From Ignavibacteria bacterium (GTDB lineage Bacteria > Bacteroidota > Ignavibacteria > Ignavibacteriales > Ignavibacteriaceae): DNA of 64,000 nucleotides. Positions 1-64,000 of the stretch are shown piece by piece. The stretch is from assembly GCA_017302895.1 (NCBI GenBank), contig JAFLBV010000001.1:1659001-1723000 (forward strand), written 5' to 3'. How positions within the stretch are numbered: the first letter of the stretch is position 1; every line of letters begins with the position of its first letter. The notes under the pieces are model-generated. The model saw only the letters and a program-made list of their open reading frames with translations. It was not told the origin of the DNA and made no database searches. Position numbers and translations under genes: made by a program.

Positions 1-106
1 GATCCTTTTGGTATATTTCCCGCCGTGCATTATCCAACTGCCTTCGGGCTTCTTTTCTCTTTCTAAGTTCCAGCTCGGCAATTGCCATCAGTGTAAGTTT
101 GCTCAT
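1..106 (-). CDS. 5' end of a phage gene, probably terminase large subunit (cut by window edge)
   Basis: About 35 N-terminal residues are visible, beginning MSKLTLMAIAELELRKRKEA, a charged helix. The ATG overlaps the stop of the upstream gene in the ATGA arrangement, so the two are translationally coupled. A short charged helix before the ATPase domain, and a position directly after a terminase-small-like gene, fit a terminase large subunit. No ATPase motif lies inside the window, so the identity rests on gene order only. Confidence 0.45.
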   Translation of the reverse strand, partial: MSKLTLMAIAELELRKRKEARRQLDNARREIYQKD

Positions 107-615
107 TCATTCATAACTCGATATGCCCGAGGGTCCAACATAACGACCTGAATATCTACGCCTTTTGCCAATTCCTCTAACCCAAATTCGGTGAACCGGC
201 TCATATCGATGTTCTTTGTGATCGTTTCGGATTTCTGTTTGTCGACATAGAGACCAAGAAGCTTATCCCGATCTTTAGCCGCTTCGAGGAAGAGCCAGTA
301 ATCAGGGGCTACATCATATTCCTTCTTTTCATCGTTCCACAAACCCTTTGCTTTAACGAGTAAAAGCTCACGATCCATCAAAGCCCTTTCAAGAGCTGCT
401 TCGGTTTTCGCTGTCGTCATGTTGCGGATGTCTAATTTAGCCGCAGAGATATATCTTTGTGCTGTCCGTATAGACACTTTATATTTTGCTGAAACGAGCT
501 CTGATAACTCCTTTTGGCGTTTGCCGTCCAAATACCTCGTGTTTTCAAGAATCAGGTTTACTACAGCATCGACCCGTGACCAGATTATTTTTTCAGGTAT
601 TCTTTCAGTTGCCAT
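103..615 (-). CDS. Phage DNA-binding protein, probable terminase small subunit
   Basis: A protein of 170 residues. Residues 10-60 look like a helix-turn-helix (segment with KVSIRTAQRYISAAK), followed by a helical stretch ending in KDRDKLLGLYVDKQ, a layout seen in terminase small subunits that recognise packaging sites. I chose the ATG at 615 because GAGGAG lies 7 nt before it; a longer reading adds six residues. It overlaps the genes on both sides and sits just before a probable large subunit. The function is inferred from the HTH and the position; another phage regulator is possible. Confidence 0.5.
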   Translation of the reverse strand: MATERIPEKIIWSRVDAVVNLILENTRYLDGKRQKELSELVSAKYKVSIRTAQRYISAAKLDIRNMTTAKTEAALERALMDRELLLVKAKGLWNDEKKEYDVAPDYWLFLEAAKDRDKLLGLYVDKQKSETITKNIDMSRFTEFGLEELAKGVDIQVVMLDPRAYRVMNE

Positions 616-1072
616 GTCCAAACTCCTCTGCAATCATGCAAGCAAACTGCCAGTTACGGCAAGTGAAATAGGATGGTCCTCTCTGCTTGGCAAGATTCTT
701 TTGCCACTGGGGAATATCTGAATTACCTGAAGGAGAGATCCATTTTATCGGAATTTCTTCAGCATCTTTGATTGTCGTATGTACTCCATTTCGCTCAATT
801 TCCAGAAGTTTCCCGGGGGCATACTTAAATGCGAGATGAAAATTATTCGACCACTTTGGTGGAGTAGCTACTCCACAGAGGTAGTAGTATTTTGCAGGAA
901 ATTCGTTTAGATCGAATGGATCGTAGATCGTTATATCAGATGCAACAATGGTGCTGTAATCACCTGTTAAGCACCTTCCACAGTGAACATTCAGGTTCAC
1001 GCCTCTTACATATTTCAGCCAAAGGTATCTGAATTTGCCTGTTATTTCAAGTTCAAGAATTGTCGGTTGCAT
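605..1072 (-). CDS. Phage hypothetical protein, 155 residues
   Basis: I do not recognise a family. The protein is soluble, with many aromatic residues (YLWLKYVRG, YYYLCG) and four cysteines, two of them as CGRC, and has no signal peptide. AAGGGAG precedes the ATG. Its start lies inside the 3' end of the ParB-methyltransferase gene (20 nt overlap) and its end overlaps the terminase-small-like gene, so it belongs to the same leftward late/packaging transcript. Confidence 0.6.
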   Translation of the reverse strand: MQPTILELEITGKFRYLWLKYVRGVNLNVHCGRCLTGDYSTIVASDITIYDPFDLNEFPAKYYYLCGVATPPKWSNNFHLAFKYAPGKLLEIERNGVHTTIKDAEEIPIKWISPSGNSDIPQWQKNLAKQRGPSYFTCRNWQFACMIAEEFGHGN

Positions 1073-2444
1073 ATCGCTCCCTTACTAATTTAATTAGTAA
1101 ATCTACTAATTTTTGATGTTTGTTGTGTTTGAATCCATCAGGATATTCCATATTGAATTCCACTTCCAATGCCTCTCTGTAAGCTTCCTCTGGAAACTGT
1201 TTCGGACCCTTGGCAACGGCGTAATGCTGACTACTGCTCCCGGAATATTCCATGGTGTCGAAATAAGTTCCAACTAATATAAGGAAGGATTCCTTACTGT
1301 GGAACTTCTGCATAGTCCACACTTTTTGGCGGAATGTGGCTGAGAAATTGTTCTCGTCAAGGAACTCAATGATGCGCCCTTTCGAAGTGCTTTTTGTCAG
1401 TTTATACCGGCTGTCCGCAGATTCTTTACACCTGGTCGCCATGAAGAAAGTCCCGTCGGGATGCATTAAAGCATTGCAGGTGGTCATCACAAATCGCTCA
1501 TAATCAAGGGAAGTTACGGAGTTGATCACACTGTCAAGTATCACCACATCAAACAAACCGAACTTTACCAGTGACTGATAAACGCTCTCAATATCAGCAA
1601 CAACTTTTGAGATCAGGATTTCTGAATTGGTCTTTTTGAAGTAAGGTTCATAACCGACAATACGAAATCCTTTCCCTTGCAAGAACTTCACATACGCCAT
1701 CTTACCGGCACCAAAGTCAACGGTCGTATGATGTTTTTTGAGATAGGGAAGTACATGAGTTTCGTACAAAGTAGAACGCAGAGCTTCTTTCTCGTCGTTC
1801 TTGACCCTACTCATTTGGCAATGATGTTGCACCCATGGTTTTATGTCGAGAGCATCATAGCAATAGTTGCCGTAATTCTCATTCAGCAACTTGCACAGAT
1901 CCAGACCGTCACCGTGAACTTTGTAAACCAGCACCTTTTCTTTGAACCGGGCCATACCGAGGACATAATCCGAATTGAGAATTACCCTTCCTTCCTCATC
2001 ACAGACGACAGAACCCCAGTTTCCGTATCTGATATAGAGATCGTTAATGCTTTTCACGATTGTTGAATTCAGGTTTTCGCCCACTTCATAATTGTCAAAC
2101 TCCACAAAGCTGTAACCAAAAGGAAGCTGATCAGCATTAAGTATCTTCGCGTAGCTCTTGTTGGTCTCGATGGAGTTGTGAAACAAGTTGAATTTGATCT
2201 CGTCATGAAGGGAGATGTCACGCAACATGATCGCAGGGACCGTCTTCATTCCCAAAGCTTTCATGGCTTTAATTCGCTGGTGACCGGCAGTAAGAACGCC
2301 GTTCCCATTCAGGATTACAGGTTTAACCACTCCGTATCGTGAGATCGATTCCTTCAGCCGTTCGAAGCTCCCGGGCGCGATCTTTCGAGGGTTGTAGTCT
2401 GCAGGTCGGAGATCTTTGATTGGGTATTGCTCTATGAATTTCAT
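1053..2444 (-). CDS. ParB-like domain fused to a SAM methyltransferase domain
   Basis: 463 residues with two parts. Residues 1-90 are a ParB/sulfiredoxin-type domain: PADYNPRKI, then GVLTAGHQRIKAMKALG, the family's GHQR box. Residues 230-400 look like a class I SAM methyltransferase: TTVDFGAGKMAYVKFL as motif I and FDVVILDSVINSV at the position of motif IV. There is no DPPY/NPPY box, so it is probably not a standard N6-adenine or N4-cytosine DNA methylase, and its substrate is unknown. The start overlaps the end of the next ParB gene by 4 nt. ParB-plus-methylase proteins near terminase genes are frequent in phages; roles in DNA modification or host takeover are inferred. Confidence 0.75.
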   Translation of the reverse strand: MKFIEQYPIKDLRPADYNPRKIAPGSFERLKESISRYGVVKPVILNGNGVLTAGHQRIKAMKALGMKTVPAIMLRDISLHDEIKFNLFHNSIETNKSYAKILNADQLPFGYSFVEFDNYEVGENLNSTIVKSINDLYIRYGNWGSVVCDEEGRVILNSDYVLGMARFKEKVLVYKVHGDGLDLCKLLNENYGNYCYDALDIKPWVQHHCQMSRVKNDEKEALRSTLYETHVLPYLKKHHTTVDFGAGKMAYVKFLQGKGFRIVGYEPYFKKTNSEILISKVVADIESVYQSLVKFGLFDVVILDSVINSVTSLDYERFVMTTCNALMHPDGTFFMATRCKESADSRYKLTKSTSKGRIIEFLDENNFSATFRQKVWTMQKFHSKESFLILVGTYFDTMEYSGSSSQHYAVAKGPKQFPEEAYREALEVEFNMEYPDGFKHNKHQKLVDLLIKLVRERYATDNS

Positions 2445-3058
2445 TTGCCCTCGATCAGATATGTTACAAAACCTGAGTTCACACGGTGTTTCTCCACATA
2501 CCGTTCGTAGGTGTCTATCAATCCGTTAAGCTCATCATCTGTCATATACACTTCATGCTCACCGAATCTCAGCTTCATTCTCTGCTGGATGCTTATATCG
2601 CTCGATTGTCCTTCGATTGCGATCGTCTCCTCAGTGACCGACAAGTTCAAATCCTGAAGGTGAAGCGAGCTGAATGCATCAGGTGCATTGAGCCTGACTT
2701 CTTCTATCAGTAATCGAGCTGCCTCTGTCCATTCGCCTTGAAGAGTCTCTGCGTTGCCCGCTATGTTTGCGGCTCGTTCCTTGTCTGGGTCCCAATCCAC
2801 GATGCGAATTCTGAATTCACCGGCAGGAGTAACAACCTTGTCGCCATCTATCTGCAGGTCTCCGAATTCTTCTTTTAGAGCTCGCACTCTTTGATGTCCG
2901 CAGACCAGGTTTCCCGTTTTCGAATTAAACACAATCCCTGAAATATCCCCGAATTCTGACAGAGAATATTTCAGACCTTTGAAATTTTTATCCTTGATAA
3001 GCCTTGGGTTGTAATCAGCTTCTTTGAGCTCGCCCAAGTTATTTGGCATCTTTGCCAT
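2441..3058 (-). CDS. ParB/Srx-domain phage protein
   Basis: 205 residues. The N-terminal 110 residues are a ParB-like domain: EADYNPRLIKDKNF, then GNLVCGHQRVRALKEEFG, the same boxes as in the downstream ParB-methyltransferase. The C-terminal half is helical and unassigned. The ATG at 3058 has AGAGGTGA 6 nt upstream, better than the TTG two codons earlier. Phage ParB-domain proteins often act as nucleases or DNA/CTP-binding accessory factors; which applies here is not shown by the sequence. Confidence 0.7.
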   Translation of the reverse strand: MAKMPNNLGELKEADYNPRLIKDKNFKGLKYSLSEFGDISGIVFNSKTGNLVCGHQRVRALKEEFGDLQIDGDKVVTPAGEFRIRIVDWDPDKERAANIAGNAETLQGEWTEAARLLIEEVRLNAPDAFSSLHLQDLNLSVTEETIAIEGQSSDISIQQRMKLRFGEHEVYMTDDELNGLIDTYERYVEKHRVNSGFVTYLIEGK

Positions 3059-3254
3059 AAACAATCACCTCTACTGACTTTATTGACACATTGTGCCGGT
3101 TACTTAATTCTTCCTTTGCTTTTTTGCAAGAAAGCCCGGTTTCTCGCATTTGTCGGTACTCCACTTTGATTCGCTCTTTTCGCAAGATATGAGCAGGAAT
3201 CACATTGTGTTTCTCCAAAACTTCTAATAAATCCAGAATTAATGCCGATTCCAT
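3039..3254 (-). CDS. Small helical DNA-binding-like phage protein
   Basis: 71 residues. The segment CKKAKEELSNRHNVSIKSVE looks like a helix-turn-helix, so a small transcriptional regulator is plausible. Its 3' end overlaps the ParB gene by 20 nt. No family is recognised. Confidence 0.55.
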   Translation of the reverse strand: MESALILDLLEVLEKHNVIPAHILRKERIKVEYRQMRETGLSCKKAKEELSNRHNVSIKSVEVIVYGKDAK

Positions 3255-3304
3255 GTCGAAATATTAACCTTTCAAAATGTATAAATCAACCTAATGTTTT
3301 TAGG

Positions 3305-3565
3305 TTACTTGCTTCCTTGGTACTTATCGACACTCAGAAATGCCCACAGTGCCGCACATGCGAGATCGAGATATTCGTCTGCGAGCTCCTGATCTGATGC
3401 CTTGGCATGAACCGCGAGCTTTATCTCTGTCATCTCTTCATCACAGATAGCAACACTTTCGTGCCGGCTAAAGTGTGGCTGGTCGCCGTGTCTTTCGTTC
3501 CTGCTTGCTATCCTGTTTTTCAGCTTTTTAAGTGCGGTGGTGACTTCATATTCACTAACCCTCAT
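3305..3565 (-). CDS. Phage hypothetical protein, 86 residues
   Basis: All-helical small protein with acidic stretches (ICDEEMTEIKL, DEYLDLACAALWAFL), a little like the metal-binding helices of MazG-type NTP hydrolases but too short to assign. The ATG overlaps the stop of the nuclease gene upstream as ATGA, so it is coupled to it. Confidence 0.55.
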   Translation of the reverse strand: MRVSEYEVTTALKKLKNRIASRNERHGDQPHFSRHESVAICDEEMTEIKLAVHAKASDQELADEYLDLACAALWAFLSVDKYQGSK

Positions 3566-3834
3566 TGCAGGATTCCTAACTTTTCGAGTGCTTCATCAAC
3601 GGTATAAACCACGATCTTTTTTCCTCTCCATCGTTCAAAAAACTCCTTCTGACTCTCTCTCAATTTGCCGTATGTCTTGGGGTTCTTTACCTCTACAAAA
3701 ATGTTCTCACCTCTCCATGCTACCACCAGATCAGGACACCCGCCACCTACAGCAGAAAGATCCAAAACATCGGCTCCGACCTGTCTTAAGACCGTAACAA
3801 TTTCCTTCTGATTTTTATCTGTTTTCTTCTTCAA
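3562..3834 (-). CDS. VRR-NUC-like nuclease
   Basis: 90 residues, the size of phage stand-alone VRR-NUC domains (PD-(D/E)XK fold). Visible active-site pattern: GGGCPDLVVAWRGENIFVEV followed by K, i.e. PD...ExK, after an N-terminal helix carrying NQKEIVTVLRQVGA. Such proteins process branched DNA in phage replication or recombination. The start is a TTG with GGAG upstream. It couples by ATGA overlap to the next gene and lies among replication genes. Confidence 0.75.
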   Translation of the reverse strand: MKKKTDKNQKEIVTVLRQVGADVLDLSAVGGGCPDLVVAWRGENIFVEVKNPKTYGKLRESQKEFFERWRGKKIVVYTVDEALEKLGILQ

Positions 3835-3916
3835 ATCTGCTCCTTGTTAACGACAACAATCGACAAAGAACGCTTTAGAGACACGATCAACAACCAAAGC
3901 ATATGGTAACCTTACT

Positions 3917-4465
3917 TTACTCATGATCGTTGCTCACAATCGCTGTGACTTCATAAATCTTCGTTGGTTGTATCTCCTCAATACCGTATTTTTCAATGTC
4001 AGCCCGCTTTGCCCAAAGAATGCCGTTCTTTCCCCGGTGAACCATTCCGTAGTTTTTCCAAGTGTCTTTGCCTTGGGAAGTTATGACTTCGAGATCGTAA
4101 TAGCTGTAGAGTTTAACTCTCTTCACCTGGTTACAAAACTTCGCAATTGCCGGTACAACCTGATTGAAAGTCTCCTCTTTTATGACCTTCAAAACCGCTT
4201 TCTTCAAATCAGCATCCGAGTAACCTTCGTCTTTGAGGATCGTTGAAAGCAATAGCAACCAGTCTTTGTTCACCACCGGAAATGCCACCTGAAGAGTCTT
4301 TGAAACTTCTGCAAATGTCCTTGCACTGAAAGTTTCTTTCCTCGGTACCAGCTCGTTTCCTGAGTTTACAATCATTCCCTGTGAAGTCTTCTCATTGCAA
4401 TCCTGTTGCTCTGATAACATCGGCAATATCTGCATCTGTGAGATTTGATCTTTGATGTGTTCCAT
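3917..4465 (-). CDS. Phage replication-associated hypothetical protein
   Basis: 182 residues, unassigned. Residues 45-110 form a helical domain (TFAEVSKTLQVAFPVVNKDW and on), reminiscent of small helicase-loader proteins that follow DnaD-like initiators; this is a weak resemblance. The start overlaps the upstream replication gene by 74 nt, which is long. A start at 4375 (residue 31) would remove the overlap but has a poorly placed ribosome site, so the start is uncertain. Confidence 0.5.
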   Translation of the reverse strand: MEHIKDQISQMQILPMLSEQQDCNEKTSQGMIVNSGNELVPRKETFSARTFAEVSKTLQVAFPVVNKDWLLLLSTILKDEGYSDADLKKAVLKVIKEETFNQVVPAIAKFCNQVKRVKLYSYYDLEVITSQGKDTWKNYGMVHRGKNGILWAKRADIEKYGIEEIQPTKIYEVTAIVSNDHE

Positions 4466-5330
4466 TTCGATTCTCTTTCATCATTGTTGCGATAGTTGTG
4501 AATTTTGTTGATAGAACTCCGGGACTCATGTTGTCGTAGATCCATTTGTCTTTGATGTTCATTGAGATTCTGCAAAAGTTTCTCATGTCCTGAAGTGCCT
4601 GCTCTGTGTTCGGGATAATTCCCATTGATTCTTTCATCTGCAGGTATTTCCTGTAAACATCGTTGATCTCTTTTGCCTCTTTTCCTTTGTAGCTGGTTAG
4701 TGCATAGGGGAATCCTCGAGATACTTCAAACTCTTCCTGAAATATCTTTAGCAGGGTAGTATTCCAGTCAGGTTTGGCATCATCTTTTTGTGGCGTCACT
4801 GTTCCCCCTTCTAAGGGGGTTAGGGGGTTATTATATATATTGCTTTTCTTTTCTTTACTTTCCTTTACTTTACTTTGTGTAGTTTCTCCTTGTGTTTCAT
4901 CTTTGTTTTCCCCTGATTTCTCCCTGTGTTTCTCCTCCTGTTTCTCCCTCTGTTTTTCCAGGAAAAACCTCCTTTTTTTCTCCCGTTCTTCGGTTATTTT
5001 TCCTGCTCTTTTGATGATACCTGTACTGGTTATTCTCTTATTTTGCTCCTCTTCTTCCTTACTGAATAGATTCAACTCAAATGCGAAGTTTAGTATCTCC
5101 CTGAATCGTTTTTCTGTCACATTGCACCTTTTTGCAAGGATTATGTAGATATTTGGGAGTCTCAGACTAATGCTATAATCCGAACTTCGGTAGATTTTTT
5201 CGAGCAATTTGAAGTAAACTGCGTACCCGTCATTTCCATAGACAGCTTCAATAGCTTCCAGCTTAGGGTCTGCGCTTGCATCTACATCGTGCGAAAAATA
5301 ATCTGCTCCTTCCTTGATTGGTCGTGCCAT
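4392..5330 (-). CDS. DUF4373-type phage replication initiation protein
   Basis: 312 residues. The N-terminus (MARPIKEGADYFSHDVDASA, then EAIYGNDGYAVYFKLLEKIY-like sequence) matches the Lin1244/Lin1753-like DUF4373 winged-helix domain, found in phage replication proteins of the DnaD kind. Residues about 110-160 are a K/E/Q-rich low-complexity linker. At about residues 168-178 the linker holds NPLTPLEGG, which is the translation of a dispersed G/C-run repeat (see the repeat at 4799). The C-terminal helical domain follows. Predicted to bind the origin and help load the host helicase; the function is inferred from the family. Confidence 0.7.
   Translation of the reverse strand: MARPIKEGADYFSHDVDASADPKLEAIEAVYGNDGYAVYFKLLEKIYRSSDYSISLRLPNIYIILAKRCNVTEKRFREILNFAFELNLFSKEEEEQNKRITSTGIIKRAGKITEEREKKRRFFLEKQREKQEEKHREKSGENKDETQGETTQSKVKESKEKKSNIYNNPLTPLEGGTVTPQKDDAKPDWNTTLLKIFQEEFEVSRGFPYALTSYKGKEAKEINDVYRKYLQMKESMGIIPNTEQALQDMRNFCRISMNIKDKWIYDNMSPGVLSTKFTTIATMMKENRNGTHQRSNLTDADIADVIRATGLQ
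4799..4832 (-). repeat. Dispersed G/C-run repeat inside a coding gene
   Basis: Read leftward this stretch goes CCCCCTAACCCCC, TTAGAA, GGGGG, a small hairpin. A similar element lies between genes at about 39914-39950. Here it is in frame and encodes NPLTPLEGG in the linker of the replication protein. Confidence 0.65.
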
Positions 5331-5331
5331 T

Positions 5332-5607
5332 TTATTTTTTCTCCTTTTGCGAGGAATTTTCTAAATATTTCAGAATTTTTTCAGAAACTTTGAAAAAATC
5401 TGTCAACATTTGTGTAGAGTAGTGCCACGGCATACCGTAACCGATGCGTAATTTTGGTTCTGAATCTTTGCCCAAAACCTTGAAATGTACGGTGATTTTT
5501 CCGTCGCTATGGATGGTGGCAAGTGCAACACTTTTGTCAGGCAGAACCCTTACAGTGTAAGGGTCGAACTGCCTTTCAAATTGAGATATAAGAGTGTCTG
5601 GTCTCAT
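5332..5607 (-). CDS. Phage hypothetical protein, 91 residues
   Basis: No family recognised. It looks like a small beta-rich domain (YTVRVLPDKSVALATIHSDG, then KITVHFKVLG) followed by a helix and a lysine-rich tail. It starts inside the stop of the 346-residue gene (4 nt overlap) and ends 1 nt before the replication protein start. Confidence 0.55.
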   Translation of the reverse strand: MRPDTLISQFERQFDPYTVRVLPDKSVALATIHSDGKITVHFKVLGKDSEPKLRIGYGMPWHYSTQMLTDFFKVSEKILKYLENSSQKEKK

Positions 5608-6644
5608 AAGTAAATCCCGCTTGGAATAATTTCAGAGTGCCTTTTGAGAATCACTCCTTCAACTCCTTCCTGTTCAAGAAATACAACATTCTCTAAGCTG
5701 TTCAGGACTTTCAGAGGTACTGGATCTTGTTGTTCGTTAAAAACGAAATAACCACCATTCAAGGCTTTCCAGACCTTCACTTTGCTTAACTGCTCTGGTT
5801 CTTCGTCACGAAGTTGAATATCCTCGGGGCTTTTTACTAAGAACTGACCTTTATCAAATGGATCAATAAAAGTTATCGTTTTATCCGCATCGATAAGCAC
5901 TTCCAAGGGTAAACGATTACCCTCGTTATCAAGAAGGAAATAACTTCCATCTTTTTCACTTTTGTAAACAGGGATTTGATCTGTTCTTATCCGCTCCTTT
6001 TGTGCCTCAGCTTCCTTTCGGAGCTCTCTAACTTTCCGTTTGGCATCAGAGTGACTGTAAAATGTTCCAATGTGATCGGGCATTCTTCCATGCCCGTCAT
6101 GTCTTAATACATCCCATACCATTGGGCTGTGAAACCCTTGTGGCCCTTTGATATAATAGTCACCTTGCTTTGTGAATTCCTCCTCACCGGCATTGTCCAA
6201 GAATATATCGTCTTCATCCTCAGAGTTGGTTTTTTCATCTTTCATCACAGTATCAAATCCAGCCTCCTTGGCGGCTTCTACAATCATATCGGTAACCTGC
6301 TCTACCGTATTATCAAAAGGAATCTCCAACTGGCTATGTTCCTTAATTTCTTCCGGTGTCATATCCCTTAAAAATGCTGGGAAGCGTCCAGTAGGTGAAC
6401 TGATTGTTACGCAATTTTGAACTGGTTTGTGCCATTCAAATTCACCCTGATAAAGCGATACGATCTTTCCTTCTTGGATATATTTTGAATGTCGCTCGAT
6501 TGTCTCTTTCAGGTCGCGAAGTCGTTTCTTGGCTTCCTCAATCTCACTGATTTCCTTCGAAGCCTGTGCTATTATTTTCGCGTAACGAATAATATCTTCA
6601 TTTGTTAGTTCTTTTTCGTAATTGAAATAGTTGATTGTTTTCAT
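5604..6644 (-). CDS. Phage hypothetical protein, 346 residues
   Basis: Not recognised. The N-terminal 60 residues form a coiled-coil helix (IIAQASKEISEIEEAKKRLR). An acidic stretch (NSEDEDDIFLDNAGEEEF) follows near residue 140. The C-terminal third carries two similar beta units, DGSYFLLDNEGNRLPLEVL and NGGYFVFNEQQDPVPLKVL, which look like an internal duplication. It overlaps neighbours by 4 nt on both sides. Confidence 0.6.
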   Translation of the reverse strand: MKTINYFNYEKELTNEDIIRYAKIIAQASKEISEIEEAKKRLRDLKETIERHSKYIQEGKIVSLYQGEFEWHKPVQNCVTISSPTGRFPAFLRDMTPEEIKEHSQLEIPFDNTVEQVTDMIVEAAKEAGFDTVMKDEKTNSEDEDDIFLDNAGEEEFTKQGDYYIKGPQGFHSPMVWDVLRHDGHGRMPDHIGTFYSHSDAKRKVRELRKEAEAQKERIRTDQIPVYKSEKDGSYFLLDNEGNRLPLEVLIDADKTITFIDPFDKGQFLVKSPEDIQLRDEEPEQLSKVKVWKALNGGYFVFNEQQDPVPLKVLNSLENVVFLEQEGVEGVILKRHSEIIPSGIYL

Positions 6645-6871
6645 CTTTCAACCTCCAATTTTTTATTGATGAATAGCGACAATCCATCAACCCAACTTTT
6701 TATTTTAATATTTGTTCTTTTTAATTGACCGTAAAAACCTGTTCTGAAAGATTGTAATTCCTTTTTTGTTTCAAAGGTTATTTTAATTGTTTTGTCATAA
6801 CCTGACTCTTCGAGAATTTCAAGAATCTCTGCATACTTATTTTCCAATCTGTCTATTAATTCGATTTTCAT
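6641..6871 (-). CDS. Phage hypothetical protein, 76 residues
   Basis: Small mixed alpha/beta protein with no recognised family. It overlaps the stop of the upstream gene and the start of the downstream gene by 4 nt each, so it is a member of the coupled early operon. Confidence 0.5.
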   Translation of the reverse strand: MKIELIDRLENKYAEILEILEESGYDKTIKITFETKKELQSFRTGFYGQLKRTNIKIKSWVDGLSLFINKKLEVER

Positions 6872-7164
6872 TTTTGATCTCCTTTCATGTCCTCAAGTAT
6901 CGCCATTCCGTAGTACAAAAAGTCTTGAATTGGTCCGGGATTCACCAGAGGTATCATAACATCTTCTAAATCTAAAACACATGGATATAATCCAAAAGCT
7001 TCTGTGAGTGTACACAGCTTTAATTCTATATCTTTGTAATTTCTAAAGAGAATAACTTTATTGTTTTGGGTCTTATTTTCCTCAGAGATTTCCATCCTAA
7101 AACCGCCTGAATTACGATACCGGTCGTTGTAAACCTTTAGCTTGCGTTTTATCTTGGGGTTCAT
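6868..7164 (-). CDS. Phage hypothetical protein, 98 residues
   Basis: No family recognised. A basic N-terminus (KIKRKLKVYNDRYR) is followed by a compact domain. The ATG at 7164 overlaps the upstream TGA as TGATG, with GGAG 8 nt before it; a GTG one codon earlier is the alternative. Confidence 0.5.
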   Translation of the reverse strand: MNPKIKRKLKVYNDRYRNSGGFRMEISEENKTQNNKVILFRNYKDIELKLCTLTEAFGLYPCVLDLEDVMIPLVNPGPIQDFLYYGMAILEDMKGDQK

Positions 7165-7457
7165 CACTTTTTCTCCCTTCTAAACTTTTGTGCATCGGGA
7201 CAGGTGGCAAAATGAGCAATATGTCTCTTGATGTCAAAGAGCTTTGAATTGTCGTAAGTGTCCGCATTAACCGGCATCAGCTTTCCGGATTTTGTCGGTA
7301 CGAAAACAATTTCCTCTCCACATGATCTGCATTTTGTTTTTCTGCTTTCTTCACTTCCTAAGGTTTTTTCTACCCGGTGGCAAGCGGAACACTCAATGAG
7401 TGTCCCGTCGAATAATGATTTCATTTCACCACCGCAATCTTTACAGGTATATATCAT
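7164..7457 (-). CDS. Small protein with two zinc-ribbon motifs
   Basis: 97 residues. It has four CxxC pairs: CKDCGGEM, CSACHRVE, CRSCGEEI and a later C near the end with HIAHFATC, enough for two zinc ribbons. Probably a nucleic-acid or protein-binding phage factor. It overlaps the next genes by a few nt. Confidence 0.6.
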   Translation of the reverse strand: MIYTCKDCGGEMKSLFDGTLIECSACHRVEKTLGSEESRKTKCRSCGEEIVFVPTKSGKLMPVNADTYDNSKLFDIKRHIAHFATCPDAQKFRREKK

Positions 7458-7672
7458 GCTGCGCCTCCTTTAAGCTCTAAAATTGCGATATCTAAAGCGA
7501 CTATCTTTGCTCTGTAATCAGTGAGGTTTTTGCTGTAATAAGCTTCCAACCGTACTTTTTCATCAGGGGAAGACTGCTTCTCTTCGAGATCCTTTATGAA
7601 TCCTTCTGTACTGCATATCCAACCTGAGTAATGTGACTTGATTTCCTCAAGGTGTTCAATTATTGATTTCAT
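7454..7672 (-). CDS. Small coiled-coil phage protein
   Basis: 72 residues, mostly charged helix (IEHLEEIKSHY, DLEEKQSSPDEKVRLEAYY). It lies 9 nt after the Rad50-like gene and overlaps the zinc-ribbon gene by 4 nt. No function can be assigned. Confidence 0.5.
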   Translation of the reverse strand: MKSIIEHLEEIKSHYSGWICSTEGFIKDLEEKQSSPDEKVRLEAYYSKNLTDYRAKIVALDIAILELKGGAA

Positions 7673-7681
7673 TGTTATTCC

Positions 7682-10120
7682 TCAGTTATTGATTGTTTGT
7701 AAAAACCCGTCCTTTAGAACCACCTTCTGCCCGATCAGCTCTAAAAGTTCCGGCCTGTGCGTAATGATGAAGGTGTTGTGGACGCCGCTCATAGCGTGTG
7801 CTTTTTCCAGCATTCGCATGTAGCTGTAAGCATTCTCGATATCCAAGGCACCGTCTTTCTCATCAAGAAAGCTGGTCTCGATCCTGCGGCCTTGTTGTCT
7901 TACCACAAGCGAGATCGCCAGCTGGATTGCCGTCTCCAACCATACCTGTTGCCCGCCTGATTTGTCACTCAAGTTGCATACTCCATCTTCTTCTACCACA
8001 TTGATCAGGAAGGTCTCTTTCAGTTTCTTCTTGTCCTTGGTCCAGCTAGTGGTCTCAAAAACGATCCTGAACTTATTCTCGAATAGCGAAAGCAGTTCGT
8101 TGGCCCGTGACGAGATCTCGATCCCCGAGTTCTCTAATTTCAGTACCGGTATTCCCGTTTTGTCGAATGCCTTCACCAGAAATGCGTACTCATTGATCTC
8201 AGTCTCCACAAGCACCTTCTCGGTCATCTTGGCGTTTATTTTGGCCTGTGTCGCCTTGGCCTGCTCGACCCTTAACTCAAGCTCTTGAAGTTTCGCCTGA
8301 TGAGCTTTCAGTCTCGTGTTCAGAAGCTCGATCTCACCCGTGTGTTTCATGATCTCACCTGCTGTAAGCTCGAGTTTGAACCTGATTGAATTCACCTGCT
8401 GCTCAAGTGTCGGATCGATCTCGTCTTCCATTCTTTCGATCTCCTGCTTGATCTCGGCCGCCATCTCGGCCGCCGATCTTCTCTTCTCGTCTTCAATCGC
8501 CGCGTACCGCTCCCTGATCGTAGCGAGCTCCTTTCTGTAGGCTTCCTCCTCTTTCGCGAGAGCCTCGATCTCCATCTCATGCACCCTGATGTCACTCTCA
8601 GCCTTCTGAGCTTCCTGAAGAAGATTTTCCCAAGGATGTCTCTCAAGATCCGCAAGCTCCGTCTCGATCCTGCTCGCTTCCAGCCTCAGCTCCCTTTCAT
8701 TTTCCCTGATTATCTGAGTGACCTGTTCAAATTGATCGATCTCCTTTTCGAGCTCAGCCTTTCGGGAAGTGTGGCTTCCAAGTGCTCTCCTGTCAGCTTC
8801 CAGAGTGGGGTAAAGTGATTCAAGCTCATTCTTGATGGCCGGTATTGCTTCTTTCATCAGATGCGCGTTCTTCAGGAATTGGCAGTTCGAGCCTGTGATT
8901 TCGTCACACGGTACTTCATCAATCAACCGGTACTCCATCTCCGCTTTTTCAAGGTCCTTCTTGAGCTTACCTTCGCGGAGTTCCGTCTCAAAGATATTCT
9001 TCTCCAGCGTGTTGATCTCCTCAAGGGGGAGAAGTCCAAGCAGCTTCTGTTTGTGTTCCATGCCGTTTCTCATCATCTGCGATTCCCGGTCGATGCTCTC
9101 CCTGATCCCCTTCAGCTTGGCTTCAAGTTCTTTCTTCTTGGCGATGTTCGCGTTGATGGTTTCGAGGTTCATCATCAGCTTTCTCGCCCTGGTGATCTTT
9201 GCCTCGATCACTTCAAGCTCCGTGTCACCGTGACTCCGAGACTTCGTGACTTCTGCGATCTCCTTCTCCATCTCGGTTTTCATTCTCTCGAGTTCTCTCT
9301 CCAGCCCTTTGTCGATCTCATGAAACTTGTCCCATTTTGCGAATATTTCCTTCTCGATCGTCTTGTAATTGGCAAATACGGCCTCTGTCCGGGCTAACTC
9401 AGTCTGCAACTCGTCTTTCCTGTTTTGCGACTTCCTAAGGTCATTCCCGCTCGTCAGAATCGCATCCTCGAGGTACTGAAGTGTCTCCCTTCCCCTGAGC
9501 ACATCTGCCTCATTAACATCGAGTACCGATTCCATAAGTACCCTGATCTCTCCTTCGATCGAACTCAACTGCAACTGCTTCTCCTTCAACTTCTCTTTTG
9601 CCCTTTCGCAGTACACTTCGTAATGATTCAGGTTCAAAAGCTCGAAAAAGAGCGTCTTGATTTCGGCTGGTTTCAGCTGCGCGATACCCTTCGACTTCTG
9701 CCCTGAAAAAACTGAATTGAAGAACAGATCCCTGCTTCCCAGTAGATCCTCTATTGCTTTGTCGTATGTCGTCAGCTTCCCGTCATTCAGCGCTTTGCCC
9801 TGTTCAAAAAGGTAGGCCTCGCTTGCTCCTGTCAGCGCGTCGATCAGGATCTTGCTCTCGTACTGTTTTCCGTTGTACTCGAATTCAAGCACCCTGTACG
9901 AATCCTTCAGGTAAAATTGAGTTGTCAGACTTCCATCTCTCGATACCATACATCTGTATGGGTGCAGGTTCTCAATGATCGTTGTTTTGCCGGTGCCGTT
10001 TCTTCCTGAAATCGCAACCAGACCTGGTGCGAAATCCTTAAAATTTAGAGAGACTTCTTCTTGGCCAAGTCCCTTTCTGATTCCTATCGCTCCTCTGAGC
10101 TTCAAGCTGTGTATCTTCAT
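7682..10120 (-). CDS. Rad50/SbcC-like ATPase (phage gp46 type)
   Basis: 812 residues. Walker A is GRNGTGKTTIIENLHP near residue 40; the ABC signature LSDKSGGQQVWLETAIQLA and Walker B region SFLDEKDGALD are near the C-terminus; a long antiparallel coiled coil lies between. The tip holds PCDEITGSNCQFL (C-x7-C), not the usual CxxC zinc hook. Together with the Mre11-like nuclease two genes upstream it should form an SbcCD/gp46-gp47 complex that resects DNA ends for recombination-dependent replication. The open reading frame on the other strand is a shadow of its coiled coil. Confidence 0.9.
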   Translation of the reverse strand: MKIHSLKLRGAIGIRKGLGQEEVSLNFKDFAPGLVAISGRNGTGKTTIIENLHPYRCMVSRDGSLTTQFYLKDSYRVLEFEYNGKQYESKILIDALTGASEAYLFEQGKALNDGKLTTYDKAIEDLLGSRDLFFNSVFSGQKSKGIAQLKPAEIKTLFFELLNLNHYEVYCERAKEKLKEKQLQLSSIEGEIRVLMESVLDVNEADVLRGRETLQYLEDAILTSGNDLRKSQNRKDELQTELARTEAVFANYKTIEKEIFAKWDKFHEIDKGLERELERMKTEMEKEIAEVTKSRSHGDTELEVIEAKITRARKLMMNLETINANIAKKKELEAKLKGIRESIDRESQMMRNGMEHKQKLLGLLPLEEINTLEKNIFETELREGKLKKDLEKAEMEYRLIDEVPCDEITGSNCQFLKNAHLMKEAIPAIKNELESLYPTLEADRRALGSHTSRKAELEKEIDQFEQVTQIIRENERELRLEASRIETELADLERHPWENLLQEAQKAESDIRVHEMEIEALAKEEEAYRKELATIRERYAAIEDEKRRSAAEMAAEIKQEIERMEDEIDPTLEQQVNSIRFKLELTAGEIMKHTGEIELLNTRLKAHQAKLQELELRVEQAKATQAKINAKMTEKVLVETEINEYAFLVKAFDKTGIPVLKLENSGIEISSRANELLSLFENKFRIVFETTSWTKDKKKLKETFLINVVEEDGVCNLSDKSGGQQVWLETAIQLAISLVVRQQGRRIETSFLDEKDGALDIENAYSYMRMLEKAHAMSGVHNTFIITHRPELLELIGQKVVLKDGFLQTINN

Positions 10121-10132
10121 TGTTGCTTCCTT

Positions 10133-11716
10133 TTAGTTTTGTTGTCTTAAGAGCCAGTTCAAACGCTTCTCCAATTCGGGAAGTGTCTCCAGCTCAATGT
10201 TCTTTCCGCCATTGTCGATCCACATTCTGTGGTATCTTGGGAAATCAGGTCTTTCAAGTCTCATTTCCCGGGCGTCTTTCAATGCGAGGTTTTTTGCTAT
10301 CGAGTTAATCCGTTCCTTTAACCTTCTCTTTTGTTCGTATATGGTTTGTTCCGTCTGTTGTACCACACTCATTTTTGCACCTGACCCGATTTCTACCGAG
10401 GTCTGGTAAACCGTTGCTTGCAATGCTTCTGATGAAAGAGGAATGAATTTTCCTTGTCTGGCAGGTATGTAGTCACTGATTGGATTGCCGAATAGGTCTG
10501 TGTTGGCCGTTCTCTCTGCTTCGGCAAGGCTGTGTTCTCGTTCCTCTTGGATCTCCTTCGCCATCTTGGTAATGTCCGGATCCATGGGGATGTAAATGTA
10601 TGCTTCCTGCTGACGGATTCCCTGAATCATCCTGACAAAGCGACCTACTGCCTGTCTAAAGAATAGCTCAGCTTTCACATTCGTAGCGTAAACTCCGACT
10701 CTCAATCGTGGAATATCCACGCCCTCTGAAATCATTTTTACACAGACAATCCAAGGTTCATAACTGTTTGTGAATCCTTCAATCCTTCTGGATCCGTCAG
10801 TGTCCTCACTGATCACAATTTCTGGGATTGTTCCGGTGACTGCGTGAACCACTTTCTGAATGTCCTTGGCATGTTTCTGATTAATGGCGAAGATTAAACC
10901 ACCGGCATTCGGGTGTTCACCTTTGCGAATCTCCACCAGTTTGGCGTGTGCCTCGCTGATCACTTGCCTTAGCCACCCACCACCAGTCGCAAGCGCCGTT
11001 TTTAACCGTTTCGATACGAGATCCTTTTCTATTCTGTCAGTGAATGAGTGCTCGAATATTTCCATCCCAACTTTGTATTTCATCTTACCGTCATAAGCAG
11101 GGAAGTAAACCGGTCTGCAAACATTGTCCAACATCGCCTGTTCATAACTGTACTCGTAGTCAGCTTTGCTCACTTCATTCTCATAGGTGATAAAAGGGAT
11201 CTTCGCGTCGTCACATCTGAAAGGTGTGCCGCTCATCTCGAGTCTGAATTTTGCATTCTCGAATCCGATTAACACTCCCTGTCCCCAGCTGAGTGAATCA
11301 CCGGCATGATGCACTTCGTCAAAGATTGCCAAGGTGCTTACTCTTTCCGTGTTGTATTTGTGAACCTGCGGATCTTTTCCCAACTGAGCGTATGTGATAA
11401 CCACCCCGTCATAGTCTGGGGCTTCTCGCATCGCATCGTTTTTGAAATAAGGATCGAGATCGATTCCGAAATTCAGAGCTGCATTCTGTGCCCACTGTTT
11501 TTTCAAGTGCTCTGTCGGAACCACGATTACAACCCTGTGAACATAGCCTGTTTCGAGTGATTCGCGGGCAAATGCAAGTGCAAGGTTCGTCTTTCCTCCA
11601 CCAGGTGTAGCCACACAGAGGAAGTCCCTTTTACCGGCATTAATACGGACCTTAACCAGCTCCTTTGCCTTGGCCTGCCAAGTGCGAAGTTGAAAGGAAT
11701 TAGATATGCTTCTCAT
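10133..11716 (-). CDS. Superfamily 2 DEAD/DEAH helicase
   Basis: 527 residues. Motif I ATPGGGKTNLALAFA, motif Ia VVIVVPTEHLKKQW, motif II IFDEVHHAGD, motif III SGTPFR, and motif VI region QAVGRFVRM are all visible. This is the layout of phage UvsW-like or restriction-type SF2 helicases. It sits between the Mre11-like and Rad50-like genes, so it probably remodels recombination intermediates. The start overlaps the nuclease stop as ATGA. Confidence 0.88.
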   Translation of the reverse strand: MRSISNSFQLRTWQAKAKELVKVRINAGKRDFLCVATPGGGKTNLALAFARESLETGYVHRVVIVVPTEHLKKQWAQNAALNFGIDLDPYFKNDAMREAPDYDGVVITYAQLGKDPQVHKYNTERVSTLAIFDEVHHAGDSLSWGQGVLIGFENAKFRLEMSGTPFRCDDAKIPFITYENEVSKADYEYSYEQAMLDNVCRPVYFPAYDGKMKYKVGMEIFEHSFTDRIEKDLVSKRLKTALATGGGWLRQVISEAHAKLVEIRKGEHPNAGGLIFAINQKHAKDIQKVVHAVTGTIPEIVISEDTDGSRRIEGFTNSYEPWIVCVKMISEGVDIPRLRVGVYATNVKAELFFRQAVGRFVRMIQGIRQQEAYIYIPMDPDITKMAKEIQEEREHSLAEAERTANTDLFGNPISDYIPARQGKFIPLSSEALQATVYQTSVEIGSGAKMSVVQQTEQTIYEQKRRLKERINSIAKNLALKDAREMRLERPDFPRYHRMWIDNGGKNIELETLPELEKRLNWLLRQQN

Positions 11717-12900
11717 GCCTCGATCTCCGCTACTTTCGGTTTCAAAGCTCCGTTGACTTTTACATCAACTATTGCCGCATACTCGAGGACTTCATCATAG
11801 AGACTTTTGCAGGTCATAATCTTCTCCGACCTCGACTCTCTCTCCATCGGAATGATTTCCCTTTCAATCCTCGTATCTTTGTTGAGTAAGTCGAACACGA
11901 TCTGGATCTTCTCGGGTGTGATCAGCTTCAAGTCCTCTTCTCTGACTTTGTAGCAAAACCTGAAATCAACATTCTCATCTGACAGCGGGCAATTATCAAT
12001 TATCCAGACGCCGTTTTCGAACTTCCCTTCGACTTTTATCATTGGTTTGGCTCCTTGTATCGGTACTCTCTCGATGTACATATCGTAGCAATCAGGATCG
12101 ATTTCATTAAAATTGATAATATTGAATCCTTTTTGTTCTGTCTCTCCCCAGCTCTTGTTGTAAATTGAGCCTGAATACCTGATGTCTTCTGCGATGTTTT
12201 GGGCGAGGTGAATGTGTCCAAGTGCGTAGTAGTCAGCTTTGGCTTTTCGAAGTGTGGTGGGAGAGACTATTATATCTTGTCCGAGGAGTGACTGACCTGA
12301 TGAAAGTCTCGAACCCATCACATTTCCATGAAATGCGAGCAGATGGGGAAGAGTCGGGAAGCTCGTCTTGAAGGTCCCGATTGCCTCGAAAATGTTTTCA
12401 AACTCCTCAAGAAATTCTGTGTTATTATTATCAATGCTTTGATCGCCGACCAATGCGGCTTTGGTTGGATATGGTACGAGCGAAATCAGATACTCAGGAT
12501 GTTGGAAGTAGGGATTTAGTTCACCGTTTAGCATTGTCACCTGATCTTTACCGACTGCCAACACAGCCGGTCTTTCATACGCGTGAATGTTGGGTTCGAT
12601 CTGGTGAAGAAGTGCAACGCTACCGGGCTCGTCATGGTGATTGTTCCCCTTCGTGATGAAGATATGCTCAACATACTTGCTCATTTTTCTTAAGTAATCG
12701 ATCACAATCGGAACTCCGGAGTTTTCTGTGTAGCTCTGCTTCCTTTCCCAGATATCCCCGGCGTGGATTATCGCCGTTACATCATTCTTGGCAACATAAC
12801 CGGTTATGAACTCAAGGCTTTTGATCAGCTTCTCTTGCTTAACGGGATCGCTGTCAGCGTGCCAGTCCGCAGTATGAAGGAATGTCAAATCGCGTCTCAT
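11713..12900 (-). CDS. Mre11/SbcD-like nuclease (phage gp47 type)
   Basis: 395 residues. Metallophosphoesterase motifs in order: LHTADWHADSD, IIHAGDIWERK, TKGNNHHDEPGS, AFHGNV, ALGHIHLAQN. These are the metal-binding Asp/His/Asn of the Mre11 family. Partner of the Rad50-like ATPase in DNA end processing. Couples by 4 nt overlaps to the genes on both sides. Confidence 0.9.
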   Translation of the reverse strand: MRRDLTFLHTADWHADSDPVKQEKLIKSLEFITGYVAKNDVTAIIHAGDIWERKQSYTENSGVPIVIDYLRKMSKYVEHIFITKGNNHHDEPGSVALLHQIEPNIHAYERPAVLAVGKDQVTMLNGELNPYFQHPEYLISLVPYPTKAALVGDQSIDNNNTEFLEEFENIFEAIGTFKTSFPTLPHLLAFHGNVMGSRLSSGQSLLGQDIIVSPTTLRKAKADYYALGHIHLAQNIAEDIRYSGSIYNKSWGETEQKGFNIINFNEIDPDCYDMYIERVPIQGAKPMIKVEGKFENGVWIIDNCPLSDENVDFRFCYKVREEDLKLITPEKIQIVFDLLNKDTRIEREIIPMERESRSEKIMTCKSLYDEVLEYAAIVDVKVNGALKPKVAEIEA

Positions 12901-14000
12901 AATACCGCCTCCTGTTCTGCTTTGAGTTTAAGCAGTCTTTCAACAAATGATATCTGCTGATTTAATGAGAGTGCCTCAATCGCATCTGGCGTGATGGGAA
13001 CTCCCTTCGGTGAAACATAGCCGGTGCTTTCGACCAGTCCCATGATTCGTTCAGTCCTGTCGTCTGGGGTTAGATCTCTGTACATCTCGGCTACATCCCT
13101 TGGGTCTGCACTGAATAAGGTCTCCGAAACATCTTCGGTGTGAGAAGTCTCAGCCTCTATTTCTTCATACTCTTCATCACTCAGAGAGACATCAACTACC
13201 TTCACTTCTTTTGCCTCGGGTATCGCTTGCTCAATCTGTTTACCCTCATAGATCGGATTACCGAGCCCTAATTTTGCCCTCACATATTCGGACCTTACTA
13301 AAGCTCTCTCGGCTTCGGGAAGCATCTCGAGAAGACCGGCTTTATCTTCCGTTACGCATGCCACTATGATCGGTTTGGATTGAAGTTCATGGATAGTGTA
13401 GCTGGCTTTCAGTTTCGCAACGAGACTCATAATCAGTCTTTGCATTGCGTTTGATTCTGCCAATGCCTCTGCGTGTTTTCTTCTCTGGTTTACAGCCGCC
13501 ATATTCGGTTGCCCGTTCTTCTGGAAACGGTCACAATCTCTGATGAAATCGTATTTCCCTGTTGCAACTGCTTCCTTGATGGTCCCGTCTATGCTCTGGA
13601 TCTTTCCCTTAAGCTGGTGTGAGATAAACAAAACTCTGCCATCCTGATCAACTTTTCTTTCCAGAATTCGACTGTCAATGACATTGCCCCCAGCTGAAAG
13701 AAATATCTCTTTTAGTTTTGTCAGATGAAGAGCGAAGGTACCCGAATCGGTCTTATAAATATCCTGATTTCCGAAAGCTGATTCCATTTTTGTATCTACC
13801 GTGATCACAGTCAGACTCAACTTCTTGCTCCTGTCTGCACTGAAATTTGCCGTTTCAGGAATTAAGCAGATCGTCCGATCCTTAAGCTCCTGATAAATGG
13901 TGTTTAGCTTATTCGCATCGCCAATAAGTTCTTGCGATACTCTCACTAAACTGAGATTGCTACGCCCGTGTTGAACCGGCTGAGTTACAGCGTTACTCAT
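12897..14000 (-). CDS. Phage hypothetical protein, possible recombination accessory factor
   Basis: 367 residues, family not recognised with confidence. A central alpha/beta region (about 45-230) is followed by an acidic linker (SLSDEEYEEIEAETSHTEDV) and a C-terminal helical part. Its place directly before the Mre11/helicase/Rad50 genes is where phages often encode a single-strand annealing protein, with an acidic tail for SSB or partner contact. That is inference from context only. Confidence 0.5.
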   Translation of the reverse strand: MSNAVTQPVQHGRSNLSLVRVSQELIGDANKLNTIYQELKDRTICLIPETANFSADRSKKLSLTVITVDTKMESAFGNQDIYKTDSGTFALHLTKLKEIFLSAGGNVIDSRILERKVDQDGRVLFISHQLKGKIQSIDGTIKEAVATGKYDFIRDCDRFQKNGQPNMAAVNQRRKHAEALAESNAMQRLIMSLVAKLKASYTIHELQSKPIIVACVTEDKAGLLEMLPEAERALVRSEYVRAKLGLGNPIYEGKQIEQAIPEAKEVKVVDVSLSDEEYEEIEAETSHTEDVSETLFSADPRDVAEMYRDLTPDDRTERIMGLVESTGYVSPKGVPITPDAIEALSLNQQISFVERLLKLKAEQEAVL

Positions 14001-14137
14001 TTTGTTGCTCCTTTTGTTAGGTTGTTTATTTCTTCTTTAAGCATTGCTATTTTCGATGTGTAATCATCTCTGTTGCGTGCTATGCTAAAAGCACACGCCA
14101 GCCACCCGAGTATGAAGCCTATCACCAATCCTGTCAT
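13997..14137 (-). CDS. Small single-pass membrane protein, 46 residues
   Basis: Begins MTGLVIGFILGWLACAFSIA, a clear transmembrane segment, then a charged helix ending GATK. The ATG overlaps the previous stop (ATGA at 14134-14137) and its own TGA overlaps the next ATG (13997-14000). Coupling on both sides makes a real gene likely despite its size. The role is unknown; phage small membrane proteins include superinfection and lysis modulators. Confidence 0.6.
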   Translation of the reverse strand: MTGLVIGFILGWLACAFSIARNRDDYTSKIAMLKEEINNLTKGATK

Positions 14138-14346
14138 TGGCTACTCCATTTCAGGTTGTGATTTTCTTCCATCAGCTTCACATTTGCTTGTTTATAATAC
14201 CTGTTCCACTCTTGCAGATTTTTCACTCGCTTTTGAAGCTCTTCATTCTGTTCGATTAATCTCCTGATCAGCTTCATCAGCTCCTCGGGTTCTTCAAACT
14301 TCGGCTTGGCACCTACTATTTCACTCATTAATTCGTCATAAGTCAT
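14134..14346 (-). CDS. Small coiled-coil phage protein, 70 residues
   Basis: Helical throughout with heptad-like spacing (LMKLIRRLIEQNEELQKRVK). No family. It is the upstream member of an ATGA-coupled pair with the 46-residue membrane protein. Confidence 0.5.
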   Translation of the reverse strand: MTYDELMSEIVGAKPKFEEPEELMKLIRRLIEQNEELQKRVKNLQEWNRYYKQANVKLMEENHNLKWSSQ

Positions 14347-14379
14347 TGTTGTATCCTTTCGAGTATAAGCTTGTCTTGC

Positions 14380-14790
14380 TCAATTGTCAGCTTGAATTCG
14401 TTGCCGATTCCAAACCCTGCATCTGCCAGTTTTTGCCCGGACAACCTTATGTATGGTGCTTCCTTCTTTTTTCGGCTTATGTAACTCACTCTTCTTCTCA
14501 TGTTTTCTTCTGTTCCTGTCGACCCGCAATTTTTTTTTCAGAAGCTTCATCTCTTCACGGAATTGTCGAACTGTGGTTATCCACTCGATATCAACCCATT
14601 CGGTTCTGGTTTCGCCCCACTGCATTTTGTATTCAATTTTGGCTGTGTGTTTCTTTACATCCACTTCGAGTAGCCGTGCTATAAAAGCCTCACCGGTGAA
14701 CTCAAATCGCCCGTTAGGACGAATATCAAAGTAGATTACCTCTCGACCTTTTAGGCTTCTTAGGGTCGATACCTGCTTTTGCGTATGCAT
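14380..14790 (-). CDS. Basic phage hypothetical protein, 136 residues
   Basis: Residues 15-75 look beta-rich (EVIYFDIRPNGRFEFTGEAF, then ARLLEVDVKKHTAKIEY); the C-terminal 60 residues are strongly basic (KLLKKKLRVDRNRRKHEKK) and may bind nucleic acid. The first 65 nt overlap the end of the HTH gene in another frame, so the true start may lie a little later. Confidence 0.45.
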   Translation of the reverse strand: MHTQKQVSTLRSLKGREVIYFDIRPNGRFEFTGEAFIARLLEVDVKKHTAKIEYKMQWGETRTEWVDIEWITTVRQFREEMKLLKKKLRVDRNRRKHEKKSELHKPKKEGSTIHKVVRAKTGRCRVWNRQRIQADN

Positions 14791-15133
14791 TTGCTATTAC
14801 CTCTTGCATTGTTTTTTGATGATTGTTGGTTGGTTGGGTCAGGACATATTCGGTTTCCCGTTTTTTCATTTCCTGAAAAGTCCTGATGTCTGCGATGCGG
14901 ATTCTGTACCTGGTGTGTCCGTTGCTCTTGTAGGTTCTCGCTTTAAGCTCTCCACTTTTGATCAATTCCAAAACGGTAGTGTTTCCGACTTTCATCAACT
15001 GTGAAGCTTTGTTTACGCTAACTTCCTGAATACTGTTATCCAAGGACTCTTTGGCGACTGATTGAAGAAGTTTCTTCACCTCCTGAAGCTCTTGCCAAAG
15101 CATCGAAAAGGTTATCACTGCAGGTGTTCTCAT
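14726..15133 (-). CDS. Excisionase/MerR-like helix-turn-helix protein
   Basis: 135 residues. After an N-terminal helix, residues 40-90 read VNKASQLMKVGNTTVLELIK followed by SGELKARTYKSNGHTRYRI, the pattern of the HTH_17/excisionase winged helix (recognition of a helical box, then a wing with YRI). It could be the directionality factor for the integrase or an early regulator. Its ATG overlaps the stop of the CII-like gene. Confidence 0.6.
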   Translation of the reverse strand: MRTPAVITFSMLWQELQEVKKLLQSVAKESLDNSIQEVSVNKASQLMKVGNTTVLELIKSGELKARTYKSNGHTRYRIRIADIRTFQEMKKRETEYVLTQPTNNHQKTMQEVIANAYAKAGIDPKKPKRSRGNLL

Positions 15134-15507
15134 CCCTTCAATCTCACTTTCAAATAGGATAGCTTTTCAAGCATTGAGTCAATTGAACCGGTCAGGGTCT
15201 TCCTTTCTCCAATGGTGAGATAACCGTCTTCCAAAGATTTAACACACTCCTCAATCAGCTTTGATGACTCTGTGTTTATGTAAGCCGCAAGACCAGTAAT
15301 AGACATTGTTTCGAGTCCATCGATCTTTACGCCTCTATCCTCAATTGCCTTCCTGATTTTCCAGTAGTCCTCAACATCGATGCGTTTCCCGTGATCGAGT
15401 AGTGCATGAAGTCTTTGTCGGTCCCACCCGATCTCAAGAGCTATTTCAGATTTTTTTAATTCATTCTCTTCAATAGCCTTTTTCAGGCTTAAGATTGCTT
15501 CGTTCAT
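15130..15507 (-). CDS. Phage regulatory protein, CII-like
   Basis: 125 residues. N-terminal HTH: LKKSEIALEIGWDRQRLHAL followed by LDHGKRIDVEDYWKI; the C-terminal half is helical. The layout resembles the phage CII/Cro-like regulatory proteins at the head of early operons. First or second gene of the leftward operon, facing the divergent repressor. Confidence 0.6.
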   Translation of the reverse strand: MNEAILSLKKAIEENELKKSEIALEIGWDRQRLHALLDHGKRIDVEDYWKIRKAIEDRGVKIDGLETMSITGLAAYINTESSKLIEECVKSLEDGYLTIGERKTLTGSIDSMLEKLSYLKVRLKG

Positions 15508-15527
15508 TTTTTACCGCTTGTAATTGC

Positions 15528-15719
15528 TTAGTTTACAACGATAGTATAATTTTGAACTGCTAAAGAGATAATCTCTTTTATGGAAACGCCCTGCTTCGCG
15601 GCGAGTATCCTCGCTTTTTGATGTGTCTCCGGGTCTACCCAGAGTATCTTAAAGGACTTCTCAGGCTTGCTTGTTTGCTGCGTTTTTGTTATTTTTGACA
15701 TTGTCTTTAAGTTCTCCAT
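15528..15719 (-). CDS. Ribbon-helix-helix DNA-binding protein
   Basis: About 63 residues. The segment KSFKILWVDPETHQKARILA followed by AKQGVSIKEIISLAV is a strand-helix-helix as in Arc/MetJ/CopG-type repressors. In-frame starts at 15752, 15719 and 15701 are possible; 15719 is chosen as the most moderate. Divergent from the CI-like repressor and likely part of the lysis/lysogeny switch. Confidence 0.6.
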   Translation of the reverse strand: MENLKTMSKITKTQQTSKPEKSFKILWVDPETHQKARILAAKQGVSIKEIISLAVQNYTIVVN

Positions 15720-15760
15720 AATTTTTAATAACTCTATCGTTAATATAGTCATCTAAAATA

Positions 15761-15791
15761 ACATTGTCAAGTAAAAATGACATTATTGTCA
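15761..15791. promoter_or_regulatory. Probable repressor operators between divergent promoters
   Basis: TGACATTATTGTCA at 15778-15791 is an inverted repeat with TGACA/TGTCA arms. Another half-site, ACATTGTCA, lies at 15761-15769, and TGACATTGTC at 15696-15705. Repeated TGACA/TGTCA sites between the RHH gene and the repressor are what a phage switch operator should look like. Seen directly; binding is inferred. Confidence 0.6.
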
Positions 15792-15805
15792 GAAATATTT
15801 TAAAT

Positions 15806-16471
15806 ATGTCAGAAAATCTTGGAATTCGTATTAAAAACTGTAGAGAAAACATTCGACTAAGTCAAGACGGTTTGGCGAAAATATTCGATGTATCTCGTAC
15901 GACTGTGACTAACTGGGAGAGTGGAGTGAATCTGCCGGATATTAAAAAATTAACAGTCATGGCGGAATTATTTAGAGTCTCTTTGGATTGGCTGGCTCGA
16001 GGTGAAGAGTCAACTTATAAACCACCTCTGAGTAATTTATCTGAACTTGTAGGAAATGTAAAAATTGTAAATGCAAAATTCTTCCCAAAGCTTTACCGGG
16101 TAACAGCTGGGAATTATTCCAATAATGTCTATGATGAAAATATTATTGATATGGTCTATTTTGACTACCCAAAGAACAATTGTTTTGTAGTCGAAGTTGA
16201 AGGGGATAGCATGCAATGTGATGATCCTGATAAGTCTATAAATCCGGGAGATAACTTATTAATCGATCCTTCAGAAACCCCTATGCAAGGCGATCTTATT
16301 ATTATTAAAACATCAGAACAGCGACAGATGGTGAAGCAATATTTTTACAAAAATGATTTGGTGGAACTTCACAGTTACAATCCAAAACATCCAATTATTT
16401 ATATTGAGGCAAACCAGATAGAATACATGTTCAGGGTGGTTTATCATCAGCCAAAAGGGCGAAAAAAATAA
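15806..16471 (+). CDS. LexA/CI-like prophage repressor with S24 peptidase domain
   Basis: 221 residues. HTH_3 domain at residues 1-60 (RLSQDGLAKIFDVSRTTVTN). The C-terminal peptidase S24 domain carries VEGDSMQ with the catalytic Ser and QRQMVKQYFYK with the catalytic Lys, the self-cleaving pair triggered by RecA. I use the ATG at 15806, where the HTH fold begins, rather than the in-frame ATG 42 nt upstream that lies in the operator. Expected to keep the leftward operon silent in the lysogen. Confidence 0.85.
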   Translation: MSENLGIRIKNCRENIRLSQDGLAKIFDVSRTTVTNWESGVNLPDIKKLTVMAELFRVSLDWLARGEESTYKPPLSNLSELVGNVKIVNAKFFPKLYRVTAGNYSNNVYDENIIDMVYFDYPKNNCFVVEVEGDSMQCDDPDKSINPGDNLLIDPSETPMQGDLIIIKTSEQRQMVKQYFYKNDLVELHSYNPKHPIIYIEANQIEYMFRVVYHQPKGRKK

Positions 16472-16486
16472 TATTATTAGGGCGAA

Positions 16487-17029
16487 ATGAAAATTTTGAA
16501 ATTTCTAACAGATCTTATAAATGGTAAATATCCTCAAAAGAAAAAGGTGAAATTTAAGCCTATTCCAAAGAATTCTCCTGTTACCGTTCCTAAACCTGTA
16601 ACAGTCGATATTCCTCATCATCTGCAGGGAGCAAAACCTATCTTGTCTATTGAAGTTGAAATGTCACTGGATCCGGAAGAAGGAAGCATACTCGATAAAC
16701 CTGACTACAAAGAGTTAATCGAAAACAATAAACGCTTAAGAGAGTTACATCGTATCCAGTATGAGCGGAATAAGAACGGAATGGAAGCAGAGAAAAACGG
16801 GGATTTGGAAACAGCTATTCGATACTTTGAAGAAAATGTTGCGGACAATTTTGATGGCAGTTTCCCTTACGATTCTTTAATCAAAATATATCGAGATAGG
16901 AATGACATTAATAACGCCATTAGAGTCGTCAAAAAGGCAATTGATATGTATTCAAATTTACCGCCGGCTCGTCATTTTGATAACGTAAAATTAGCTCGTT
17001 ATCAAGCGATTTATGAAAAGTTGAACTAA
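16487..17029 (+). CDS. TPR-like lysogeny cargo protein
   Basis: 180 residues. A basic, proline-rich N-terminus (KKKVKFKPIPKNSPVTVPKP) leads to a helical C-terminal half with at least two TPR-like helix pairs (GMEAEKNGDLETAIRYFEEN; SLIKIYRDRNDINNAIRVVK). Follows the repressor by 15 nt on the same strand, so it is probably expressed in the lysogen. The function is unknown. Confidence 0.6.
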   Translation: MKILKFLTDLINGKYPQKKKVKFKPIPKNSPVTVPKPVTVDIPHHLQGAKPILSIEVEMSLDPEEGSILDKPDYKELIENNKRLRELHRIQYERNKNGMEAEKNGDLETAIRYFEENVADNFDGSFPYDSLIKIYRDRNDINNAIRVVKKAIDMYSNLPPARHFDNVKLARYQAIYEKLN

Positions 17030-17043
17030 GCAAGGAGGACAAA

Positions 17044-17586
17044 GTGAGGTTAGTCGCAGCTACTCTTTTTTTTATAATCGTTTTCTTTACTGATGTGATT
17101 CCTCAGATAGAAATGTGCAACTCAAAATGGGGTGACTCACCTGCAACGGTTAAGAAAAAGGAAAAGTTTAAACTCACTTCTCTTTCCGATGGGTCGCTAA
17201 ATGGTAAGTATTTTTTCCTACTTGAGGAATATAAGGCAACCTATAATTTTTGTTTTGACAAAGAACAAAAATTTAATGAGTTCTGGATAACTGTACAACT
17301 TTCCAAGTCGGATGCTAATGACTATTTCAGAGTGTTCGAAAAGTTAACATCGATCATAGATGCGATATCTTTTAAGCGTGAATGGTGCAAACTACTTTGG
17401 AAAAACAATTCTGTGGAAGAATTATATTCAGACATGCCTGAGTTTTATGGTACCGCATTAGTGTTCGGAATGTGTTCAAAAGTCTGTAATTGGACTAATG
17501 CCCATAGCAATCTATCGATGTTGTTAACAGATGATAATTTAGCGGCTAAACTAATTATCAAAGTATCTCCGATTAATTTAAAGTAA
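17044..17586 (+). CDS. Secreted hypothetical protein expressed from the prophage
   Basis: 180 residues starting at GTG with a strong AAGGAGG before it. The first 25 residues (LVAATLFFIIVFFTDVIPQI) look like a signal peptide. The rest has no recognised family. It sits in the repressor-integrase interval where temperate phages keep genes expressed by the lysogen, so an envelope or exclusion role is possible but not shown. Confidence 0.55.
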   Translation: MRLVAATLFFIIVFFTDVIPQIEMCNSKWGDSPATVKKKEKFKLTSLSDGSLNGKYFFLLEEYKATYNFCFDKEQKFNEFWITVQLSKSDANDYFRVFEKLTSIIDAISFKREWCKLLWKNNSVEELYSDMPEFYGTALVFGMCSKVCNWTNAHSNLSMLLTDDNLAAKLIIKVSPINLK

Positions 17587-17645
17587 AATTGCATAAGTTT
17601 AATAATTTCAAGTAACGGACAAATCAACAAAAACGGGAGGTACTT

Positions 17646-17991
17646 ATGAAAACATTCATAATTTTTATCCTATTTAGCTTTATCGCCTTTTCCCAAACTG
17701 TCTATGTCACAAAATCAGGGGGGAAATATCATACACAAGAGTGGCAGGTATGCTAAGAATGCGACGGCAGTTGATTTAAAGGATGTTGGATCACGCACTG
17801 CCTGTTCAATCTGTGATGCGAGTAAACTTGTCAAAAACTCTGAGACCGGTTCAACTGTAACACCTAAAGACAAAACGGCACCAAAGGAAAAAACAGGTGG
17901 TGGGCAATGCCAAGCAACAACTAAAAAGGGAAAGCAATGTAAGAGAAATGCAAAAGCCGGATCTAATTATTGCTGGCAACATGGTGGTTAA
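17646..17991 (+). pseudogene. Frameshifted small secreted cysteine protein
   Basis: A signal-peptide start at 17646 (MKTFIIFILFSFIAFSQ, with GGGAGG upstream) continues VYVTKSGGKYH and then hits a stop at 17754. The next frame resumes the same family: SGRYAKNATAVDLKDVGSRT, then ACSICDASK, and a C-terminal zinc-like motif CQATTKKGKQCKRNAKAGSN followed by YCWQHGG. One extra base near 17733-17736 would explain it. An open frame also starts at 17704 but lacks a signal. It is either a disrupted gene or a sequencing indel. Confidence 0.55.
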
Positions 17992-17998
17992 AACCAAA

Positions 17999-18046
17999 TA
18001 AAAAACCCCCGCTCGGACGGCCAAATCTCAACGGGGGCTAAACTAT
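17999..18046. terminator. Possible hairpin terminator
   Basis: CCCCCG and CGGGGG arms flank about 20 nt; six A precede the left arm, giving a T tail only if read leftward. On the rightward strand there is no U-run, so it may be a structured spacer before the 70-residue gene. Confidence 0.3.
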
Positions 18047-18065
18047 AACTATAAGGAATACAACA

Positions 18066-18278
18066 ATGATGAATCCTAAAGAACTCAGAATTCAGCGTGA
18101 AAAAATACGCACAATGATTGACATTGCCAAAAAACTTGGTGGCGTCGTGGAAGTAGATGGTGATATTATTTCCGTTGAGGAACTTCTCGAGATGCTGAAT
18201 GATCTCGATGAGCAAATAGCGATCGAAAGCTCGAAACTCGACAATCTCGAATTCTTGCCCAATAGAAAACGCAAATGA
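18066..18278 (+). CDS. Small hypothetical protein coupled to the integrase
   Basis: 70 residues: a basic N-terminal helix (MNPKELRIQREKIRTMIDIA), then a short strand (GVVEVDGDIISVEE) and an acidic helix. The stop overlaps the integrase ATG (ATGA). It may be a small regulator of integration; no family is recognised. Confidence 0.55.
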   Translation: MMNPKELRIQREKIRTMIDIAKKLGGVVEVDGDIISVEELLEMLNDLDEQIAIESSKLDNLEFLPNRKRK

Positions 18279-19540
18279 AAATACGAGGACTCTACATACA
18301 AAAACGGAGTCCTTTCTACTGGTTGCGATATTATGATAAACTGGAGCCCGACCCGAAGAAAAAATCCAAGTCGATCTGCACTAAAATTGAAATATCAAGT
18401 GCAGATCTTCGAAGGATCGAGGAAGCTGCTCTTCAAAATACCCGTCCAGTACTTAAAGGAACTCCCGAAGTACGAGCTTTTGCGGATGCTTTTCGTAAAG
18501 GTCTCCATGAAATCTGGGTACAGAACCGGTTAAAGATGAAACTGCAATACCAGCTGCTTTTATCAGATGCATATAAGGAGTTTGTTACCGAGCGTTCCAT
18601 CCCCGGGAAAAAAGATCAACTGCGTGAACGATCAATAATCAATTATGGTATTGCGATTGAACATCTGATTGCAGCTTGCGGAGATAGGGAAGTTCATACC
18701 TACTCTCAAGAAGATTTTCATAAGTTACTACACTATTTTCAGGATTATAAATTCAAGGGGATTAAGGAGAAGGACGGAACTGTCTCAGTTAAGTTGCTCA
18801 GTCAGACGACTCGAAGTATATATGTCAGAACTCTAAAATCTCTGTGGGCGCACTTTCTCAAAAAAGGACTTGCAAGGGAGCAGATTTTTGAAAATCTAAG
18901 AGTTGAAGATGCGGATCCTGAGCCGATCCCCTTGGACGACATGTGGCGTATTTTGAGTCAGCTAAAGAATAATTCAAATTATCCAAATGCTTATGCAATC
19001 ATCAGGTTCTTATTTCTTACCGGTTGCAGGGTGTCCAGTGCAATGGTCCAGCTTAAGGAGAACATCGATTTCAATGAGAAAGTGATCAAGATTCAGAATG
19101 TCAAAAGTGGAAGAAGGAAGGGGAGAGAGATTTACTTGTTCCCACTTTATGGGGAGCTCGAATTTCTACTTAGAGAAGAGATGGGCGTCAATCCGGGAGA
19201 TACTGGAAGGTTGTTCGGTCACTTCAAGATTAACGAACTGGATTACACATCACCGCTTGGATTTTGGGATCGGCTAATGAATACATTAGCAAAGCATGGA
19301 CACATCAAGAAAAAATATACACTCAAACAAATCAGGTCAACTGCGGCGTCCTACTTCATTAATAATTTAAGGTTCGATATCTACCGGGTAAAAAAACTTC
19401 TTGATCATTCAGATGTTAAAGTGACTGAGAGGAACTACATTCGTTATGATGTCGAACTGGTTAGACAAGTCTTAGATGAGGAAATGAAGATGAGCAAACT
19501 TCTTCGAAATTCTCTCGAAGATGGTATAACAGAAGTATAA
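18275..19540 (+). CDS. int: Tyrosine-type prophage integrase
   Basis: 421 residues. Arm-binding N-terminus, core-binding SAM-like domain (about 95-220), then the catalytic domain: Arg252 in TGCRVSS, a Lys in the VKSGRRKGRE hairpin, Arg354 in TLKQIRSTAAS (the usual His of the HxxR box is Lys here), His in LLDHSDVKVTE and the nucleophile Tyr388 in ERNYIRY. It inserts and excises the prophage at the tRNA fragment that begins about 80 nt downstream. Confidence 0.9.
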   Translation: MKIRGLYIQKRSPFYWLRYYDKLEPDPKKKSKSICTKIEISSADLRRIEEAALQNTRPVLKGTPEVRAFADAFRKGLHEIWVQNRLKMKLQYQLLLSDAYKEFVTERSIPGKKDQLRERSIINYGIAIEHLIAACGDREVHTYSQEDFHKLLHYFQDYKFKGIKEKDGTVSVKLLSQTTRSIYVRTLKSLWAHFLKKGLAREQIFENLRVEDADPEPIPLDDMWRILSQLKNNSNYPNAYAIIRFLFLTGCRVSSAMVQLKENIDFNEKVIKIQNVKSGRRKGREIYLFPLYGELEFLLREEMGVNPGDTGRLFGHFKINELDYTSPLGFWDRLMNTLAKHGHIKKKYTLKQIRSTAASYFINNLRFDIYRVKKLLDHSDVKVTERNYIRYDVELVRQVLDEEMKMSKLLRNSLEDGITEV

Positions 19541-19620
19541 CAGACGGCAATTAAAACGAGCGTAAATAGTGGGTAAAAATTCCAAAAAAATGCGATTTTG
19601 GGCTATAATGAGGCTTTTTC

Positions 19621-19668
19621 TTACTCTTAATCATCAGGTCGCGGGTTCGAGTCCCGCAAGGTGCACCA
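19621..19668 (+). other. att: Prophage attachment site: 3' half of a tRNA gene
   Basis: The sequence contains a CTCTTAA anticodon-type loop (CTT, Lys), a perfect T arm (GCGGG, TTCGAGT, CCCGC) and an acceptor 3' strand ending GCACCA. No D arm or 5' acceptor strand precedes it: the upstream AT-rich DNA does not pair. This is the displaced tRNA end left by integration. The intact tRNA should be at the other prophage boundary, outside the window. Confidence 0.8.
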
Positions 19669-19670
19669 GG

Positions 19671-19701
19671 AAAGCTCTCAATGTTATTGGGGGCTTTTTT
19701 T
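19671..19701 (+). terminator. Rho-independent terminator of the tRNA
   Basis: AAAGCTCTCAAT, GTT, ATTGGGGGCT and then TTTTTTT: a hairpin with G-T pairs and a U-run, directly after CCA. It belonged to the original tRNA gene and now insulates the prophage from the kinase gene. Confidence 0.75.
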
Positions 19702-19766
19702 GTTAGGTTGATACCTGACCGGATCGTTGTAATTTATTCAATTCGTTTTGCATACAGGAGAGAGAA

Positions 19767-21431
19767 ATGCAAGAGAATGAAATGTCAACAGAATTGAACT
19801 CACTTCAGGAAAAGTTTGACCGGCTTCTGAAAAGGAACGAAGAAATGTTGGAGGAGCACCGGAAGGAACTTTTAATCCACAGGAAGCATGAAACCCTTTT
19901 GAAAGAGTTGGGAGGACTCACAAAAATAGGACTGTGGGAGGTTGACACCAACACCCGCGAGGTTTTTTGGACCGATGAGGTGAGGATGATTCATGAGGTT
20001 GACATGTCTTATAAACCCGGGCTGGAAACGGCATTACACTTTTATGTTCCGGAATCGAGAGCGATAGTGGAGGAGGCTCTTGCACGGTCGGCAAAGACAG
20101 GCGAAATATTCGATTTGGAACTGGAACTGATCTCAGCGAAGGGAGTCAGAAAACAGGTAAGGGTTATTGGGAGAACTGACATTGATGCGGGGATGATCTA
20201 CGGTACAATTCAGGATATTACTGAACAAAAACTTATTCAGGACACCCAGCTTTTTTTAATCAACAGCAGATACCTCGGAAAAAGGGAGACATTTTTCGAA
20301 TCGCTTGCCCGGTTCCTTTCTGAAAGTTTGAGTATGGAGTTCGTATGTATTGACAGACTCATCGGCGGGAATCTTGCAGCAAGAACTCTGGCGATGTATT
20401 ACAATGGAAAGTTTGACGACAATATCGAATATACCCTTAAAGAGACACTGTGCGGGGAAGTCGTTGGCAAAAACATCTGTTTTTATCCAAAGGGAGTCCG
20501 GCATCTTTTCCCTTACGATCAGGCTCTGCAGGATATGTCTGCAGAGAGTTATGTGGGAACCACACTTTGGAGTTCTGACGGCAAACCGATTGGATTGATC
20601 GCTGTGATAGGTGAAAGACCTCTGGAAGATCATCACCTGGCGGAAACAATTCTAAATCTTGTTTCTACACGCGCAGCGGGAGAACTCGAAAGAAGTGAAG
20701 TGGAATATCAGTTGAAACTGAGGCAGGAGGAGCTGGAGAAACAAATAACTCTGAAAGACAAGTTTTTCTCGATCATAGCCCATGATCTGAGAAATCCTTT
20801 TCATGCGTTTTTGAATCTTACCGAGATAATGGCTTATGAAGGGGAGGAGCTTAAGGTTTCGGAGATGCTACGATTGAGCAGGGATTTGAACAACAGTGCA
20901 AAAAACCTGTTCAACCTTCTCAACAATCTTTTGGAGTGGTCGAAACTTCAACAAGGGATTCTGACTTTCAACTCTGAAAAAATTCAGCTTAATGAGTTAA
21001 TTCTGCAGCATGTTGAATTGGAAAATGGGCAGGCGAGCCAAAAAGAGATTACTATAACCACTGATCTGGCTGACGATGTTGTGGTCGATGGTGACAGGAA
21101 CATGTTAAATTCAGTAGTTCTCAACCTGCTCTCCAATGCCATCAAGTTCAGTAATAAAGGGGGCACAATCCTGATTAAATCCGGTTTGAGGGATGATAAC
21201 TTTGTCGAAGTGATGGTCCAGGATCAGGGAATCGGAATTCCGGAGGCTATTTTGAACAATCTTTTCAAGATTGAAGAAAAAACCGGAAGATTGGGTACTG
21301 CCGGAGAAAAAAGCAGTGGCCTGGGTCTCCTTCTCTGTAAAGAGTTTGTCGAAAAACATGGCGGCAGGTTATGGATCGAAAGCACAATCGGACAGGGGAG
21401 CAGATTCTTTTTTACGATGAAGAAAGGTTAG
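19767..21431 (+). CDS. PAS-GAF sensor histidine kinase
   Basis: 554 residues without membrane segments, so cytoplasmic. An N-terminal coiled coil (1-45) leads to a PAS domain (about 45-155, GLWEVDTNTREVFWTDEVRM), a GAF domain (165-310), HisKA with phospho-acceptor His339 in FFSIIAHDLRNP, and HATPase_c with the N box (LLSNAIKFSNKGG), G1 box (VQDQGIGIPEAIL) and GLGLLLCKEF. GGAGAGAA precedes the ATG. No response regulator is adjacent, so it is an orphan kinase. Confidence 0.9.
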   Translation: MQENEMSTELNSLQEKFDRLLKRNEEMLEEHRKELLIHRKHETLLKELGGLTKIGLWEVDTNTREVFWTDEVRMIHEVDMSYKPGLETALHFYVPESRAIVEEALARSAKTGEIFDLELELISAKGVRKQVRVIGRTDIDAGMIYGTIQDITEQKLIQDTQLFLINSRYLGKRETFFESLARFLSESLSMEFVCIDRLIGGNLAARTLAMYYNGKFDDNIEYTLKETLCGEVVGKNICFYPKGVRHLFPYDQALQDMSAESYVGTTLWSSDGKPIGLIAVIGERPLEDHHLAETILNLVSTRAAGELERSEVEYQLKLRQEELEKQITLKDKFFSIIAHDLRNPFHAFLNLTEIMAYEGEELKVSEMLRLSRDLNNSAKNLFNLLNNLLEWSKLQQGILTFNSEKIQLNELILQHVELENGQASQKEITITTDLADDVVVDGDRNMLNSVVLNLLSNAIKFSNKGGTILIKSGLRDDNFVEVMVQDQGIGIPEAILNNLFKIEEKTGRLGTAGEKSSGLGLLLCKEFVEKHGGRLWIESTIGQGSRFFFTMKKG

Positions 21432-21487
21432 GTATGAGGTATGAGTTATGAGTTATGAGTTATGAGTTATGAGTTATGAGTTATTAC
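21432..21487 (+). repeat. GAGTTAT tandem phrase repeat
   Basis: Seven-base unit GAGTTAT is repeated about six times after a GAGGTAT variant, directly after the kinase stop. The same phrase occurs at 25912, 26027 and inside the methyltransferase gene at 43081. Confidence 0.7.
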
Positions 21488-21491
21488 TTTG

Positions 21492-21579
21492 AAGGCTGAA
21501 AAATCAATAGCCTGTGGTTTCAACGACGGGAGGGAAGGCTGAAAAATCAATTGCCTGGTGGTTTCAACGACGGGAGGGA
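21492..21579 (-). repeat. Two copies of a palindromic interspersed repeat
   Basis: Two near-identical units of about 43 nt, each with AAGGCTGAAAAATCAAT then a CCTGTGGTTTCAAC core. In reverse they match copies at 22373 and 24737, whose core CCTGTGGTT..AACCACAGG is palindromic. REP-like. Confidence 0.7.
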
Positions 21580-21666
21580 AAATTCCATATCACATTGTTT
21601 GGTGTAAAGATTTTGTATATTGTTTGTTGAATAAAACAAAAACAGTTCACAAAAAAAGGAACAGAC

Positions 21667-22323
21667 ATGAAAAAGATATATACACTTCTTTTCATATTAG
21701 CTTTAGTGCCGTTAACATTTGGTCAGATAGTGCCAAAATTTGGATTGGGAATTAATGGCGGAGTAGCAATACCTTCCGGTGATATGGGCGACATCTACAA
21801 AACGGGTGTTGGCGGGAGTGTCACATTTGTATTACCACTACCAATTCCTGTGGAACTTTCCGCTTCGATTGGTTACTACTCATTCAAATTTAACAACGAT
21901 TATTTTGCAACCCAGTTGAAAACCTACACAGGCTCAACGCCCGTTGTTGATGTTGATGCTCCGTTGAATCTGATTCCATTGACGGTAAATGCGAGATATT
22001 ACATGACCCCAATCGGCATCCGTCCATATGGTGAAGTGAATGTCGGTATCGGCATCGCTTCTTTGAAAAATGTTTTCCTCCAGGGTTCCGGAAACTCGAT
22101 GTCAATAAAGACCGAAGACAAATCAGAAACCAAACAGTACCTCGCTGCAGGTGTTGGTGTTCTTATCGGTGTAGGAATTGTAGCCGATATCGATGTTAAT
22201 ATCCGCTATGCACTTCTCGGACAGGAATTCAGCCAGATGACCACAACGGGTAACACGGTTTCCTATTCCTCTTCATCAGGTTCATACCTCGGAATAAATG
22301 CAGGCCTCAGACTTAAATTATAA
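21667..22323 (+). CDS. Outer-membrane beta-barrel-like protein
   Basis: 218 residues with a signal peptide (MKKIYTLLFILALVPLTFGQ) and a body of alternating glycine/aromatic strands (KFGLGINGGVAIPSGDMGDI; YYSFKFNNDYF; RYYMTPIGIRPYGEVNVGIG) ending GLRLKL, as in OmpA/OmpW-like eight-stranded barrels of Bacteroidota. Predicted outer-membrane location; ligand unknown. A TTG..TATATTGTTTG pair at about 21598-21630 could be its promoter. Confidence 0.7.
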   Translation: MKKIYTLLFILALVPLTFGQIVPKFGLGINGGVAIPSGDMGDIYKTGVGGSVTFVLPLPIPVELSASIGYYSFKFNNDYFATQLKTYTGSTPVVDVDAPLNLIPLTVNARYYMTPIGIRPYGEVNVGIGIASLKNVFLQGSGNSMSIKTEDKSETKQYLAAGVGVLIGVGIVADIDVNIRYALLGQEFSQMTTTGNTVSYSSSSGSYLGINAGLRLKL

Positions 22324-22331
22324 CTTTTTTT

Positions 22332-22370
22332 GAGGGATGCAGAATGTTGTAAATCTGCGTCCCTCTAAAT
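22332..22370 (+). terminator. Hairpin after the barrel gene
   Basis: GAGGGATGCAGA and TCTGCGTCCCTC form a 12-nt stem around a 9-nt loop, followed by a T-rich stretch. Likely terminator of the outer-membrane protein gene. Confidence 0.55.
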
Positions 22371-22495
22371 TTTCTCTCCCTGTGGTTGAAACCAACAGGC
22401 TATTGTTCTCAGCCCTCAGCCTTCGTTATTCAACCCTCGCTATTCAGCCTTCGCAATTCATCCTTCGCTATTCAGCCTTCGTTATTCAGCCATCT
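22371..22495 (+). repeat. Interspersed repeat plus TTCGNTATTCAGCC phrase repeat
   Basis: Starts with a copy of the CCTGTGGTTGAAACC palindrome family, then four to five variants of CCTTCGTTATTCAGCC in tandem. No gene is visible here. Confidence 0.6.
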
Positions 22496-22596
22496 TCAAA
22501 AATTGAAACAAAATCTAATTTGTTTTGTTTAAGATAATCAAAGGTTTTTATCTTTGGAATTTAGATTTTTAATATTCAATTTAATCGAGGTATAAT

Positions 22597-23016
22597 ATGC
22601 GCACAAAAACTTTTCTACTTTTCGTTTTCCTTTTAACCGGAATGGCTTTCTCTCAGCAGGGAGGAACCGGGAGAATAACTTTTGACGATGTCAAATGGTT
22701 ATTAACAAGTTCATCTGAAAAATCGATGTGGGCCGATCTAGCCAGATGGGGTTACGAGAGAATTACTGCGACTGATTTTAAGAAAGGTTCTGAAATATTT
22801 AAAATAATACCTGAAGCAGATGGAACGGGTTACTACTACTCTGAAGGTAATGCATCTAGCTCCCGGCGCGAGGAGATGAGAGCTCAGGCCATCAAAGCCG
22901 GGCTTAAAGAAACTGTAAATAATGATGACGGCCGACTCATAATCCTGGAAGGGAACGGCTTCTCAGTTTCGATCAGGCGGGGGCCGGGTATAATCATCAG
23001 AAAATTGAAGAAATAA
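22597..23016 (+). CDS. Small secreted protein, tandem paralogue 1
   Basis: 139 residues: signal peptide FLLFVFLLTGMAFSQ after MRTKT, then a small domain (ITFDDVKWLLTSSSEKSMWA), a motif KKGSEIFKIIPEADGTGYYY and a C-terminal GNGFSVSIRRGPGIIIRKL. First of four related genes, each with the same leader (TTTAATCGAGGTATAAT) before the ATG. Exported, probably periplasmic or surface. The family is not recognised. Confidence 0.7.
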   Translation: MRTKTFLLFVFLLTGMAFSQQGGTGRITFDDVKWLLTSSSEKSMWADLARWGYERITATDFKKGSEIFKIIPEADGTGYYYSEGNASSSRREEMRAQAIKAGLKETVNNDDGRLIILEGNGFSVSIRRGPGIIIRKLKK

Positions 23017-23120
23017 CAGGCTTTTCCCATTGAAAATATTTTATTTGGTTTGTTTGTAATACCGGCAGCTACATGCTTTTGCAGGCTCTCACTTGAATTT
23101 TCATTTAATCGAGGTATAAT

Positions 23121-23570
23121 ATGAGTACAAAAACACTTCTTCTTTTCTTCTTATTTATGGGTTCGTATCTGTTTGCTCAACCCGCCCAACCACTTTACTG
23201 GTCTGAGATCAAAAAAGTAATGTCATCCTCCACTGACATCAACGAACTTGTCGAGAAGGTCAAATCTCTGAATAAAGGTTTTGAGGTTACCGGAGCGATC
23301 AGTGATAAAGGGACGAAATTCTCCAATGGCAGATTCCAATTCACGCTCTCATCCAGCGACGCACTGGTGATCTACGACGAGACTATCGACAAATACGGAA
23401 TCATCAGGAAGCCGGACCTTCTCACTGAAGTTAAAGTCGAAGGTCTCAAGGAAGATTTGGGGAGCCGACCATCAGAAATTTCGATGAGCAAGTGGCCTTG
23501 GACATTTTTGCAAAAAGAGGGTAAGCAGAAGGGCAAAAGCAATGTAAGAATTATATATAACAAGAAGTAA
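23121..23570 (+). CDS. Small secreted protein, tandem paralogue 2
   Basis: 149 residues, the most diverged of the four. Signal peptide after MSTKTLLLFFLFMGSYLFAQ; the body keeps the order of the others (an early helix SEIKKVMSSSTDINELVEKV, then GTKFSNGRFQFTLSSSDALV). It ends in a basic KGKSNVRIIYNKK. Same GAGGTATAAT leader. Confidence 0.65.
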   Translation: MSTKTLLLFFLFMGSYLFAQPAQPLYWSEIKKVMSSSTDINELVEKVKSLNKGFEVTGAISDKGTKFSNGRFQFTLSSSDALVIYDETIDKYGIIRKPDLLTEVKVEGLKEDLGSRPSEISMSKWPWTFLQKEGKQKGKSNVRIIYNKK

Positions 23571-23679
23571 AAGCGGCTTTCCTTTAGGAATGCATTTCGG
23601 AATATTGAGGGAATTGGCGCGATCTAATCACCCGGCTACCCGACACAAACTTATTCATCAAATTTAATCGAGGTATAAT

Positions 23680-24093
23680 ATGCGTACAAAAACACTTCTA
23701 TTGTTTATTTTTCTTTTAACCGGAATGGCTTTCTCTCAGCAGGGGGGTGGTAAGGAGAGGATCGATTTCTCGATGATCACCGTAATTCTGAGATTGCAAC
23801 ATATCGAGAGTATTAAAACCTATTTGGAAGAATCAGGCTACAAAAATATGGATGGAGTGAACTTCCAGAATAAGAATCACAAATTTGTAATCACATCTGT
23901 AACCGACAAAGGCCCATTTACTTACTCCGAGTCAATCGATGACAAGGCGAGATATGATGAATTGCTTAAAGACGCCCTTGAGTATGGATTGGTGGTCAAA
24001 ACCAAAAATTCCAGGGGCGAGTACGAATTAAAGGGAAGAGGCTTCCAGGTAAGTATTTCCAAGGGATATTTCGTGATGGAAAAACTTAAGTAG
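23680..24093 (+). CDS. Small secreted protein, tandem paralogue 3
   Basis: 137 residues. The signal peptide is nearly identical to paralogues 1 and 4 (LLLFIFLLTGMAFSQ). The mature part shares the plan: a helix (LRLQHIESIKTYLEESGYKN), GPFTYSESIDDKARYDELLK and a terminal GRGFQVSISKGYFVMEKL. Same leader. The signal and leader are better conserved than the body. Confidence 0.68.
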   Translation: MRTKTLLLFIFLLTGMAFSQQGGGKERIDFSMITVILRLQHIESIKTYLEESGYKNMDGVNFQNKNHKFVITSVTDKGPFTYSESIDDKARYDELLKDALEYGLVVKTKNSRGEYELKGRGFQVSISKGYFVMEKLK

Positions 24094-24150
24094 CGGTTCA
24101 TTGTTCCAATTGAAATATTAATGATCACCTAAATTTAATCGAGGTACAAA

Positions 24151-24567
24151 ATGCGTACAAAAACACTTCTTCTTTTTGTTTTTCTTTTAACCGGAATGGC
24201 TTTTTCACAGGATGGAGGGACCGGATACATTTCTTTTGAAAATATCACCCTTTTGCTCACACAGAATAATTACAAAATGAGAGCAACTCTGAAAGAGTGG
24301 GGTTATGAAAGCAAAACAGGTAAAGAATGGAAGAAAGGTGAGGAGTTGTTTCAACTTTTACCGGAGGCAGATGGTAAAGCATACTATTACACTGAAACGC
24401 GCCCATCGACAGAACGGCGTGCGGAGATAATAACCCAATGCAAAAACGCCGGACTTAAAGTTGAAAGAGAGGTTGGAAACTCTTATATCTTATTAAAAGG
24501 TTCCGGTTATGTTGTTGATATATCTACAAACGCGGGCATAAAAATAAAAAAACTTAGGCAGAAGTAG
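24151..24567 (+). CDS. Small secreted protein, tandem paralogue 4
   Basis: 138 residues, closest to paralogue 1: KKGEELFQLLPEADGKAYYY aligns with KKGSEIFKIIPEADGTGYYY, and GSGYVVDISTNAGIKIKKL with the C-terminus of paralogue 1. Leader TTTAATCGAGGTACAAA before the ATG. Last gene before the repeat field. Confidence 0.7.
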   Translation: MRTKTLLLFVFLLTGMAFSQDGGTGYISFENITLLLTQNNYKMRATLKEWGYESKTGKEWKKGEELFQLLPEADGKAYYYTETRPSTERRAEIITQCKNAGLKVEREVGNSYILLKGSGYVVDISTNAGIKIKKLRQK

Positions 24568-25283
24568 GTAATTTTCCCCTTATATTTTGGTATGAAAATA
24601 CCGGCAATTTCCTTTGCTCTTGAGCTTTTGGTGACATAAAAGCTATGATCTATGAACTATGAGCTATTCTCAGTCTTGAATTTCGGAAAAGGAGCGACAA
24701 TCGTCCTCGATTGTCCTGCCGACAGCTTTTGGGAAATTTTCTCTCCCTGTGGTTAAAACCACAGGCTATCGTTTTCAGCCCTCATCTGCGTAAATCTGCC
24801 TCATCTGCGTGCATCTGCGTCCCCTACCCATATGTCGCCACAAGGGCTCTTTTTGGTTTGGTAATCTGATTTCTACCCACATGTCGCCACAAGGGCTCTA
24901 TGCGTAAATCCGTTTAATCTGCGTCCCCTACCCATATGTCGCCACAAGGGCTCTTTTTGGTTTGGTAATCTGATTTCTACCCACATGTCGCCACAAGGGC
25001 TCTTTTTGGTTTGGTAATCTGATTTCTACCCACATGTCGCCACAAGGGCTCTCTTTGCGATCTTTGCGTTCTCTGCGGTTTGACAAAAATCCTTCCGTGA
25101 AATTCGTGTTAAGTCCGTGAAATCCGTGGAACCATTAACACAATCTGCGAAAATCTGTTAAATCTGCGTGTATCTGCGTCCCCTTTATTTTTCAAACCTC
25201 AAATTTTCATATTTTTTTCTTAATTTAATGTTGTCATTCATTTCTATTTTTAATGCCACACGGGAGCAAGGCAGAGACATATA
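24568..25283. repeat. Repeat field, left part
   Basis: No gene is visible. It holds a CTATGAACTATGAG phrase (24640-24665), the hairpin GACAATCG/CGATTGTC (24697-24716), a CCTGTGGTTAAAACCACAGG palindrome (24747), five copies of CCCAYATGTCGCCACAAGGG (24826-25050), and ATCTGCGT / ATCCGTG phrases up to about 25190. Confidence 0.75.
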
Positions 25284-25598
25284 ATGAAAAGCAAACAGGT
25301 AAAATCAAAAAAACGGGTAGCTGATCATGGTGAAGTATTCACTTCCGAGAGGGAGGTGAACGGCATGCTCGACCTCATAAAACAGGAAACCGAACGAATC
25401 GAATCACGATTCCTTGAACCCGCATGCGGTACAGGGAATTTCCTCGCCGAAATACTCAACAGAAAACTTAAGAATAAATTTAATAGACGCAGTTCCACGG
25501 ATGTGAGAATTCGCCTGGGCGAATGGCATGTTCGTAGAAAATGTATCGACCAATCCCAAGAGAGCTATTATGGCGACACAAAAAGCTATGAACTTTGA
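25284..25598 (+). pseudogene. Truncated adenine-type DNA methyltransferase (restriction-modification remnant)
   Basis: Residues 1-70 read as the start of a type I/II-like modification methylase: RVADHGEVFTSEREVNGMLD and then ESRFLEPACGTGNFLAEILN with the SAM motif I. After NRKLKNKFN the reading runs into repeat DNA (RLGEWHVRRKC, the REP-like unit) and stops, with no NPPY catalytic box. The rest of the gene is gone. A relic of an R-M system next to a DUF262 island. Confidence 0.75.
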
Positions 25599-26330
25599 TC
25601 AATGAACTATGAGTTGTCGTGAGTCTTAATTTTCGGAAAAGGAGCGACAATCGTCCTCGATTGTCCTATCGACAAATTAATGGTTCCACGGAGATCACGG
25701 AGAAATTTTTTAGGGGACGCAGATACACGCAGATTTGACGGATTAACGCAGAGAGGGTGTCTGAATCAGGATTCACAGGATTAAAGGATTTTCAGGATTC
25801 ACCTTTTGAGGGTGTGAGCCCTTATGGCGACACAAAAAGCTATGAACTTTGATCTATGAACTATAATCTGATGCAGTTGAGCCCTATGGGTGGCATGTGG
25901 GTAGAAGGAATTATGAGTTATTAGTTTTGAATTATGAGTTTTCGTAACCCCGCAGGGGTGAAGTATGGGTAGAATCACGGTAACAAATTTTAAGAGAGCC
26001 CTTGTGGTTACATATGGGTAGAAGGAATTATGAGTTATTAGTTTTGAATTATGAGTTTTCGTTACCCCGCAGGGGTGAAATATGGGTAGAATCACGGTTA
26101 CAAATTTTAAGAGAGCCCTTCGGGCGACATATGGGTAGAAATTTTTTGAACACGATTCTCAGAATGGGAAAGATTAATAGGATAGCCCTTCGGGCGACAT
26201 GTGGGTAGAATCACGGTAACAAATTTTAAGGGAGCCCTTCGGGCGACATATGGGTAGAATCACGGTTACAAATTTTAAGAGAGTCCTTTGGGTGACATAT
26301 TGAATAAAGAACAACAATGAAGATGTATTA
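25599..26330. repeat. Repeat field, right part
   Basis: No gene is visible. From 25571 a second copy of the 24631 unit appears, including the GACAATCG hairpin. Then come inverse copies of the REP-like unit ending ATATGGGTAGAA (about 25881, 25965, 26010, 26075, 26130, 26195, 26255), alternating CCCCGCAGGGG and GCCCTTCGGGC mini-hairpins with the spacer ATCACGGTAACAAATTTTAA. Short open frames here are translations of repeats. Confidence 0.75.
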
Positions 26331-26371
26331 ATAAAAATTCAAATAAAATAAAGAAAAACACAGGACTAAAA

Positions 26372-28348
26372 ATGGCAACCAATAATTTACAACCGACAAA
26401 ACTAATTTCTCTACTGGAATTATTCGAAGGAAAAAAATTTGAGGTACCTGATTACCAAAGAGGGTACTCTTGGGATGAGGAACAAATTCTCGATCTCCTG
26501 ACCGACATCGAAATGCACAACAGCAAATCGGGTCATAAGCATTTTACCGGAACAATTGTTGTTGAGCGCCCAAATGGCGGTGATGTATATCAAATCGTTG
26601 ATGGACAACAACGGCTTGTGACATGTGTGATGATACTAAGGGCAATTGTGGAAATTGATCCAACCAAATTACCAAAGATTGAATCGATACTAAAAAAGAC
26701 ACCATCAGGATATGAAACTGCCTTGCGATTAAGTGATTATGACAACGATTTTTTTGAGGGAAATATTCTGAATCAGAAATATCTTCCGATTGTAACTTCT
26801 TCTAACAAACGATTGTCTATTTGTTATTCCACAATTACAGATTGGCTGAGACGAGAAGGTCGTGATACTGAGAAAATGTTTGAATGTCTGAAATCTCAAC
26901 TGGGATTTATATTTTTTGAAACTTCCTCGGCCAGAGAAACAACGACAATGTTTGAGGTAATTAACAATCGTGGAAAGGCTCTTTCAGATCTTGAAAAATT
27001 TAAGAATTATTTTATCCATTTATGCAATCTGTATGATTTTATGGATTTATCAAATAAAATAAGTTCGGCTTGGGGTGAAATATTATCCCATTTGGAGGAT
27101 GCAAGTTTAACTACAACTTCTCTTGAAAACCGGTTCGTGCGGAATTCATTTGGAGTGATATTTTGGTGGTCGTGGAAAGAAAAAGATGATTTATACAAAA
27201 GTGTTCGGAGTCACTTTTCTGATAAAGAAAAAACCAACTCTTCAGAGAATCAAAGTGCCTTGGAAAAAACTCTGACAGGCTACTTTGAATTCTTTTTAAG
27301 TGCAGCTAAAACATACGCACTGATTTTTTGTACTGATAGGACAAAACGAAAAAATAGTGAGCAAGAAATTACTGAAGATCTTGAAGTAATCTTTAAGAAC
27401 TTTAGAAATCACGGCTCCTCTGATAATGTAATCCCTCTGTTGTTAGTATTAATGGACAACTATTTTAAATATCCGAAGATAAGGAGTACTATTGCTGAGA
27501 CCATTAAAATTGTTGAAGTTTTAAATTTTAGGGTTTACTGTCTGCCGCGGATATTTTTTAGAACGGATACAAAACGGTCATTCATGTATGCTATGGCATA
27601 TAATACATACTATGGTTACAGCTTTAATGAAAAACTTGAATTCGTAGATGAAATCAATGAAAAAAATAAGTACAGCAAGGAGTACTATCATAAAATACAG
27701 GAGAAACTCATTAGGTTCATTGAGAAGTATTGTCCGGAGCGAAAATTTGTTCAAGCACTAACTCTCGATTCAGGTGAAATTGAGAATTACTATGGATGGG
27801 CATCCTTGAATTTCTTTCTTGCTAAGTATGAACAACACTTACATAAAAATGATCCCAAATGGGACTTCGAAACTCTTCTAATGATGGACGGAAAGAATAA
27901 ATTAACGAAGGAACATTTCCTTGCCATAGAAAATGAGGAAGTCTTCGGAGGAAGAGATTCCATTGAGAAGAGAAGATTAGGCAATATGATGTTAGTCCCC
28001 AGTTCGATAAATTCAAGTCTTAGTAAAAAAGCACCTTGGGAGAAAATCATGCAAATTCGGGATAACATCAATCTCAGAAAGAACCTGTATCAACTCGATG
28101 AAGTAGTAAAATTGTACTTGGACATTGAGAAAGATATACTTTCCAAAAATAAGAATACACTAAATCGAAGAAGAGAAATTTTACAAAGAGTTCTTGATAG
28201 CCGCGAAACCAACATGATCAAATTTGCTCTTGAAGAATGGAAATACCCAGGAGAGCCAAATTTTCGGTTTCAAAAAGTTAATACTCTTCAAGCTCAAAAA
28301 GAAAAAAGAAATTCCAGGTATTATCCGGATTATGAGAGGGGAAAATGA
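26372..28348 (+). CDS. DUF262/DUF1524-like protein (GmrSD-type) 1
   Basis: 658 residues. DUF262 ParB-like domain: VPDYQRGYSWDEEQILDLL (about 24-42) and YQIVDGQQRLVTCVMILRAI (about 72-92), with the family's QR and DGQQR boxes. A long helical middle follows. The C-terminal HNH-like part keeps His515 (KEHFLAIENEE) and Asn538 (RRLGNMMLVPSS..N) of DUF1524, though the usual Pro is Ala. In GmrSD, DUF262 gives NTP use and DUF1524 the nuclease for modified DNA. First gene of a four-gene AT-rich set. Confidence 0.85.
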   Translation: MATNNLQPTKLISLLELFEGKKFEVPDYQRGYSWDEEQILDLLTDIEMHNSKSGHKHFTGTIVVERPNGGDVYQIVDGQQRLVTCVMILRAIVEIDPTKLPKIESILKKTPSGYETALRLSDYDNDFFEGNILNQKYLPIVTSSNKRLSICYSTITDWLRREGRDTEKMFECLKSQLGFIFFETSSARETTTMFEVINNRGKALSDLEKFKNYFIHLCNLYDFMDLSNKISSAWGEILSHLEDASLTTTSLENRFVRNSFGVIFWWSWKEKDDLYKSVRSHFSDKEKTNSSENQSALEKTLTGYFEFFLSAAKTYALIFCTDRTKRKNSEQEITEDLEVIFKNFRNHGSSDNVIPLLLVLMDNYFKYPKIRSTIAETIKIVEVLNFRVYCLPRIFFRTDTKRSFMYAMAYNTYYGYSFNEKLEFVDEINEKNKYSKEYYHKIQEKLIRFIEKYCPERKFVQALTLDSGEIENYYGWASLNFFLAKYEQHLHKNDPKWDFETLLMMDGKNKLTKEHFLAIENEEVFGGRDSIEKRRLGNMMLVPSSINSSLSKKAPWEKIMQIRDNINLRKNLYQLDEVVKLYLDIEKDILSKNKNTLNRRREILQRVLDSRETNMIKFALEEWKYPGEPNFRFQKVNTLQAQKEKRNSRYYPDYERGK

Positions 28349-28415
28349 GCTACATAAAATGTCTTGTAAAAACAAATTTTTTATAACTAAAACCAAAATC
28401 AGCTGAGAACCACTT

Positions 28416-30212
28416 ATGAACCCACAAAAATATTCAGTAAACCAACATCAAATTTCAACATTTTTGGCATTCGTTAAAGATGGTCAAATAGCTATACCCG
28501 AAGTTCAAAGACCTTTTGTATGGGATGCTAGTCGGGTGAGGGACTTGATTGATAGCTTATACAGAGGATATCCAATAGGATATGTCATTACATGGCAAAA
28601 CCCAAATGTAAGGTTGAAGGACGGTCGATTATCTGAAGGAAAGAAGATCTTGATTGATGGACAGCAGAGAATTACTGCTCTCCGGGCTGCTGTACTGGGG
28701 GAGGATGTTGTAAACAAAGAATATGATAAAGTAAAAATAAAGATAGCATTTAACCCAATTACAGAAGCATTTGAAGTCCAAAATCCGGCGATTCTAAAAG
28801 ACAAAACTTGGATATCTGATATTTCTGAAGTACTCAACAACCAAAGCATAATACAAACTGTAAAAGGATATTCAGCTGAGAATTCTAATATTGATGAACA
28901 CATTATTGAAAGAAGCATAACAAGACTTCTGGATATTCAGAATAAACAGATAGGAACAATTGATCTTGCGCATGATTTGGACATCGAAACCGTCACAACA
29001 ATTTTTATAAGAATAAATAAGCAGGGTGTAGAGTTATCACAAGCGGATTTTGCGATGAGTAAAATTGCATCGAATGAGCGATTCGACGGGCCAAAACTTC
29101 GTAAAGCCATCGATTACTTTTGTCATCTTGCTGTGGCACCACATTATTTTGAGCATATCAAAGGGCACGACAAAGAGTTCTCGGAAACAGACTATTTTAA
29201 GGCTATGACTTGGCTTAAGGATGAGAAGGATGACCTATATGACCCGAGTTACACTGATGTCCTCAGAGTGGCATTTACAAGTGAGTTCCAAAGGGGAAGG
29301 CTCTCTGATCTGGTAAGTTTACTATCAGGAAGAAATTTCCAAACACGCGAATATGAAGAAAGTATAGCGGAAGATACATTTGCCAGGATGAAAAAATCAC
29401 TTATTTCGTTGATGAATATGACAAACTTTAAGAGATTTGTTATGATTATCCGGTCTGCTGGTTTCATTTCTTCTGAAATGATCCGATCACAAAATACATT
29501 AAATTTTGCCTATATTCTTTACCTTAAACTGAAAGAATCCGGCGTTGAGAAGCATAAGATAGCCAGGCATGTTTCCAGATGGTTTGTTTTTTCTGTGCTT
29601 ACAAGCCGCTATGGTGGATCACCCGAATCTGTGTTCGACTACGATATAAAACAACTATCTTCAAAGTCTTTTGGAGAATATTTTGAAGCAGTTGAGAACG
29701 CTGAATTATCTGATGCTTTTTGGGAAGTTGGGCTTATTCAGAGGTTAAATACTGCTATTTCAAGCAGTCCCATTTTCAATGTTTTTCAAGCTTCAATGGT
29801 TAAAGGGAATGACAAAGGTTTTCTCTCCCGGGATATAACAGTAGCAGATATTATTTTGTACCATGGCGATATACATCACATATTTCCAAAGAACTATCTG
29901 AAAAACAATAATAAATCTCGAGGCGAGTATAACCAAATAGCAAACTATGTGTTAATGCAGCAGGAGATCAATATTAGTATCGGCGCCAAATCACCGGATA
30001 TTTATTTCAATGAATTAAAAAAACAATGCTCTGGTGAAATCGCTTTGAAATACGGAGGAATAGATAATATGGTTGAATTAATGAACAACTTAAAAACACA
30101 CTGTATCCCGGAGTCAATATTTGAGATGACGGTTGAAAATTATGGAGAATTCCTTGAACAACGCAGAAAACTTATGGCTCAGAAAATGAAAAACTATTAT
30201 TTCAGTTTATAA
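28416..30212 (+). CDS. DUF262/HNH protein (GmrSD-type) 2
   Basis: 598 residues. DUF262 boxes: AIPEVQRPFVWDASRVRDLI and KILIDGQQRITALRAAVLG. The C-terminal HNH box is intact: His487-His488 in GDIHHIFPKNYLKNNN, then NQIANYVLMQQEINISIGAK as the downstream Asn element. It is only distantly similar to gene 1, so the pair may form a hetero-oligomer or recognise different modifications. It starts 67 nt after gene 1, same strand, same AT-rich composition. Confidence 0.85.
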   Translation: MNPQKYSVNQHQISTFLAFVKDGQIAIPEVQRPFVWDASRVRDLIDSLYRGYPIGYVITWQNPNVRLKDGRLSEGKKILIDGQQRITALRAAVLGEDVVNKEYDKVKIKIAFNPITEAFEVQNPAILKDKTWISDISEVLNNQSIIQTVKGYSAENSNIDEHIIERSITRLLDIQNKQIGTIDLAHDLDIETVTTIFIRINKQGVELSQADFAMSKIASNERFDGPKLRKAIDYFCHLAVAPHYFEHIKGHDKEFSETDYFKAMTWLKDEKDDLYDPSYTDVLRVAFTSEFQRGRLSDLVSLLSGRNFQTREYEESIAEDTFARMKKSLISLMNMTNFKRFVMIIRSAGFISSEMIRSQNTLNFAYILYLKLKESGVEKHKIARHVSRWFVFSVLTSRYGGSPESVFDYDIKQLSSKSFGEYFEAVENAELSDAFWEVGLIQRLNTAISSSPIFNVFQASMVKGNDKGFLSRDITVADIILYHGDIHHIFPKNYLKNNNKSRGEYNQIANYVLMQQEINISIGAKSPDIYFNELKKQCSGEIALKYGGIDNMVELMNNLKTHCIPESIFEMTVENYGEFLEQRRKLMAQKMKNYYFSL

Positions 30213-30310
30213 GCACAAGTTGTTAATTGTCTGGGATTTATGGATTGAACGAGATGGATTTGAAAAACTTACATATCTAATCAAAAAAGAAATTAGAATA
30301 AGATAAAAGT

Positions 30311-31348
30311 ATGCTCAAAGATTTTTTAATTGATTTCACCAAGCAATACCACGAACTCGGTCATGATAACTTCTTGATTTTCGAAGGAATTAAAAACAGC
30401 TCTGAAGTGAATGACTATATTGACAGTGTGTCAGGACTTGGACACAGGATCAAGTTCGGACATAACTTTGAGGGATTGTCTGAGTCTTTTGAGATAGATG
30501 GTATAGAGGGCATAACCTCCTGGTTCGATCATATGATGAAGGATTTTACTTCCCATGATGGCCTACCACTACCAGGAGCGGAGTTTGTTCAAAACCTAAC
30601 AGGGATGGACTACCAAGAAGCAGTCGAATGGTTAGCTGTAGATGCAACAGATGTTTTAGCACTCGGGCTTTCAGCAGGAGCGTTGAACCTGATCGAAAAA
30701 AAATTGAATAATAATCCTAAATTGAGAGTAGCTGTTCAAACCATCGCAGGTGTTGAAGGTATTGTCGACGATAATCCTCTCTTAGTAGGATACATGGCAA
30801 TTAAAGTTGCATCAGATGTCAATAAGAAATATAACTTTGTTTCAGAATCTGCAAGCGAAAAAGTCAAAGATATTTCAGGAAAAGTCATTCGAGTTGCCGG
30901 AAAAATCTGTGTTGGAACTTTTGTTGCCGGGGTCTCTACAGAATTAGTTTTGAACGAATCGATTATGGAAGTAGCTGGCGATCTGTTAAATACAAGTTTT
31001 GATACCAAATTGATTTTGGCTGATACTTTATTGAACGGTGTCGAGGCAGCACATAATGTAGCGGATGCAGGGGATTGGATAGCCGATATAGGTGACATTT
31101 TGGATGGGGCTGCCACTCTGGGATTGGGTATTCTGTTGGGTAAAGCAGTCAAAGGTATCTTTAGCATTTATAACGAAGCAGAGAGGAATCGGGTCACCCG
31201 ACTTATGACAATCAAGTTGCAGAGGGAGGAAATAACGCAACTTTGTAAAAAAGGATTTCCAGCAGCTTTGCTAAAAGAGCGAATTAAGGCGCTTGATAAT
31301 TCATCATCCTATTTTGGTTTACTGCCACCACCAAAAGGAATGAGATGA
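30311..31348 (+). CDS. Glycine/alanine-rich hydrophobic protein of the DUF262 island
   Basis: 345 residues, no recognised family. The N-terminal 100 residues are soluble (FLIFEGIKNSSEVNDYIDSV; ITSWFDHMMKDFTSH). Then come four hydrophobic Gly/Ala segments: TDVLALGLSAGALNLI, NPLLVGYMAIKVASD, VIRVAGKICVGTFVAGVSTE and GAATLGLGILLGKAVKGIF. These could insert in a membrane, as in pore-type effectors. It starts 98 nt after gene 2, and its stop overlaps the ATG of gene 4. The effector role is inference. Confidence 0.6.
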   Translation: MLKDFLIDFTKQYHELGHDNFLIFEGIKNSSEVNDYIDSVSGLGHRIKFGHNFEGLSESFEIDGIEGITSWFDHMMKDFTSHDGLPLPGAEFVQNLTGMDYQEAVEWLAVDATDVLALGLSAGALNLIEKKLNNNPKLRVAVQTIAGVEGIVDDNPLLVGYMAIKVASDVNKKYNFVSESASEKVKDISGKVIRVAGKICVGTFVAGVSTELVLNESIMEVAGDLLNTSFDTKLILADTLLNGVEAAHNVADAGDWIADIGDILDGAATLGLGILLGKAVKGIFSIYNEAERNRVTRLMTIKLQREEITQLCKKGFPAALLKERIKALDNSSSYFGLLPPPKGMR

Positions 31349-32319
31349 TAGGCGTCGGTGCAATCTTGAATTTCTTCAAAGGTTTGGCTCAAAGAAAAAA
31401 TTTAAAGAACCAGATTCAAGCTTTAAGTGATTCTTTAAATAATGACCTTTTTCAGGACCTGAGTGGCATGGAAAGATTTGAAAAGATAAGCAATCTTCTA
31501 AAAGCGGAGAAGGATTTTTGGATTGAAAAACTCTCATCAATAAATCAAAAAATTGAAATACTTGAAACGGAAACAACTATCATGAAAACAGAAATTGCAA
31601 AAGCTGAGAGTGAACTCAAAAAAGCCAGGGCGAACAAATATGATGTAGCTTTGCTTGCCGTAAATATTCAGGAACTTGCCATAAATGCTGTCAAAGAAAT
31701 TCAAGAAGTAAGGGAATCTCTTCAGCGAATAAATACTCAAATAGAGTCACAAAGTAGTCAGATAGAACAATTTAATACCTCAAAAGACGGACTGAACAAT
31801 TCTGTTACCAAATTAAAAACAGATATTGAGACAATACATCAGGAATATTCTCGCGGGTATGAAGTGATCCAGACTGTCGAAAATCTAAAAAAGGTACTAA
31901 CAGTTTTAGAAAATGAAATAAATCAGAAAAATGAATCGATAGTTTCACTATTTCTAAAACAAGAGCAAGATATCACCGAACTCAACTCAATGGTTGATCA
32001 AAAGTTCTTATCTATTCAGAGCAATATTGTAAAAATCTCAGATGATTTTGATTCCCACATTATTGAGAATAAGGATATTCTGGAAAAGGTTGATAGTGAA
32101 ATTATTAGTCTGAAGTCTATACTTGAATCTGTCTCCGGAACTGTTGAGAAAAATCATCAGAAACTTCAAAATCAACTTATTGATATTGAGGACAAGACAA
32201 AAAAGAGGATAGAATCTCAGGATAATTACTTGCGCAGTTTTAAAACTATCATGTTTGTAATGAGTATAATATTCTCGTCCGCAGTATTTATTCTGTTTTT
32301 CATCGTATTAAAAAAATAA
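31345..32319 (+). CDS. Tail-anchored coiled-coil protein of the DUF262 island
   Basis: 324 residues: a short helical head, coiled coil from about 45 to 290 (e.g. KIEILETETTIMKTEIAKAE, LQRINTQIESQSSQIEQFN), and a C-terminal membrane anchor TIMFVMSIIFSSAVFILFFI followed by VLKK. Translationally coupled to the hydrophobic gene (ATGA). Such proteins act as sensors or scaffolds at the inner membrane; here the role is unknown. Confidence 0.65.
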   Translation: MIGVGAILNFFKGLAQRKNLKNQIQALSDSLNNDLFQDLSGMERFEKISNLLKAEKDFWIEKLSSINQKIEILETETTIMKTEIAKAESELKKARANKYDVALLAVNIQELAINAVKEIQEVRESLQRINTQIESQSSQIEQFNTSKDGLNNSVTKLKTDIETIHQEYSRGYEVIQTVENLKKVLTVLENEINQKNESIVSLFLKQEQDITELNSMVDQKFLSIQSNIVKISDDFDSHIIENKDILEKVDSEIISLKSILESVSGTVEKNHQKLQNQLIDIEDKTKKRIESQDNYLRSFKTIMFVMSIIFSSAVFILFFIVLKK

Positions 32320-32420
32320 CTCGAGTTCTACTTGAAGACAAGAAAATATAAGAATTAAAAGGCAGGACTGGTAATATTTTTTTTGCACACTTTTACTTTT
32401 AACCTCATGTTTAATCACCA

Positions 32421-32485
32421 TTTTCAACCAATTTACCCAAATTCATTCAATAGATTGAACGAATTTAGCTAAATTTGTTCAATTG
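32421..32485 (+). repeat. Left 65-nt direct repeat with palindrome (operator-like)
   Basis: Pairs with 33670-33734 (about 61 of 65 positions equal by hand count), flanking the ATPase gene. The core at 32455-32482 is a 28-nt palindrome (TTGAAC..AATTTAGCTAAATT..GTTCAA, one mismatched pair). It contains TAAATTTG, a Bacteroidota -7 box, so it can act as an operator over the ATPase promoter. Confidence 0.75.
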
Positions 32486-32498
32486 AATGGAGAAATTT

Positions 32499-33626
32499 AT
32501 GATAGCCCGAAAAATTGAGTCTTATATTCTTGAGTCGCTTGTTCCGGGAAAGGTGGTAATCCTACTTGGAGCAAGGAGGACGGGAAAGACGGTTTTGTTG
32601 AACAAAATCGTTTCGATGGTTTCTGAGCCGTACATTTTCTTTAACGGTGAGGATTTTGAAGTACAGAGGTTGCTAGAGAACAGAACGGTGGCAAACTACG
32701 AAAAGATTCTCGGCACTTCAAGACTTTTGGTGATTGATGAGGCTCAGAAGATACCTGATATCGGGAAAATATTGAAACTGATGGTTGACTCAATACCCGG
32801 TTTAAGAGTAATAGTTACCGGATCATCGGCATTTGACCTGACCGGAAAACTTGGGGAGCCCCTCACAGGCCGAAACCAGACATTTCGTCTGTTTCCGTTA
32901 AGCGAGCAGGAACTTGATCCCCTTTATGGACTTGTTGAGAAAAGATCTGCACTTGAGGAACGCCTTGTTTTTGGTTCTTATCCCGAAGTTATTTCACTTC
33001 AGGGGAGTGCAGCGAAGGCAAAGTATCTCAAAGAGCTGGTTAATGATTATCTTTTGCGTGACCTATTGTCTTTTGAGGGTGTAAAAAATGCCGGGGTGAT
33101 CAAAAATCTTCTGAGGCTTGTAGCTTTCCAGGCAGGAGCGGAAGTGTCGATGAGTGAACTGGCATCAAATCTTGGGATTTCGAGAAACACAGTAGAAAAA
33201 TATCTTGATCTTTTATCGAAGGTCTATGTGATTTTCAAGGTTGAGGGTTTCTCCAGGAACCTCAGGAAGGAAATCACCAAGAATGCAAAGTGGTATTTCT
33301 ACGATAACGGGATAAGAAATACTCTGGTGGCAAATATTAATCCTCTCGAACTTCGAAACGATACGGGCAGTCTTTGGGAGAATTTTGTTATAAGTGAACG
33401 AGTCAAGTATCAGGAATATAATGATATCCTGTCGAACAACTTTTTCTGGCGCACCTATGACAAACAGGAGATTGACTGGATAGAAGAAAGAGAAGGTAAA
33501 CTTTTTGCGTATGAGTTCAAATTCAACAAGGAGAAAGCAAAATTTCCCGTTGCGTTTTCAACTGCATATCCTGATTCGGAGTTTCGTGTCATATCGGTTA
33601 AGAATTACCATGAATTTGTGATGTGA
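32499..33626 (+). CDS. COG1373-type ATPase (AAA_14 + DUF4143), copy 1
   Basis: 375 residues. Walker A GARRTGKTVLLNK, Walker B RLLVIDEAQKI, sensor VIVTGSSAFDLTG, then the DUF4143 C-terminal domain with a helix-turn-helix-like part (MSELASNLGISRNTVEKYLD) and an endonuclease-like end (TYDKQEIDWIEEREGKLFAYEFKFN, a D-x-E-x-K-like core). I chose the ATG at 32499 because GGAG lies 6 nt before it, inside the repeat's flank. The cellular role of this family is unclear. Confidence 0.85.
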   Translation: MIARKIESYILESLVPGKVVILLGARRTGKTVLLNKIVSMVSEPYIFFNGEDFEVQRLLENRTVANYEKILGTSRLLVIDEAQKIPDIGKILKLMVDSIPGLRVIVTGSSAFDLTGKLGEPLTGRNQTFRLFPLSEQELDPLYGLVEKRSALEERLVFGSYPEVISLQGSAAKAKYLKELVNDYLLRDLLSFEGVKNAGVIKNLLRLVAFQAGAEVSMSELASNLGISRNTVEKYLDLLSKVYVIFKVEGFSRNLRKEITKNAKWYFYDNGIRNTLVANINPLELRNDTGSLWENFVISERVKYQEYNDILSNNFFWRTYDKQEIDWIEEREGKLFAYEFKFNKEKAKFPVAFSTAYPDSEFRVISVKNYHEFVM

Positions 33627-33669
33627 ATATCATTGTTACTACTGAACACAATTCACACTTTTACCCCAA

Positions 33670-33734
33670 TTTTCAACCAATTCACGCAAATTCATTCAAT
33701 GAATTGAACGAATTTAGCTAAATTTGTTCAATTG
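33670..33734 (+). repeat. Right 65-nt direct repeat with palindrome
   Basis: Copy of 32421-32485 downstream of the ATPase gene, same orientation, palindrome at 33704-33731. No gene follows it on this strand, so a plain operator role does not explain this copy. Confidence 0.75.
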
Positions 33735-33780
33735 CCGGTGGATGTTGACAATCTTACAGTTCGAGGAAACCTAAGCTAGG

Positions 33781-34263
33781 TCAGAAACCTCCGTTTGGTC
33801 TGATGTGAATTTTCAGATTGGAGATATATCCGCCGTTACAGACTCCGGCACCGATATCAGAGGCAGTTCCTTCCGTAAGTTTCAAATATGCGTTTACTGC
33901 TTCGGATTTAGCTTGTGCTTCGGTTTCTCTCAGAGACCAGGAGTAGATGCCTGCGAATTTGTTTTGAAATACGATGTAGGCACAGCCCCCGCCTTCCCAG
34001 GCAAGTACCACAGTCGGGTAGTAACCGCCACGCAATTTGCACTGTTCCTCTGCTCTTGCACACGCTTCGGGCAGGCTGTTGTAATCGGTAACGGCACCCA
34101 CAATCACATTGTCGCCATTTCTGTCAACGGCAATCGCCGCAAAAGTAGCCCTTCCTTTTGACGGAGAAGTGTTGTAGTCGGAGGTGGTGTTAAACCGGGT
34201 CTGGCCCAGGATTGTTGTAGAGAGTGCGAGGAAGAATAATGATAAAAATAAATTACGATCCAT
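33781..34263 (-). CDS. Secreted DUF4189-like protein
   Basis: 160 residues with a signal peptide (NLFLSLFFLALSTTILGQ) and one compact domain typical of DUF4189: GRATFAAIAVDRNGDNVIVG, SLPEACARAEEQCKLRGG and CAYIVFQNKFAG, with several cysteines. The ATG has GAGG 5 nt upstream. Exported; function unknown. Confidence 0.65.
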   Translation of the reverse strand: MDRNLFLSLFFLALSTTILGQTRFNTTSDYNTSPSKGRATFAAIAVDRNGDNVIVGAVTDYNSLPEACARAEEQCKLRGGYYPTVVLAWEGGGCAYIVFQNKFAGIYSWSLRETEAQAKSEAVNAYLKLTEGTASDIGAGVCNGGYISNLKIHIRPNGGF

Positions 34264-34339
34264 GTTAACCTCGATGGAAAAGTTTTTATCAGTAACGATG
34301 GAAATGTAGTTATATTCTTACCAAAATCAAAAAAAAGAT

Positions 34340-34777
34340 TCACCCCGCTTTTTCTGCAAATTCCTTAAACTGTTGCAGATACTTCATGCTTTCTTTTTTG
34401 AAGGCACCGGGCATGAGGAAACCGATGATTTTCATGAAACCTGAAAACTGAAATTCGTTTTCGCAGCGGTAGAGGGTGCGGTTTTCGTCGAGGGGGATGA
34501 AGTGATTTTTCACTTCGTTCCAGACACCCTTTGCTTCATAGGTTCCGGAGAATTCTTCGGGGAGGTTTCTGACGGTGATGGTTTCAATCATTTCGATATC
34601 CCGTTTCCCCATCTTGAAGTGGAGTTTTGATTTTGCTCCCGGTTCACCGGGAGTTCCGCTGAGGTGCTGGAAACTTTGCAGACCTGGTTGCCAGTGTTTC
34701 AGGTTATCGGGATTGTCGAAAAGTTCAACAACTTTTTTTACAGGGAGATTGATTTCTATTTCGCTGCTGTATTTCAT
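34340..34777 (-). CDS. SRPBCC (START-like) protein
   Basis: 145 residues: YSSEIEINLPVKKVVELFDN then PDNLKHWQPGLQSFQ at the start and a C-terminal long helix (KKESMKYLQQFKEFA), the helix-grip fold of polyketide cyclase/SRPBCC proteins. The ATG at 34777 has GAGGAA upstream; a longer frame adds 25 unlikely residues. Binds a small hydrophobic ligand; substrate unknown. Confidence 0.75.
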   Translation of the reverse strand: MKYSSEIEINLPVKKVVELFDNPDNLKHWQPGLQSFQHLSGTPGEPGAKSKLHFKMGKRDIEMIETITVRNLPEEFSGTYEAKGVWNEVKNHFIPLDENRTLYRCENEFQFSGFMKIIGFLMPGAFKKESMKYLQQFKEFAEKAG

Positions 34778-34979
34778 GTGGTTCCTCGTGGATGGATTGG
34801 GAAAAGATTTTCGATTAAAATGCGAAGTTAATGGAAACGGAGTTAACAACAAAACAACACTTCGATAAAAAAATTAAAAAAAATAAAAAACCATTTGCAA
34901 TTAAAAAAAACATTCCCTATCTTGCAGATGGTTCTTTAATAATCTCCCGTAATAATAATTTAATCAGAAAGATCTCGCC

Positions 34980-36380
34980 ATGAAACTTGCTTCTTTTTTG
35001 TTCGTTTTTCTTTTTGCTGTTACCTTGACCTATGGTCAGGTTGATATGGCACCCAGAAACCCCTTGGGTGGTGTTCATATGGACACAATTCCACCGGTTG
35101 ATTTCCCATTACCCAAACAGTTCAACTTCAACTATACCGGTGTAACTTCACCAAACATGACCGGTGGTACCGTTGGTGCCATGTTCATTAACGGGAAGTA
35201 TTACTTCAACCGTTGGAATGGTACTGCCATCTACCGTTACAATCCTGACGGACCGGGTAACGGGCCGGGTACTGTATTCGATTCACTCACTTATGCAGGA
35301 TCAATTCGTGATCTTACATCTGACGGAACAAGACTGTGGGGCGGAAATGCTGCGACAGGAATTATCGAAATCGATCCTAATACCGGTACAACCGTTAAAT
35401 CCTACACCCTCACCGGCGGATCCACAAGAGCAATTGCATGGGACGCTACGAGAAAAGGATTCTGGAACACCGGATTTGGAGGAAACATTTTCCTTCATGA
35501 CACTACCGGTGCATTAATGATGACAATTACCAGTACACTTACCGGTAAATATGGTCTTGCTTTCGACAGTATCCCCGGACAGCCTGCTTATGTATGGGCT
35601 TGGAATCAGGCTTCCACATTAAATACACTGCACAAATATAATGTAGCTACCGGACTTGAAGAAGCTTCATATTCTTTCACACTTCCCGGTGCCAGCATTG
35701 GAATTGCCGGTGGTGCAGATATCAGTATCGTGAACGGACAGAGACTTCTTCTTTTGAACTTCCAGAACCTCGCCCTTTCAGGTTACCAGTTGCCAAATGC
35801 AACAATTCCTGTAGAGTTTACATCTTTCAGTGCTGCTGCAAATGGAAATGATGTTCTTCTGAGCTGGTCAACCGCTACAGAAAAGAACAATCAGGGATTT
35901 GAAGTTATGAGAAAATCAGGAAATGGCGAGTATATGTCAGTTGGTTACATCAACGGTAACGGTACCACACTGAATCCTCACAACTATTCATTTGTTGACA
36001 AGAATGTACCAAACGGTCAGAATTCATACCGTCTGCGTCAGATCGATTTTGACGGCAGCTATGCATTCTCTTCGATAGTTGAAGTTGATGTTACAGCTCC
36101 TTCACAGTTCGGTCTTGCTCAGAATTTCCCGAATCCTTTCAATCCTTCTACAACCATCAGCTTCAATCTCGCAGTTGATTCAAAAGTGACATTGAAAGTT
36201 TACAACGCACTTGGTCAGGAAGTAAGTGTACTTGCCAACGCAACTTATGCTGCCGGTACACATAATCTGAATTTCAATGCTTCCAACCTGACTTCCGGAA
36301 TATATGTATATTCCATTGAAGCTGCCGGCGTTGACGGTTCAAACTTCAAATCAACAAAGAAGATGATACTTAATAAATAA
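34980..36380 (+). CDS. T9SS-exported protein with C-terminal sorting domain
   Basis: 466 residues: signal peptide (LASFLFVFLFAVTLTYGQ), a beta-propeller-like body (repeated GTVFDSLTYAGSIRDL, GFGGNIFLHDTTGAL, FDSIPGQPAYVWAWN), a FNIII-like stretch beginning VEFTSFSAAANGNDVLLSWS, and the type IX sorting domain AQNFPNPFNPSTTISFNL ending KSTKKMILNK. Exported to the cell surface and probably attached there. Confidence 0.85.
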   Translation: MKLASFLFVFLFAVTLTYGQVDMAPRNPLGGVHMDTIPPVDFPLPKQFNFNYTGVTSPNMTGGTVGAMFINGKYYFNRWNGTAIYRYNPDGPGNGPGTVFDSLTYAGSIRDLTSDGTRLWGGNAATGIIEIDPNTGTTVKSYTLTGGSTRAIAWDATRKGFWNTGFGGNIFLHDTTGALMMTITSTLTGKYGLAFDSIPGQPAYVWAWNQASTLNTLHKYNVATGLEEASYSFTLPGASIGIAGGADISIVNGQRLLLLNFQNLALSGYQLPNATIPVEFTSFSAAANGNDVLLSWSTATEKNNQGFEVMRKSGNGEYMSVGYINGNGTTLNPHNYSFVDKNVPNGQNSYRLRQIDFDGSYAFSSIVEVDVTAPSQFGLAQNFPNPFNPSTTISFNLAVDSKVTLKVYNALGQEVSVLANATYAAGTHNLNFNASNLTSGIYVYSIEAAGVDGSNFKSTKKMILNK

Positions 36381-36425
36381 TGCAGTAATGCAATAATGCA
36401 GTAATGCAGTAATGCAATGATGTTT
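36381..36425 (+). repeat. TGCARTAA phrase repeat
   Basis: TAATGCAGTAATGCAATAAT and similar units in tandem right after the stop codon. The same family occurs at 53996 and 56093. Confidence 0.65.
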
Positions 36426-36491
36426 GAAGTTTGAGGTAAGAAGTTTGAGGTATGAAAATAATACCTAAACCCTAATACCTAATAATTAAAA

Positions 36492-36526
36492 AAAAGCTGT
36501 CCCGGAAACGGGGCAGCTTTTTTTAT
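36492..36526 (+). terminator. Rho-independent terminator
   Basis: AAAAAGCTGTCCC, GGAAAC loop, GGGGCAGCTTTTTTT: a strong stem with a U-run about 110 nt after the T9SS gene. No other structure explains it. Confidence 0.9.
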
Positions 36527-36662
36527 TTCGGGGCAATGTGATGTGGTTATTTGTTTATTAATGGAATTAATTTTAATTTGAAGGTACAGTTTTTAATAAT
36601 GATGTTACAAAGTATTTAATCGCAATAGATGTCCACTATTAAACATTTTGACCGGAGATTGT

Positions 36663-37934
36663 ATGGCGATCTTAAAATCCGTTAGAGGAACACGCAATTA
36701 CACTGAGAGGTTACTTTTGGTTGTAATGTCGTTGATTCTTTCCATGTTGCTGGTTTCCTGCAAGGATGAGAACAGTAATGAAGCGATGCACAAAAATTAT
36801 TCTGATGAAATCAAAAAGGTGCTGGATGTGGCTCTTGATTCGATCAGGAGGGCAGACCCGCAGTTTCCCGGAGGACTGGCGCTTCAGGTTATATATCCCG
36901 GAGGACAGGTATTTCAGCAGACGGGTTTCACAAATGCGGTGACTACAGGTACACATTTCAGGGCTGCGAGCAACACGAAGACACTCACTGCTGCCGCTAT
37001 CCTTCTTTTGCATCAGAGGGGGAAGCTGAACATCAATCATAAAATAACCGACACTATTCCCGGAACAAATATCACTTATGTGCCCGGCGATCAAAATTAT
37101 GCCATTCCATTCAAAAACGAGATTACCATTCTGCAGTTGTTGCAGCACCGTGCGGGGGTGTTTGATGTGGCTAATGATCCGATTCCTGATACGGTGAGTG
37201 CACCCGTTCCCTATAAAGGTGACTGGTATATGGAACATGTGAAGGCTACAAATCCCAATTATACATTCACATTTGATGAGCTTGTTGGAGTTGTTGCCAC
37301 AACAGGGCTTTATTATTTCAGACCCGGAACGGATTTTCATTACAGCAATACGGGATACTCAATCCTTGGTAAAATAATTGAGCGGGTTTCTGGAAAATCA
37401 TACGGTCAGTTCATTACAGATGAGATTATTAAACCGATGGGGATGACCTCATCTTCGATGCCTGATCAGGGGAGTGATCAGCAGTTGCCTGCTCCGTTCG
37501 CACCCGGATTTGTTCATATTCCAGGAAGCATTCAGAATGTTTCGATGTCAAATGTTTCAGGAAATGTAGCCGAGGGGAACCTAGTCACGACACCTGCAGA
37601 CCTGTCACTTTTTATCAGAAAACTTTTGAGAGGAGAAGGTGTTTTAAGCTCCAATCTTGTTTATTCCACAATGTTGAATTGTCCGCCGACAGCACCGGGC
37701 AGCCTTTCTCTTTACGGTTGCGGAGTGAACAGCATCAATATGCTCGGGTATGGACACACAGGAGCGCACGAGGGATATCTTTCTCAGATGATACATGATC
37801 CTGTGACTGATGTGACTCTTGTAATTTACACAAATGCCTGGGATTTGAGGGAAGGAATTGCCTCGATAAGAGTTACTATGGGACACATGCAGGAGGCGTT
37901 ATATAAAGCGAAAAGGATTGTACTTGCCAGATAG
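36663..37934 (+). CDS. Class C beta-lactamase-like serine hydrolase, lipoprotein
   Basis: 423 residues. Signal peptide with a lipobox near residue 35 (SMLLVSCKDE), so membrane-anchored. Family motifs: SxxK as ASNTKTLTAAA, YxN as HYSNTGYSILGKI and HTG in GYGHTGAHEGY. It is the DD-peptidase/esterase (beta-lactamase) family; substrate unknown and a true beta-lactamase is not implied. ATG at 36663 with GGAG before it; a TTG five codons earlier is weaker. Confidence 0.85.
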   Translation: MAILKSVRGTRNYTERLLLVVMSLILSMLLVSCKDENSNEAMHKNYSDEIKKVLDVALDSIRRADPQFPGGLALQVIYPGGQVFQQTGFTNAVTTGTHFRAASNTKTLTAAAILLLHQRGKLNINHKITDTIPGTNITYVPGDQNYAIPFKNEITILQLLQHRAGVFDVANDPIPDTVSAPVPYKGDWYMEHVKATNPNYTFTFDELVGVVATTGLYYFRPGTDFHYSNTGYSILGKIIERVSGKSYGQFITDEIIKPMGMTSSSMPDQGSDQQLPAPFAPGFVHIPGSIQNVSMSNVSGNVAEGNLVTTPADLSLFIRKLLRGEGVLSSNLVYSTMLNCPPTAPGSLSLYGCGVNSINMLGYGHTGAHEGYLSQMIHDPVTDVTLVIYTNAWDLREGIASIRVTMGHMQEALYKAKRIVLAR

Positions 37935-38493
37935 AACAGCAATAAATGAACCCGTGGATTTTTGCCGGGTAAAGAAAATAGATGAAAAGGGCTACGGATT
38001 TCTGAAGAGTCTGCACTACAGGAACGATGTTTTTTTTCATTTCAGTCAGATAAAGAGGGAAGAACTGCTTGCCAAGCTTACGAAGCTGAAGCGGGGCGAT
38101 TTTTTCCTCTTTTTCACTTCAAAGGAGCGACCTGACGGCAAGAGGAAGGTTGATAATATCTGGTATGAGGTAAAGGAGATTCCTGTTGAGAAAATTCCCG
38201 GTTTGGTGGATGTGCTGCTCAGGGAATTTGAGGAGGGGGTTACAAATCTTTACGACCTGCTTTTTGTCTTTGGTGAATTGAAGCAACTGGGGTACATTTT
38301 TCCGCATATGGTTGAGAAAGTGCTTTCCTCAAAGAAAATTTTAAATCTCCCGACCACCATATTACCGTATCTTTCCGCTGATGAATTTAAACTGCTTTTT
38401 AATCATCTCGATATGGAGGGATTAAAGGAGAGCCCCAGAAAGCCGTTCTGGTATGACGAAATGGTGAAGAAGGCAGTGGAGTTCGGGGGGTAG
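37924..38493 (+). CDS. Cold-shock-like domain protein
   Basis: About 189 residues. The N-terminal 70 residues resemble a CSD/OB fold: CRVKKIDEKGYGFLKSLHYR then NDVFFHFSQIKREELLAKL, with the usual GYGF and VFFH boxes of RNP1/RNP2. The C-terminal 110 residues are helical and unassigned. It overlaps the hydrolase gene. The start is uncertain: TTG at 37924 has AAAGG 7 nt before; a GTG at 37954 is the alternative. Confidence 0.65.
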   Translation: MPDRTAINEPVDFCRVKKIDEKGYGFLKSLHYRNDVFFHFSQIKREELLAKLTKLKRGDFFLFFTSKERPDGKRKVDNIWYEVKEIPVEKIPGLVDVLLREFEEGVTNLYDLLFVFGELKQLGYIFPHMVEKVLSSKKILNLPTTILPYLSADEFKLLFNHLDMEGLKESPRKPFWYDEMVKKAVEFGG

Positions 38494-38526
38494 AATCGCC
38501 GGGATTGATACCCCGTGGAAGGGATA

Positions 38527-39666
38527 TCAATCCAGCAGATATTCGTGGTAGTTTTCGGAGTGAATGACTTTCACAGGCAACACTTCATGGTAACTGTCAG
38601 TGAATGAAGTCTTTTTTATTTTCGCTTTGGGATTATATTTAATCTCAAAAGGTTGAATAAATCCATCCTTGATCAGGAGAAGGTCTATTTCCTGTTTATC
38701 ATAATTTCTCCAAAAATACAACTCACCATAGTCTCGGTTGTTCGCCTGCTTTTTGAAGAATTCCATCACGATAAAATTTTCAAAAAGGGCGCCGATGTCA
38801 TTTCGGTTTTCGAGACTGTTAAACTGTGAGATTGTTCCGTTTCTTATACCGTTATCGATAAAATAGTATTTGTTTTTGGAAGTAACCTCACGGCGTCTGT
38901 TGGTTGAATATGGAGTCAATCTTTTGATTATGAAAGATTTTTCCAACAGGTCGAGATACCTTTGAGTCGTTTTAACATCTATTCCCACCTTGTCCGAAAG
39001 TTCGTTCATCGACACTTCACTTCCAACCTGAAAAGCCAGCAGTTTCAGCAGATTAAATATCGGCAACGAGCCTCTTAGATTGGCGAATGCAAGAATATCC
39101 TTCAGCAGATATGAGTTTACTATTCCATGGATGATTTCCATCTTTTCACGGACAGTTTTAGCCAGCACCACTTCGGGATAGGAACCAAAAACAAGGTATT
39201 CGGGCAGTTTCCGGCTTAGCTCCCAGGCGTTTTGATGTAAAGCCAAAAGCTCCTGTTGCGCAAAAGGGTAGAGAGTTACAACGGTCTTTCTTCCTACCAG
39301 AGGCTCGCCTGTTGCCTGTTCGATATTGAAAGAGGATGAGCCTGTAATAACCACTGTTATGCCTTCAATATTATCAACAATCAGTTTAAGTCCTTTTCCC
39401 ACATCCTTTATCTCATGTGCTTCATCAATAGCGAGAAGGTTAATCTCCGAAAGAAACGGGTTTAGTACATCCAGTCTACGCGATGCGATAGTGTTTTGCA
39501 CGGAAATGTCATCGCCCGTAACCCGTTTTATCCTGCCCGTTACTCCGCTGATAAGGGAGTCCATCAGAGTCGTTTTTCCGACACGGCGGGGTCCGTAAAT
39601 CACAAGCACCTTATTCGGTTTGAGAAGTGCAGGGGAGTCCAGTTTTCGTTTTAAATAGGTTTTCAT
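38527..39666 (-). CDS. COG1373-type ATPase (AAA_14 + DUF4143), copy 2
   Basis: 379 residues. Walker A IYGPRRVGKTTLMDS, Walker B LLAIDEAHEIKD, VVITGSSSFNIEQ, and DUF4143 with MNELSDKVGIDVKTTQRYLD and the nuclease-like NYDKQEIDLLLIKDGFIQ then PFEIKYN. Same plan as copy 1 but clearly a different lineage. The start at 39666 matches copy 1 when aligned; 39693 is also possible. Palindromes 39694-39855 lie directly upstream. Confidence 0.85.
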   Translation of the reverse strand: MKTYLKRKLDSPALLKPNKVLVIYGPRRVGKTTLMDSLISGVTGRIKRVTGDDISVQNTIASRRLDVLNPFLSEINLLAIDEAHEIKDVGKGLKLIVDNIEGITVVITGSSSFNIEQATGEPLVGRKTVVTLYPFAQQELLALHQNAWELSRKLPEYLVFGSYPEVVLAKTVREKMEIIHGIVNSYLLKDILAFANLRGSLPIFNLLKLLAFQVGSEVSMNELSDKVGIDVKTTQRYLDLLEKSFIIKRLTPYSTNRRREVTSKNKYYFIDNGIRNGTISQFNSLENRNDIGALFENFIVMEFFKKQANNRDYGELYFWRNYDKQEIDLLLIKDGFIQPFEIKYNPKAKIKKTSFTDSYHEVLPVKVIHSENYHEYLLD

Positions 39667-39693
39667 ATCAGTTTTAAGATAATGGTTATTCAT

Positions 39694-39855
39694 ACTCCAC
39701 AAATTACGGTAAATTTATGGAGTTTAACTCCGCAAATATAGTAAAAAATATGGATATAGATACCATAAATTAGGCTGAATTTATGGAGTTGTACTCCACA
39801 AATTACGGTAAATTTATGGAATAGTACTCCACAAATTACGGTGAATTTATGGAGT
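39694..39855. repeat. Cluster of palindromes upstream of ATPase copy 2
   Basis: Three near-identical 30-nt palindromes (ACTCCACAAATT, ACGGTA, AATTTATGGAGT) at 39694, 39793 and 39826, plus a degenerate one at 39763-39786. The first abuts the longest possible start of the ATPase gene. They differ in sequence from the copy 1 palindrome but share the AAATT arms. Likely operators or recognition sites of the ATPase. Confidence 0.75.
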
Positions 39856-39904
39856 TGGTGGGGTGAGATTATTTCTTTCTGGTATACAGACCCCTTGCCC
39901 CTCC

Positions 39905-40120
39905 TTCTGTACCGCCCCCCTAACCCCCCTCCTTATAAAGGTGGGGGGAAGATCGTAGCGCGGAATTAGGTTCTACCCATATGTCGCCGCAAGGGCTTTT
40001 TCCCATCCGTGGAAATCTTTGTTGCATCCGTTTCATCCGTGTTCCATTTTTTCATCTGCGTTCATCTGTTTAATCTGCGTGTATCTGCGTCCTTCAAAAA
40101 CAATCCGTTCCATCCGCGTT
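39905..40120. repeat. Mixed interspersed repeats before the rRNA methyltransferase operon
   Basis: Contains the CCCCCCTAACCCCCCTCC hairpin element (39914-39950), one CCCATATGTCGCCGCAAGGG unit (about 39975) and ATCCGTG / ATCTGCGT phrases to 40115. No gene is visible. The operon promoter may be the TAAATTTGCAG near 40163. Confidence 0.7.
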
Positions 40121-40178
40121 CCATTTTCCATCATCGTCCCCAAATTCGCAATATTATCGTTAAATTTGCAGTGTTAAA

Positions 40179-41015
40179 ATGAAAAATGAGATGCAGCAGA
40201 AAATAGACGACATTGTAAAGAAGATAAAAGCCTCGAAAAAGTATAAGATTATTCTTGAAGAGACGATCCGTGATGTGATTGTGAAGGAACTGGAACGACA
40301 CAAGAGTTTGAAGATTGCAGAGGAGGCGGCGAAAAAGAAACTTCACAGGATTCGTGCGGAATATCTGGGGGAGCCGAACTACAAAAAGGTGAAAGAGGCG
40401 CTGTCTGTTGCTTTTGAAAAGAATGACGATGAAGAGATTAGGGGAGTTTGCTGGTCGATATTTTCGAAACATGCCTCAACCCGTGAGAGGAATCTTTTAT
40501 TGGGGGAATATTACAACAGACTTTTTGATGTGACGGGGAAACCTGAATCGATAGCAGATCTTGCGTGTGCGCTGAATCCATTGTCATTCAGATGGATGGG
40601 ATTGGACAATTCCGTAAAATTTTATGCCTATGATGTAAATGAGCAGTTTATTGATCTGATCAATTTTTATTTTGAACTGGAGGGATTGGAACCACTGGGA
40701 ATACAAAGGGATGTTTATTCGAGTCCCCCTGAGATACCGGTAGATGTTGCGTTTTTATTTAAGATGTACTATTGTCTGGAGCACAGACTGACGGGAGCGG
40801 GACTTGAAGTCGTTAAAAATGTTCCTGCCCGCAAGGTTTTAATTTCCTTCCCGACTCTGAATCTGGTTGCAAAGAAAACCGACATTCTTGGAAACCATGA
40901 AGAGGACCTTAAAAAAGGTGCCGAGGAGTTTGGGTGGAAGCTGGGATATATCGAATTTGAAAATGAAGTTGTGGTAGTGGTTGACAAGGAACCGGTGACG
41001 GGGGAGGGGAAATGA
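40179..41015 (+). CDS. 16S rRNA m7G1405 methyltransferase-like protein (FmrO/Rmt family), diverged
   Basis: 278 residues. N-terminal helical rRNA-binding domain, then HASTRERNLLLGEYYNRLF, the HxST-RE box of the ArmA/RmtB/FmrO family, SAM motif I DLACALNPLSF (from Asp127; relatives have ACG), YAYDVNEQFIDLINFYF and VAFLFKMYYCLEHR. The family methylates N7 of G1405 in 16S rRNA (aminoglycoside resistance). The late loop is ISFPTLNLVAKK, lacking the SLGGR found in relatives, so the target may differ. Stop overlaps rsmI (ATGA). Confidence 0.75.
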   Translation: MKNEMQQKIDDIVKKIKASKKYKIILEETIRDVIVKELERHKSLKIAEEAAKKKLHRIRAEYLGEPNYKKVKEALSVAFEKNDDEEIRGVCWSIFSKHASTRERNLLLGEYYNRLFDVTGKPESIADLACALNPLSFRWMGLDNSVKFYAYDVNEQFIDLINFYFELEGLEPLGIQRDVYSSPPEIPVDVAFLFKMYYCLEHRLTGAGLEVVKNVPARKVLISFPTLNLVAKKTDILGNHEEDLKKGAEEFGWKLGYIEFENEVVVVVDKEPVTGEGK

Positions 41016-41830
41016 GCGGAACGCTGTATGTGATTTCCACTCCGATTGGAAATCTTGAGGACATTACCCTGAGGAGTTTGAGGCTCCTTAAAACTCTCGA
41101 ACACATAGCGTGTGAGGACACAAGAACAACGAGGTCATTGATGCAAAAACTTGAAATAGAATTGCATCACCATCTTTTTTCATACCATGAGCATAACGAG
41201 ATAAAAGCGACGGAAAAGATGCTCAATCTTTTACGCTCGGGTATTGATGTCGGGCTGGTTTCGGATGCGGGGATGCCCGGAATCAGCGATCCCGGTTACA
41301 GGGTAATTTCCCGCGCAGTTGAAGAGGGATTCAAGGTGGAAGTTGCGCCGGGGGCTTCCGCGGTTCAGACTGCGCTAATAGCTTCGGGACTGCCGTTTTC
41401 GAGCTACACATTCAAGGGATTTCCTCCGAGAAAAGAGGGAAAAAGAAGAAAGTTTTTTGAAGATGAGAAGAACCTTCCGCATACTATCATATTTTTTGAG
41501 TCGAAATTCCGAATAATCAAGGCAATGGAATCGGCATATGCGGTGCTTGGCAACAGGATAGCGGTTGTTTGTCTTGAACTTACCAAGCAGTATGAAACAA
41601 TTATCAGGGCGCCTCTATCAGAAATGAGGGAGATGTTGGAAAAGAGTGATTTACGGGGAGAGATAACCGCTCTGATAGCGGGTGCGAATCCAAAATTCAC
41701 AGATGAGGAGGATGACTCAGAATTTGAAGATCCCGATGAAATTGAGAGTGAAGAATTCGAAGAAAAGAAACGGGTTTCAAAATATAAATTAAAAAAAATG
41801 GAGAGTGAGGAGGAAGATGAAGAGTCTTAA
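41012..41830 (+). CDS. rsmI: 16S rRNA (cytidine1402-2'-O)-methyltransferase RsmI
   Basis: 272 residues, a tetrapyrrole-methylase fold: TLYVISTPIGNLEDITLRSL and then EDTRTTRSLM, LVSDAGMPGISDPGYRVI, GASAVQTALIASGLP. These are the RsmI signatures; it makes 2'-O-methyl C1402 in the decoding centre. The C-terminus is an unusual acidic/basic tail (EEDDSEFEDPDEIESEEFEE), whose codons also supply the GAGGAGGAAG ribosome site of the next gene. Confidence 0.92.
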   Translation: MSGTLYVISTPIGNLEDITLRSLRLLKTLEHIACEDTRTTRSLMQKLEIELHHHLFSYHEHNEIKATEKMLNLLRSGIDVGLVSDAGMPGISDPGYRVISRAVEEGFKVEVAPGASAVQTALIASGLPFSSYTFKGFPPRKEGKRRKFFEDEKNLPHTIIFFESKFRIIKAMESAYAVLGNRIAVVCLELTKQYETIIRAPLSEMREMLEKSDLRGEITALIAGANPKFTDEEDDSEFEDPDEIESEEFEEKKRVSKYKLKKMESEEEDEES

Positions 41831-42908
41831 AACCCGTTCCGGTGAGATGCATTTCCCCGTGTTTTTGCCCGATGGTACCAGAGGAATCGTAAGAAGTGTT
41901 GATTCATCCGATTTGGAAGCCTGTGGAATCGAGGCTATTGTTGTGAATACACTTCACCTGACCACAAAGCCCGGACTGACAACCGTGAACGGAATCGGGG
42001 GCATCCACGAGTTTATGAATTTTCATCATTCGGTGATATCGGATTCAGGTGGTTTTCAGGTCTATTCCCTGATTACGGAATCGAAGGCGGGGACAATTCA
42101 CAAAGACGGTTTTACCTACAAACTTGAACAGGAAAAAGAGAAACAGACACTCACTCCTGAAAAATGCATTCAGCACCAGTTCAGAATAGGTGCGGACATA
42201 ATATATTGCCTCGACTACTGCACCCATCCCTCGGCACCCGATGAAACCCAGATTGAGAGCGTTGAGCTCACCATTAAGTGGGCAAAAAGATGCAAAAAAG
42301 AGTATGAAAATCAGATTAAAATCAGGAAGATTTCCGATGAGGAAAGACCGCTGATTTTTGGGGTAGTTCAGGGGGGCAACAGTAAAGAGCTTAGGAAAAA
42401 GTGTGTCGATGCGCTAATGGAAATTGGATTCGACGGTTATGGTTTTGGTGGCTGGCCCATTGACGATGAAGGAAAACTTCTTGAGATGGTGGGATTCGTA
42501 GCTGAACTTGTGGGAGCAGGCTACCCGAAACATGCACTCGGAATCGGGAAGCCGGAGAATCTTGTAAGGGCATTTATAGCCGGTTATGAAATATTCGATT
42601 GTGTGATTCCAACCCGCGATGCCCGGCATAAAAGGCTATACACATTCAAAAACTACGATTCGATAGAAAATATAGACGATCTTGCAGACGGGTTTTACAA
42701 ATATCTTTATATGCAGGATGACATTCACATAAAGGATTTCAGACCGATTGAGGAGGGATGCGACTGTCATACATGCCGCCACTTCACCCGAAGTTATCTG
42801 CATCACTTGTTCAGAATTGGGGATACTCTCGCCAACAGACTCGCTACAATTCACAATCTCCGGTTTTACACCAGACTGACCGACAAACTGCGGCAGATAA
42901 ATGGATAA
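41817..42908 (+). CDS. tgt: tRNA-guanine transglycosylase homologue
   Basis: 363 residues. TGT motifs: nucleophile region SDSGGFQVYSL, DYCTHPSAPDE, GVVQGG, HALGIGKPENLV, CVIPTRDARHKRLYTF, and zinc ligands CDCHTCRHFTRSYLHHLFR with a later His (ATIHNLRFY). Bacterial TGT exchanges G34 for preQ1 in GUN-anticodon tRNAs. N-terminal boxes are diverged (FLPDGTRGIVRSVDSSDLEA), so it may be a second, specialised TGT. ATG at 41817 has GAGGAGGAAG before it. Confidence 0.85.
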   Translation: MKSLKTRSGEMHFPVFLPDGTRGIVRSVDSSDLEACGIEAIVVNTLHLTTKPGLTTVNGIGGIHEFMNFHHSVISDSGGFQVYSLITESKAGTIHKDGFTYKLEQEKEKQTLTPEKCIQHQFRIGADIIYCLDYCTHPSAPDETQIESVELTIKWAKRCKKEYENQIKIRKISDEERPLIFGVVQGGNSKELRKKCVDALMEIGFDGYGFGGWPIDDEGKLLEMVGFVAELVGAGYPKHALGIGKPENLVRAFIAGYEIFDCVIPTRDARHKRLYTFKNYDSIENIDDLADGFYKYLYMQDDIHIKDFRPIEEGCDCHTCRHFTRSYLHHLFRIGDTLANRLATIHNLRFYTRLTDKLRQING

Positions 42909-43695
42909 ACAGCTTCTTTCGGAAAAGATTTACTCCTCGATCAAAAAATCGGGCAAATATTCCAATGTCTATGAAGGGACGGTCCGGAAGATAATCGACA
43001 TGATGATCACCCGCTACGGCAAGGAAAAAGAGATTGAAAAAAATGTGAAGAAAAAGCTGCATCAGATTTATGGAGCTTATCAGTTATTAGTTATGAATTA
43101 TGAGTTATTAGTGGATGGTAACGGGTCGTTGGATGTTGAAAAAATACTGAAGGGGCATGTATCGACGGCGGAGAGGACGGGGTTTTATGAGGAATTTTAC
43201 GGGAGAATATTCGGGGTGTTGGGGGGTGAGAGGAAGTATAAAATTTATGATGCGGCTTGCGGGTTCAATCCTTTTTCGGCGGGATATTTTAAGGATTGGG
43301 TTGGGGAGTATCACTGTTCTGACATTGATGTGGTTTTGAATGATAATTTGAATAAATTTTTTTGCGATGCGGGACTGGTTAATTTTTCGAGTGAGAACAA
43401 GGATTTGACGGTGGATCAAATCAATTTTGCTGATTATGATGTCGTGTTTCTTTTCAAGACTTTATCTTGCATCGAGAGGCAGGAAAAGGGAAGTGCCGCC
43501 TTGATTCTTAAAAATGCACTGGCCGCAAAGCATGTGGTGGTAAGTTTTCCGTCGAAATCAATTGGTGGCAGGGAAAAAGGGATGGCAGAAAACTATGCAG
43601 TATTTCTTGACGGCCTGATTGAGGGGATGGAGCTGGTTAAGACAGATTTAGTCTTTCCGAATGAGATGGTCTATATTTTGAGCAGGCCCACTTAG
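42901..43695 (+). CDS. 16S rRNA m7G1405 methyltransferase-like protein (FmrO/ArmA family)
   Basis: 264 residues, closer to ArmA/Rmt than its paralogue at 40179: HVSTAERTGFYEEFYGRIF, DAACGFNPFSAGYF (Asp117), VVFLFKTLSCIERQEKGSAA, HVVVSFPSKSIGGREKGMAE and a final VFPNEMVYIL. These match the family's conserved boxes in order. Predicted to methylate G1405. Residues 61-72 (QLLVMNYELLVD) come from an inserted phrase repeat. Starts inside the tgt stop (8 nt overlap). Confidence 0.82.
   Translation: MDKQLLSEKIYSSIKKSGKYSNVYEGTVRKIIDMMITRYGKEKEIEKNVKKKLHQIYGAYQLLVMNYELLVDGNGSLDVEKILKGHVSTAERTGFYEEFYGRIFGVLGGERKYKIYDAACGFNPFSAGYFKDWVGEYHCSDIDVVLNDNLNKFFCDAGLVNFSSENKDLTVDQINFADYDVVFLFKTLSCIERQEKGSAALILKNALAAKHVVVSFPSKSIGGREKGMAENYAVFLDGLIEGMELVKTDLVFPNEMVYILSRPT
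43081..43112 (+). repeat. Phrase repeat inside the methyltransferase gene
   Basis: CAGTTATTAGTTATGAATTA followed by TGAGTTATTAG is the same intergenic phrase as at 21440, 25912 and 26027. Here it is in frame and encodes QLLVMNYELLV between helices of the N-terminal domain. Confidence 0.75.
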
Positions 43696-45833
43696 AACAT
43701 GTAAGTTGGGGCAAGGGTTGTCTCGGTCTGACCGGGTAATTTGAAGAGAGAGGTATAGCGTTTTTGTTCCGCATTGTTAGAAACCGCCAGTTGTACAGCT
43801 CTTTTGCTTCCCACGATTATCAGCAATTCAGCAGCTCTGGTAATGGCGGTATAAATCAGGTTTCTTTTCAACATGTAATACTGTTCATTTGTGAGAACCA
43901 CTATTACACAGGGGTATTCCGAGCCCTGACTTTTGTGGATGGTGCAAGCATATGCAAGGGTAACATCATCGAGGGATGAATTGCTGAATTTCACTTCCCG
44001 TTCTCCAAAATTGAAGATCAGTTCTTCCTCTTCATCATCCAGACCTGTCAGATAACCAATGTCACCGTTGTAAATGTCCCTTTCATAATCGTTTACGAGT
44101 TGCATGAATTTATCTTTCAACTTGAATGAAACATCACCCTTTGTATAGATTACCTTCCCTTCATTCAGTCCCTCCTGTAACAGGCTGTTGATTGCGTCGA
44201 CACCTGCATTTCCTTTGTACATTGGTGCAAGAATCTGAATATCCGTGAAAGGATTAAAATTATACTTCGCAGGGAGGCGGTTCTTTACGAGGTCGAGAAG
44301 CAGATCGGGAATTTTGTTGCTGTCATCCTCTTCCATAAAGAAGAAATCGCTCTCCTTCGAGTTTGAGAGATCGGGCATGAGTCCCTGGTTGATCCTGTGT
44401 GAATTGGTGATGATTCTGCTTTGTTCCGCCTGACGGAAAATCTTGTTTAATCTGATAATCGGAATCTGATTGTATTCGAGGATATCATGGAGGATGTTTC
44501 CCGGTCCGATTGCCGGGAGCTGATCTTTGTCACCGACAAAAACTACCGTGGTTTCACTGTCAACTGCATAGAGAAGAGATGCCATAAGGAAAGTATTAAT
44601 CATCGAGACTTCATCTATAACGAGGAGGTGCGCCTTTATCGGATTGCTTTTGTTATGTACAAACTTGCCTGTTTGAGAATCGTATTCCAGAAGCCTGTGG
44701 ATGGTTTTGGCCTCCAGACCGATGACTTCAGTCATTCTTTTTGCGGCTCTTCCGGTCGGTGCAGCGAGGGCAATTTTCAATTTACACTTCTTGTAGAGAT
44801 CGATAATTCCTTTTAGAGTGGTTGTCTTTCCCGTGCCCGGTCCACCTGTGAGGACGAGGAAACCATTCTCGGTGCTGTATCTTACCGCTTCAAGTTGCTC
44901 TTCCGAAAAGTGTTTCAGAGTATGAACAAAGTTTTTGAAAAAATCGGTGGTGTCATCGTGTTTTGGACGGGAAAGCTCAAGAATTTTAGTCTCGATAATT
45001 CTCTCTGACTCATAAACCTCGCGAAGATAGACATTATCATTAACCACAAGGATTCTTCTTTCGGCAATCAGTTCATTGAACTGCTTTTCATAGGAAGTGA
45101 GATCGACCGAAAGATTTTTTTGACAGAGAGTGACCAATTGATCGTAGGGAAGGTAAACATGTCCGTCGCTGTTTGCCACATTCTCGAGAATATAGAGCAC
45201 ACCGCTTTTGATTCTCGGTGGGAAATCATGATTCAGACCGATCTTTTGAGCGATGGTATCAGCCGTTTTGAATCCGACACCTCTGATATCAAAAATTAAC
45301 TGGTAGGGGTTGGTAAGAATAACCGTTTCAGCTTTGTCGCCATACTTTTGCAGTATTTTATTGGCGTGAGTCAGGGGGATGTCGTAGTTCTGAAGGAAGA
45401 TGACGAGCTTGTGAAGGTTTTTCTGTTCGTTCCAGCTTTCGAGAATTCTTTGCAGTTTTTTAGCAGAGATACCCGGAACCTTCAGGAGTTTTTGCGGGTC
45501 TTTATCAATAATTTCGAGTGCTTTTTCGCCGAAGTAGTCGACGATGAATTTAGCCGAATTTTTTGGGAGACCTTTAAGAGCGCCTGAGGAGAGGTATTTC
45601 AATATGGCGAGTTTTCCTTCAGGTTTCATGATAACAATTTTGCTCACCTTAAGCTGGGAGCCAAATTTGGGGTGGACTGTCCATTCACCTTCAGCTTCAA
45701 CCCTGTCCCCCTCGGAGAGTTTTGGAAGGGTGCCCGTAATTATTTTCCCGGAACGGAGCCTTACGACCCCGAATCCGGTATCTTCGTTATAAAAGGTTAT
45801 GCGTTCAATTTCGCCTTTAAGTTTGTCGGGCAT
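43692..45833 (-). CDS. recD2: RecD2-type SF1B helicase
   Basis: 713 residues, the length of RecD2. N-terminal OB-like part and helix-hairpin-helix repeats (LLKVPGISAKKLQRIL, DIRGVGFKTADTIAQKIGL), Walker A TGGPGTGKTTTLKGIID, motif II LLVIDEVSMINTFL, motif V/VI ACTIHKSQGSEYPCVIVV and LIYTAITRA. A 5'-3' DNA helicase in repair. Convergent with the methyltransferase gene (4 nt overlap) and 13 nt downstream of the SDR gene. Confidence 0.92.
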   Translation of the reverse strand: MPDKLKGEIERITFYNEDTGFGVVRLRSGKIITGTLPKLSEGDRVEAEGEWTVHPKFGSQLKVSKIVIMKPEGKLAILKYLSSGALKGLPKNSAKFIVDYFGEKALEIIDKDPQKLLKVPGISAKKLQRILESWNEQKNLHKLVIFLQNYDIPLTHANKILQKYGDKAETVILTNPYQLIFDIRGVGFKTADTIAQKIGLNHDFPPRIKSGVLYILENVANSDGHVYLPYDQLVTLCQKNLSVDLTSYEKQFNELIAERRILVVNDNVYLREVYESERIIETKILELSRPKHDDTTDFFKNFVHTLKHFSEEQLEAVRYSTENGFLVLTGGPGTGKTTTLKGIIDLYKKCKLKIALAAPTGRAAKRMTEVIGLEAKTIHRLLEYDSQTGKFVHNKSNPIKAHLLVIDEVSMINTFLMASLLYAVDSETTVVFVGDKDQLPAIGPGNILHDILEYNQIPIIRLNKIFRQAEQSRIITNSHRINQGLMPDLSNSKESDFFFMEEDDSNKIPDLLLDLVKNRLPAKYNFNPFTDIQILAPMYKGNAGVDAINSLLQEGLNEGKVIYTKGDVSFKLKDKFMQLVNDYERDIYNGDIGYLTGLDDEEEELIFNFGEREVKFSNSSLDDVTLAYACTIHKSQGSEYPCVIVVLTNEQYYMLKRNLIYTAITRAAELLIIVGSKRAVQLAVSNNAEQKRYTSLFKLPGQTETTLAPTYMF

Positions 45834-45846
45834 ATCTCTTTGGTGT

Positions 45847-46614
45847 TTAGACTCTTTTTACTGTTGTAGTGTTTGCCTGGTCCGAAGGATAGATTACAAT
45901 CTCGGAAATATTTACATGAGGAGGTCTGGTTGCACAGAAAACCACGGTATCAGCAATATCAGCGGGATGAAGTGGTGTCAGGCCTTTGTAAACATTTGCA
46001 GCCCGTTCATTATCTCCGCGAAACCTTACGATGCTGAAATCAGTTTCGACCATTCCCGGATCAACCGTTGTGGCTCTGATGTTTTTGTCGTACAGTTCCA
46101 GTCTCAATGCTTTGGAGAGAGCAAAAACCGCAAATTTTGTAGCGCAGTAAACATTTCCGTTAGGATACACTTCACGCCCGGCAACAGAACCGATATTGAT
46201 AATGTGTCCGCTTCCGTTTGCGATCATCAGGGGTACCACAGCTTTGGTAACAAAGAGGAGTCCTTTAATATTTGTATCGATCATTTCGTCCCAACCATCG
46301 ACATCTCCTTCGTGGATGGGCGAGAGCCCTCTTCCGAGACCGGCGTTATTAACCAGGATGTCAATTTTTTTCCATTTGTCGGGCAGTCCCTCTATTAGAG
46401 TGAAAACTTCCTTCCTTTTCCGGACATCGAGTTGCAGAGGCAGGGCTTCTATGCCAAATTCAGATGAAAGGGATGAAGAGAGGGAGTGAAGTTTTTCGAT
46501 TCTTCTAGCAGTAAGAATAAGATTGCATCCTTCACGGGCGAAGGCTTTGGCTGTTTCCAGTCCGATTCCGGAAGAGGCACCCGTAATAAATACAATTTTT
46601 CCTTTGATGTTCAT
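45847..46614 (-). CDS. Short-chain dehydrogenase/reductase
   Basis: 255 residues. TGASSGIG cofactor loop at 11-18, NNAGLG, IINIGSVAG and the catalytic YCATK, then DPGMVETDF. Classical NAD(P)-dependent SDR of the YdfG/serine-dehydrogenase-like group (HPADIADTVVFCATRPPHVN, typical of that group). Substrate unknown. Upstream of recD2 in one unit. Confidence 0.88.
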   Translation of the reverse strand: MNIKGKIVFITGASSGIGLETAKAFAREGCNLILTARRIEKLHSLSSSLSSEFGIEALPLQLDVRKRKEVFTLIEGLPDKWKKIDILVNNAGLGRGLSPIHEGDVDGWDEMIDTNIKGLLFVTKAVVPLMIANGSGHIINIGSVAGREVYPNGNVYCATKFAVFALSKALRLELYDKNIRATTVDPGMVETDFSIVRFRGDNERAANVYKGLTPLHPADIADTVVFCATRPPHVNISEIVIYPSDQANTTTVKRV

Positions 46615-46689
46615 AAAATTTACCGTATTTTGTGATCAATTAAAAAAAACTGACTGCAATTTACCAAAAATTGAAATAAGAGTTATAAA

Positions 46690-47145
46690 ATGGTCTTAAG
46701 TCTTCGAGAATCGTGGGATGCATCCAACAAAATAACCTTGGATCTTCTTGAAAAAATACCGGAGCATTATTTGAATGTGAAACCGTCATACGGTGGAAGA
46801 AGTGTCGGTTCGCAATTCTGTCACATAAATAATGTGAGGGTTCAATGGTTAATGGCAATAGGCACAGCCAAACCCGAGGGTCTGATAAAACTTCAGAAGG
46901 ATGATCAAACCTACAAAACAAAGATATCGGAAGCACTGAGGATTTCATCTGACAGATTTGGCGGTCTGATAGAGAAGAGTATCAGAACGGACATGAAGGT
47001 GAAGGGATATCCAAAAGGGATAAACTCTTTTCTGGTATATCTTGTCTCGCACGAGGCACATCACAGAGGTCAGATAGTGGTCACACTGAAATCGGTGAAT
47101 CTTCCACTCGACAAGGAATTTCTTTTTGGAATGTGGGAGTTTTAA
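46690..47145 (+). CDS. DinB-family protein
   Basis: 151 residues, four-helix bundle. Putative metal ligands: His in FCHINNVRVQWL and the HEAHHRGQIVV pair late in the sequence, the DinB/DUF664 pattern. These proteins are metal-dependent transferases or hydrolases, often thiol-linked. Divergent from the SDR gene. Confidence 0.8.
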   Translation: MVLSLRESWDASNKITLDLLEKIPEHYLNVKPSYGGRSVGSQFCHINNVRVQWLMAIGTAKPEGLIKLQKDDQTYKTKISEALRISSDRFGGLIEKSIRTDMKVKGYPKGINSFLVYLVSHEAHHRGQIVVTLKSVNLPLDKEFLFGMWEF

Positions 47146-47340
47146 GAAGATAAGTTGATCTTTAATGCTGCCCGGTTTGATTAGAATGAAAAAAAGATTT
47201 AAATTTACAGGTTGAGGATTTATATATTTAATAATTGTTAGAAGCAGTACACCGGAACACCCCGGGATTACTTTTTCCCCGGTGGAAATGGAGGTACCGG
47301 TATGCAGCTTTTACTAATTTTTAACAAACAAAGAGAACTA

Positions 47341-48594
47341 ATGCAAAGAAGAAGAGTAGTAGTAACCGGAATGGCAGCCCTCACTCCGATTGGACTTAGT
47401 GTTGATGAATTTTGGCAAGGAATGATGGAGGGCAGGAGTGGAGCCGCAGAGATCACAAAATTTGACACTTCAAGAGTGGTAACCAAATTCGCCTGTGAAC
47501 TAAAAGGTTTCGATCCCCTTAACTATATTGACCGTAAGGCAGTACGCCGCATGGATCTTTTCTGTCAGTATGCCATGGCGGTTGCAAAAGAAGTACTTGA
47601 AGATGCCGGACTTGATCCAGAAAAGATGTCGTCAGATGATAAAGATGATACAGGTGTGATGATTGGATCAGGTATTGGCGGCATGAATGTATTCCAGGAA
47701 CAGGCAAGGATACTCGCCGAACAGGGACCCAACCGTGTATCTCCTTTCTTTATTCCGATGCTTATTCCCGACATTGCTTCCGGACAGGTTTCGATCGAGT
47801 ATGGTTTCAGAGGACCAAACTATTGTGCTGTATCGGCCTGTGCCACTTCAAACCACAATTTTATCGACTCCTTTATGCTGATCAAAGAAGGTCAGGCGGA
47901 AGTGATGATATGTGGCGGAACCGAGGGACCAATATGCGAACTTGGCGTTGCGGGCTTCAATTCCGCTCAGGCACTCTCGAAAAGGAATGAATCGCCCGAA
48001 ACTGCAAGCAGACCTTTCGACAAAACCCGCGACGGTTTTGTGATGGGTGAGGGTGCCGGTGCACTTGTGCTTGAAGAACTCGAACATGCAAAGAAGAGAG
48101 GTGCAAAGATTTATGCTGAAGTGGTCGGTTACGGACTTACCGGTGATGCATACCATATAACCGCTCCCGATCCCGAGGGAAGGGGGGCGAGACTCGCCAT
48201 GCACAGAGCACTGAAATATGCAGGGCTTGATCCATCCGTAATAGATTACATAAACATGCACGGAACATCGACCGGACTTGGTGACATAGCCGAGACACAG
48301 TCGATTAAAGCTGTTTTCGGTGATCAGGCATACAAGATGAATGTATCATCGACAAAGAGCATGACCGGGCATCTTCTTGGTGCTGCGGGTGCTGTTGAGG
48401 CGATCGCTACAATTCTGTCGATCAGAAACAGTGCAATTCCCCCCACAATTAATTTTGAATTTCCGGATCCCGATTGTGATCTCAACTACACATTCAACAC
48501 TCCTCAGAAGAAGAATGTTGAATATGCCATGAGCAACGCATTTGGATTTGGCGGTCATAATACATCAGTGATCTTTAAGAAATATGATGAATAA
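47341..48594 (+). CDS. fabF: 3-oxoacyl-[acyl-carrier-protein] synthase II
   Basis: 417 residues. Catalytic Cys167 in VSACATSNH, His in NMHGTSTGLGD and STKSMTGHLLGAAGAVEA, and ending in NAFGFGGHNTSVIF: the Cys-His-His triad of KAS II. It elongates fatty acids. Family proteins start near RRRVVVTGMAALTPIG, so I use 47341; an in-frame ATG at 47302 has a better ribosome site (GGAGG, 7 nt) and would add 13 residues. No acpP gene lies upstream. Confidence 0.9.
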   Translation: MQRRRVVVTGMAALTPIGLSVDEFWQGMMEGRSGAAEITKFDTSRVVTKFACELKGFDPLNYIDRKAVRRMDLFCQYAMAVAKEVLEDAGLDPEKMSSDDKDDTGVMIGSGIGGMNVFQEQARILAEQGPNRVSPFFIPMLIPDIASGQVSIEYGFRGPNYCAVSACATSNHNFIDSFMLIKEGQAEVMICGGTEGPICELGVAGFNSAQALSKRNESPETASRPFDKTRDGFVMGEGAGALVLEELEHAKKRGAKIYAEVVGYGLTGDAYHITAPDPEGRGARLAMHRALKYAGLDPSVIDYINMHGTSTGLGDIAETQSIKAVFGDQAYKMNVSSTKSMTGHLLGAAGAVEAIATILSIRNSAIPPTINFEFPDPDCDLNYTFNTPQKKNVEYAMSNAFGFGGHNTSVIFKKYDE

Positions 48595-48618
48595 CAACAA
48601 CAACAAGGCTTGATTCCT

Positions 48619-50028
48619 ATGAAACATATATATTCAATTCTACTCTTAATGGCTGTAATAAGCCTTACGGGTTATTCCCAGACAGAGAAGTGGAACTACA
48701 CAAAGCAGATCCATTTTCCGCCATCTGATACTGCCTTTGCAAGACCATACCTGATTACTATGGATTCTGCAGGAGTGGTTTATGTAGTGACATCAAAAGC
48801 AACCACAGTAAATACTCACAACGCAATCTATTACCTGCTTCCGGGTGACACAGTAATGAAGAAAATGATCGATTTCGATTACAATGGTGATTCAGATTCA
48901 CTTACGGGAAATATCGGTGCCATCAGAGGTATTACTGCTCTGAACAGAGACATCCTGATCAACTCGAACATTCCATACCCAAGAACTGCTCCCAACACAG
49001 TGGCTGCCCAGTATTTCTATCCAAACGGCGACACAACTCTCGTTCAGAAATTTGGATTTAATATCAATGGAGCAGGCTACGGTACCTATCTTCACGGTGC
49101 AGCCTTGACAAGAGACAGCATTCTCTTTACCGGTATCTCATTCCAGACCAGTATCAGATTCTACAATTTCAGCTACGGACTCAATCCACCTGCAAGAGGA
49201 TCGTGGGTACCTTTGACTGTATATCCTCCTGTACCCGGTGGACCAACCAACGGTTCCGATGTTGTGAGAGATGTTGCACTCAACAGAAATGGTGACTACA
49301 CCAATCCTGAAACACCATGGTTCACAACCAGAAACTCCAGATCTTCAAGTGAAGTAACGGGCGGTATCGCCATGTGGACAGGCGGAAGCCAGATCAATCC
49401 ACAGGCTTACACAGGTACAAAAATATCCGATTTGGCTCGTGATCTCGATTTCTCCAGTGCGATCCCCAACGGTATAGATGTTGACAACAACGGTATTCTT
49501 TGGGTGGCCGGTACAGATTCAACCAGACGCTGGGTAAAAGGTTACAATGTAATCGTGAACTTTGCCGACCCTGTATTCGAACTCCCTGCACAGTTCAGCT
49601 CCTCAAATCCTGATCCGACAGGTGCCCCGTTGACCGCACCAAGTGATGTGGTATTGTCAAAAGATGCAAGAACTGCATTTGTCGCCGATGGTGGCAGTCG
49701 TTCAGTTTACAAATTTGAATATTTCGATCCTACAAGCGTGGAAGATGGAGTTGTATCCAACCCTGTGAACTTCTCACTCGATCAGAATTATCCTAATCCG
49801 TTTAACCCTTCAACCTTCATCAAATTCAGTCTTCCTGAAGCATCGAATGTAAAACTGTATGTTTCAAATTCGCTTGGTCAGAAGGTTGCAGAGATTTTTG
49901 ACGGATACAAGAGTTCCGGAACTCATTCAATGGTATTTGATGCTTCAGGCCTCACAAGTGGAGTTTATTTCTACACAATAGAGACAATGACCGGCAGACT
50001 GACCAAAAAAATGATGTTAATGAAATAG
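48619..50028 (+). CDS. T9SS-exported beta-propeller-like protein
   Basis: 469 residues. Signal peptide (HIYSILLLMAVISLTGYSQ), a repetitive beta body with GIDVDNNGILWVAGTDSTRR and PSDVVLSKDARTAFVADGGS, suggesting an NHL/propeller fold, and the type IX sorting domain DQNYPNPFNPSTFIKFSL ending RLTKKMMLMK. Surface or secreted. In the fabF-malQ-terB group, but the functional link is unclear. Confidence 0.85.
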   Translation: MKHIYSILLLMAVISLTGYSQTEKWNYTKQIHFPPSDTAFARPYLITMDSAGVVYVVTSKATTVNTHNAIYYLLPGDTVMKKMIDFDYNGDSDSLTGNIGAIRGITALNRDILINSNIPYPRTAPNTVAAQYFYPNGDTTLVQKFGFNINGAGYGTYLHGAALTRDSILFTGISFQTSIRFYNFSYGLNPPARGSWVPLTVYPPVPGGPTNGSDVVRDVALNRNGDYTNPETPWFTTRNSRSSSEVTGGIAMWTGGSQINPQAYTGTKISDLARDLDFSSAIPNGIDVDNNGILWVAGTDSTRRWVKGYNVIVNFADPVFELPAQFSSSNPDPTGAPLTAPSDVVLSKDARTAFVADGGSRSVYKFEYFDPTSVEDGVVSNPVNFSLDQNYPNPFNPSTFIKFSLPEASNVKLYVSNSLGQKVAEIFDGYKSSGTHSMVFDASGLTSGVYFYTIETMTGRLTKKMMLMK

Positions 50029-50049
50029 CGTTAAATACAAGGAATTCAC

Positions 50050-51573
50050 ATGGAATTTAAAAGAGCAGCGGGAATCCTGATGCATCCGACTTCCCTTCCG
50101 GGGAAGTATGGAATTGGTGATCTCGGACCCGAAGCGTATAATTTTATCGATTTTCTTACTGCCGCAGGTCAAACCCTGTGGCAGGTTTTTCCCCTGGGAC
50201 CGACAGGTTATGGTGATTCACCCTACCAGTGTTTCTCAGCGTTTGCAGGTAATCCGCTGCTTTTATCTCCGGATGTGCTGGTAGAGGAGGGTTTCCTCAC
50301 AGAAGATGATACAAAGGAAGTTCCCGCTTTTAATCCTGATCTGATAGACTATGGTTGGGTAATAGACTACAAAAAGGGACTTCTGCTTAAGGCATATGAA
50401 GGCTTCAAAAACAATACCAAAAAGAGCGTAAAAGAGAGTTACAACAAGTTTTGCAAAAACAATGCCGAGTGGCTCGAGGATTATGCACTCTTTATGGCAG
50501 CAAAAGAGTATCATGGTGGAGCCTTGTGGACCACCTGGGAGAAATCGATTGCAATAAGAGACCCAAAAGAACTGCCCAAGTGGAAGAAAAAACTTGCTGA
50601 GGGTATCAACTATCAGAAGTTTCTTCAGTTCTGTTTCTACGATCAGTGGTCGAAAATAAAAGCCTATGCTAACAAAAACGGAATCACCGTAATCGGTGAT
50701 CTACCGATATTTGTTGCATACGACAGTGCTGATGTATGGGCAAACAAAGAACTCTTCACAGTTGACGGTGAGGGCAAACTGATTTGGGTAGCAGGTGTGC
50801 CGCCTGATTATTTCAGTCCAACAGGTCAGCTTTGGGGCAACCCGCTTTACCGTTGGGAAGAGATGGAAAAGGATGATTTCAAGTGGTGGAGAGACCGTAT
50901 CTCTGCACTTCTGAAAATTGTCGATATTGCCAGAATAGACCACTTTAGAGGATTTGAAGCATACTGGCGGATTCCGGGAGATGCACCCACTGCCCAGACG
51001 GGCAAATGGATAAAGGCTCCGGGAATGAAATTCTTCAGGACGGTTAAAAAGTATCTTGGAGATTTGCCGATAATTGCCGAAGACCTTGGGGTAATCACTC
51101 CGCCGGTCGAAAAGCTCCGCGATACATTCAATTTCCCCGGAATCAAAATTATGCAGTTTGCATTTGGAACCGGAATGGAATCGAAGTTTCTGCCTCACAA
51201 CTACATCAAAAACTGCGTTGTTCATACCGGATCGCATGACAATGACACAACCCGTGGATATTTTGATTCAGCAAAGGGACAGGCAAATGACATCTACAAG
51301 TTTGCTCAGGACTATTTAAATTGCTATAAGCACGAAGCGATGGTATCTGCTGCCATTAAATCGGCATATGCTTCAGTGGCAAACACTGTTGTGATCCCGA
51401 TGCAGGATGTTTTGAATCTCGGAACAGAATCCCGGATGAATTATCCCGGCAGATTAGGTGGCGGAAACTGGGCATGGAGAGCAAGAAAAGAGGCATTCAC
51501 AAGTGATTTGGCAGCCTACTACAATTACATGACCAGAATATTTGAGCGACCAAAACCTGAAAACGGGAACTGA
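50050..51573 (+). CDS. malQ: 4-alpha-glucanotransferase
   Basis: 507 residues, GH77. Opening RAAGILMHPTSLPGKYGIGD and QTLWQVFPLGPTGYGDSPYQ; catalytic Asp in VDIARIDHFRGFEAYW, Glu in IIAEDLGVIT and Asp in HTGSHDNDTTRGYF. Transfers alpha-1,4-glucan segments in glycogen/maltodextrin metabolism. Starts 21 nt after the T9SS gene. Confidence 0.95.
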   Translation: MEFKRAAGILMHPTSLPGKYGIGDLGPEAYNFIDFLTAAGQTLWQVFPLGPTGYGDSPYQCFSAFAGNPLLLSPDVLVEEGFLTEDDTKEVPAFNPDLIDYGWVIDYKKGLLLKAYEGFKNNTKKSVKESYNKFCKNNAEWLEDYALFMAAKEYHGGALWTTWEKSIAIRDPKELPKWKKKLAEGINYQKFLQFCFYDQWSKIKAYANKNGITVIGDLPIFVAYDSADVWANKELFTVDGEGKLIWVAGVPPDYFSPTGQLWGNPLYRWEEMEKDDFKWWRDRISALLKIVDIARIDHFRGFEAYWRIPGDAPTAQTGKWIKAPGMKFFRTVKKYLGDLPIIAEDLGVITPPVEKLRDTFNFPGIKIMQFAFGTGMESKFLPHNYIKNCVVHTGSHDNDTTRGYFDSAKGQANDIYKFAQDYLNCYKHEAMVSAAIKSAYASVANTVVIPMQDVLNLGTESRMNYPGRLGGGNWAWRARKEAFTSDLAAYYNYMTRIFERPKPENGN

Positions 51574-51587
51574 CAGGAGCAGTAAAT

Positions 51588-52052
51588 ATGGGACTATTTG
51601 ACAAGGTATTCAAGAAGAAGTTTGACGGCAAACGAGAAATAAACCGGAACTCCCCCGAGTACAAGGCGAATATAAAGCTTGCCACAGCGGCGCTTCTTGT
51701 TCTGATGGCACATGTTGATAACGAATTTACCGAAAATGAGCATAAAAAAATAGTTTATCTGCTCAGGAAGAGATTTGGTATTTCTGCCGAAGAGGTGGAA
51801 TCGTTGATTGTTGAGTGCCGGGGTCAGATAATTCCAGAAACCCAGGTGAGAGAGACGCTTAAATTCATAGATGATAATTTCTATTTTGATGAGAAATATG
51901 ATCTGATGAAATATCTGTATTCTCTGATGCTGGCGGACTCTGATTTGAGTGCACACGAAGTCAAATTGTTCTCGACTATTTCAAATGCTCTTGGAATAAA
52001 TAAGATTGCCCTGGAGACCATCAAAAAAGATGTGGAACGGGAGCAGTCATAA
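51588..52052 (+). CDS. TerB-family protein
   Basis: 154 residues, helical. TerB pattern with acidic metal-binding helices: LLVLMAHVDNEFTENEHKKI and then YSLMLADSDLSAHEVKLF. Often called tellurite resistance, but most are metal/envelope stress proteins of unknown role. Ends just before a strong terminator. Confidence 0.8.
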   Translation: MGLFDKVFKKKFDGKREINRNSPEYKANIKLATAALLVLMAHVDNEFTENEHKKIVYLLRKRFGISAEEVESLIVECRGQIIPETQVRETLKFIDDNFYFDEKYDLMKYLYSLMLADSDLSAHEVKLFSTISNALGINKIALETIKKDVEREQS

Positions 52053-52078
52053 TCCTGAGATAAAGTCGTAAATTTATT

Positions 52079-52119
52079 CAGCCCGGATGATTGATGATTA
52101 TCCGGGCTGTTTTGTTTTT
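52079..52119 (+). terminator. Rho-independent terminator
   Basis: CAGCCCGGAT, loop, ATTATCCGGGCTG, then TTTTGTTTTTA. Ends the fabF-malQ-terB transcript. Confidence 0.9.
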
Positions 52120-52200
52120 AAACAGGAAATAAGGCATGTAGTGAGGGTGAAAAATGAACTATTTTACCGTTTGTTTATGTTAAATTTTCAGGAGGATAAA

Positions 52201-52815
52201 ATGAAAAAATATCTGTCAATTATTTTCGCAGTCGTAATGGTTGTTGTGGTAACAGGATTTATCACTTCAAAGAGCAGTGAAGCAAGCTCAAATTCAATTT
52301 CCGGTGTAAAAAGGAGTGAAATGGAATATTCGGGTAAAAAACTTGGTGATTTTAAGGTGCAGGACATAGACGGCAAGGAAGTAGATCTCTCAGCCTATGA
52401 GGGCAAGGTTGTGTTGATCGTGAATGTTGCCAGCCAATGTGGATACACCCGTCAATACAAAGGTCTCGAGGATATTTACAAGAAATACAAGGATCAGGGA
52501 CTCGTGATACTCGGATTTCCCTGTAACGATTTTGGCGGACAGGAACCCGGCTCAAACGAAGAGATAAAGGATTTCTGCTCAACGAAATTTTCGGTTACAT
52601 TTCCCATGATGGACAAGGTAAAAGTGCTCGGTGAAGATAAAGCCCCGCTTTTTGCATGGCTGACAGACAACAGTGTTACCGGTAAAAAGGACATCAAGTG
52701 GAACTTCGAGAAATTCCTCATCAATAAAAAAGGTGAAATTGTCGAGAGATTTGTAAGCAAGGATGAACCGGATGGAGAGAAAATTACTTCTGCGATTGAG
52801 AAGGCATTAAAATAG
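52201..52815 (+). CDS. Exported glutathione peroxidase-like thiol peroxidase
   Basis: 204 residues. An N-terminal signal or anchor (YLSIIFAVVMVVVVTGFI) precedes the GPx domain: VNVASQCGYTRQYKGLEDIY with peroxidatic Cys in place of selenocysteine, ILGFPCNDFGGQEPGSNEEI, and WNFEKFLINKKGEIV. Reduces hydroperoxides, probably thioredoxin-dependent, in the periplasm. AGGAGG before the ATG fixes the start. Confidence 0.9.
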   Translation: MKKYLSIIFAVVMVVVVTGFITSKSSEASSNSISGVKRSEMEYSGKKLGDFKVQDIDGKEVDLSAYEGKVVLIVNVASQCGYTRQYKGLEDIYKKYKDQGLVILGFPCNDFGGQEPGSNEEIKDFCSTKFSVTFPMMDKVKVLGEDKAPLFAWLTDNSVTGKKDIKWNFEKFLINKKGEIVERFVSKDEPDGEKITSAIEKALK

Positions 52816-52836
52816 CTGTTAGATATGAACTATGAT

Positions 52837-53985
52837 CTATGAGCTGATTTGTTTTTGATTTGGGAGCAGGGAAAGTATCTTGCCGATTGTTGTGTTGAAG
52901 TTGTGTTGGGATGATGCCCATAGACGGGCATTGTCCCCTTTTATTTTAATGGTTTCGGGATGATTAATAAATTCTGAAATTGCCTCCGCTATGGCTTTGC
53001 TTGAGCCCGGTTCCACGAGTATTCCTCTCTCATTATTTCCGATTTGTTCTGTTGTTCCACCTGCATCGGTTCCAATCACTGGCAGTCCTGTCATCATTGC
53101 ATCGATAACCGAGAGGGAATACATTTCGTTATGAGTCGGGAGCACAAAAATATCCATTGCAGAGAGCCAAGAGATATAATCTTTTTGGAACGGAATAAGT
53201 TTCAGGGATGCCGGATTGTTTTTGGCAAGTTCTTTCAATTTTGAATAGAGAAGGTCAGCCTGTTCCTCGTAAACGACTTTTCCAGTATCGTCTACCTCTT
53301 TTACTGTCGGTTCTCCCATAATCCAAAATTCCACCTTTGAGGAAATTCCCGGTTCGAGGTACTGAAGTGCTTCAGCAAAAATTCCCACACCCTTGCCACT
53401 GTCAATTCTGCTCATTACGGCAACAACAATTTTTTCATCGGGAGTCTTCATTTCTCTTCTGATCCGGTTTCTTGTCTCAACAGACACTTTATAATTCCCT
53501 GTATGTCTTCCGTATCTGACAAGATTTACTGCTCCGGTAGGGACGGGAAGATAGTTTTCGCATTCCCGTTTTGAAAACTCCGAAGAGGTTATCAGCGCGT
53601 CCACACTTCCATAAACAAAACGGTGAACAAAATCTTTTTTCGGACCCGTACCCATGTAAACAGCGTGCAGATGTTTAGTCCCCGTAAGCTTTTTCAGCAG
53701 TGCTCCCGTGAAAACATCGTTTCGTGTGTGTGAAAAGATGACATTTACACCATTCTTTTGGATAAACGCTCTTAGCCGGAGCACCTCAATAAAAGAAAAT
53801 TTAAGATTCGTTGAAGTGTGGATTACAGGGATTCCGGCATTTTCGCAGGCTTCATCTATTACTGAAAATTTTCTGCAAACCACGAAATTCTCAACCCCGG
53901 CTTTTTGAAGTTCGAGTATAAGATCGCGGACATAGAGTTCGCGTCCACCTCTTGCAACTGAGTTTATAAGGTGGAGGAGAGGCAT
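52837..53985 (-). CDS. Family 4 glycosyltransferase
   Basis: 382 residues. GT-B features: N-terminal LHLINSVARGGRELYVRDL, VVAVMSRIDSGKGVGIFAEA and the donor-site loop PTHNEMYSLSVIDAMMTGLP then VIGTDAGGTTEQI (E-x7-E type). Adds a sugar to a lipid or polysaccharide; which is unknown. A longer frame reads into the TGCARTAA repeat upstream and gives a false N-terminus (MDYWIIALLHYR), so the ATG at 53985 is used. Confidence 0.88.
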   Translation of the reverse strand: MPLLHLINSVARGGRELYVRDLILELQKAGVENFVVCRKFSVIDEACENAGIPVIHTSTNLKFSFIEVLRLRAFIQKNGVNVIFSHTRNDVFTGALLKKLTGTKHLHAVYMGTGPKKDFVHRFVYGSVDALITSSEFSKRECENYLPVPTGAVNLVRYGRHTGNYKVSVETRNRIRREMKTPDEKIVVAVMSRIDSGKGVGIFAEALQYLEPGISSKVEFWIMGEPTVKEVDDTGKVVYEEQADLLYSKLKELAKNNPASLKLIPFQKDYISWLSAMDIFVLPTHNEMYSLSVIDAMMTGLPVIGTDAGGTTEQIGNNERGILVEPGSSKAIAEAISEFINHPETIKIKGDNARLWASSQHNFNTTIGKILSLLPNQKQISS

Positions 53986-53995
53986 GCTAATCCGA

Positions 53996-54046
53996 TAATG
54001 CAATAATGCAATAATCCAATAATCCAATAATGCAGTAATGCAGTAA
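53996..54046. repeat. TGCARTAA/CCAATAA phrase repeat
   Basis: ATAATGCAATAATGCAATAA, CCAATAATCCAATAATGCAG and similar units in tandem between the glycosyltransferase and the coiled-coil response regulator. Confidence 0.65.
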
Positions 54047-54117
54047 TGGGTGTGAATGGAGGTTGTTGGTGGAATGGATTTAAGATGGTACCGGACATTC
54101 GGTTATGCATGAGGGGG

Positions 54118-56067
54118 TCAGACCGGGAGATATTTCTTCAGTTCGGAGATAAGAATTTCCGGGGAAACAGGTTTGTAGAGCAGATTTGTTGCTCCTGCAT
54201 TCATTGCAAGACGGGAGAGGTTGTCGTCAGGAGCATCGAGTACAGCAAATATAGGAATGGTTTTATAGACATTTGACGATCTCATTCGTTCGATTATTTC
54301 AACCGGAGACATGCCGGGAAGATTCATATCAAAGAAGGCAAGGTCGTAAGGTTCCGATTTAAGTGCATCGAACGCGGTGACACCCGAGTCAGCCGTTGTC
54401 AGAGCAATTCTGCTGTTTTGAAGTATCTTGGTCATGTCTTCAAGAGCCTGTCTGTCATTGTCAGCGTAGAGGGCTTTGAGGAATTCATCATCGACGGGTT
54501 CAGGCTGATATGGAATTTGAGATGGTTTCCGGTCATCCTGATAATCGTCTTCCTCTTCATATTCCTGTCGAGCCCGTTCTCTTCTGGCAGATTCCTGTCG
54601 GGCTTTCCTGATTTTAATAATCTCGGAGAATTTCTTTCTGATGGCAGTCAGAGTATCCTGAAGTGCATCCACATCTTCCTGTGAATTGGTGAGGTCGTTA
54701 CTCAGAGATTTTTGAAGGTCGAGTATTTGTTTCAAGTCGGCTTCATATTCATCACGGAGAGCTTCGAGAGATGAAAGTTCTCTGTCGATATCGCGAAGTT
54801 TTCTGTTCCTTATCTCAATGATGCCTTTGAGATTGACTGCTTCAATTTTCTTTGCCTGGATCTGTTCCAGCAATTCCTGATATTCATCGTTGCTTTTTGT
54901 ATAGGCGATCGATTTGTCGTTCATTTGCTGATTAAGGCGTGTGATATTGTCAATCATGGCTTCCTTGGAGCCTGATAGACCCTGTATGGAGCCCCTGATT
55001 TGCTCGAGGAGTCCGGAGGTGATTTGTCGCTCTTCGTTCAACCGGTCGACCTGTCTGGTGAGCAACTGAACTTCAGCGTCGAGGGCGGAGGCCTTACTCA
55101 GAAGAGTTTCCACCTTTTTCGAGAGAGCGGTTGCCTCGTCATTCAGGTTAGCCCTCTCAATTTTGATCATCTCGAGTTTTTTCTCATTTTCCTGTAGCTC
55201 TTCAATAACCTGATCTGCGGCAGCGGATATTTTGGAATATCTTATTTTTGCTTCAGAGAACTCACGATCGAGGAGGGCAAGTTGCTCCTGCCTTTGTTTG
55301 ATAGCATTGTCGAGGTCTGATTTCATCCGCATCAGTTCCCGTTCGATTGAAATTCTTTCCTGAACGACATTTTGTTCGAAAGCGGCCCGTTGATGCAACA
55401 TTTCGTTGCGCATTTTATTGATGTCTTCGATCAGTTTTTTCTTGATCTGCTCCAGGTCACGGAGTTCGAATTCGAGTTCTGCTCTTTCCTTGAGGATATC
55501 CTGTACTTTGTCGTAAACTTCATCGTACCTTACGCGCAGAATTTCAAGGTTTGAATATTTTTCCTTGTTATATTTAAGTTCTTCGAGTTCCTGCTGGAGG
55601 CTGATTATACTCTCTTTTTTGCTTGACTCCTCCTCTCTTATGAGTTTAAGTCCCTCATCATATTCTTCAAACTCAACTCTTGCAGATTCAACCTTGGAAA
55701 GAAGTGTGACCAGTTCCTTCGAGAATACCTCGGTTTCCTGTTTCTTTTCCTTTATTTCAGTTTCAAGCTGTGAGAGAAGTTGCGATTTTGACTCCAAATC
55801 ACCGGAGAGCTGGCGATGATTTTCTTCTGTTTTCTGGAGTTCGCTTCTTTTTGTGTAGACGAGGATAGAGAGGTCGGATTCCTCATTTCTGAGGTCATTT
55901 ACTTTTCTGGTCAGATCAGCGAGTTCAACATTTTTAGAATCAAGATCATTCGATAACCGTTCTATTTCTCCATTGGCAGCAACAAGATCCTCATGTTTTT
56001 CAAGGAGGTCTTCATACTTCTGAAGAAGTTCTTCGAATTCTCTTTTATAGTTTCTAAACAGACTCAA
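54118..56067 (-). CDS. Long coiled-coil protein with C-terminal response-regulator domain
   Basis: 649 residues. Residues 1-500 are almost continuous coiled coil (KYEDLLEKHEDLVAANGEIE, LELRDLEQIKKKLIEDINKM). A charged linker (QEYEEEDDYQDDRKP) leads to a receiver domain at about 530-649: acidic pocket LYADNDRQALED, phospho-acceptor Asp580 in FFDMNLPGM, and Lys in NLLYKPVSPE. No DNA-binding output. Likely a scaffold controlled by phosphorylation. Starts at TTG with AAAGAA before it. Confidence 0.75.
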   Translation of the reverse strand: MSLFRNYKREFEELLQKYEDLLEKHEDLVAANGEIERLSNDLDSKNVELADLTRKVNDLRNEESDLSILVYTKRSELQKTEENHRQLSGDLESKSQLLSQLETEIKEKKQETEVFSKELVTLLSKVESARVEFEEYDEGLKLIREEESSKKESIISLQQELEELKYNKEKYSNLEILRVRYDEVYDKVQDILKERAELEFELRDLEQIKKKLIEDINKMRNEMLHQRAAFEQNVVQERISIERELMRMKSDLDNAIKQRQEQLALLDREFSEAKIRYSKISAAADQVIEELQENEKKLEMIKIERANLNDEATALSKKVETLLSKASALDAEVQLLTRQVDRLNEERQITSGLLEQIRGSIQGLSGSKEAMIDNITRLNQQMNDKSIAYTKSNDEYQELLEQIQAKKIEAVNLKGIIEIRNRKLRDIDRELSSLEALRDEYEADLKQILDLQKSLSNDLTNSQEDVDALQDTLTAIRKKFSEIIKIRKARQESARRERARQEYEEEDDYQDDRKPSQIPYQPEPVDDEFLKALYADNDRQALEDMTKILQNSRIALTTADSGVTAFDALKSEPYDLAFFDMNLPGMSPVEIIERMRSSNVYKTIPIFAVLDAPDDNLSRLAMNAGATNLLYKPVSPEILISELKKYLPV

Positions 56068-56092
56068 GATTCTTTAATTTTGGTTTAAATCA

Positions 56093-56130
56093 GTAATGCA
56101 ATAATCCAATAATGCAGTAATCCAATAATT
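56093..56130. repeat. TGCARTAA/CCAATAA phrase repeat
   Basis: GTAATGCAATAATCCAATAA and TGCAGTAATCCAATAA follow each other between the thioredoxin-like and coiled-coil genes. Confidence 0.6.
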
Positions 56131-56152
56131 ATTCAGGAAATGATTAGTTGGT

Positions 56153-56656
56153 TTACTGTGGAGCATTGGTGACATTTTTTTTGTAAGCGGTAATGAATTC
56201 GAGAAATTTTTCTTTTGAATAGGACTTACCTGATTCGAGATCACCTGTATTCTGTGAATGCAACAGTTCCCCGTCACTTTCCAGCACAAAGAAATGGGGG
56301 TATCCCTCGATCTTTGGAAAAGTGGAGAGAAAAGCCTCGTTTTTATTTTCAGGGCTGAAATTTACTTTTAGAACCACAAAAGCATTGTGGAAAGCGGAAT
56401 TAACTTCTTCATTTGTTTCCACAAACTCATCTATCCGGTGGCACCATATGCACCATTCACCGCCCACATCGAGCAGGATTCTTTTATTCTGTTCGGTTGC
56501 CTGCTTTACTGCAGATTTCAGATCCTCGACGGGATTACGAGTCGGGTCGAACTTTTCCCGTTCAACTTTTCCTGCCTGGGCAAAAACAGACATTCCAAGG
56601 AAAGCTGCGAGGAGCAGGAAGTACTTAAAATAGCATGTCCATTTACTGCTGCACAT
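56153..56656 (-). CDS. Exported thioredoxin-like protein
   Basis: 167 residues. Signal peptide (CYFKYFLLLAAFLGMSVFAQ) and a thioredoxin fold with the redox pair in GGEWCIWCHRIDEF (C-I-W-C), then VVLKVNFSPENKNEAFLSTF. Resembles thioredoxin_7/DsbD-C-like periplasmic reductases. Reduces or isomerises exported thiols. Confidence 0.85.
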   Translation of the reverse strand: MCSSKWTCYFKYFLLLAAFLGMSVFAQAGKVEREKFDPTRNPVEDLKSAVKQATEQNKRILLDVGGEWCIWCHRIDEFVETNEEVNSAFHNAFVVLKVNFSPENKNEAFLSTFPKIEGYPHFFVLESDGELLHSQNTGDLESGKSYSKEKFLEFITAYKKNVTNAPQ

Positions 56657-56758
56657 AAATCACCAATTTTTTAATTCATCATGTTAATTTATGAAAAAAA
56701 GATCATAAGATAAAGAGTTTTGATGATTTGTAGTAACAATAGATGTGTAAATCTTTAA

Positions 56759-56791
56759 TATTGAGAGGGCGGGCGGCACTTCCTAAATTTG
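56759..56791 (+). promoter_or_regulatory. Bacteroidota-type promoter of the phage cassette
   Basis: TTG at 56761 and TAAATTTG at 56784, 20 nt apart, fit the TTG/TAnnTTTG promoter of Bacteroidota sigma factor. It lies 24 nt before the first structural gene. Confidence 0.5.
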
Positions 56792-56814
56792 CATCGTAAA
56801 TTTTGAAGGTAATT

Positions 56815-57222
56815 ATGAACGAGGAAGAGTTAAAAAATTGGTTCAGTGAGCTTATCTCCACAGTCGCTGCTGAGAAGGCTGATGAGATTAAGCGGGGGAT
56901 AAGCGAGACTCTCGGATCACCGGATGCTTCCGAATTGATCCCCGAGTGGGACAGGGAGTATCCGGGATATTTTGAAGTGGTGTCCGTTGATCCGGCGGGG
57001 TTCGCAGCTCAGCTAAAAAAGTTCAGGGAGCATAAGGAAAACCTTGCGGACCTGGAGAGGAGGAAAAAAGAGGAAGGGGAGACAGTCATTAAAAAAGTGA
57101 AAGAGACATTGAAGAGGGTGGAGAGGCTGCGCCCTCCGATGGAAACAGGGAGTTCGGGGAGACACTCTGTGGCAGGCAACAGCCGTTTATTAAAAAGCAT
57201 AATCAACCAAATCACAAATTAG
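56815..57222 (+). CDS. Phage scaffold-like protein
   Basis: 135 residues, charged helices (LADLERRKKEEGETVIKKVK) with an acidic N-terminus, placed directly before the major capsid gene: the usual site and composition of a scaffolding protein. ATG at 56815 with GAAGG before it. Identity is by position; no conserved motif is visible. Confidence 0.55.
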   Translation: MNEEELKNWFSELISTVAAEKADEIKRGISETLGSPDASELIPEWDREYPGYFEVVSVDPAGFAAQLKKFREHKENLADLERRKKEEGETVIKKVKETLKRVERLRPPMETGSSGRHSVAGNSRLLKSIINQITN

Positions 57223-57232
57223 AGAGGGAAAC

Positions 57233-58429
57233 ATGGCTTACGAGTCAATCAACTCAGGTGTGGTATCTTCATCAACAATGAATGCTGCCAATGCAGTACC
57301 CGATGTGGAGAAGATACTTTATTTACTAAAACCATATCAGACACCACTGCTTCAGTTCCTTTGGTTCTCGGGGCGTAAATCGAAGGAAGTAAGGAGTCCG
57401 TTCGCAAAATTCTCCTGGTTCGAGAGTGAACTTTTTCCGCACCAGACCACAAACAAAACCACCATTTCGGCACTTGGCACACCGGCAACAATTACACTGA
57501 ATGCCTCAAACTGCGATTCGTTGTCAATCTTCAATCTGGATGATATTGTACTCATAGAAGAAACCGATCAGATGGCTTTTGTTTCATCAAAGTCGACGAA
57601 TCAGGCAGTACTCACCCACATCGACGGCAGCTCAAATCTTTCATCACTCCAGACTGAAGGAATGTATCTGAAAATCATCGGCAGTCGAAATTCAGAATAT
57701 TCAGGTGTAAGAACCGCTGTAAGCGTTAAGGAAGTGGAGAAATTCAACTATTTGAACATTTTCAGTGAAAGCGTCGCAACGACGGGGAGACATCAGGCGG
57801 GAGAAAACTACACTGACGGAGTCGATCATCCTGCGTTGGTTGCAAAGAAAATTGAGGAGATGAAGCTTCAGGCAGAGCGCTATTTTCTTTTTGCACCCGG
57901 TCAGGGATACGCCACCGCCGGTAATTACAGAACCACTTGGGGGCACGGTTTCCTTGGGAGAATACTTAGCAATGTGAACAGTTATTCTCCTGCTCTCGAT
58001 GAAGATACCTTCGATGATCATTTGAGAGAAGTGTTTCAGAAGGGATCTAACAGGAAAATTCACATGTGTGGCAGTGGTCAGCTTTCTGAAATCAACAAAT
58101 TCATAAAGAGCAGGTATGAACTGAATCCAAATCCGACTGTTTCGATCTACGGAGTGAATGTCAGGGAGTATCTTACACCCTTCGGAAGTGTGGACATAAT
58201 CTGGAATCCTGTGATGGACGGGAAATTCACCGATTACGGATTCACAATCGATGCCGACAAGGTTAAACTTCGTTTTATGGCAAACGACAAAAAGGGGAGC
58301 AGAAAGTTCCGAATCGAGGAAGGAGTGGAAACCCCCGGTGTTGATGGAACCACCACAAAGATACTCATGGACCTTGGCATCGAAATCCACAACGAAGAAT
58401 GCCACGGGATACTGAGGAAAGCGGTGTAG
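57233..58429 (+). CDS. SU10-type phage major capsid protein
   Basis: 398 residues, the size and opening of the DUF5309/SU10 capsid family: VPDVEKILYLLKPYQTPLLQ at 23-42, HK97-like fold inferred. Central ESVATTGRHQAGENYTDGVD then a long helix VAKKIEEMKLQAERYFLF, and GVNVREYLTPFGSVDIIWNP toward the end. Forms the phage shell. AGAGGG before the ATG. The open frame on the other strand is a shadow. Confidence 0.85.
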   Translation: MAYESINSGVVSSSTMNAANAVPDVEKILYLLKPYQTPLLQFLWFSGRKSKEVRSPFAKFSWFESELFPHQTTNKTTISALGTPATITLNASNCDSLSIFNLDDIVLIEETDQMAFVSSKSTNQAVLTHIDGSSNLSSLQTEGMYLKIIGSRNSEYSGVRTAVSVKEVEKFNYLNIFSESVATTGRHQAGENYTDGVDHPALVAKKIEEMKLQAERYFLFAPGQGYATAGNYRTTWGHGFLGRILSNVNSYSPALDEDTFDDHLREVFQKGSNRKIHMCGSGQLSEINKFIKSRYELNPNPTVSIYGVNVREYLTPFGSVDIIWNPVMDGKFTDYGFTIDADKVKLRFMANDKKGSRKFRIEEGVETPGVDGTTTKILMDLGIEIHNEECHGILRKAV

Positions 58430-58432
58430 GAC

Positions 58433-58513
58433 AGAACCTCGGAACTTCAGAACCTCGGAACTTCAGATTAACAGAAGACAGAGGTTCCGTAGTACTGAGG
58501 TTCTGAAGTTCTT
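58433..58513. repeat. GGAACTTCAGAACCTC repeat with inverted copy
   Basis: Two direct copies of CTCGGAACTTCAGAA (58438-58466) and an inverted copy CTGAGGTTCTGAAGTTCT (58495-58512) fold into a large hairpin between the capsid gene and the next gene. It looks like an inserted phrase repeat and could lower transcription beyond the capsid gene. Confidence 0.65.
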
Positions 58514-58534
58514 AAAAAGAAAGGAAAAACAGAA

Positions 58535-58783
58535 ATGAAATTCGTAAGTAAATACAGGAGATATTCAATAACGCTGGCGGGGAAGAAGTTTTCATTTGTT
58601 CCCGAGGGGGTTACAGGAGTATACTTCACAGATGATGAGGAATCGATAGCAGCGTTAAAAGGGTCTGCGGCTTTTGGGAGGGACTATCACGAGACAGGGG
58701 AAATACGGGTTGAGCAGGTCGCAGGGAATGAGACAGTAGGGGGAGTAACCGGGAAAACAGGTGAGAGGGGGAAGAAAAAATGA
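58535..58783 (+). CDS. Small phage structural protein, 82 residues
   Basis: A beta-rich N-terminus (YSITLAGKKFSFVPEGVTGV) then TDDEESIAALKGSAAFGRDY and a Gly/Lys-rich tail. It may be a capsid decoration or head-joining protein by position; family not recognised. The stop overlaps the adaptor start. Confidence 0.55.
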   Translation: MKFVSKYRRYSITLAGKKFSFVPEGVTGVYFTDDEESIAALKGSAAFGRDYHETGEIRVEQVAGNETVGGVTGKTGERGKKK

Positions 58784-59406
58784 CAACGGCAGAGATGATC
58801 ACGAGGGTCAGGTCGCTTCTTGATGAGAGGGAGGCAGGATTCTGGAGTGACGCCGAGGTAATGGATGCCTTGAATGACGGTCAGGATGAGGTGGTCAACT
58901 ACTGTCTGTTTGTCTTTGCCGAGGGGGGAGTGGAAGGAGAGCTCCCCCTCCTTCTTACACCACTTGAAACCGAGCAGACAATCGAACCTGTTACTGCGGC
59001 AGATGTTGTGCTCCCGTCAGATTTCATGTACCTTTTGTCAGTTAAGTGTGCTCCCACAACGGGAGCATCATTGAAACCTTGCATGATCCGGAGCACTTCG
59101 ATGGCAAGATATTCCCGGGAGCACAACCGTTTCCTGAAACCGGATGGGGCAAACCTGTATGCCTTTTTAAGAGGAGGTAAACTGGTCTTCGAAGTACCGC
59201 CGGTAAACGGCAGTGTGGTAATAAACTACATTAGAAAGGGAAGCAGAATATCAGAAGAACAAAATTGTGAATTACCCGATAATGCTTCAGGAGCAATAAT
59301 TTCGTATGCCGCAGCACTTCTGCTCGAAAAAGATAAACAGAGTGAAGAAGCCGGCAGGTTTTTTGGAATGTTCACCAATAAAATTGAACTGTTGTCACAA
59401 TTATAA
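58780..59406 (+). CDS. Phage head-tail adaptor-like protein
   Basis: 208 residues. MTTAEMITRVRSLLDEREAG then FWSDAEVMDALNDGQDEVV is the start typical of adaptor/connector proteins (helix, SxDAEV..ALN, long helix). Follows the 82-residue gene by ATGA overlap. Bridges portal and tail. Confidence 0.7.
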   Translation: MTTAEMITRVRSLLDEREAGFWSDAEVMDALNDGQDEVVNYCLFVFAEGGVEGELPLLLTPLETEQTIEPVTAADVVLPSDFMYLLSVKCAPTTGASLKPCMIRSTSMARYSREHNRFLKPDGANLYAFLRGGKLVFEVPPVNGSVVINYIRKGSRISEEQNCELPDNASGAIISYAAALLLEKDKQSEEAGRFFGMFTNKIELLSQL

Positions 59407-59417
59407 AGGAGGGGAAA

Positions 59418-60143
59418 ATGGCATCAACACTGGCAGAACTCAGGGATCAGATCGTTATAGATGCGAATGTGCAGGGGAATCCGCTGTTTCCTGTTAACAG
59501 ATTGAACAGAATAATTAATCTTTCACAAAGATCGATACAGACAGAATTGAACGGACTGGGGATGAAAAAGTGGGAGACGAGAGTTGTTTTGAGCGAGAGT
59601 ATCCGCTCGACGACCTTTGTCGGAAAGCCCGTTGTATCGGTTGCATTGAATGAGGAGAATTTCCCACAGATGCTGGAGAGTCCCAGATCGATTATCTTCA
59701 TCGAATGCAGTGATGGCGTTGCGCACGGTCTTGCATTTGAAGTGGATCTGGAGAGATTCAAGGAGCAGATTGACAACACCTGGCTGTCACCGACCACAGG
59801 ATCGGCAGTTTTCATGCGACTTGCAAATCAGGTGCTTGTTGCACCTGTAGAGGTCAATTCACTTGTGGCTTATTATTACAAAGCTGCAGCAGATCTCGTA
59901 AATGACAATGATGAAACCTCGATACCCATGGAATTTGAGGAATATGTAATCAAGAAGGCGGTTGCTGAGATCGACGGGATTTTGGGGAATCTTGAGGCAA
60001 AGCAGGTAAAAACAAAACAGATTCAGAGTGAGATTTCAGCGGCATATCAAAAATTTCTCGAGAAGCAGGGCGAACGCGGCAGGCTTGCAAAGGAGAATAT
60101 CAGAGGTCTTCCGGAAAATATCAGATACAATATGGGTTATTGA
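59418..60143 (+). CDS. Second phage adaptor-like protein
   Basis: 241 residues. TLAELRDQIVIDANVQGNPL then FPVNRLNRIINLSQRSIQTE shares the plan of the preceding adaptor (helix, FPxxRLNRIIN, helix). The C-terminal helices (YVIKKAVAEIDGILGNLEAK) fit a ring-forming connector component. GGAGGGGAAA before the ATG. Confidence 0.65.
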   Translation: MASTLAELRDQIVIDANVQGNPLFPVNRLNRIINLSQRSIQTELNGLGMKKWETRVVLSESIRSTTFVGKPVVSVALNEENFPQMLESPRSIIFIECSDGVAHGLAFEVDLERFKEQIDNTWLSPTTGSAVFMRLANQVLVAPVEVNSLVAYYYKAAADLVNDNDETSIPMEFEEYVIKKAVAEIDGILGNLEAKQVKTKQIQSEISAAYQKFLEKQGERGRLAKENIRGLPENIRYNMGY

Positions 60144-60147
60144 GACT

Positions 60148-62370
60148 ATGGACAGATGGATAATGGCTGGAGCTGTAAAGAGAATAAACGAGGTGATGGA
60201 TCCCTTGTTGCTTGAAGAAGGTGAAGTGCAGGAGATGATAAATCTGGTACTCGATAGTGAAGGAAAAGGTGGAATTCCAGTCAGGAGGGGGAGTTGGAGA
60301 AACTCCTCCCTTCCTTCCCTGCCTTCTGAAATCTCAGGACTCTTCTCGTTGAAACGGGCTGCCGGCGGTGAGTACCTTGCAGCAATTGCCGGGGGGAAAC
60401 TTTATGTTTCAAAAGAGGGGACGGAATCGTGGAATGAGGTTTGTTCAGGACTGGAGCATTCCGAAATCTGTGGAGCTCTGGCAACAGGTGATGGGAGAAC
60501 ACTGGTTTACAGCGGATTCTCGAACAGGGTTGCAGGTGGAACGGAATTTGAGGAAGTGACATCTTTGGCAATTGAACCGCCTGTAATATCGGGTGATGCT
60601 CCCGTTACTGTTGTGCAGCACGATACAGGCGGGAGCATTTCAAATGGGTGGTATAACTATGTAGTGGTTTACGAATCCGGAGAAGGGGATTTCTCCTCTC
60701 CATCACAACCGTTTACAGCCTTCAGGTCGCATACAACCGGTTCAACCGGCTTTTCAGGCAGTACCAACAGAGTGGAGATCAGCAATTTACCCGTTCCTTC
60801 CGATCCCAGGGTGGTCAGAAAAAAACTTTTCAGAACCAAGGCCGTTACTGCATCCTCTCTCTCGAGTTCACCCTTCATTTATTACGAACTGGCAGTGCTG
60901 TCGCCTGATGAGATTGATTATACCGACAAGTCGCATGATGATGATCTTTCATCGTGGCAGATCGCAAAATTTACTTCACCTCCATCAGGTCTGTCATTCT
61001 GCTTTAATAAAGGGAGGTTGTTCACCGGGAATATCAGAATGCAGGAAATCAACTATTTTGAACCTCCATTTTCAAATGATGGAGCCGGCATCAGGGTATT
61101 CTCAGGTACAGGTTTGATAACGGGAGGAGAAATTTGCAATGCTTCAGGATACAGGTATCGCATTGTCTATGTTGATGCAAACGGTACTGCAAGCAGGCAC
61201 ATCGAGACACCATTAATCCTGACTCCGGGTGAAGAGTTTGAGAACATGGCATCAATCACTCTGAATTACATTCCGTTTCTTCCTTCTGCAGAATCCACAA
61301 GAATAATTGAGAAAAGACTCTACAGAACCAAAAAGGACGGGAGCACATTTTTCAGACATCCTGTAAAACTCACGCTGAATCAGATTGCATTCACTGATAC
61401 TCTCGGTGATGACGGACTTGGTTCCGAGACATTTGACGATAATATAAAGATAACCCATTTCCCTTCCACATTGGCTTTTTCTGAACCGGGAAATTATTTC
61501 TCATTTTTACCCGAGAATGTCATTTCCCTTCCACAGGGGAGCTATTCAGGGATCATCTCCATTTTCGATGATGTTGATGGAATCCTGATCTTTTCCGGTG
61601 CATCCATAAGTAAATTATATACCACTGGTGATCCTGTAACCTGGCGTGTAGTAACATTGAATGATGAGACCGGTGTCAGGGACAGAAATTCCATTCTTCG
61701 AACGGAAAGCGGAATCTGGTTCTTTTCCAATGGAAGTATCAGGAGGTACGGTGGAGGAGAGATTTCTTCTCCGGGTGAGCTGCTGCTCAAGACATGGTCA
61801 CAGGTTGATTCATTCTATCGGCCTGTCTGGCTATCAGAGAGGGGGTGGTGCTGTTTTCCGGTGAAGATGAAGGAAGGATCGGCGATGCTGCTCATCTTTG
61901 ATGAGAAGATCGGTTCCTGGTATAAATTTACACATCCGGGTCTGAAAGGAGTAGCGACCTTCGCCGGAGGGGCAGAAGGACTGCTTCTTGCCTGGAAGGG
62001 AGGCACAATTTGTGAGTACCACTCTCTTCTTTTTGCTTCTGATATCATTGGGGAACTGGATACAGAGGTGGAAGTGGAGCTCACCGGCAGGGCATTTTCA
62101 TATCAGGGGCTGGATTTGATGAGGGCTAGAATGTTGCGGATATATTTTGAATCACTCCCCGGTGAGTTGGCGGTTACACTTCAAAACGATTCAGGTGAGC
62201 TAACCACGGGGTATTCACTCACAGAGGAGTCAGAGTTGATCAAAATTACCCCTGTGTCACAAATGACGGGAGCGGGGGAGTATTGCCGGAGAATTGCGGT
62301 AAAGATTAAGGGAACCGGAATAAAAATTTTAAGAATGATAAAACTTGAAACGAGGAGGGTCAGGGCATGA
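60148..62370 (+). CDS. Phage tail nozzle/stabilisation-like protein
   Basis: 740 residues, beta-rich. The beginning INEVMDPLLLEEGEVQEMIN then GGIPVRRGSWRNSSLP is a common opening of podovirus stabilisation/nozzle proteins (N-terminal arm, then a propeller-like body). The body has repeated blades (EYLAAIAGGKLYVSKEGTES; GILIFSGASISKLY-type). Start at 60148 is 4 nt after the previous stop; no strong ribosome site. Confidence 0.6.
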   Translation: MDRWIMAGAVKRINEVMDPLLLEEGEVQEMINLVLDSEGKGGIPVRRGSWRNSSLPSLPSEISGLFSLKRAAGGEYLAAIAGGKLYVSKEGTESWNEVCSGLEHSEICGALATGDGRTLVYSGFSNRVAGGTEFEEVTSLAIEPPVISGDAPVTVVQHDTGGSISNGWYNYVVVYESGEGDFSSPSQPFTAFRSHTTGSTGFSGSTNRVEISNLPVPSDPRVVRKKLFRTKAVTASSLSSSPFIYYELAVLSPDEIDYTDKSHDDDLSSWQIAKFTSPPSGLSFCFNKGRLFTGNIRMQEINYFEPPFSNDGAGIRVFSGTGLITGGEICNASGYRYRIVYVDANGTASRHIETPLILTPGEEFENMASITLNYIPFLPSAESTRIIEKRLYRTKKDGSTFFRHPVKLTLNQIAFTDTLGDDGLGSETFDDNIKITHFPSTLAFSEPGNYFSFLPENVISLPQGSYSGIISIFDDVDGILIFSGASISKLYTTGDPVTWRVVTLNDETGVRDRNSILRTESGIWFFSNGSIRRYGGGEISSPGELLLKTWSQVDSFYRPVWLSERGWCCFPVKMKEGSAMLLIFDEKIGSWYKFTHPGLKGVATFAGGAEGLLLAWKGGTICEYHSLLFASDIIGELDTEVEVELTGRAFSYQGLDLMRARMLRIYFESLPGELAVTLQNDSGELTTGYSLTEESELIKITPVSQMTGAGEYCRRIAVKIKGTGIKILRMIKLETRRVRA

Positions 62371-62663
62371 TGACAGTTGAAGAGATGCGCAACTGGTTTG
62401 CACCTGCTGTTGCACACGGCGACCGGTTGCCGGAAAACGGCAGTTTCAATGATGGTACATTTTTTCTCCTGAGACGGGAGGGGATTAAAATATTGTTTCT
62501 ATTCACGGGGGGAGAAAGGCTGCAAGTGGCATCAATTCCATATATAACAACTGTGCTCCCAAATCCGGAGTCAATCCCGGAGCATACGAGAATCTTATAC
62601 GATTCGGGGGAAGAGACAAGTGAATATATTTTAGTTAAAAGCAAATGGGTTAAAATTAATTAG
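62367..62663 (+). CDS. Small phage protein, 98 residues
   Basis: Mixed alpha/beta (EEMRNWFAPAVAHGDRLPEN; GIKILFLFTGGERLQVASIP). It overlaps the nozzle-like gene as ATGA. No family recognised. Confidence 0.5.
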   Translation: MMTVEEMRNWFAPAVAHGDRLPENGSFNDGTFFLLRREGIKILFLFTGGERLQVASIPYITTVLPNPESIPEHTRILYDSGEETSEYILVKSKWVKIN

Positions 62664-62671
62664 GAGGGGAT

Positions 62672-63382
62672 ATGCCCGGAGCATCAGGTGGCGACACCTA
62701 CAATTACATAATGGAGGAACTGCTGAGATCAGCCTTGGGGAGTGTTTTCCCCGGGAGTGTTTCGGCAGACTCAATCAAAGGGATGTTCGGAAACAACGGA
62801 ATCGCCGGAAGCTACAATACAAGTATTTCCGGAATAAAAAAGACTCTGAATGATGAAGTGACATCGGGGAGCAAGGCTCTTGCCGAACAGAGAGCTCTTG
62901 GAATAAGAGAACTGGAGAAATCGCGAGGTGGAGCGATCGATGAATTAAAAAGATCACTTGTTGAGGCAGGTCTAAACAAATCGGGGGTAGCGGCAAACAC
63001 CATGAATAAAATATATGAGAGTGAGTCGGACGCCAAAAATTCGCTGGTTACCAAAATTGCTGCACTCGATGAGGAGAGTCGAAAAGACGCCATAAACAAG
63101 CTGCTTGGAATAGAGTCGGTTTCCGCCTCTCTCGGAGCGAGTGACAGACAGTCGAAGCGTGATTTGTTTTCTTTACTCGGAAATCTGAAACTGTCGGGCG
63201 ACAGAAACAGAATGTTAAGAGATGAACTTGACTTAAAGAAACTCGCTTATGAAGAGGGAAAGACAGGTATTGGGGGTGTAATTGGATCAATCCTTGGCAG
63301 TCTTTTGGGAATTGCGGGTGGCGGGCTTGCGCTTGGTGCATCAGACGAATTAAATAATCTGATCTTCGGATCAAAAAAATGA
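62672..63382 (+). CDS. Phage ejection/internal virion-like protein
   Basis: 236 residues. Central helices (GIRELEKSRGGAIDELKRSL; VEAGLNKSGVAANTMNKIYE) and a C-terminal Gly-rich hydrophobic segment (IGGVIGSILGSLLGIAGGGL). This helical, membrane-active plan fits podovirus ejection proteins that pass into the cell wall. GGAGGGGAT before the ATG. Inference from composition and position. Confidence 0.5.
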   Translation: MPGASGGDTYNYIMEELLRSALGSVFPGSVSADSIKGMFGNNGIAGSYNTSISGIKKTLNDEVTSGSKALAEQRALGIRELEKSRGGAIDELKRSLVEAGLNKSGVAANTMNKIYESESDAKNSLVTKIAALDEESRKDAINKLLGIESVSASLGASDRQSKRDLFSLLGNLKLSGDRNRMLRDELDLKKLAYEEGKTGIGGVIGSILGSLLGIAGGGLALGASDELNNLIFGSKK

Positions 63383-63393
63383 GGGAGGAATCG

Positions 63394-63693
63394 ATGGAAA
63401 TATTGTTTGGTCTTCTGGGTGTATGGTATCTGGCACTCTACGGTGCTGTAACCAGTATTATAACGGAAGCTGCATACATGATTGCAAAGGGGTATATTAG
63501 AAAGAGGTGGCTGTTGGTAATTACGGCTTCCGTAGTCACTCTGCTTGGTGATGTTACAACAGGGGAGATAACAACTTCGGTTTTGTCGATTCTCCTTGTG
63601 GCATCTTTCAGCATTCTGTTTTATACTTATATCGGTGAATACACAATCAGGCGGATTTTCGAGTATATCCGGGAGGAGAAAAAGATTGAATAG
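63394..63693 (+). CDS. Holin-like small membrane protein
   Basis: About 99 residues with three hydrophobic segments (ILFGLLGVWYLALYGAVTSI; WLLVITASVVTLLGD; VLSILLVASFSILFYTYI) and a charged end (YIREEKKIE). Size and layout fit a class I holin. The ATG at 63394 has GGAGG 5 nt before; an in-frame ATG at 63379 overlaps the previous stop. Confidence 0.5.
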   Translation: MEILFGLLGVWYLALYGAVTSIITEAAYMIAKGYIRKRWLLVITASVVTLLGDVTTGEITTSVLSILLVASFSILFYTYIGEYTIRRIFEYIREEKKIE

Positions 63694-64000
63694 GTGGATA
63701 GCACTGGCAGTTTGTGTTGTATTGGGAGCATTGATCTTCTGGTTTTTGGCACGAAACAACACCGGGAGCACGCAAACGGGAGTACAAATCATTGAAAAGA
63801 GAGTTGTCAGAGATACTGTTTACACAATCAAATATCGGACAATTGAGAAGGTAAAGCCGGTTTTTACGGTGGATACAGTAGAAGTATTTATCGCTTCAAA
63901 GGATTCGTCACAGGAGGAGGTTCGTGCTCCCGTATTTGCTGCCTCAATGGATACCGTGATGTTTGATTCATCACTTTCTCTTGGGATAAGATACAGGTCA
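63686..64000 (+). CDS. Spanin-like membrane protein, cut by window edge
   Basis: At least 105 residues. It begins at TTG (63686), overlapping the holin-like stop, with GGAGG 9 nt before. N-terminal anchor (WIALAVCVVLGALIFWFLA), then a periplasmic stretch (VVRDTVYTIKYRTIEKVKPV). This topology fits an i-spanin (Rz-like), but no family motif is visible and the 3' end is outside the window. Confidence 0.5.
   Translation, partial: MNRWIALAVCVVLGALIFWFLARNNTGSTQTGVQIIEKRVVRDTVYTIKYRTIEKVKPVFTVDTVEVFIASKDSSQEEVRAPVFAASMDTVMFDSSLSLGIRYRS

Follow-up and report, generated by a model that had tools for sequence, protein, structure and literature searches.

The window, a stretch of 64,000 nucleotides from an Ignavibacteria bacterium, carries a four-gene operon that belongs to a multi-phylum gene set, as observed in gene order, family membership, linkage, paralogy, RsmI replacement, purifying selection, and conservation of catalytic residues. 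We designated its products MT1, RsmI, TGT2, and MT2, and defined the 'Rmt-TGT2' module as a TGT2-clade tgt gene directly beside a same-strand FmrO gene; the window operon has this arrangement, with an 8-nt overlap. The operon is probably one case of a widespread accessory decoding-centre module in which the four proteins have the roles proposed below, and the most likely purpose of the module is aminoglycoside protection together with decoding compensation.

Operon architecture and distribution in the host group

In the ORF list of the window, four plus-strand ORFs overlap by 4, 14, and 8 nt, and the ORF coordinates agree exactly with the overlaps given in the original prediction.

40179..41015, + strand: MT1, 278 aa, divergent Rmt/FmrO-family methyltransferase subfamily ('RMTx') that lacks a KGM target loop (PF07091, 153 bits)
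40848..40889, + strand: MT1 loop FPTLNLVAKKTDIL, in place of the Rmt loop FPxKSLGGRxKGM (alignments and motif list)
41012..41015, + strand: MT1/RsmI overlap of 4 nt, ATGA (ORF coordinates)
41012..41830, + strand: RsmI, 272 aa, module type with an acidic C-terminal tail, C1402 2'-O-methyltransferase family (TIGR00096, 206.5 bits)
41817..41830, + strand: RsmI/TGT2 overlap of 14 nt (ORF coordinates)
41817..42908, + strand: TGT2, ATG start, 363 aa, tRNA-guanine transglycosylase paralogue specific to Rmt operons
42441..42458, + strand: TGT2 signature G[FYL]GGWP (housekeeping: GGLAVGE), altered 7-substituent pocket (sequence comparison)
42901..42908, + strand: TGT2/MT2 overlap of 8 nt, equal to the tgt/rmtG overlap on plasmids
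42901..43695, + strand: MT2, 264 aa, canonical Rmt-type methyltransferase, probable m7G1405 writer (PF07091, 106 bits)
43546..43584, + strand: MT2 target loop FPSKSIGGREKGM, kept (alignment)

An alternative GTG start of the TGT2 ORF at 41805 is also possible. The same gene order was found in six genomes from three genera of Ignavibacteriaceae (in one of them split over two contigs), and comparison with a same-genus genome gave dN/dS values of 0.02–0.11 across all four genes (MT1, 0.022; TGT2, 0.022; MT2, 0.110). Because the order is kept in six genomes and dN/dS is low, the arrangement is not due to chance. The single 16S gene of the genome has an intact target, C1402-C1403-C1404-G1405-U1406-C1407.

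The operon had been regarded as 'host-type', with a check of its conservation in Ignavibacteria suggested. This view did not hold, since presence is patchy: carriers made up only 6 of the 80 Ignavibacteriaceae genomes, and sampling of 395 genomes across the phylum yielded 2 above the family cut-off. These counts rule out ancient conservation across the class. Distribution is also patchy elsewhere (20% of Anaerolineae; 7 of 151 genomes of a Clostridia order, two of the seven being sub-threshold). Such a pattern is compatible with a resistance function but also with other accessory functions.

Families of the four proteins

Both outer proteins passed the Pfam FmrO model (MT1, 153 bits; MT2, 106 bits; cut-off, 27 bits), and their strong structure matches were confined to Sgm, RmtB, RmtC, RmtF, and ArmA. 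They share the fold and SAM motif of the ArmA/Rmt/Sgm m7G1405 methyltransferases (PF07091, NF000466) but fall below the NCBIfam equivalog cut-off of NF000466 (250 bits; MT1, 174.5; MT2, 199.3). MT2, whose best PDB match is RmtC (E 7e-33), additionally keeps the K...GM target loop SFPSKSIGGREKGM and the ERQ motif as CIERQEKG; the corresponding residues of RmtC are K236, M245, and R211. From these motifs, MT2 is a probable m7G1405 methyltransferase of canonical appearance. The MT1 model (AF2, pLDDT 90) best matched Sgm (3lcu; Foldseek TM 0.85/0.90), and MT1 has the Rmt fold and a SAM site, DLACALNP. It lacks the K...GM loop and the ERQ motif, carrying FPTLNLVAKKTDIL and CLEHRLTG instead, both conserved within the MT1 clade, and therefore was not filed as a G1405 enzyme. 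In the tree, MT1 falls in a clade of 23 with second Rmts of Anaerolineae (support 97). Decay of the gene is ruled out by the dN/dS of 0.022 and the retained SAM site, and MT1 is better conserved than MT2. Thus, the earlier description of two m7G1405-type enzymes stands for the Rmt/FmrO family membership of both proteins and for the target-recognition loop of MT2, but is rejected for MT1, which is without the loop and in a separate clade.

The two inner genes had been taken for housekeeping modifiers, whereas both proved to be module-specific lineages. RsmI is a full-length member of its family (TIGR00096, 206.5 bits against a cut-off of 167.9) that is distinguished by its module lineage and acidic tail. 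In the tree it clusters with module RsmI proteins of other phyla and is not the orthologue of the resident RsmI of the family. No other RsmI copy of that resident type was found in the carrier genomes; the tree and this absence rule out a housekeeping copy, and the module RsmI has displaced the resident one in six of six Ignavibacteriaceae carriers.

As for tgt, a housekeeping copy lies elsewhere in the genome (C2:737858, 538 bits), and both it and queA are located away from the operon. TGT2 barely reaches the TIGR00430 cut-off (307 against 306.75), and a branch with support of 100 splits the TGT2 clade from the housekeeping TGTs of the same genomes. The normal tgt elsewhere and the separate clade rule out the operon gene as the housekeeping copy. 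Nor is TGT2 the ordinary TGT of Chloroflexota or Clostridia: almost every one of these genomes encodes a normal TGT as well, and the tree keeps the two apart. TGT2 (AF2, pLDDT 95) resembles bacterial Tgt in its fold (best PDB match Z. mobilis TGT, TM 0.87), in catalytic D102 and D280, together with D156 and Q203, and in the Zn ligands. It differs in forming its own clade, in being a second genome copy, in being linked to Rmt rather than queA, and in its 7-substituent pocket: the preQ1 pocket L231-A232-V233-G234-E235 is W-P-I-D-D in TGT2. In detail, the changes in the pocket and the nucleotide-33/34 subsite were V45D (invariant), L231W, A232P, a variable L68, and Q292R, with G230 kept.

Linkage of TGT2 with Rmt genes across phyla and on plasmids

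We searched GTDB with the TGT2 motif alone, without reference to Rmt, and obtained a sample of at least 117 loci. Among the matches listed, an Rmt gene adjoins TGT2 in 91 of 102 assessable loci from many phyla; 86 of the 91 lie downstream of TGT2, mostly overlapping by 4–14 nt and most commonly by 8 nt. RsmI, RsmH, or RsmF is near TGT2 in half of the loci listed, the same-strand extra members in the 117 being RsmI (41), RsmH (15), and RsmF (13). An FmrO gene was present in 110 of the 117 listed TGT2 genomes versus 0 of 14 control genomes. Cultured carriers among the matches listed include Bellilinea caldifistulae, Flexilinea flocculi, Chloroflexus islandicus, and Thermogemmatispora. For comparison, we examined 39 housekeeping tgt loci, almost all of them in genomes that also supplied TGT2 loci; this within-genome control showed no Rmt, RsmI, or RsmH nearby and one weak RsmF. 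In the reverse test, 35 FmrO loci were collected irrespective of any TGT; 24 of them (19 of 30 Anaerolineae genomes and 5 of 5 in the Clostridia order) had a TGT2-type TGT within 1.5 kb, and in 11 of the 30 Anaerolineae loci, no TGT was in reach. The related operons in other phyla combine Rmt (G1405), RsmI and RsmH (C1402), RsmF (C1407), and TGT, and such combinations are far commoner there than around housekeeping tgt genes, which bears out the prediction that this chromosomal operon serves the decoding site. The TGT2 and Rmt distance matrices were correlated (r 0.84 over 87 pairs). Across 34 genomes, TGT2 correlated no better with Rmt (0.69) than with housekeeping TGT (0.70), so the mirror-tree test is no proof of long-term co-transfer.

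The operon had also been contrasted with plasmid-borne Rmt enzymes of pathogens. This contrast fails, because rmtB2, rmtD2, rmtE2, and rmtG on clinical plasmids each adjoin a TGT2 gene; these genes share 70–82% identity with TGT2 genes from Clostridia, mostly of the gut. Fragments of the module are found on hospital resistance plasmids. A tRNA ribosyltransferase gene upstream of rmtG has been noted (PMC3904158), and an operon of rsmH, tgt, rmtG, and 'rsmL' has been reported in a review (PMC9311965). The rmtG case thus has a precedent; for the general module, the literature searched contained no description. In the rmtG operon of Klebsiella plasmids (rsmH-tgt-rmtG-truncated rsmI), a TGT2-clade tgt immediately precedes rmt and overlaps it by 8 nt, and C1402 methyltransferase genes lie alongside, as in the window. 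The window operon differs in its chromosomal location, its two Rmt genes, its full rsmI upstream of tgt, and its lack of rsmH; identity is 46% for tgt and below 30% for rmt. These comparisons suggest that acquired 16S-RMTase genes originated in company with other genes: rmtB, rmtD, rmtE, and rmtG would be parts of a module, from the environment or from gut Clostridia, in which C1402 enzymes and a TGT of its own accompany G1405 methylation. This is a lead on the source of clinical pan-aminoglycoside resistance and on why the plasmids carry tgt.

Proposed function and its alternatives

In the proposed module, MT2 would methylate N7 of G1405 in 16S rRNA and so block 4,6-disubstituted aminoglycosides, conferring resistance. 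RsmI, replacing the host copy, would methylate the ribose of C1402, three bases from G1405. TGT2 retains the catalytic chemistry with an altered base pocket and most likely modifies G34 of tRNAs with GUN anticodons, which would keep decoding accurate on the remodelled A site under drug stress. MT1, the second Rmt paralogue, has a different target loop and so probably acts on another site or on a partner substrate. The operon is also a lead on TGT2 and MT1 as two enzymes that would work close to the most thoroughly studied ribosomal site. The linkage, the reverse test, the within-genome control, the association with clinical rmt genes, the MT2 loop, and the intact 16S target all argue for this module. 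In Vibrio cholerae, Tn-seq under tobramycin indicated that loss of tgt (-15.8), rsmH (-8.4), rsmI (-8.4), or rsmF (-2.5) sensitises the cells (PMC10117853), and aminoglycoside tolerance requires tgt (PMC11703503). Against the proposal, most hosts possess QueA along with a housekeeping TGT, and an additional TGT for tRNA would call for a particular explanation.

The original prediction favoured native tuning of the decoding site. In its constitutive form, such tuning would set the translation accuracy of the host, with antibiotics irrelevant and resistance a by-product. Chromosomal location, long retention, and strong purifying selection in anaerobic and thermophilic environmental lineages are consistent with this reading, as are the replacement, in each of the six Ignavibacteriaceae carriers, of the resident RsmI by the module RsmI and the better conservation of MT1 than MT2. 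However, presence is very patchy within families and orders, the RsmI and TGT2 lineages cross phyla, and four cassettes are clinical, and we consider tuning unlikely, though the strongest of the alternatives.

We assign a lower probability still to action of TGT2 on rRNA instead of tRNA. TGT2 might exchange a guanine of helix 44 (G1405 or G1401) for 7-deazaguanine, either at the Rmt target base or next to it. In that case the two methyltransferases may have separate sites, with MT1 methylating a new decoding-site position. At G1405 itself, this exchange would be a second way of altering position 7 of the Rmt-methylated base. In favour of this reading, the partners of TGT2 are exclusively rRNA enzymes, nearly every TGT2 is additional to another TGT, and some carriers of TGT2 lack QueA; the pocket and nucleotide-33/34 subsite of TGT2 are changed while D102, D156, Q203, G230, and D280 are kept. 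TGTs recognise Y-U33-G34-U35-Y, and C1403-C1404-G1405-U1406-C1407 differs from this by one base. Such an rRNA modification, if real, would be the first of its kind; against it, we know of no rRNA transglycosylase. Moreover, 7-deazaguanine at 1405 is not N7-methylatable, so TGT2 and Rmt would compete there, and in six small genomes (0.7–1.2 Mb, mostly named Patescibacteria) a TGT2-type enzyme is apparently the sole TGT, in one instance next to queA; this pattern points to Q synthesis of the ordinary kind on tRNA.

It is very improbable that the genes are mere neighbours in a translation-related cluster with shared expression and no joint function of TGT2. Although rsmI, rsmH, and tgt are all common, with neighbours that vary among phyla, it is the TGT2 subfamily, not the housekeeping copy, that lies beside Rmt in nine tenths of the assessable loci among the matches listed, in many phyla and also on the four plasmid cassettes, with reading frames that typically overlap.

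The operon within Ignavibacteriaceae

The original prediction of a translationally overlapping four-gene operon was correct in its coordinates and overlaps (4, 14, and 8 nt), and both outer genes belong, as proposed, to the FmrO/Rmt family (Pfam FmrO; ArmA/Rmt/Sgm methyltransferases).

40179-41015, + strand: MT1, divergent Rmt-family methyltransferase (clade RMTx)
41012-41830, + strand: RsmI
41817-42908, + strand: TGT2, tRNA-guanine transglycosylase of a distinct second clade
42901-43695, + strand: MT2, canonical Rmt type, probable m7G1405 writer

A run of imperfect repeats (catccgt/catctgcgtt; 39984-40125) lies upstream.

The operon had also been described as host-type, with housekeeping modifiers; neither description was supported, and the operon is not class-wide. 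Of 395 genomes sampled across the phylum, 2 had an FmrO gene above the cut-off, as did 6 of 80 Ignavibacteriaceae genomes, with the operon's gene set present every time. Searching the organism's own genome revealed a second TGT of the normal type (538 bits versus 314 for the operon TGT), a QueA gene, and a second RsmI-like gene. An RsmI-like gene is missing from just two genomes of the family; the others nearly always have two types, and in carrier genomes the operon RsmI occupies the place of type a. In the tree, it grouped with RsmIs of Hydrogenedentes, Eisenbacteria, Coatesbacteria, and Alphaproteobacteria that are encoded in similar modules (a TGT2 gene adjoining an FmrO/Rmt gene, with other decoding-site modifiers), apart from the family's own RsmIs. 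The dN/dS values against a same-genus genome were 0.022 (MT1), 0.027 (RsmI), 0.022 (TGT), and 0.110 (MT2). The second TGT and RsmI copies, the RsmI tree, the patchy distribution, and these ratios indicate that the operon is accessory and under selection; it seems to have entered Ignavibacteriaceae from elsewhere.

TGT2 and its linkage to Rmt genes

In tblastn against plasmids, the window TGT matched genes beside the clinical rmtB2, rmtD2, rmtE2, and rmtG at 45-54% identity and ordinary plasmid TGTs at 34-36%. The window and cassette TGTs share a GGWP motif (GGFP in the rmtE2 cassette), whereas housekeeping TGT has GGLAVGE at this site. A DNA pattern for the GGWP-type motif gathered at least 117 loci from GTDB genomes. 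Among the matches listed, FmrO was directly adjacent on the same strand at 91 of 102 assessable loci, and 19 of the 26 genomes that hold the remaining loci carried FmrO somewhere; six of the other seven were 0.7-1.2 Mb in size, mostly named Patescibacteria. The TGT2 type was the sole TGT in all four small genomes counted (L109, L114, L099, L137), which have no Rmt; in L109 it adjoins queA.

Conversely, when FmrO loci were collected without regard to TGT, TGT2 lay within 1.5 kb in 19 of 30 Anaerolineae genomes and for all five true FmrO hits of one Clostridia order. No Rmt, RsmI, or RsmH was found near housekeeping TGT at 39 loci, nearly all from TGT2 genomes. The branch dividing TGT2 (133 rows) from housekeeping TGT (39) had a support of 100.

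Residue comparison showed that TGT2 retains the catalytic and zinc residues, that the 7-substituent pocket (231-235) is altered, and that V45, a subsite residue, is invariably D. Judged by these residues, TGT2 is therefore probably an active transglycosylase; its specificity for base and RNA is uncertain. The zinc ligands of the Tgt C-terminal domain are missing from two alphaproteobacterial TGT2s (L110, L143).

The two Rmt-type methyltransferases

The prediction of two m7G1405-type enzymes was supported for MT2, which retains the Rmt loop, but not for MT1, where FPT[LI]NLVxKKTDIL replaces it, as in its orthologues. The Rmt loop of RmtC contains two functionally important residues, which the alignment numbers as K236 and M245. 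MT1, its orthologues, and second Rmts of Anaerolineae formed a clade of 23 (support 97), whose genes adjoin a canonical Rmt gene in the loci examined. Because its predicted structure is a confident Rmt fold and the SAM site is retained, we infer that MT1 is probably active, on a target other than that of Rmt.

An A/T-rich, near-repetitive stretch of MT2 (43078-43115; cagttattagttatgaattatgagttattagtg) looks like a small in-frame insertion relative to other Rmts. The MT2 orthologue of isolate SB14 (L060:5507-6838) carries a mid-protein tandem repeat insert, DESSRAATPSG(R/K).

Module composition, proposed role, and clinical relatives

Same-strand neighbors over the 117 TGT2 loci, many of them truncated by a contig end or by the edge of the stretch covered, included RsmI in at least 41, RsmH in at least 15, and RsmF in at least 13. 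The window order is RMTx-RsmI-TGT2-Rmt; RsmI-TGT2-Rmt-RMTx-RsmF recurs in Anaerolineae and RsmH-TGT2-Rmt-RsmI in Clostridia. The clinical rmtG cassette has this Clostridia arrangement, but its final gene is a remnant of 98 aa that aligns with positions 1-66 of the RsmI profile. In a rumen Clostridiales locus (L112:459-2516), an open frame of 685 aa upstream of TGT2-Rmt-RsmI fuses tryptophanyl-tRNA synthetase and RsmH, which are separate adjacent genes in several neighbors.

The module's rRNA enzymes all target bases within six positions of helix 44 (C1402, G1405, C1407), and the rmt genes of plasmid cassettes are established aminoglycoside resistance genes. When Vibrio cholerae was screened by Tn-seq in the presence of tobramycin, losing tgt, rsmH, rsmI, or rsmF proved detrimental (PMC10117853), and tgt supports aminoglycoside tolerance (PMC11703503). 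The module joins these functions to Rmt; we therefore lean toward a role in protection from drugs combined with decoding compensation.

Earlier work noted that a gene for a tRNA ribosyltransferase precedes rmtG (PMC3904158), and a review describes the operon rsmH, tgt, rmtG, rsmL (PMC9311965). Our literature search, which covered few subscription journals, found no publication that describes the general module or the clade of either TGT2 or MT1.

The plasmid TGTs were 70-82% identical to Clostridia TGT2s (rmtG 81%, rmtD2 82%, rmtE2 72%, rmtB2 70%) with similar G+C, and their nearest sources by name were Clostridia of rabbit gut, rumen, and poultry gut. In the tree, RmtG with RmtD2, RmtE2, and RmtB2 with RmtF fell within or basal to Clostridia Rmt clades. 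This lead stops short of the actual donors, because plasmid and Clostridia Rmts share only 44-57% identity. In the rmtB2 cassette of plasmid p12100-NDM, a YaeI-like phosphodiesterase gene lies between tgt and rmtB2, with a corA gene nearby.
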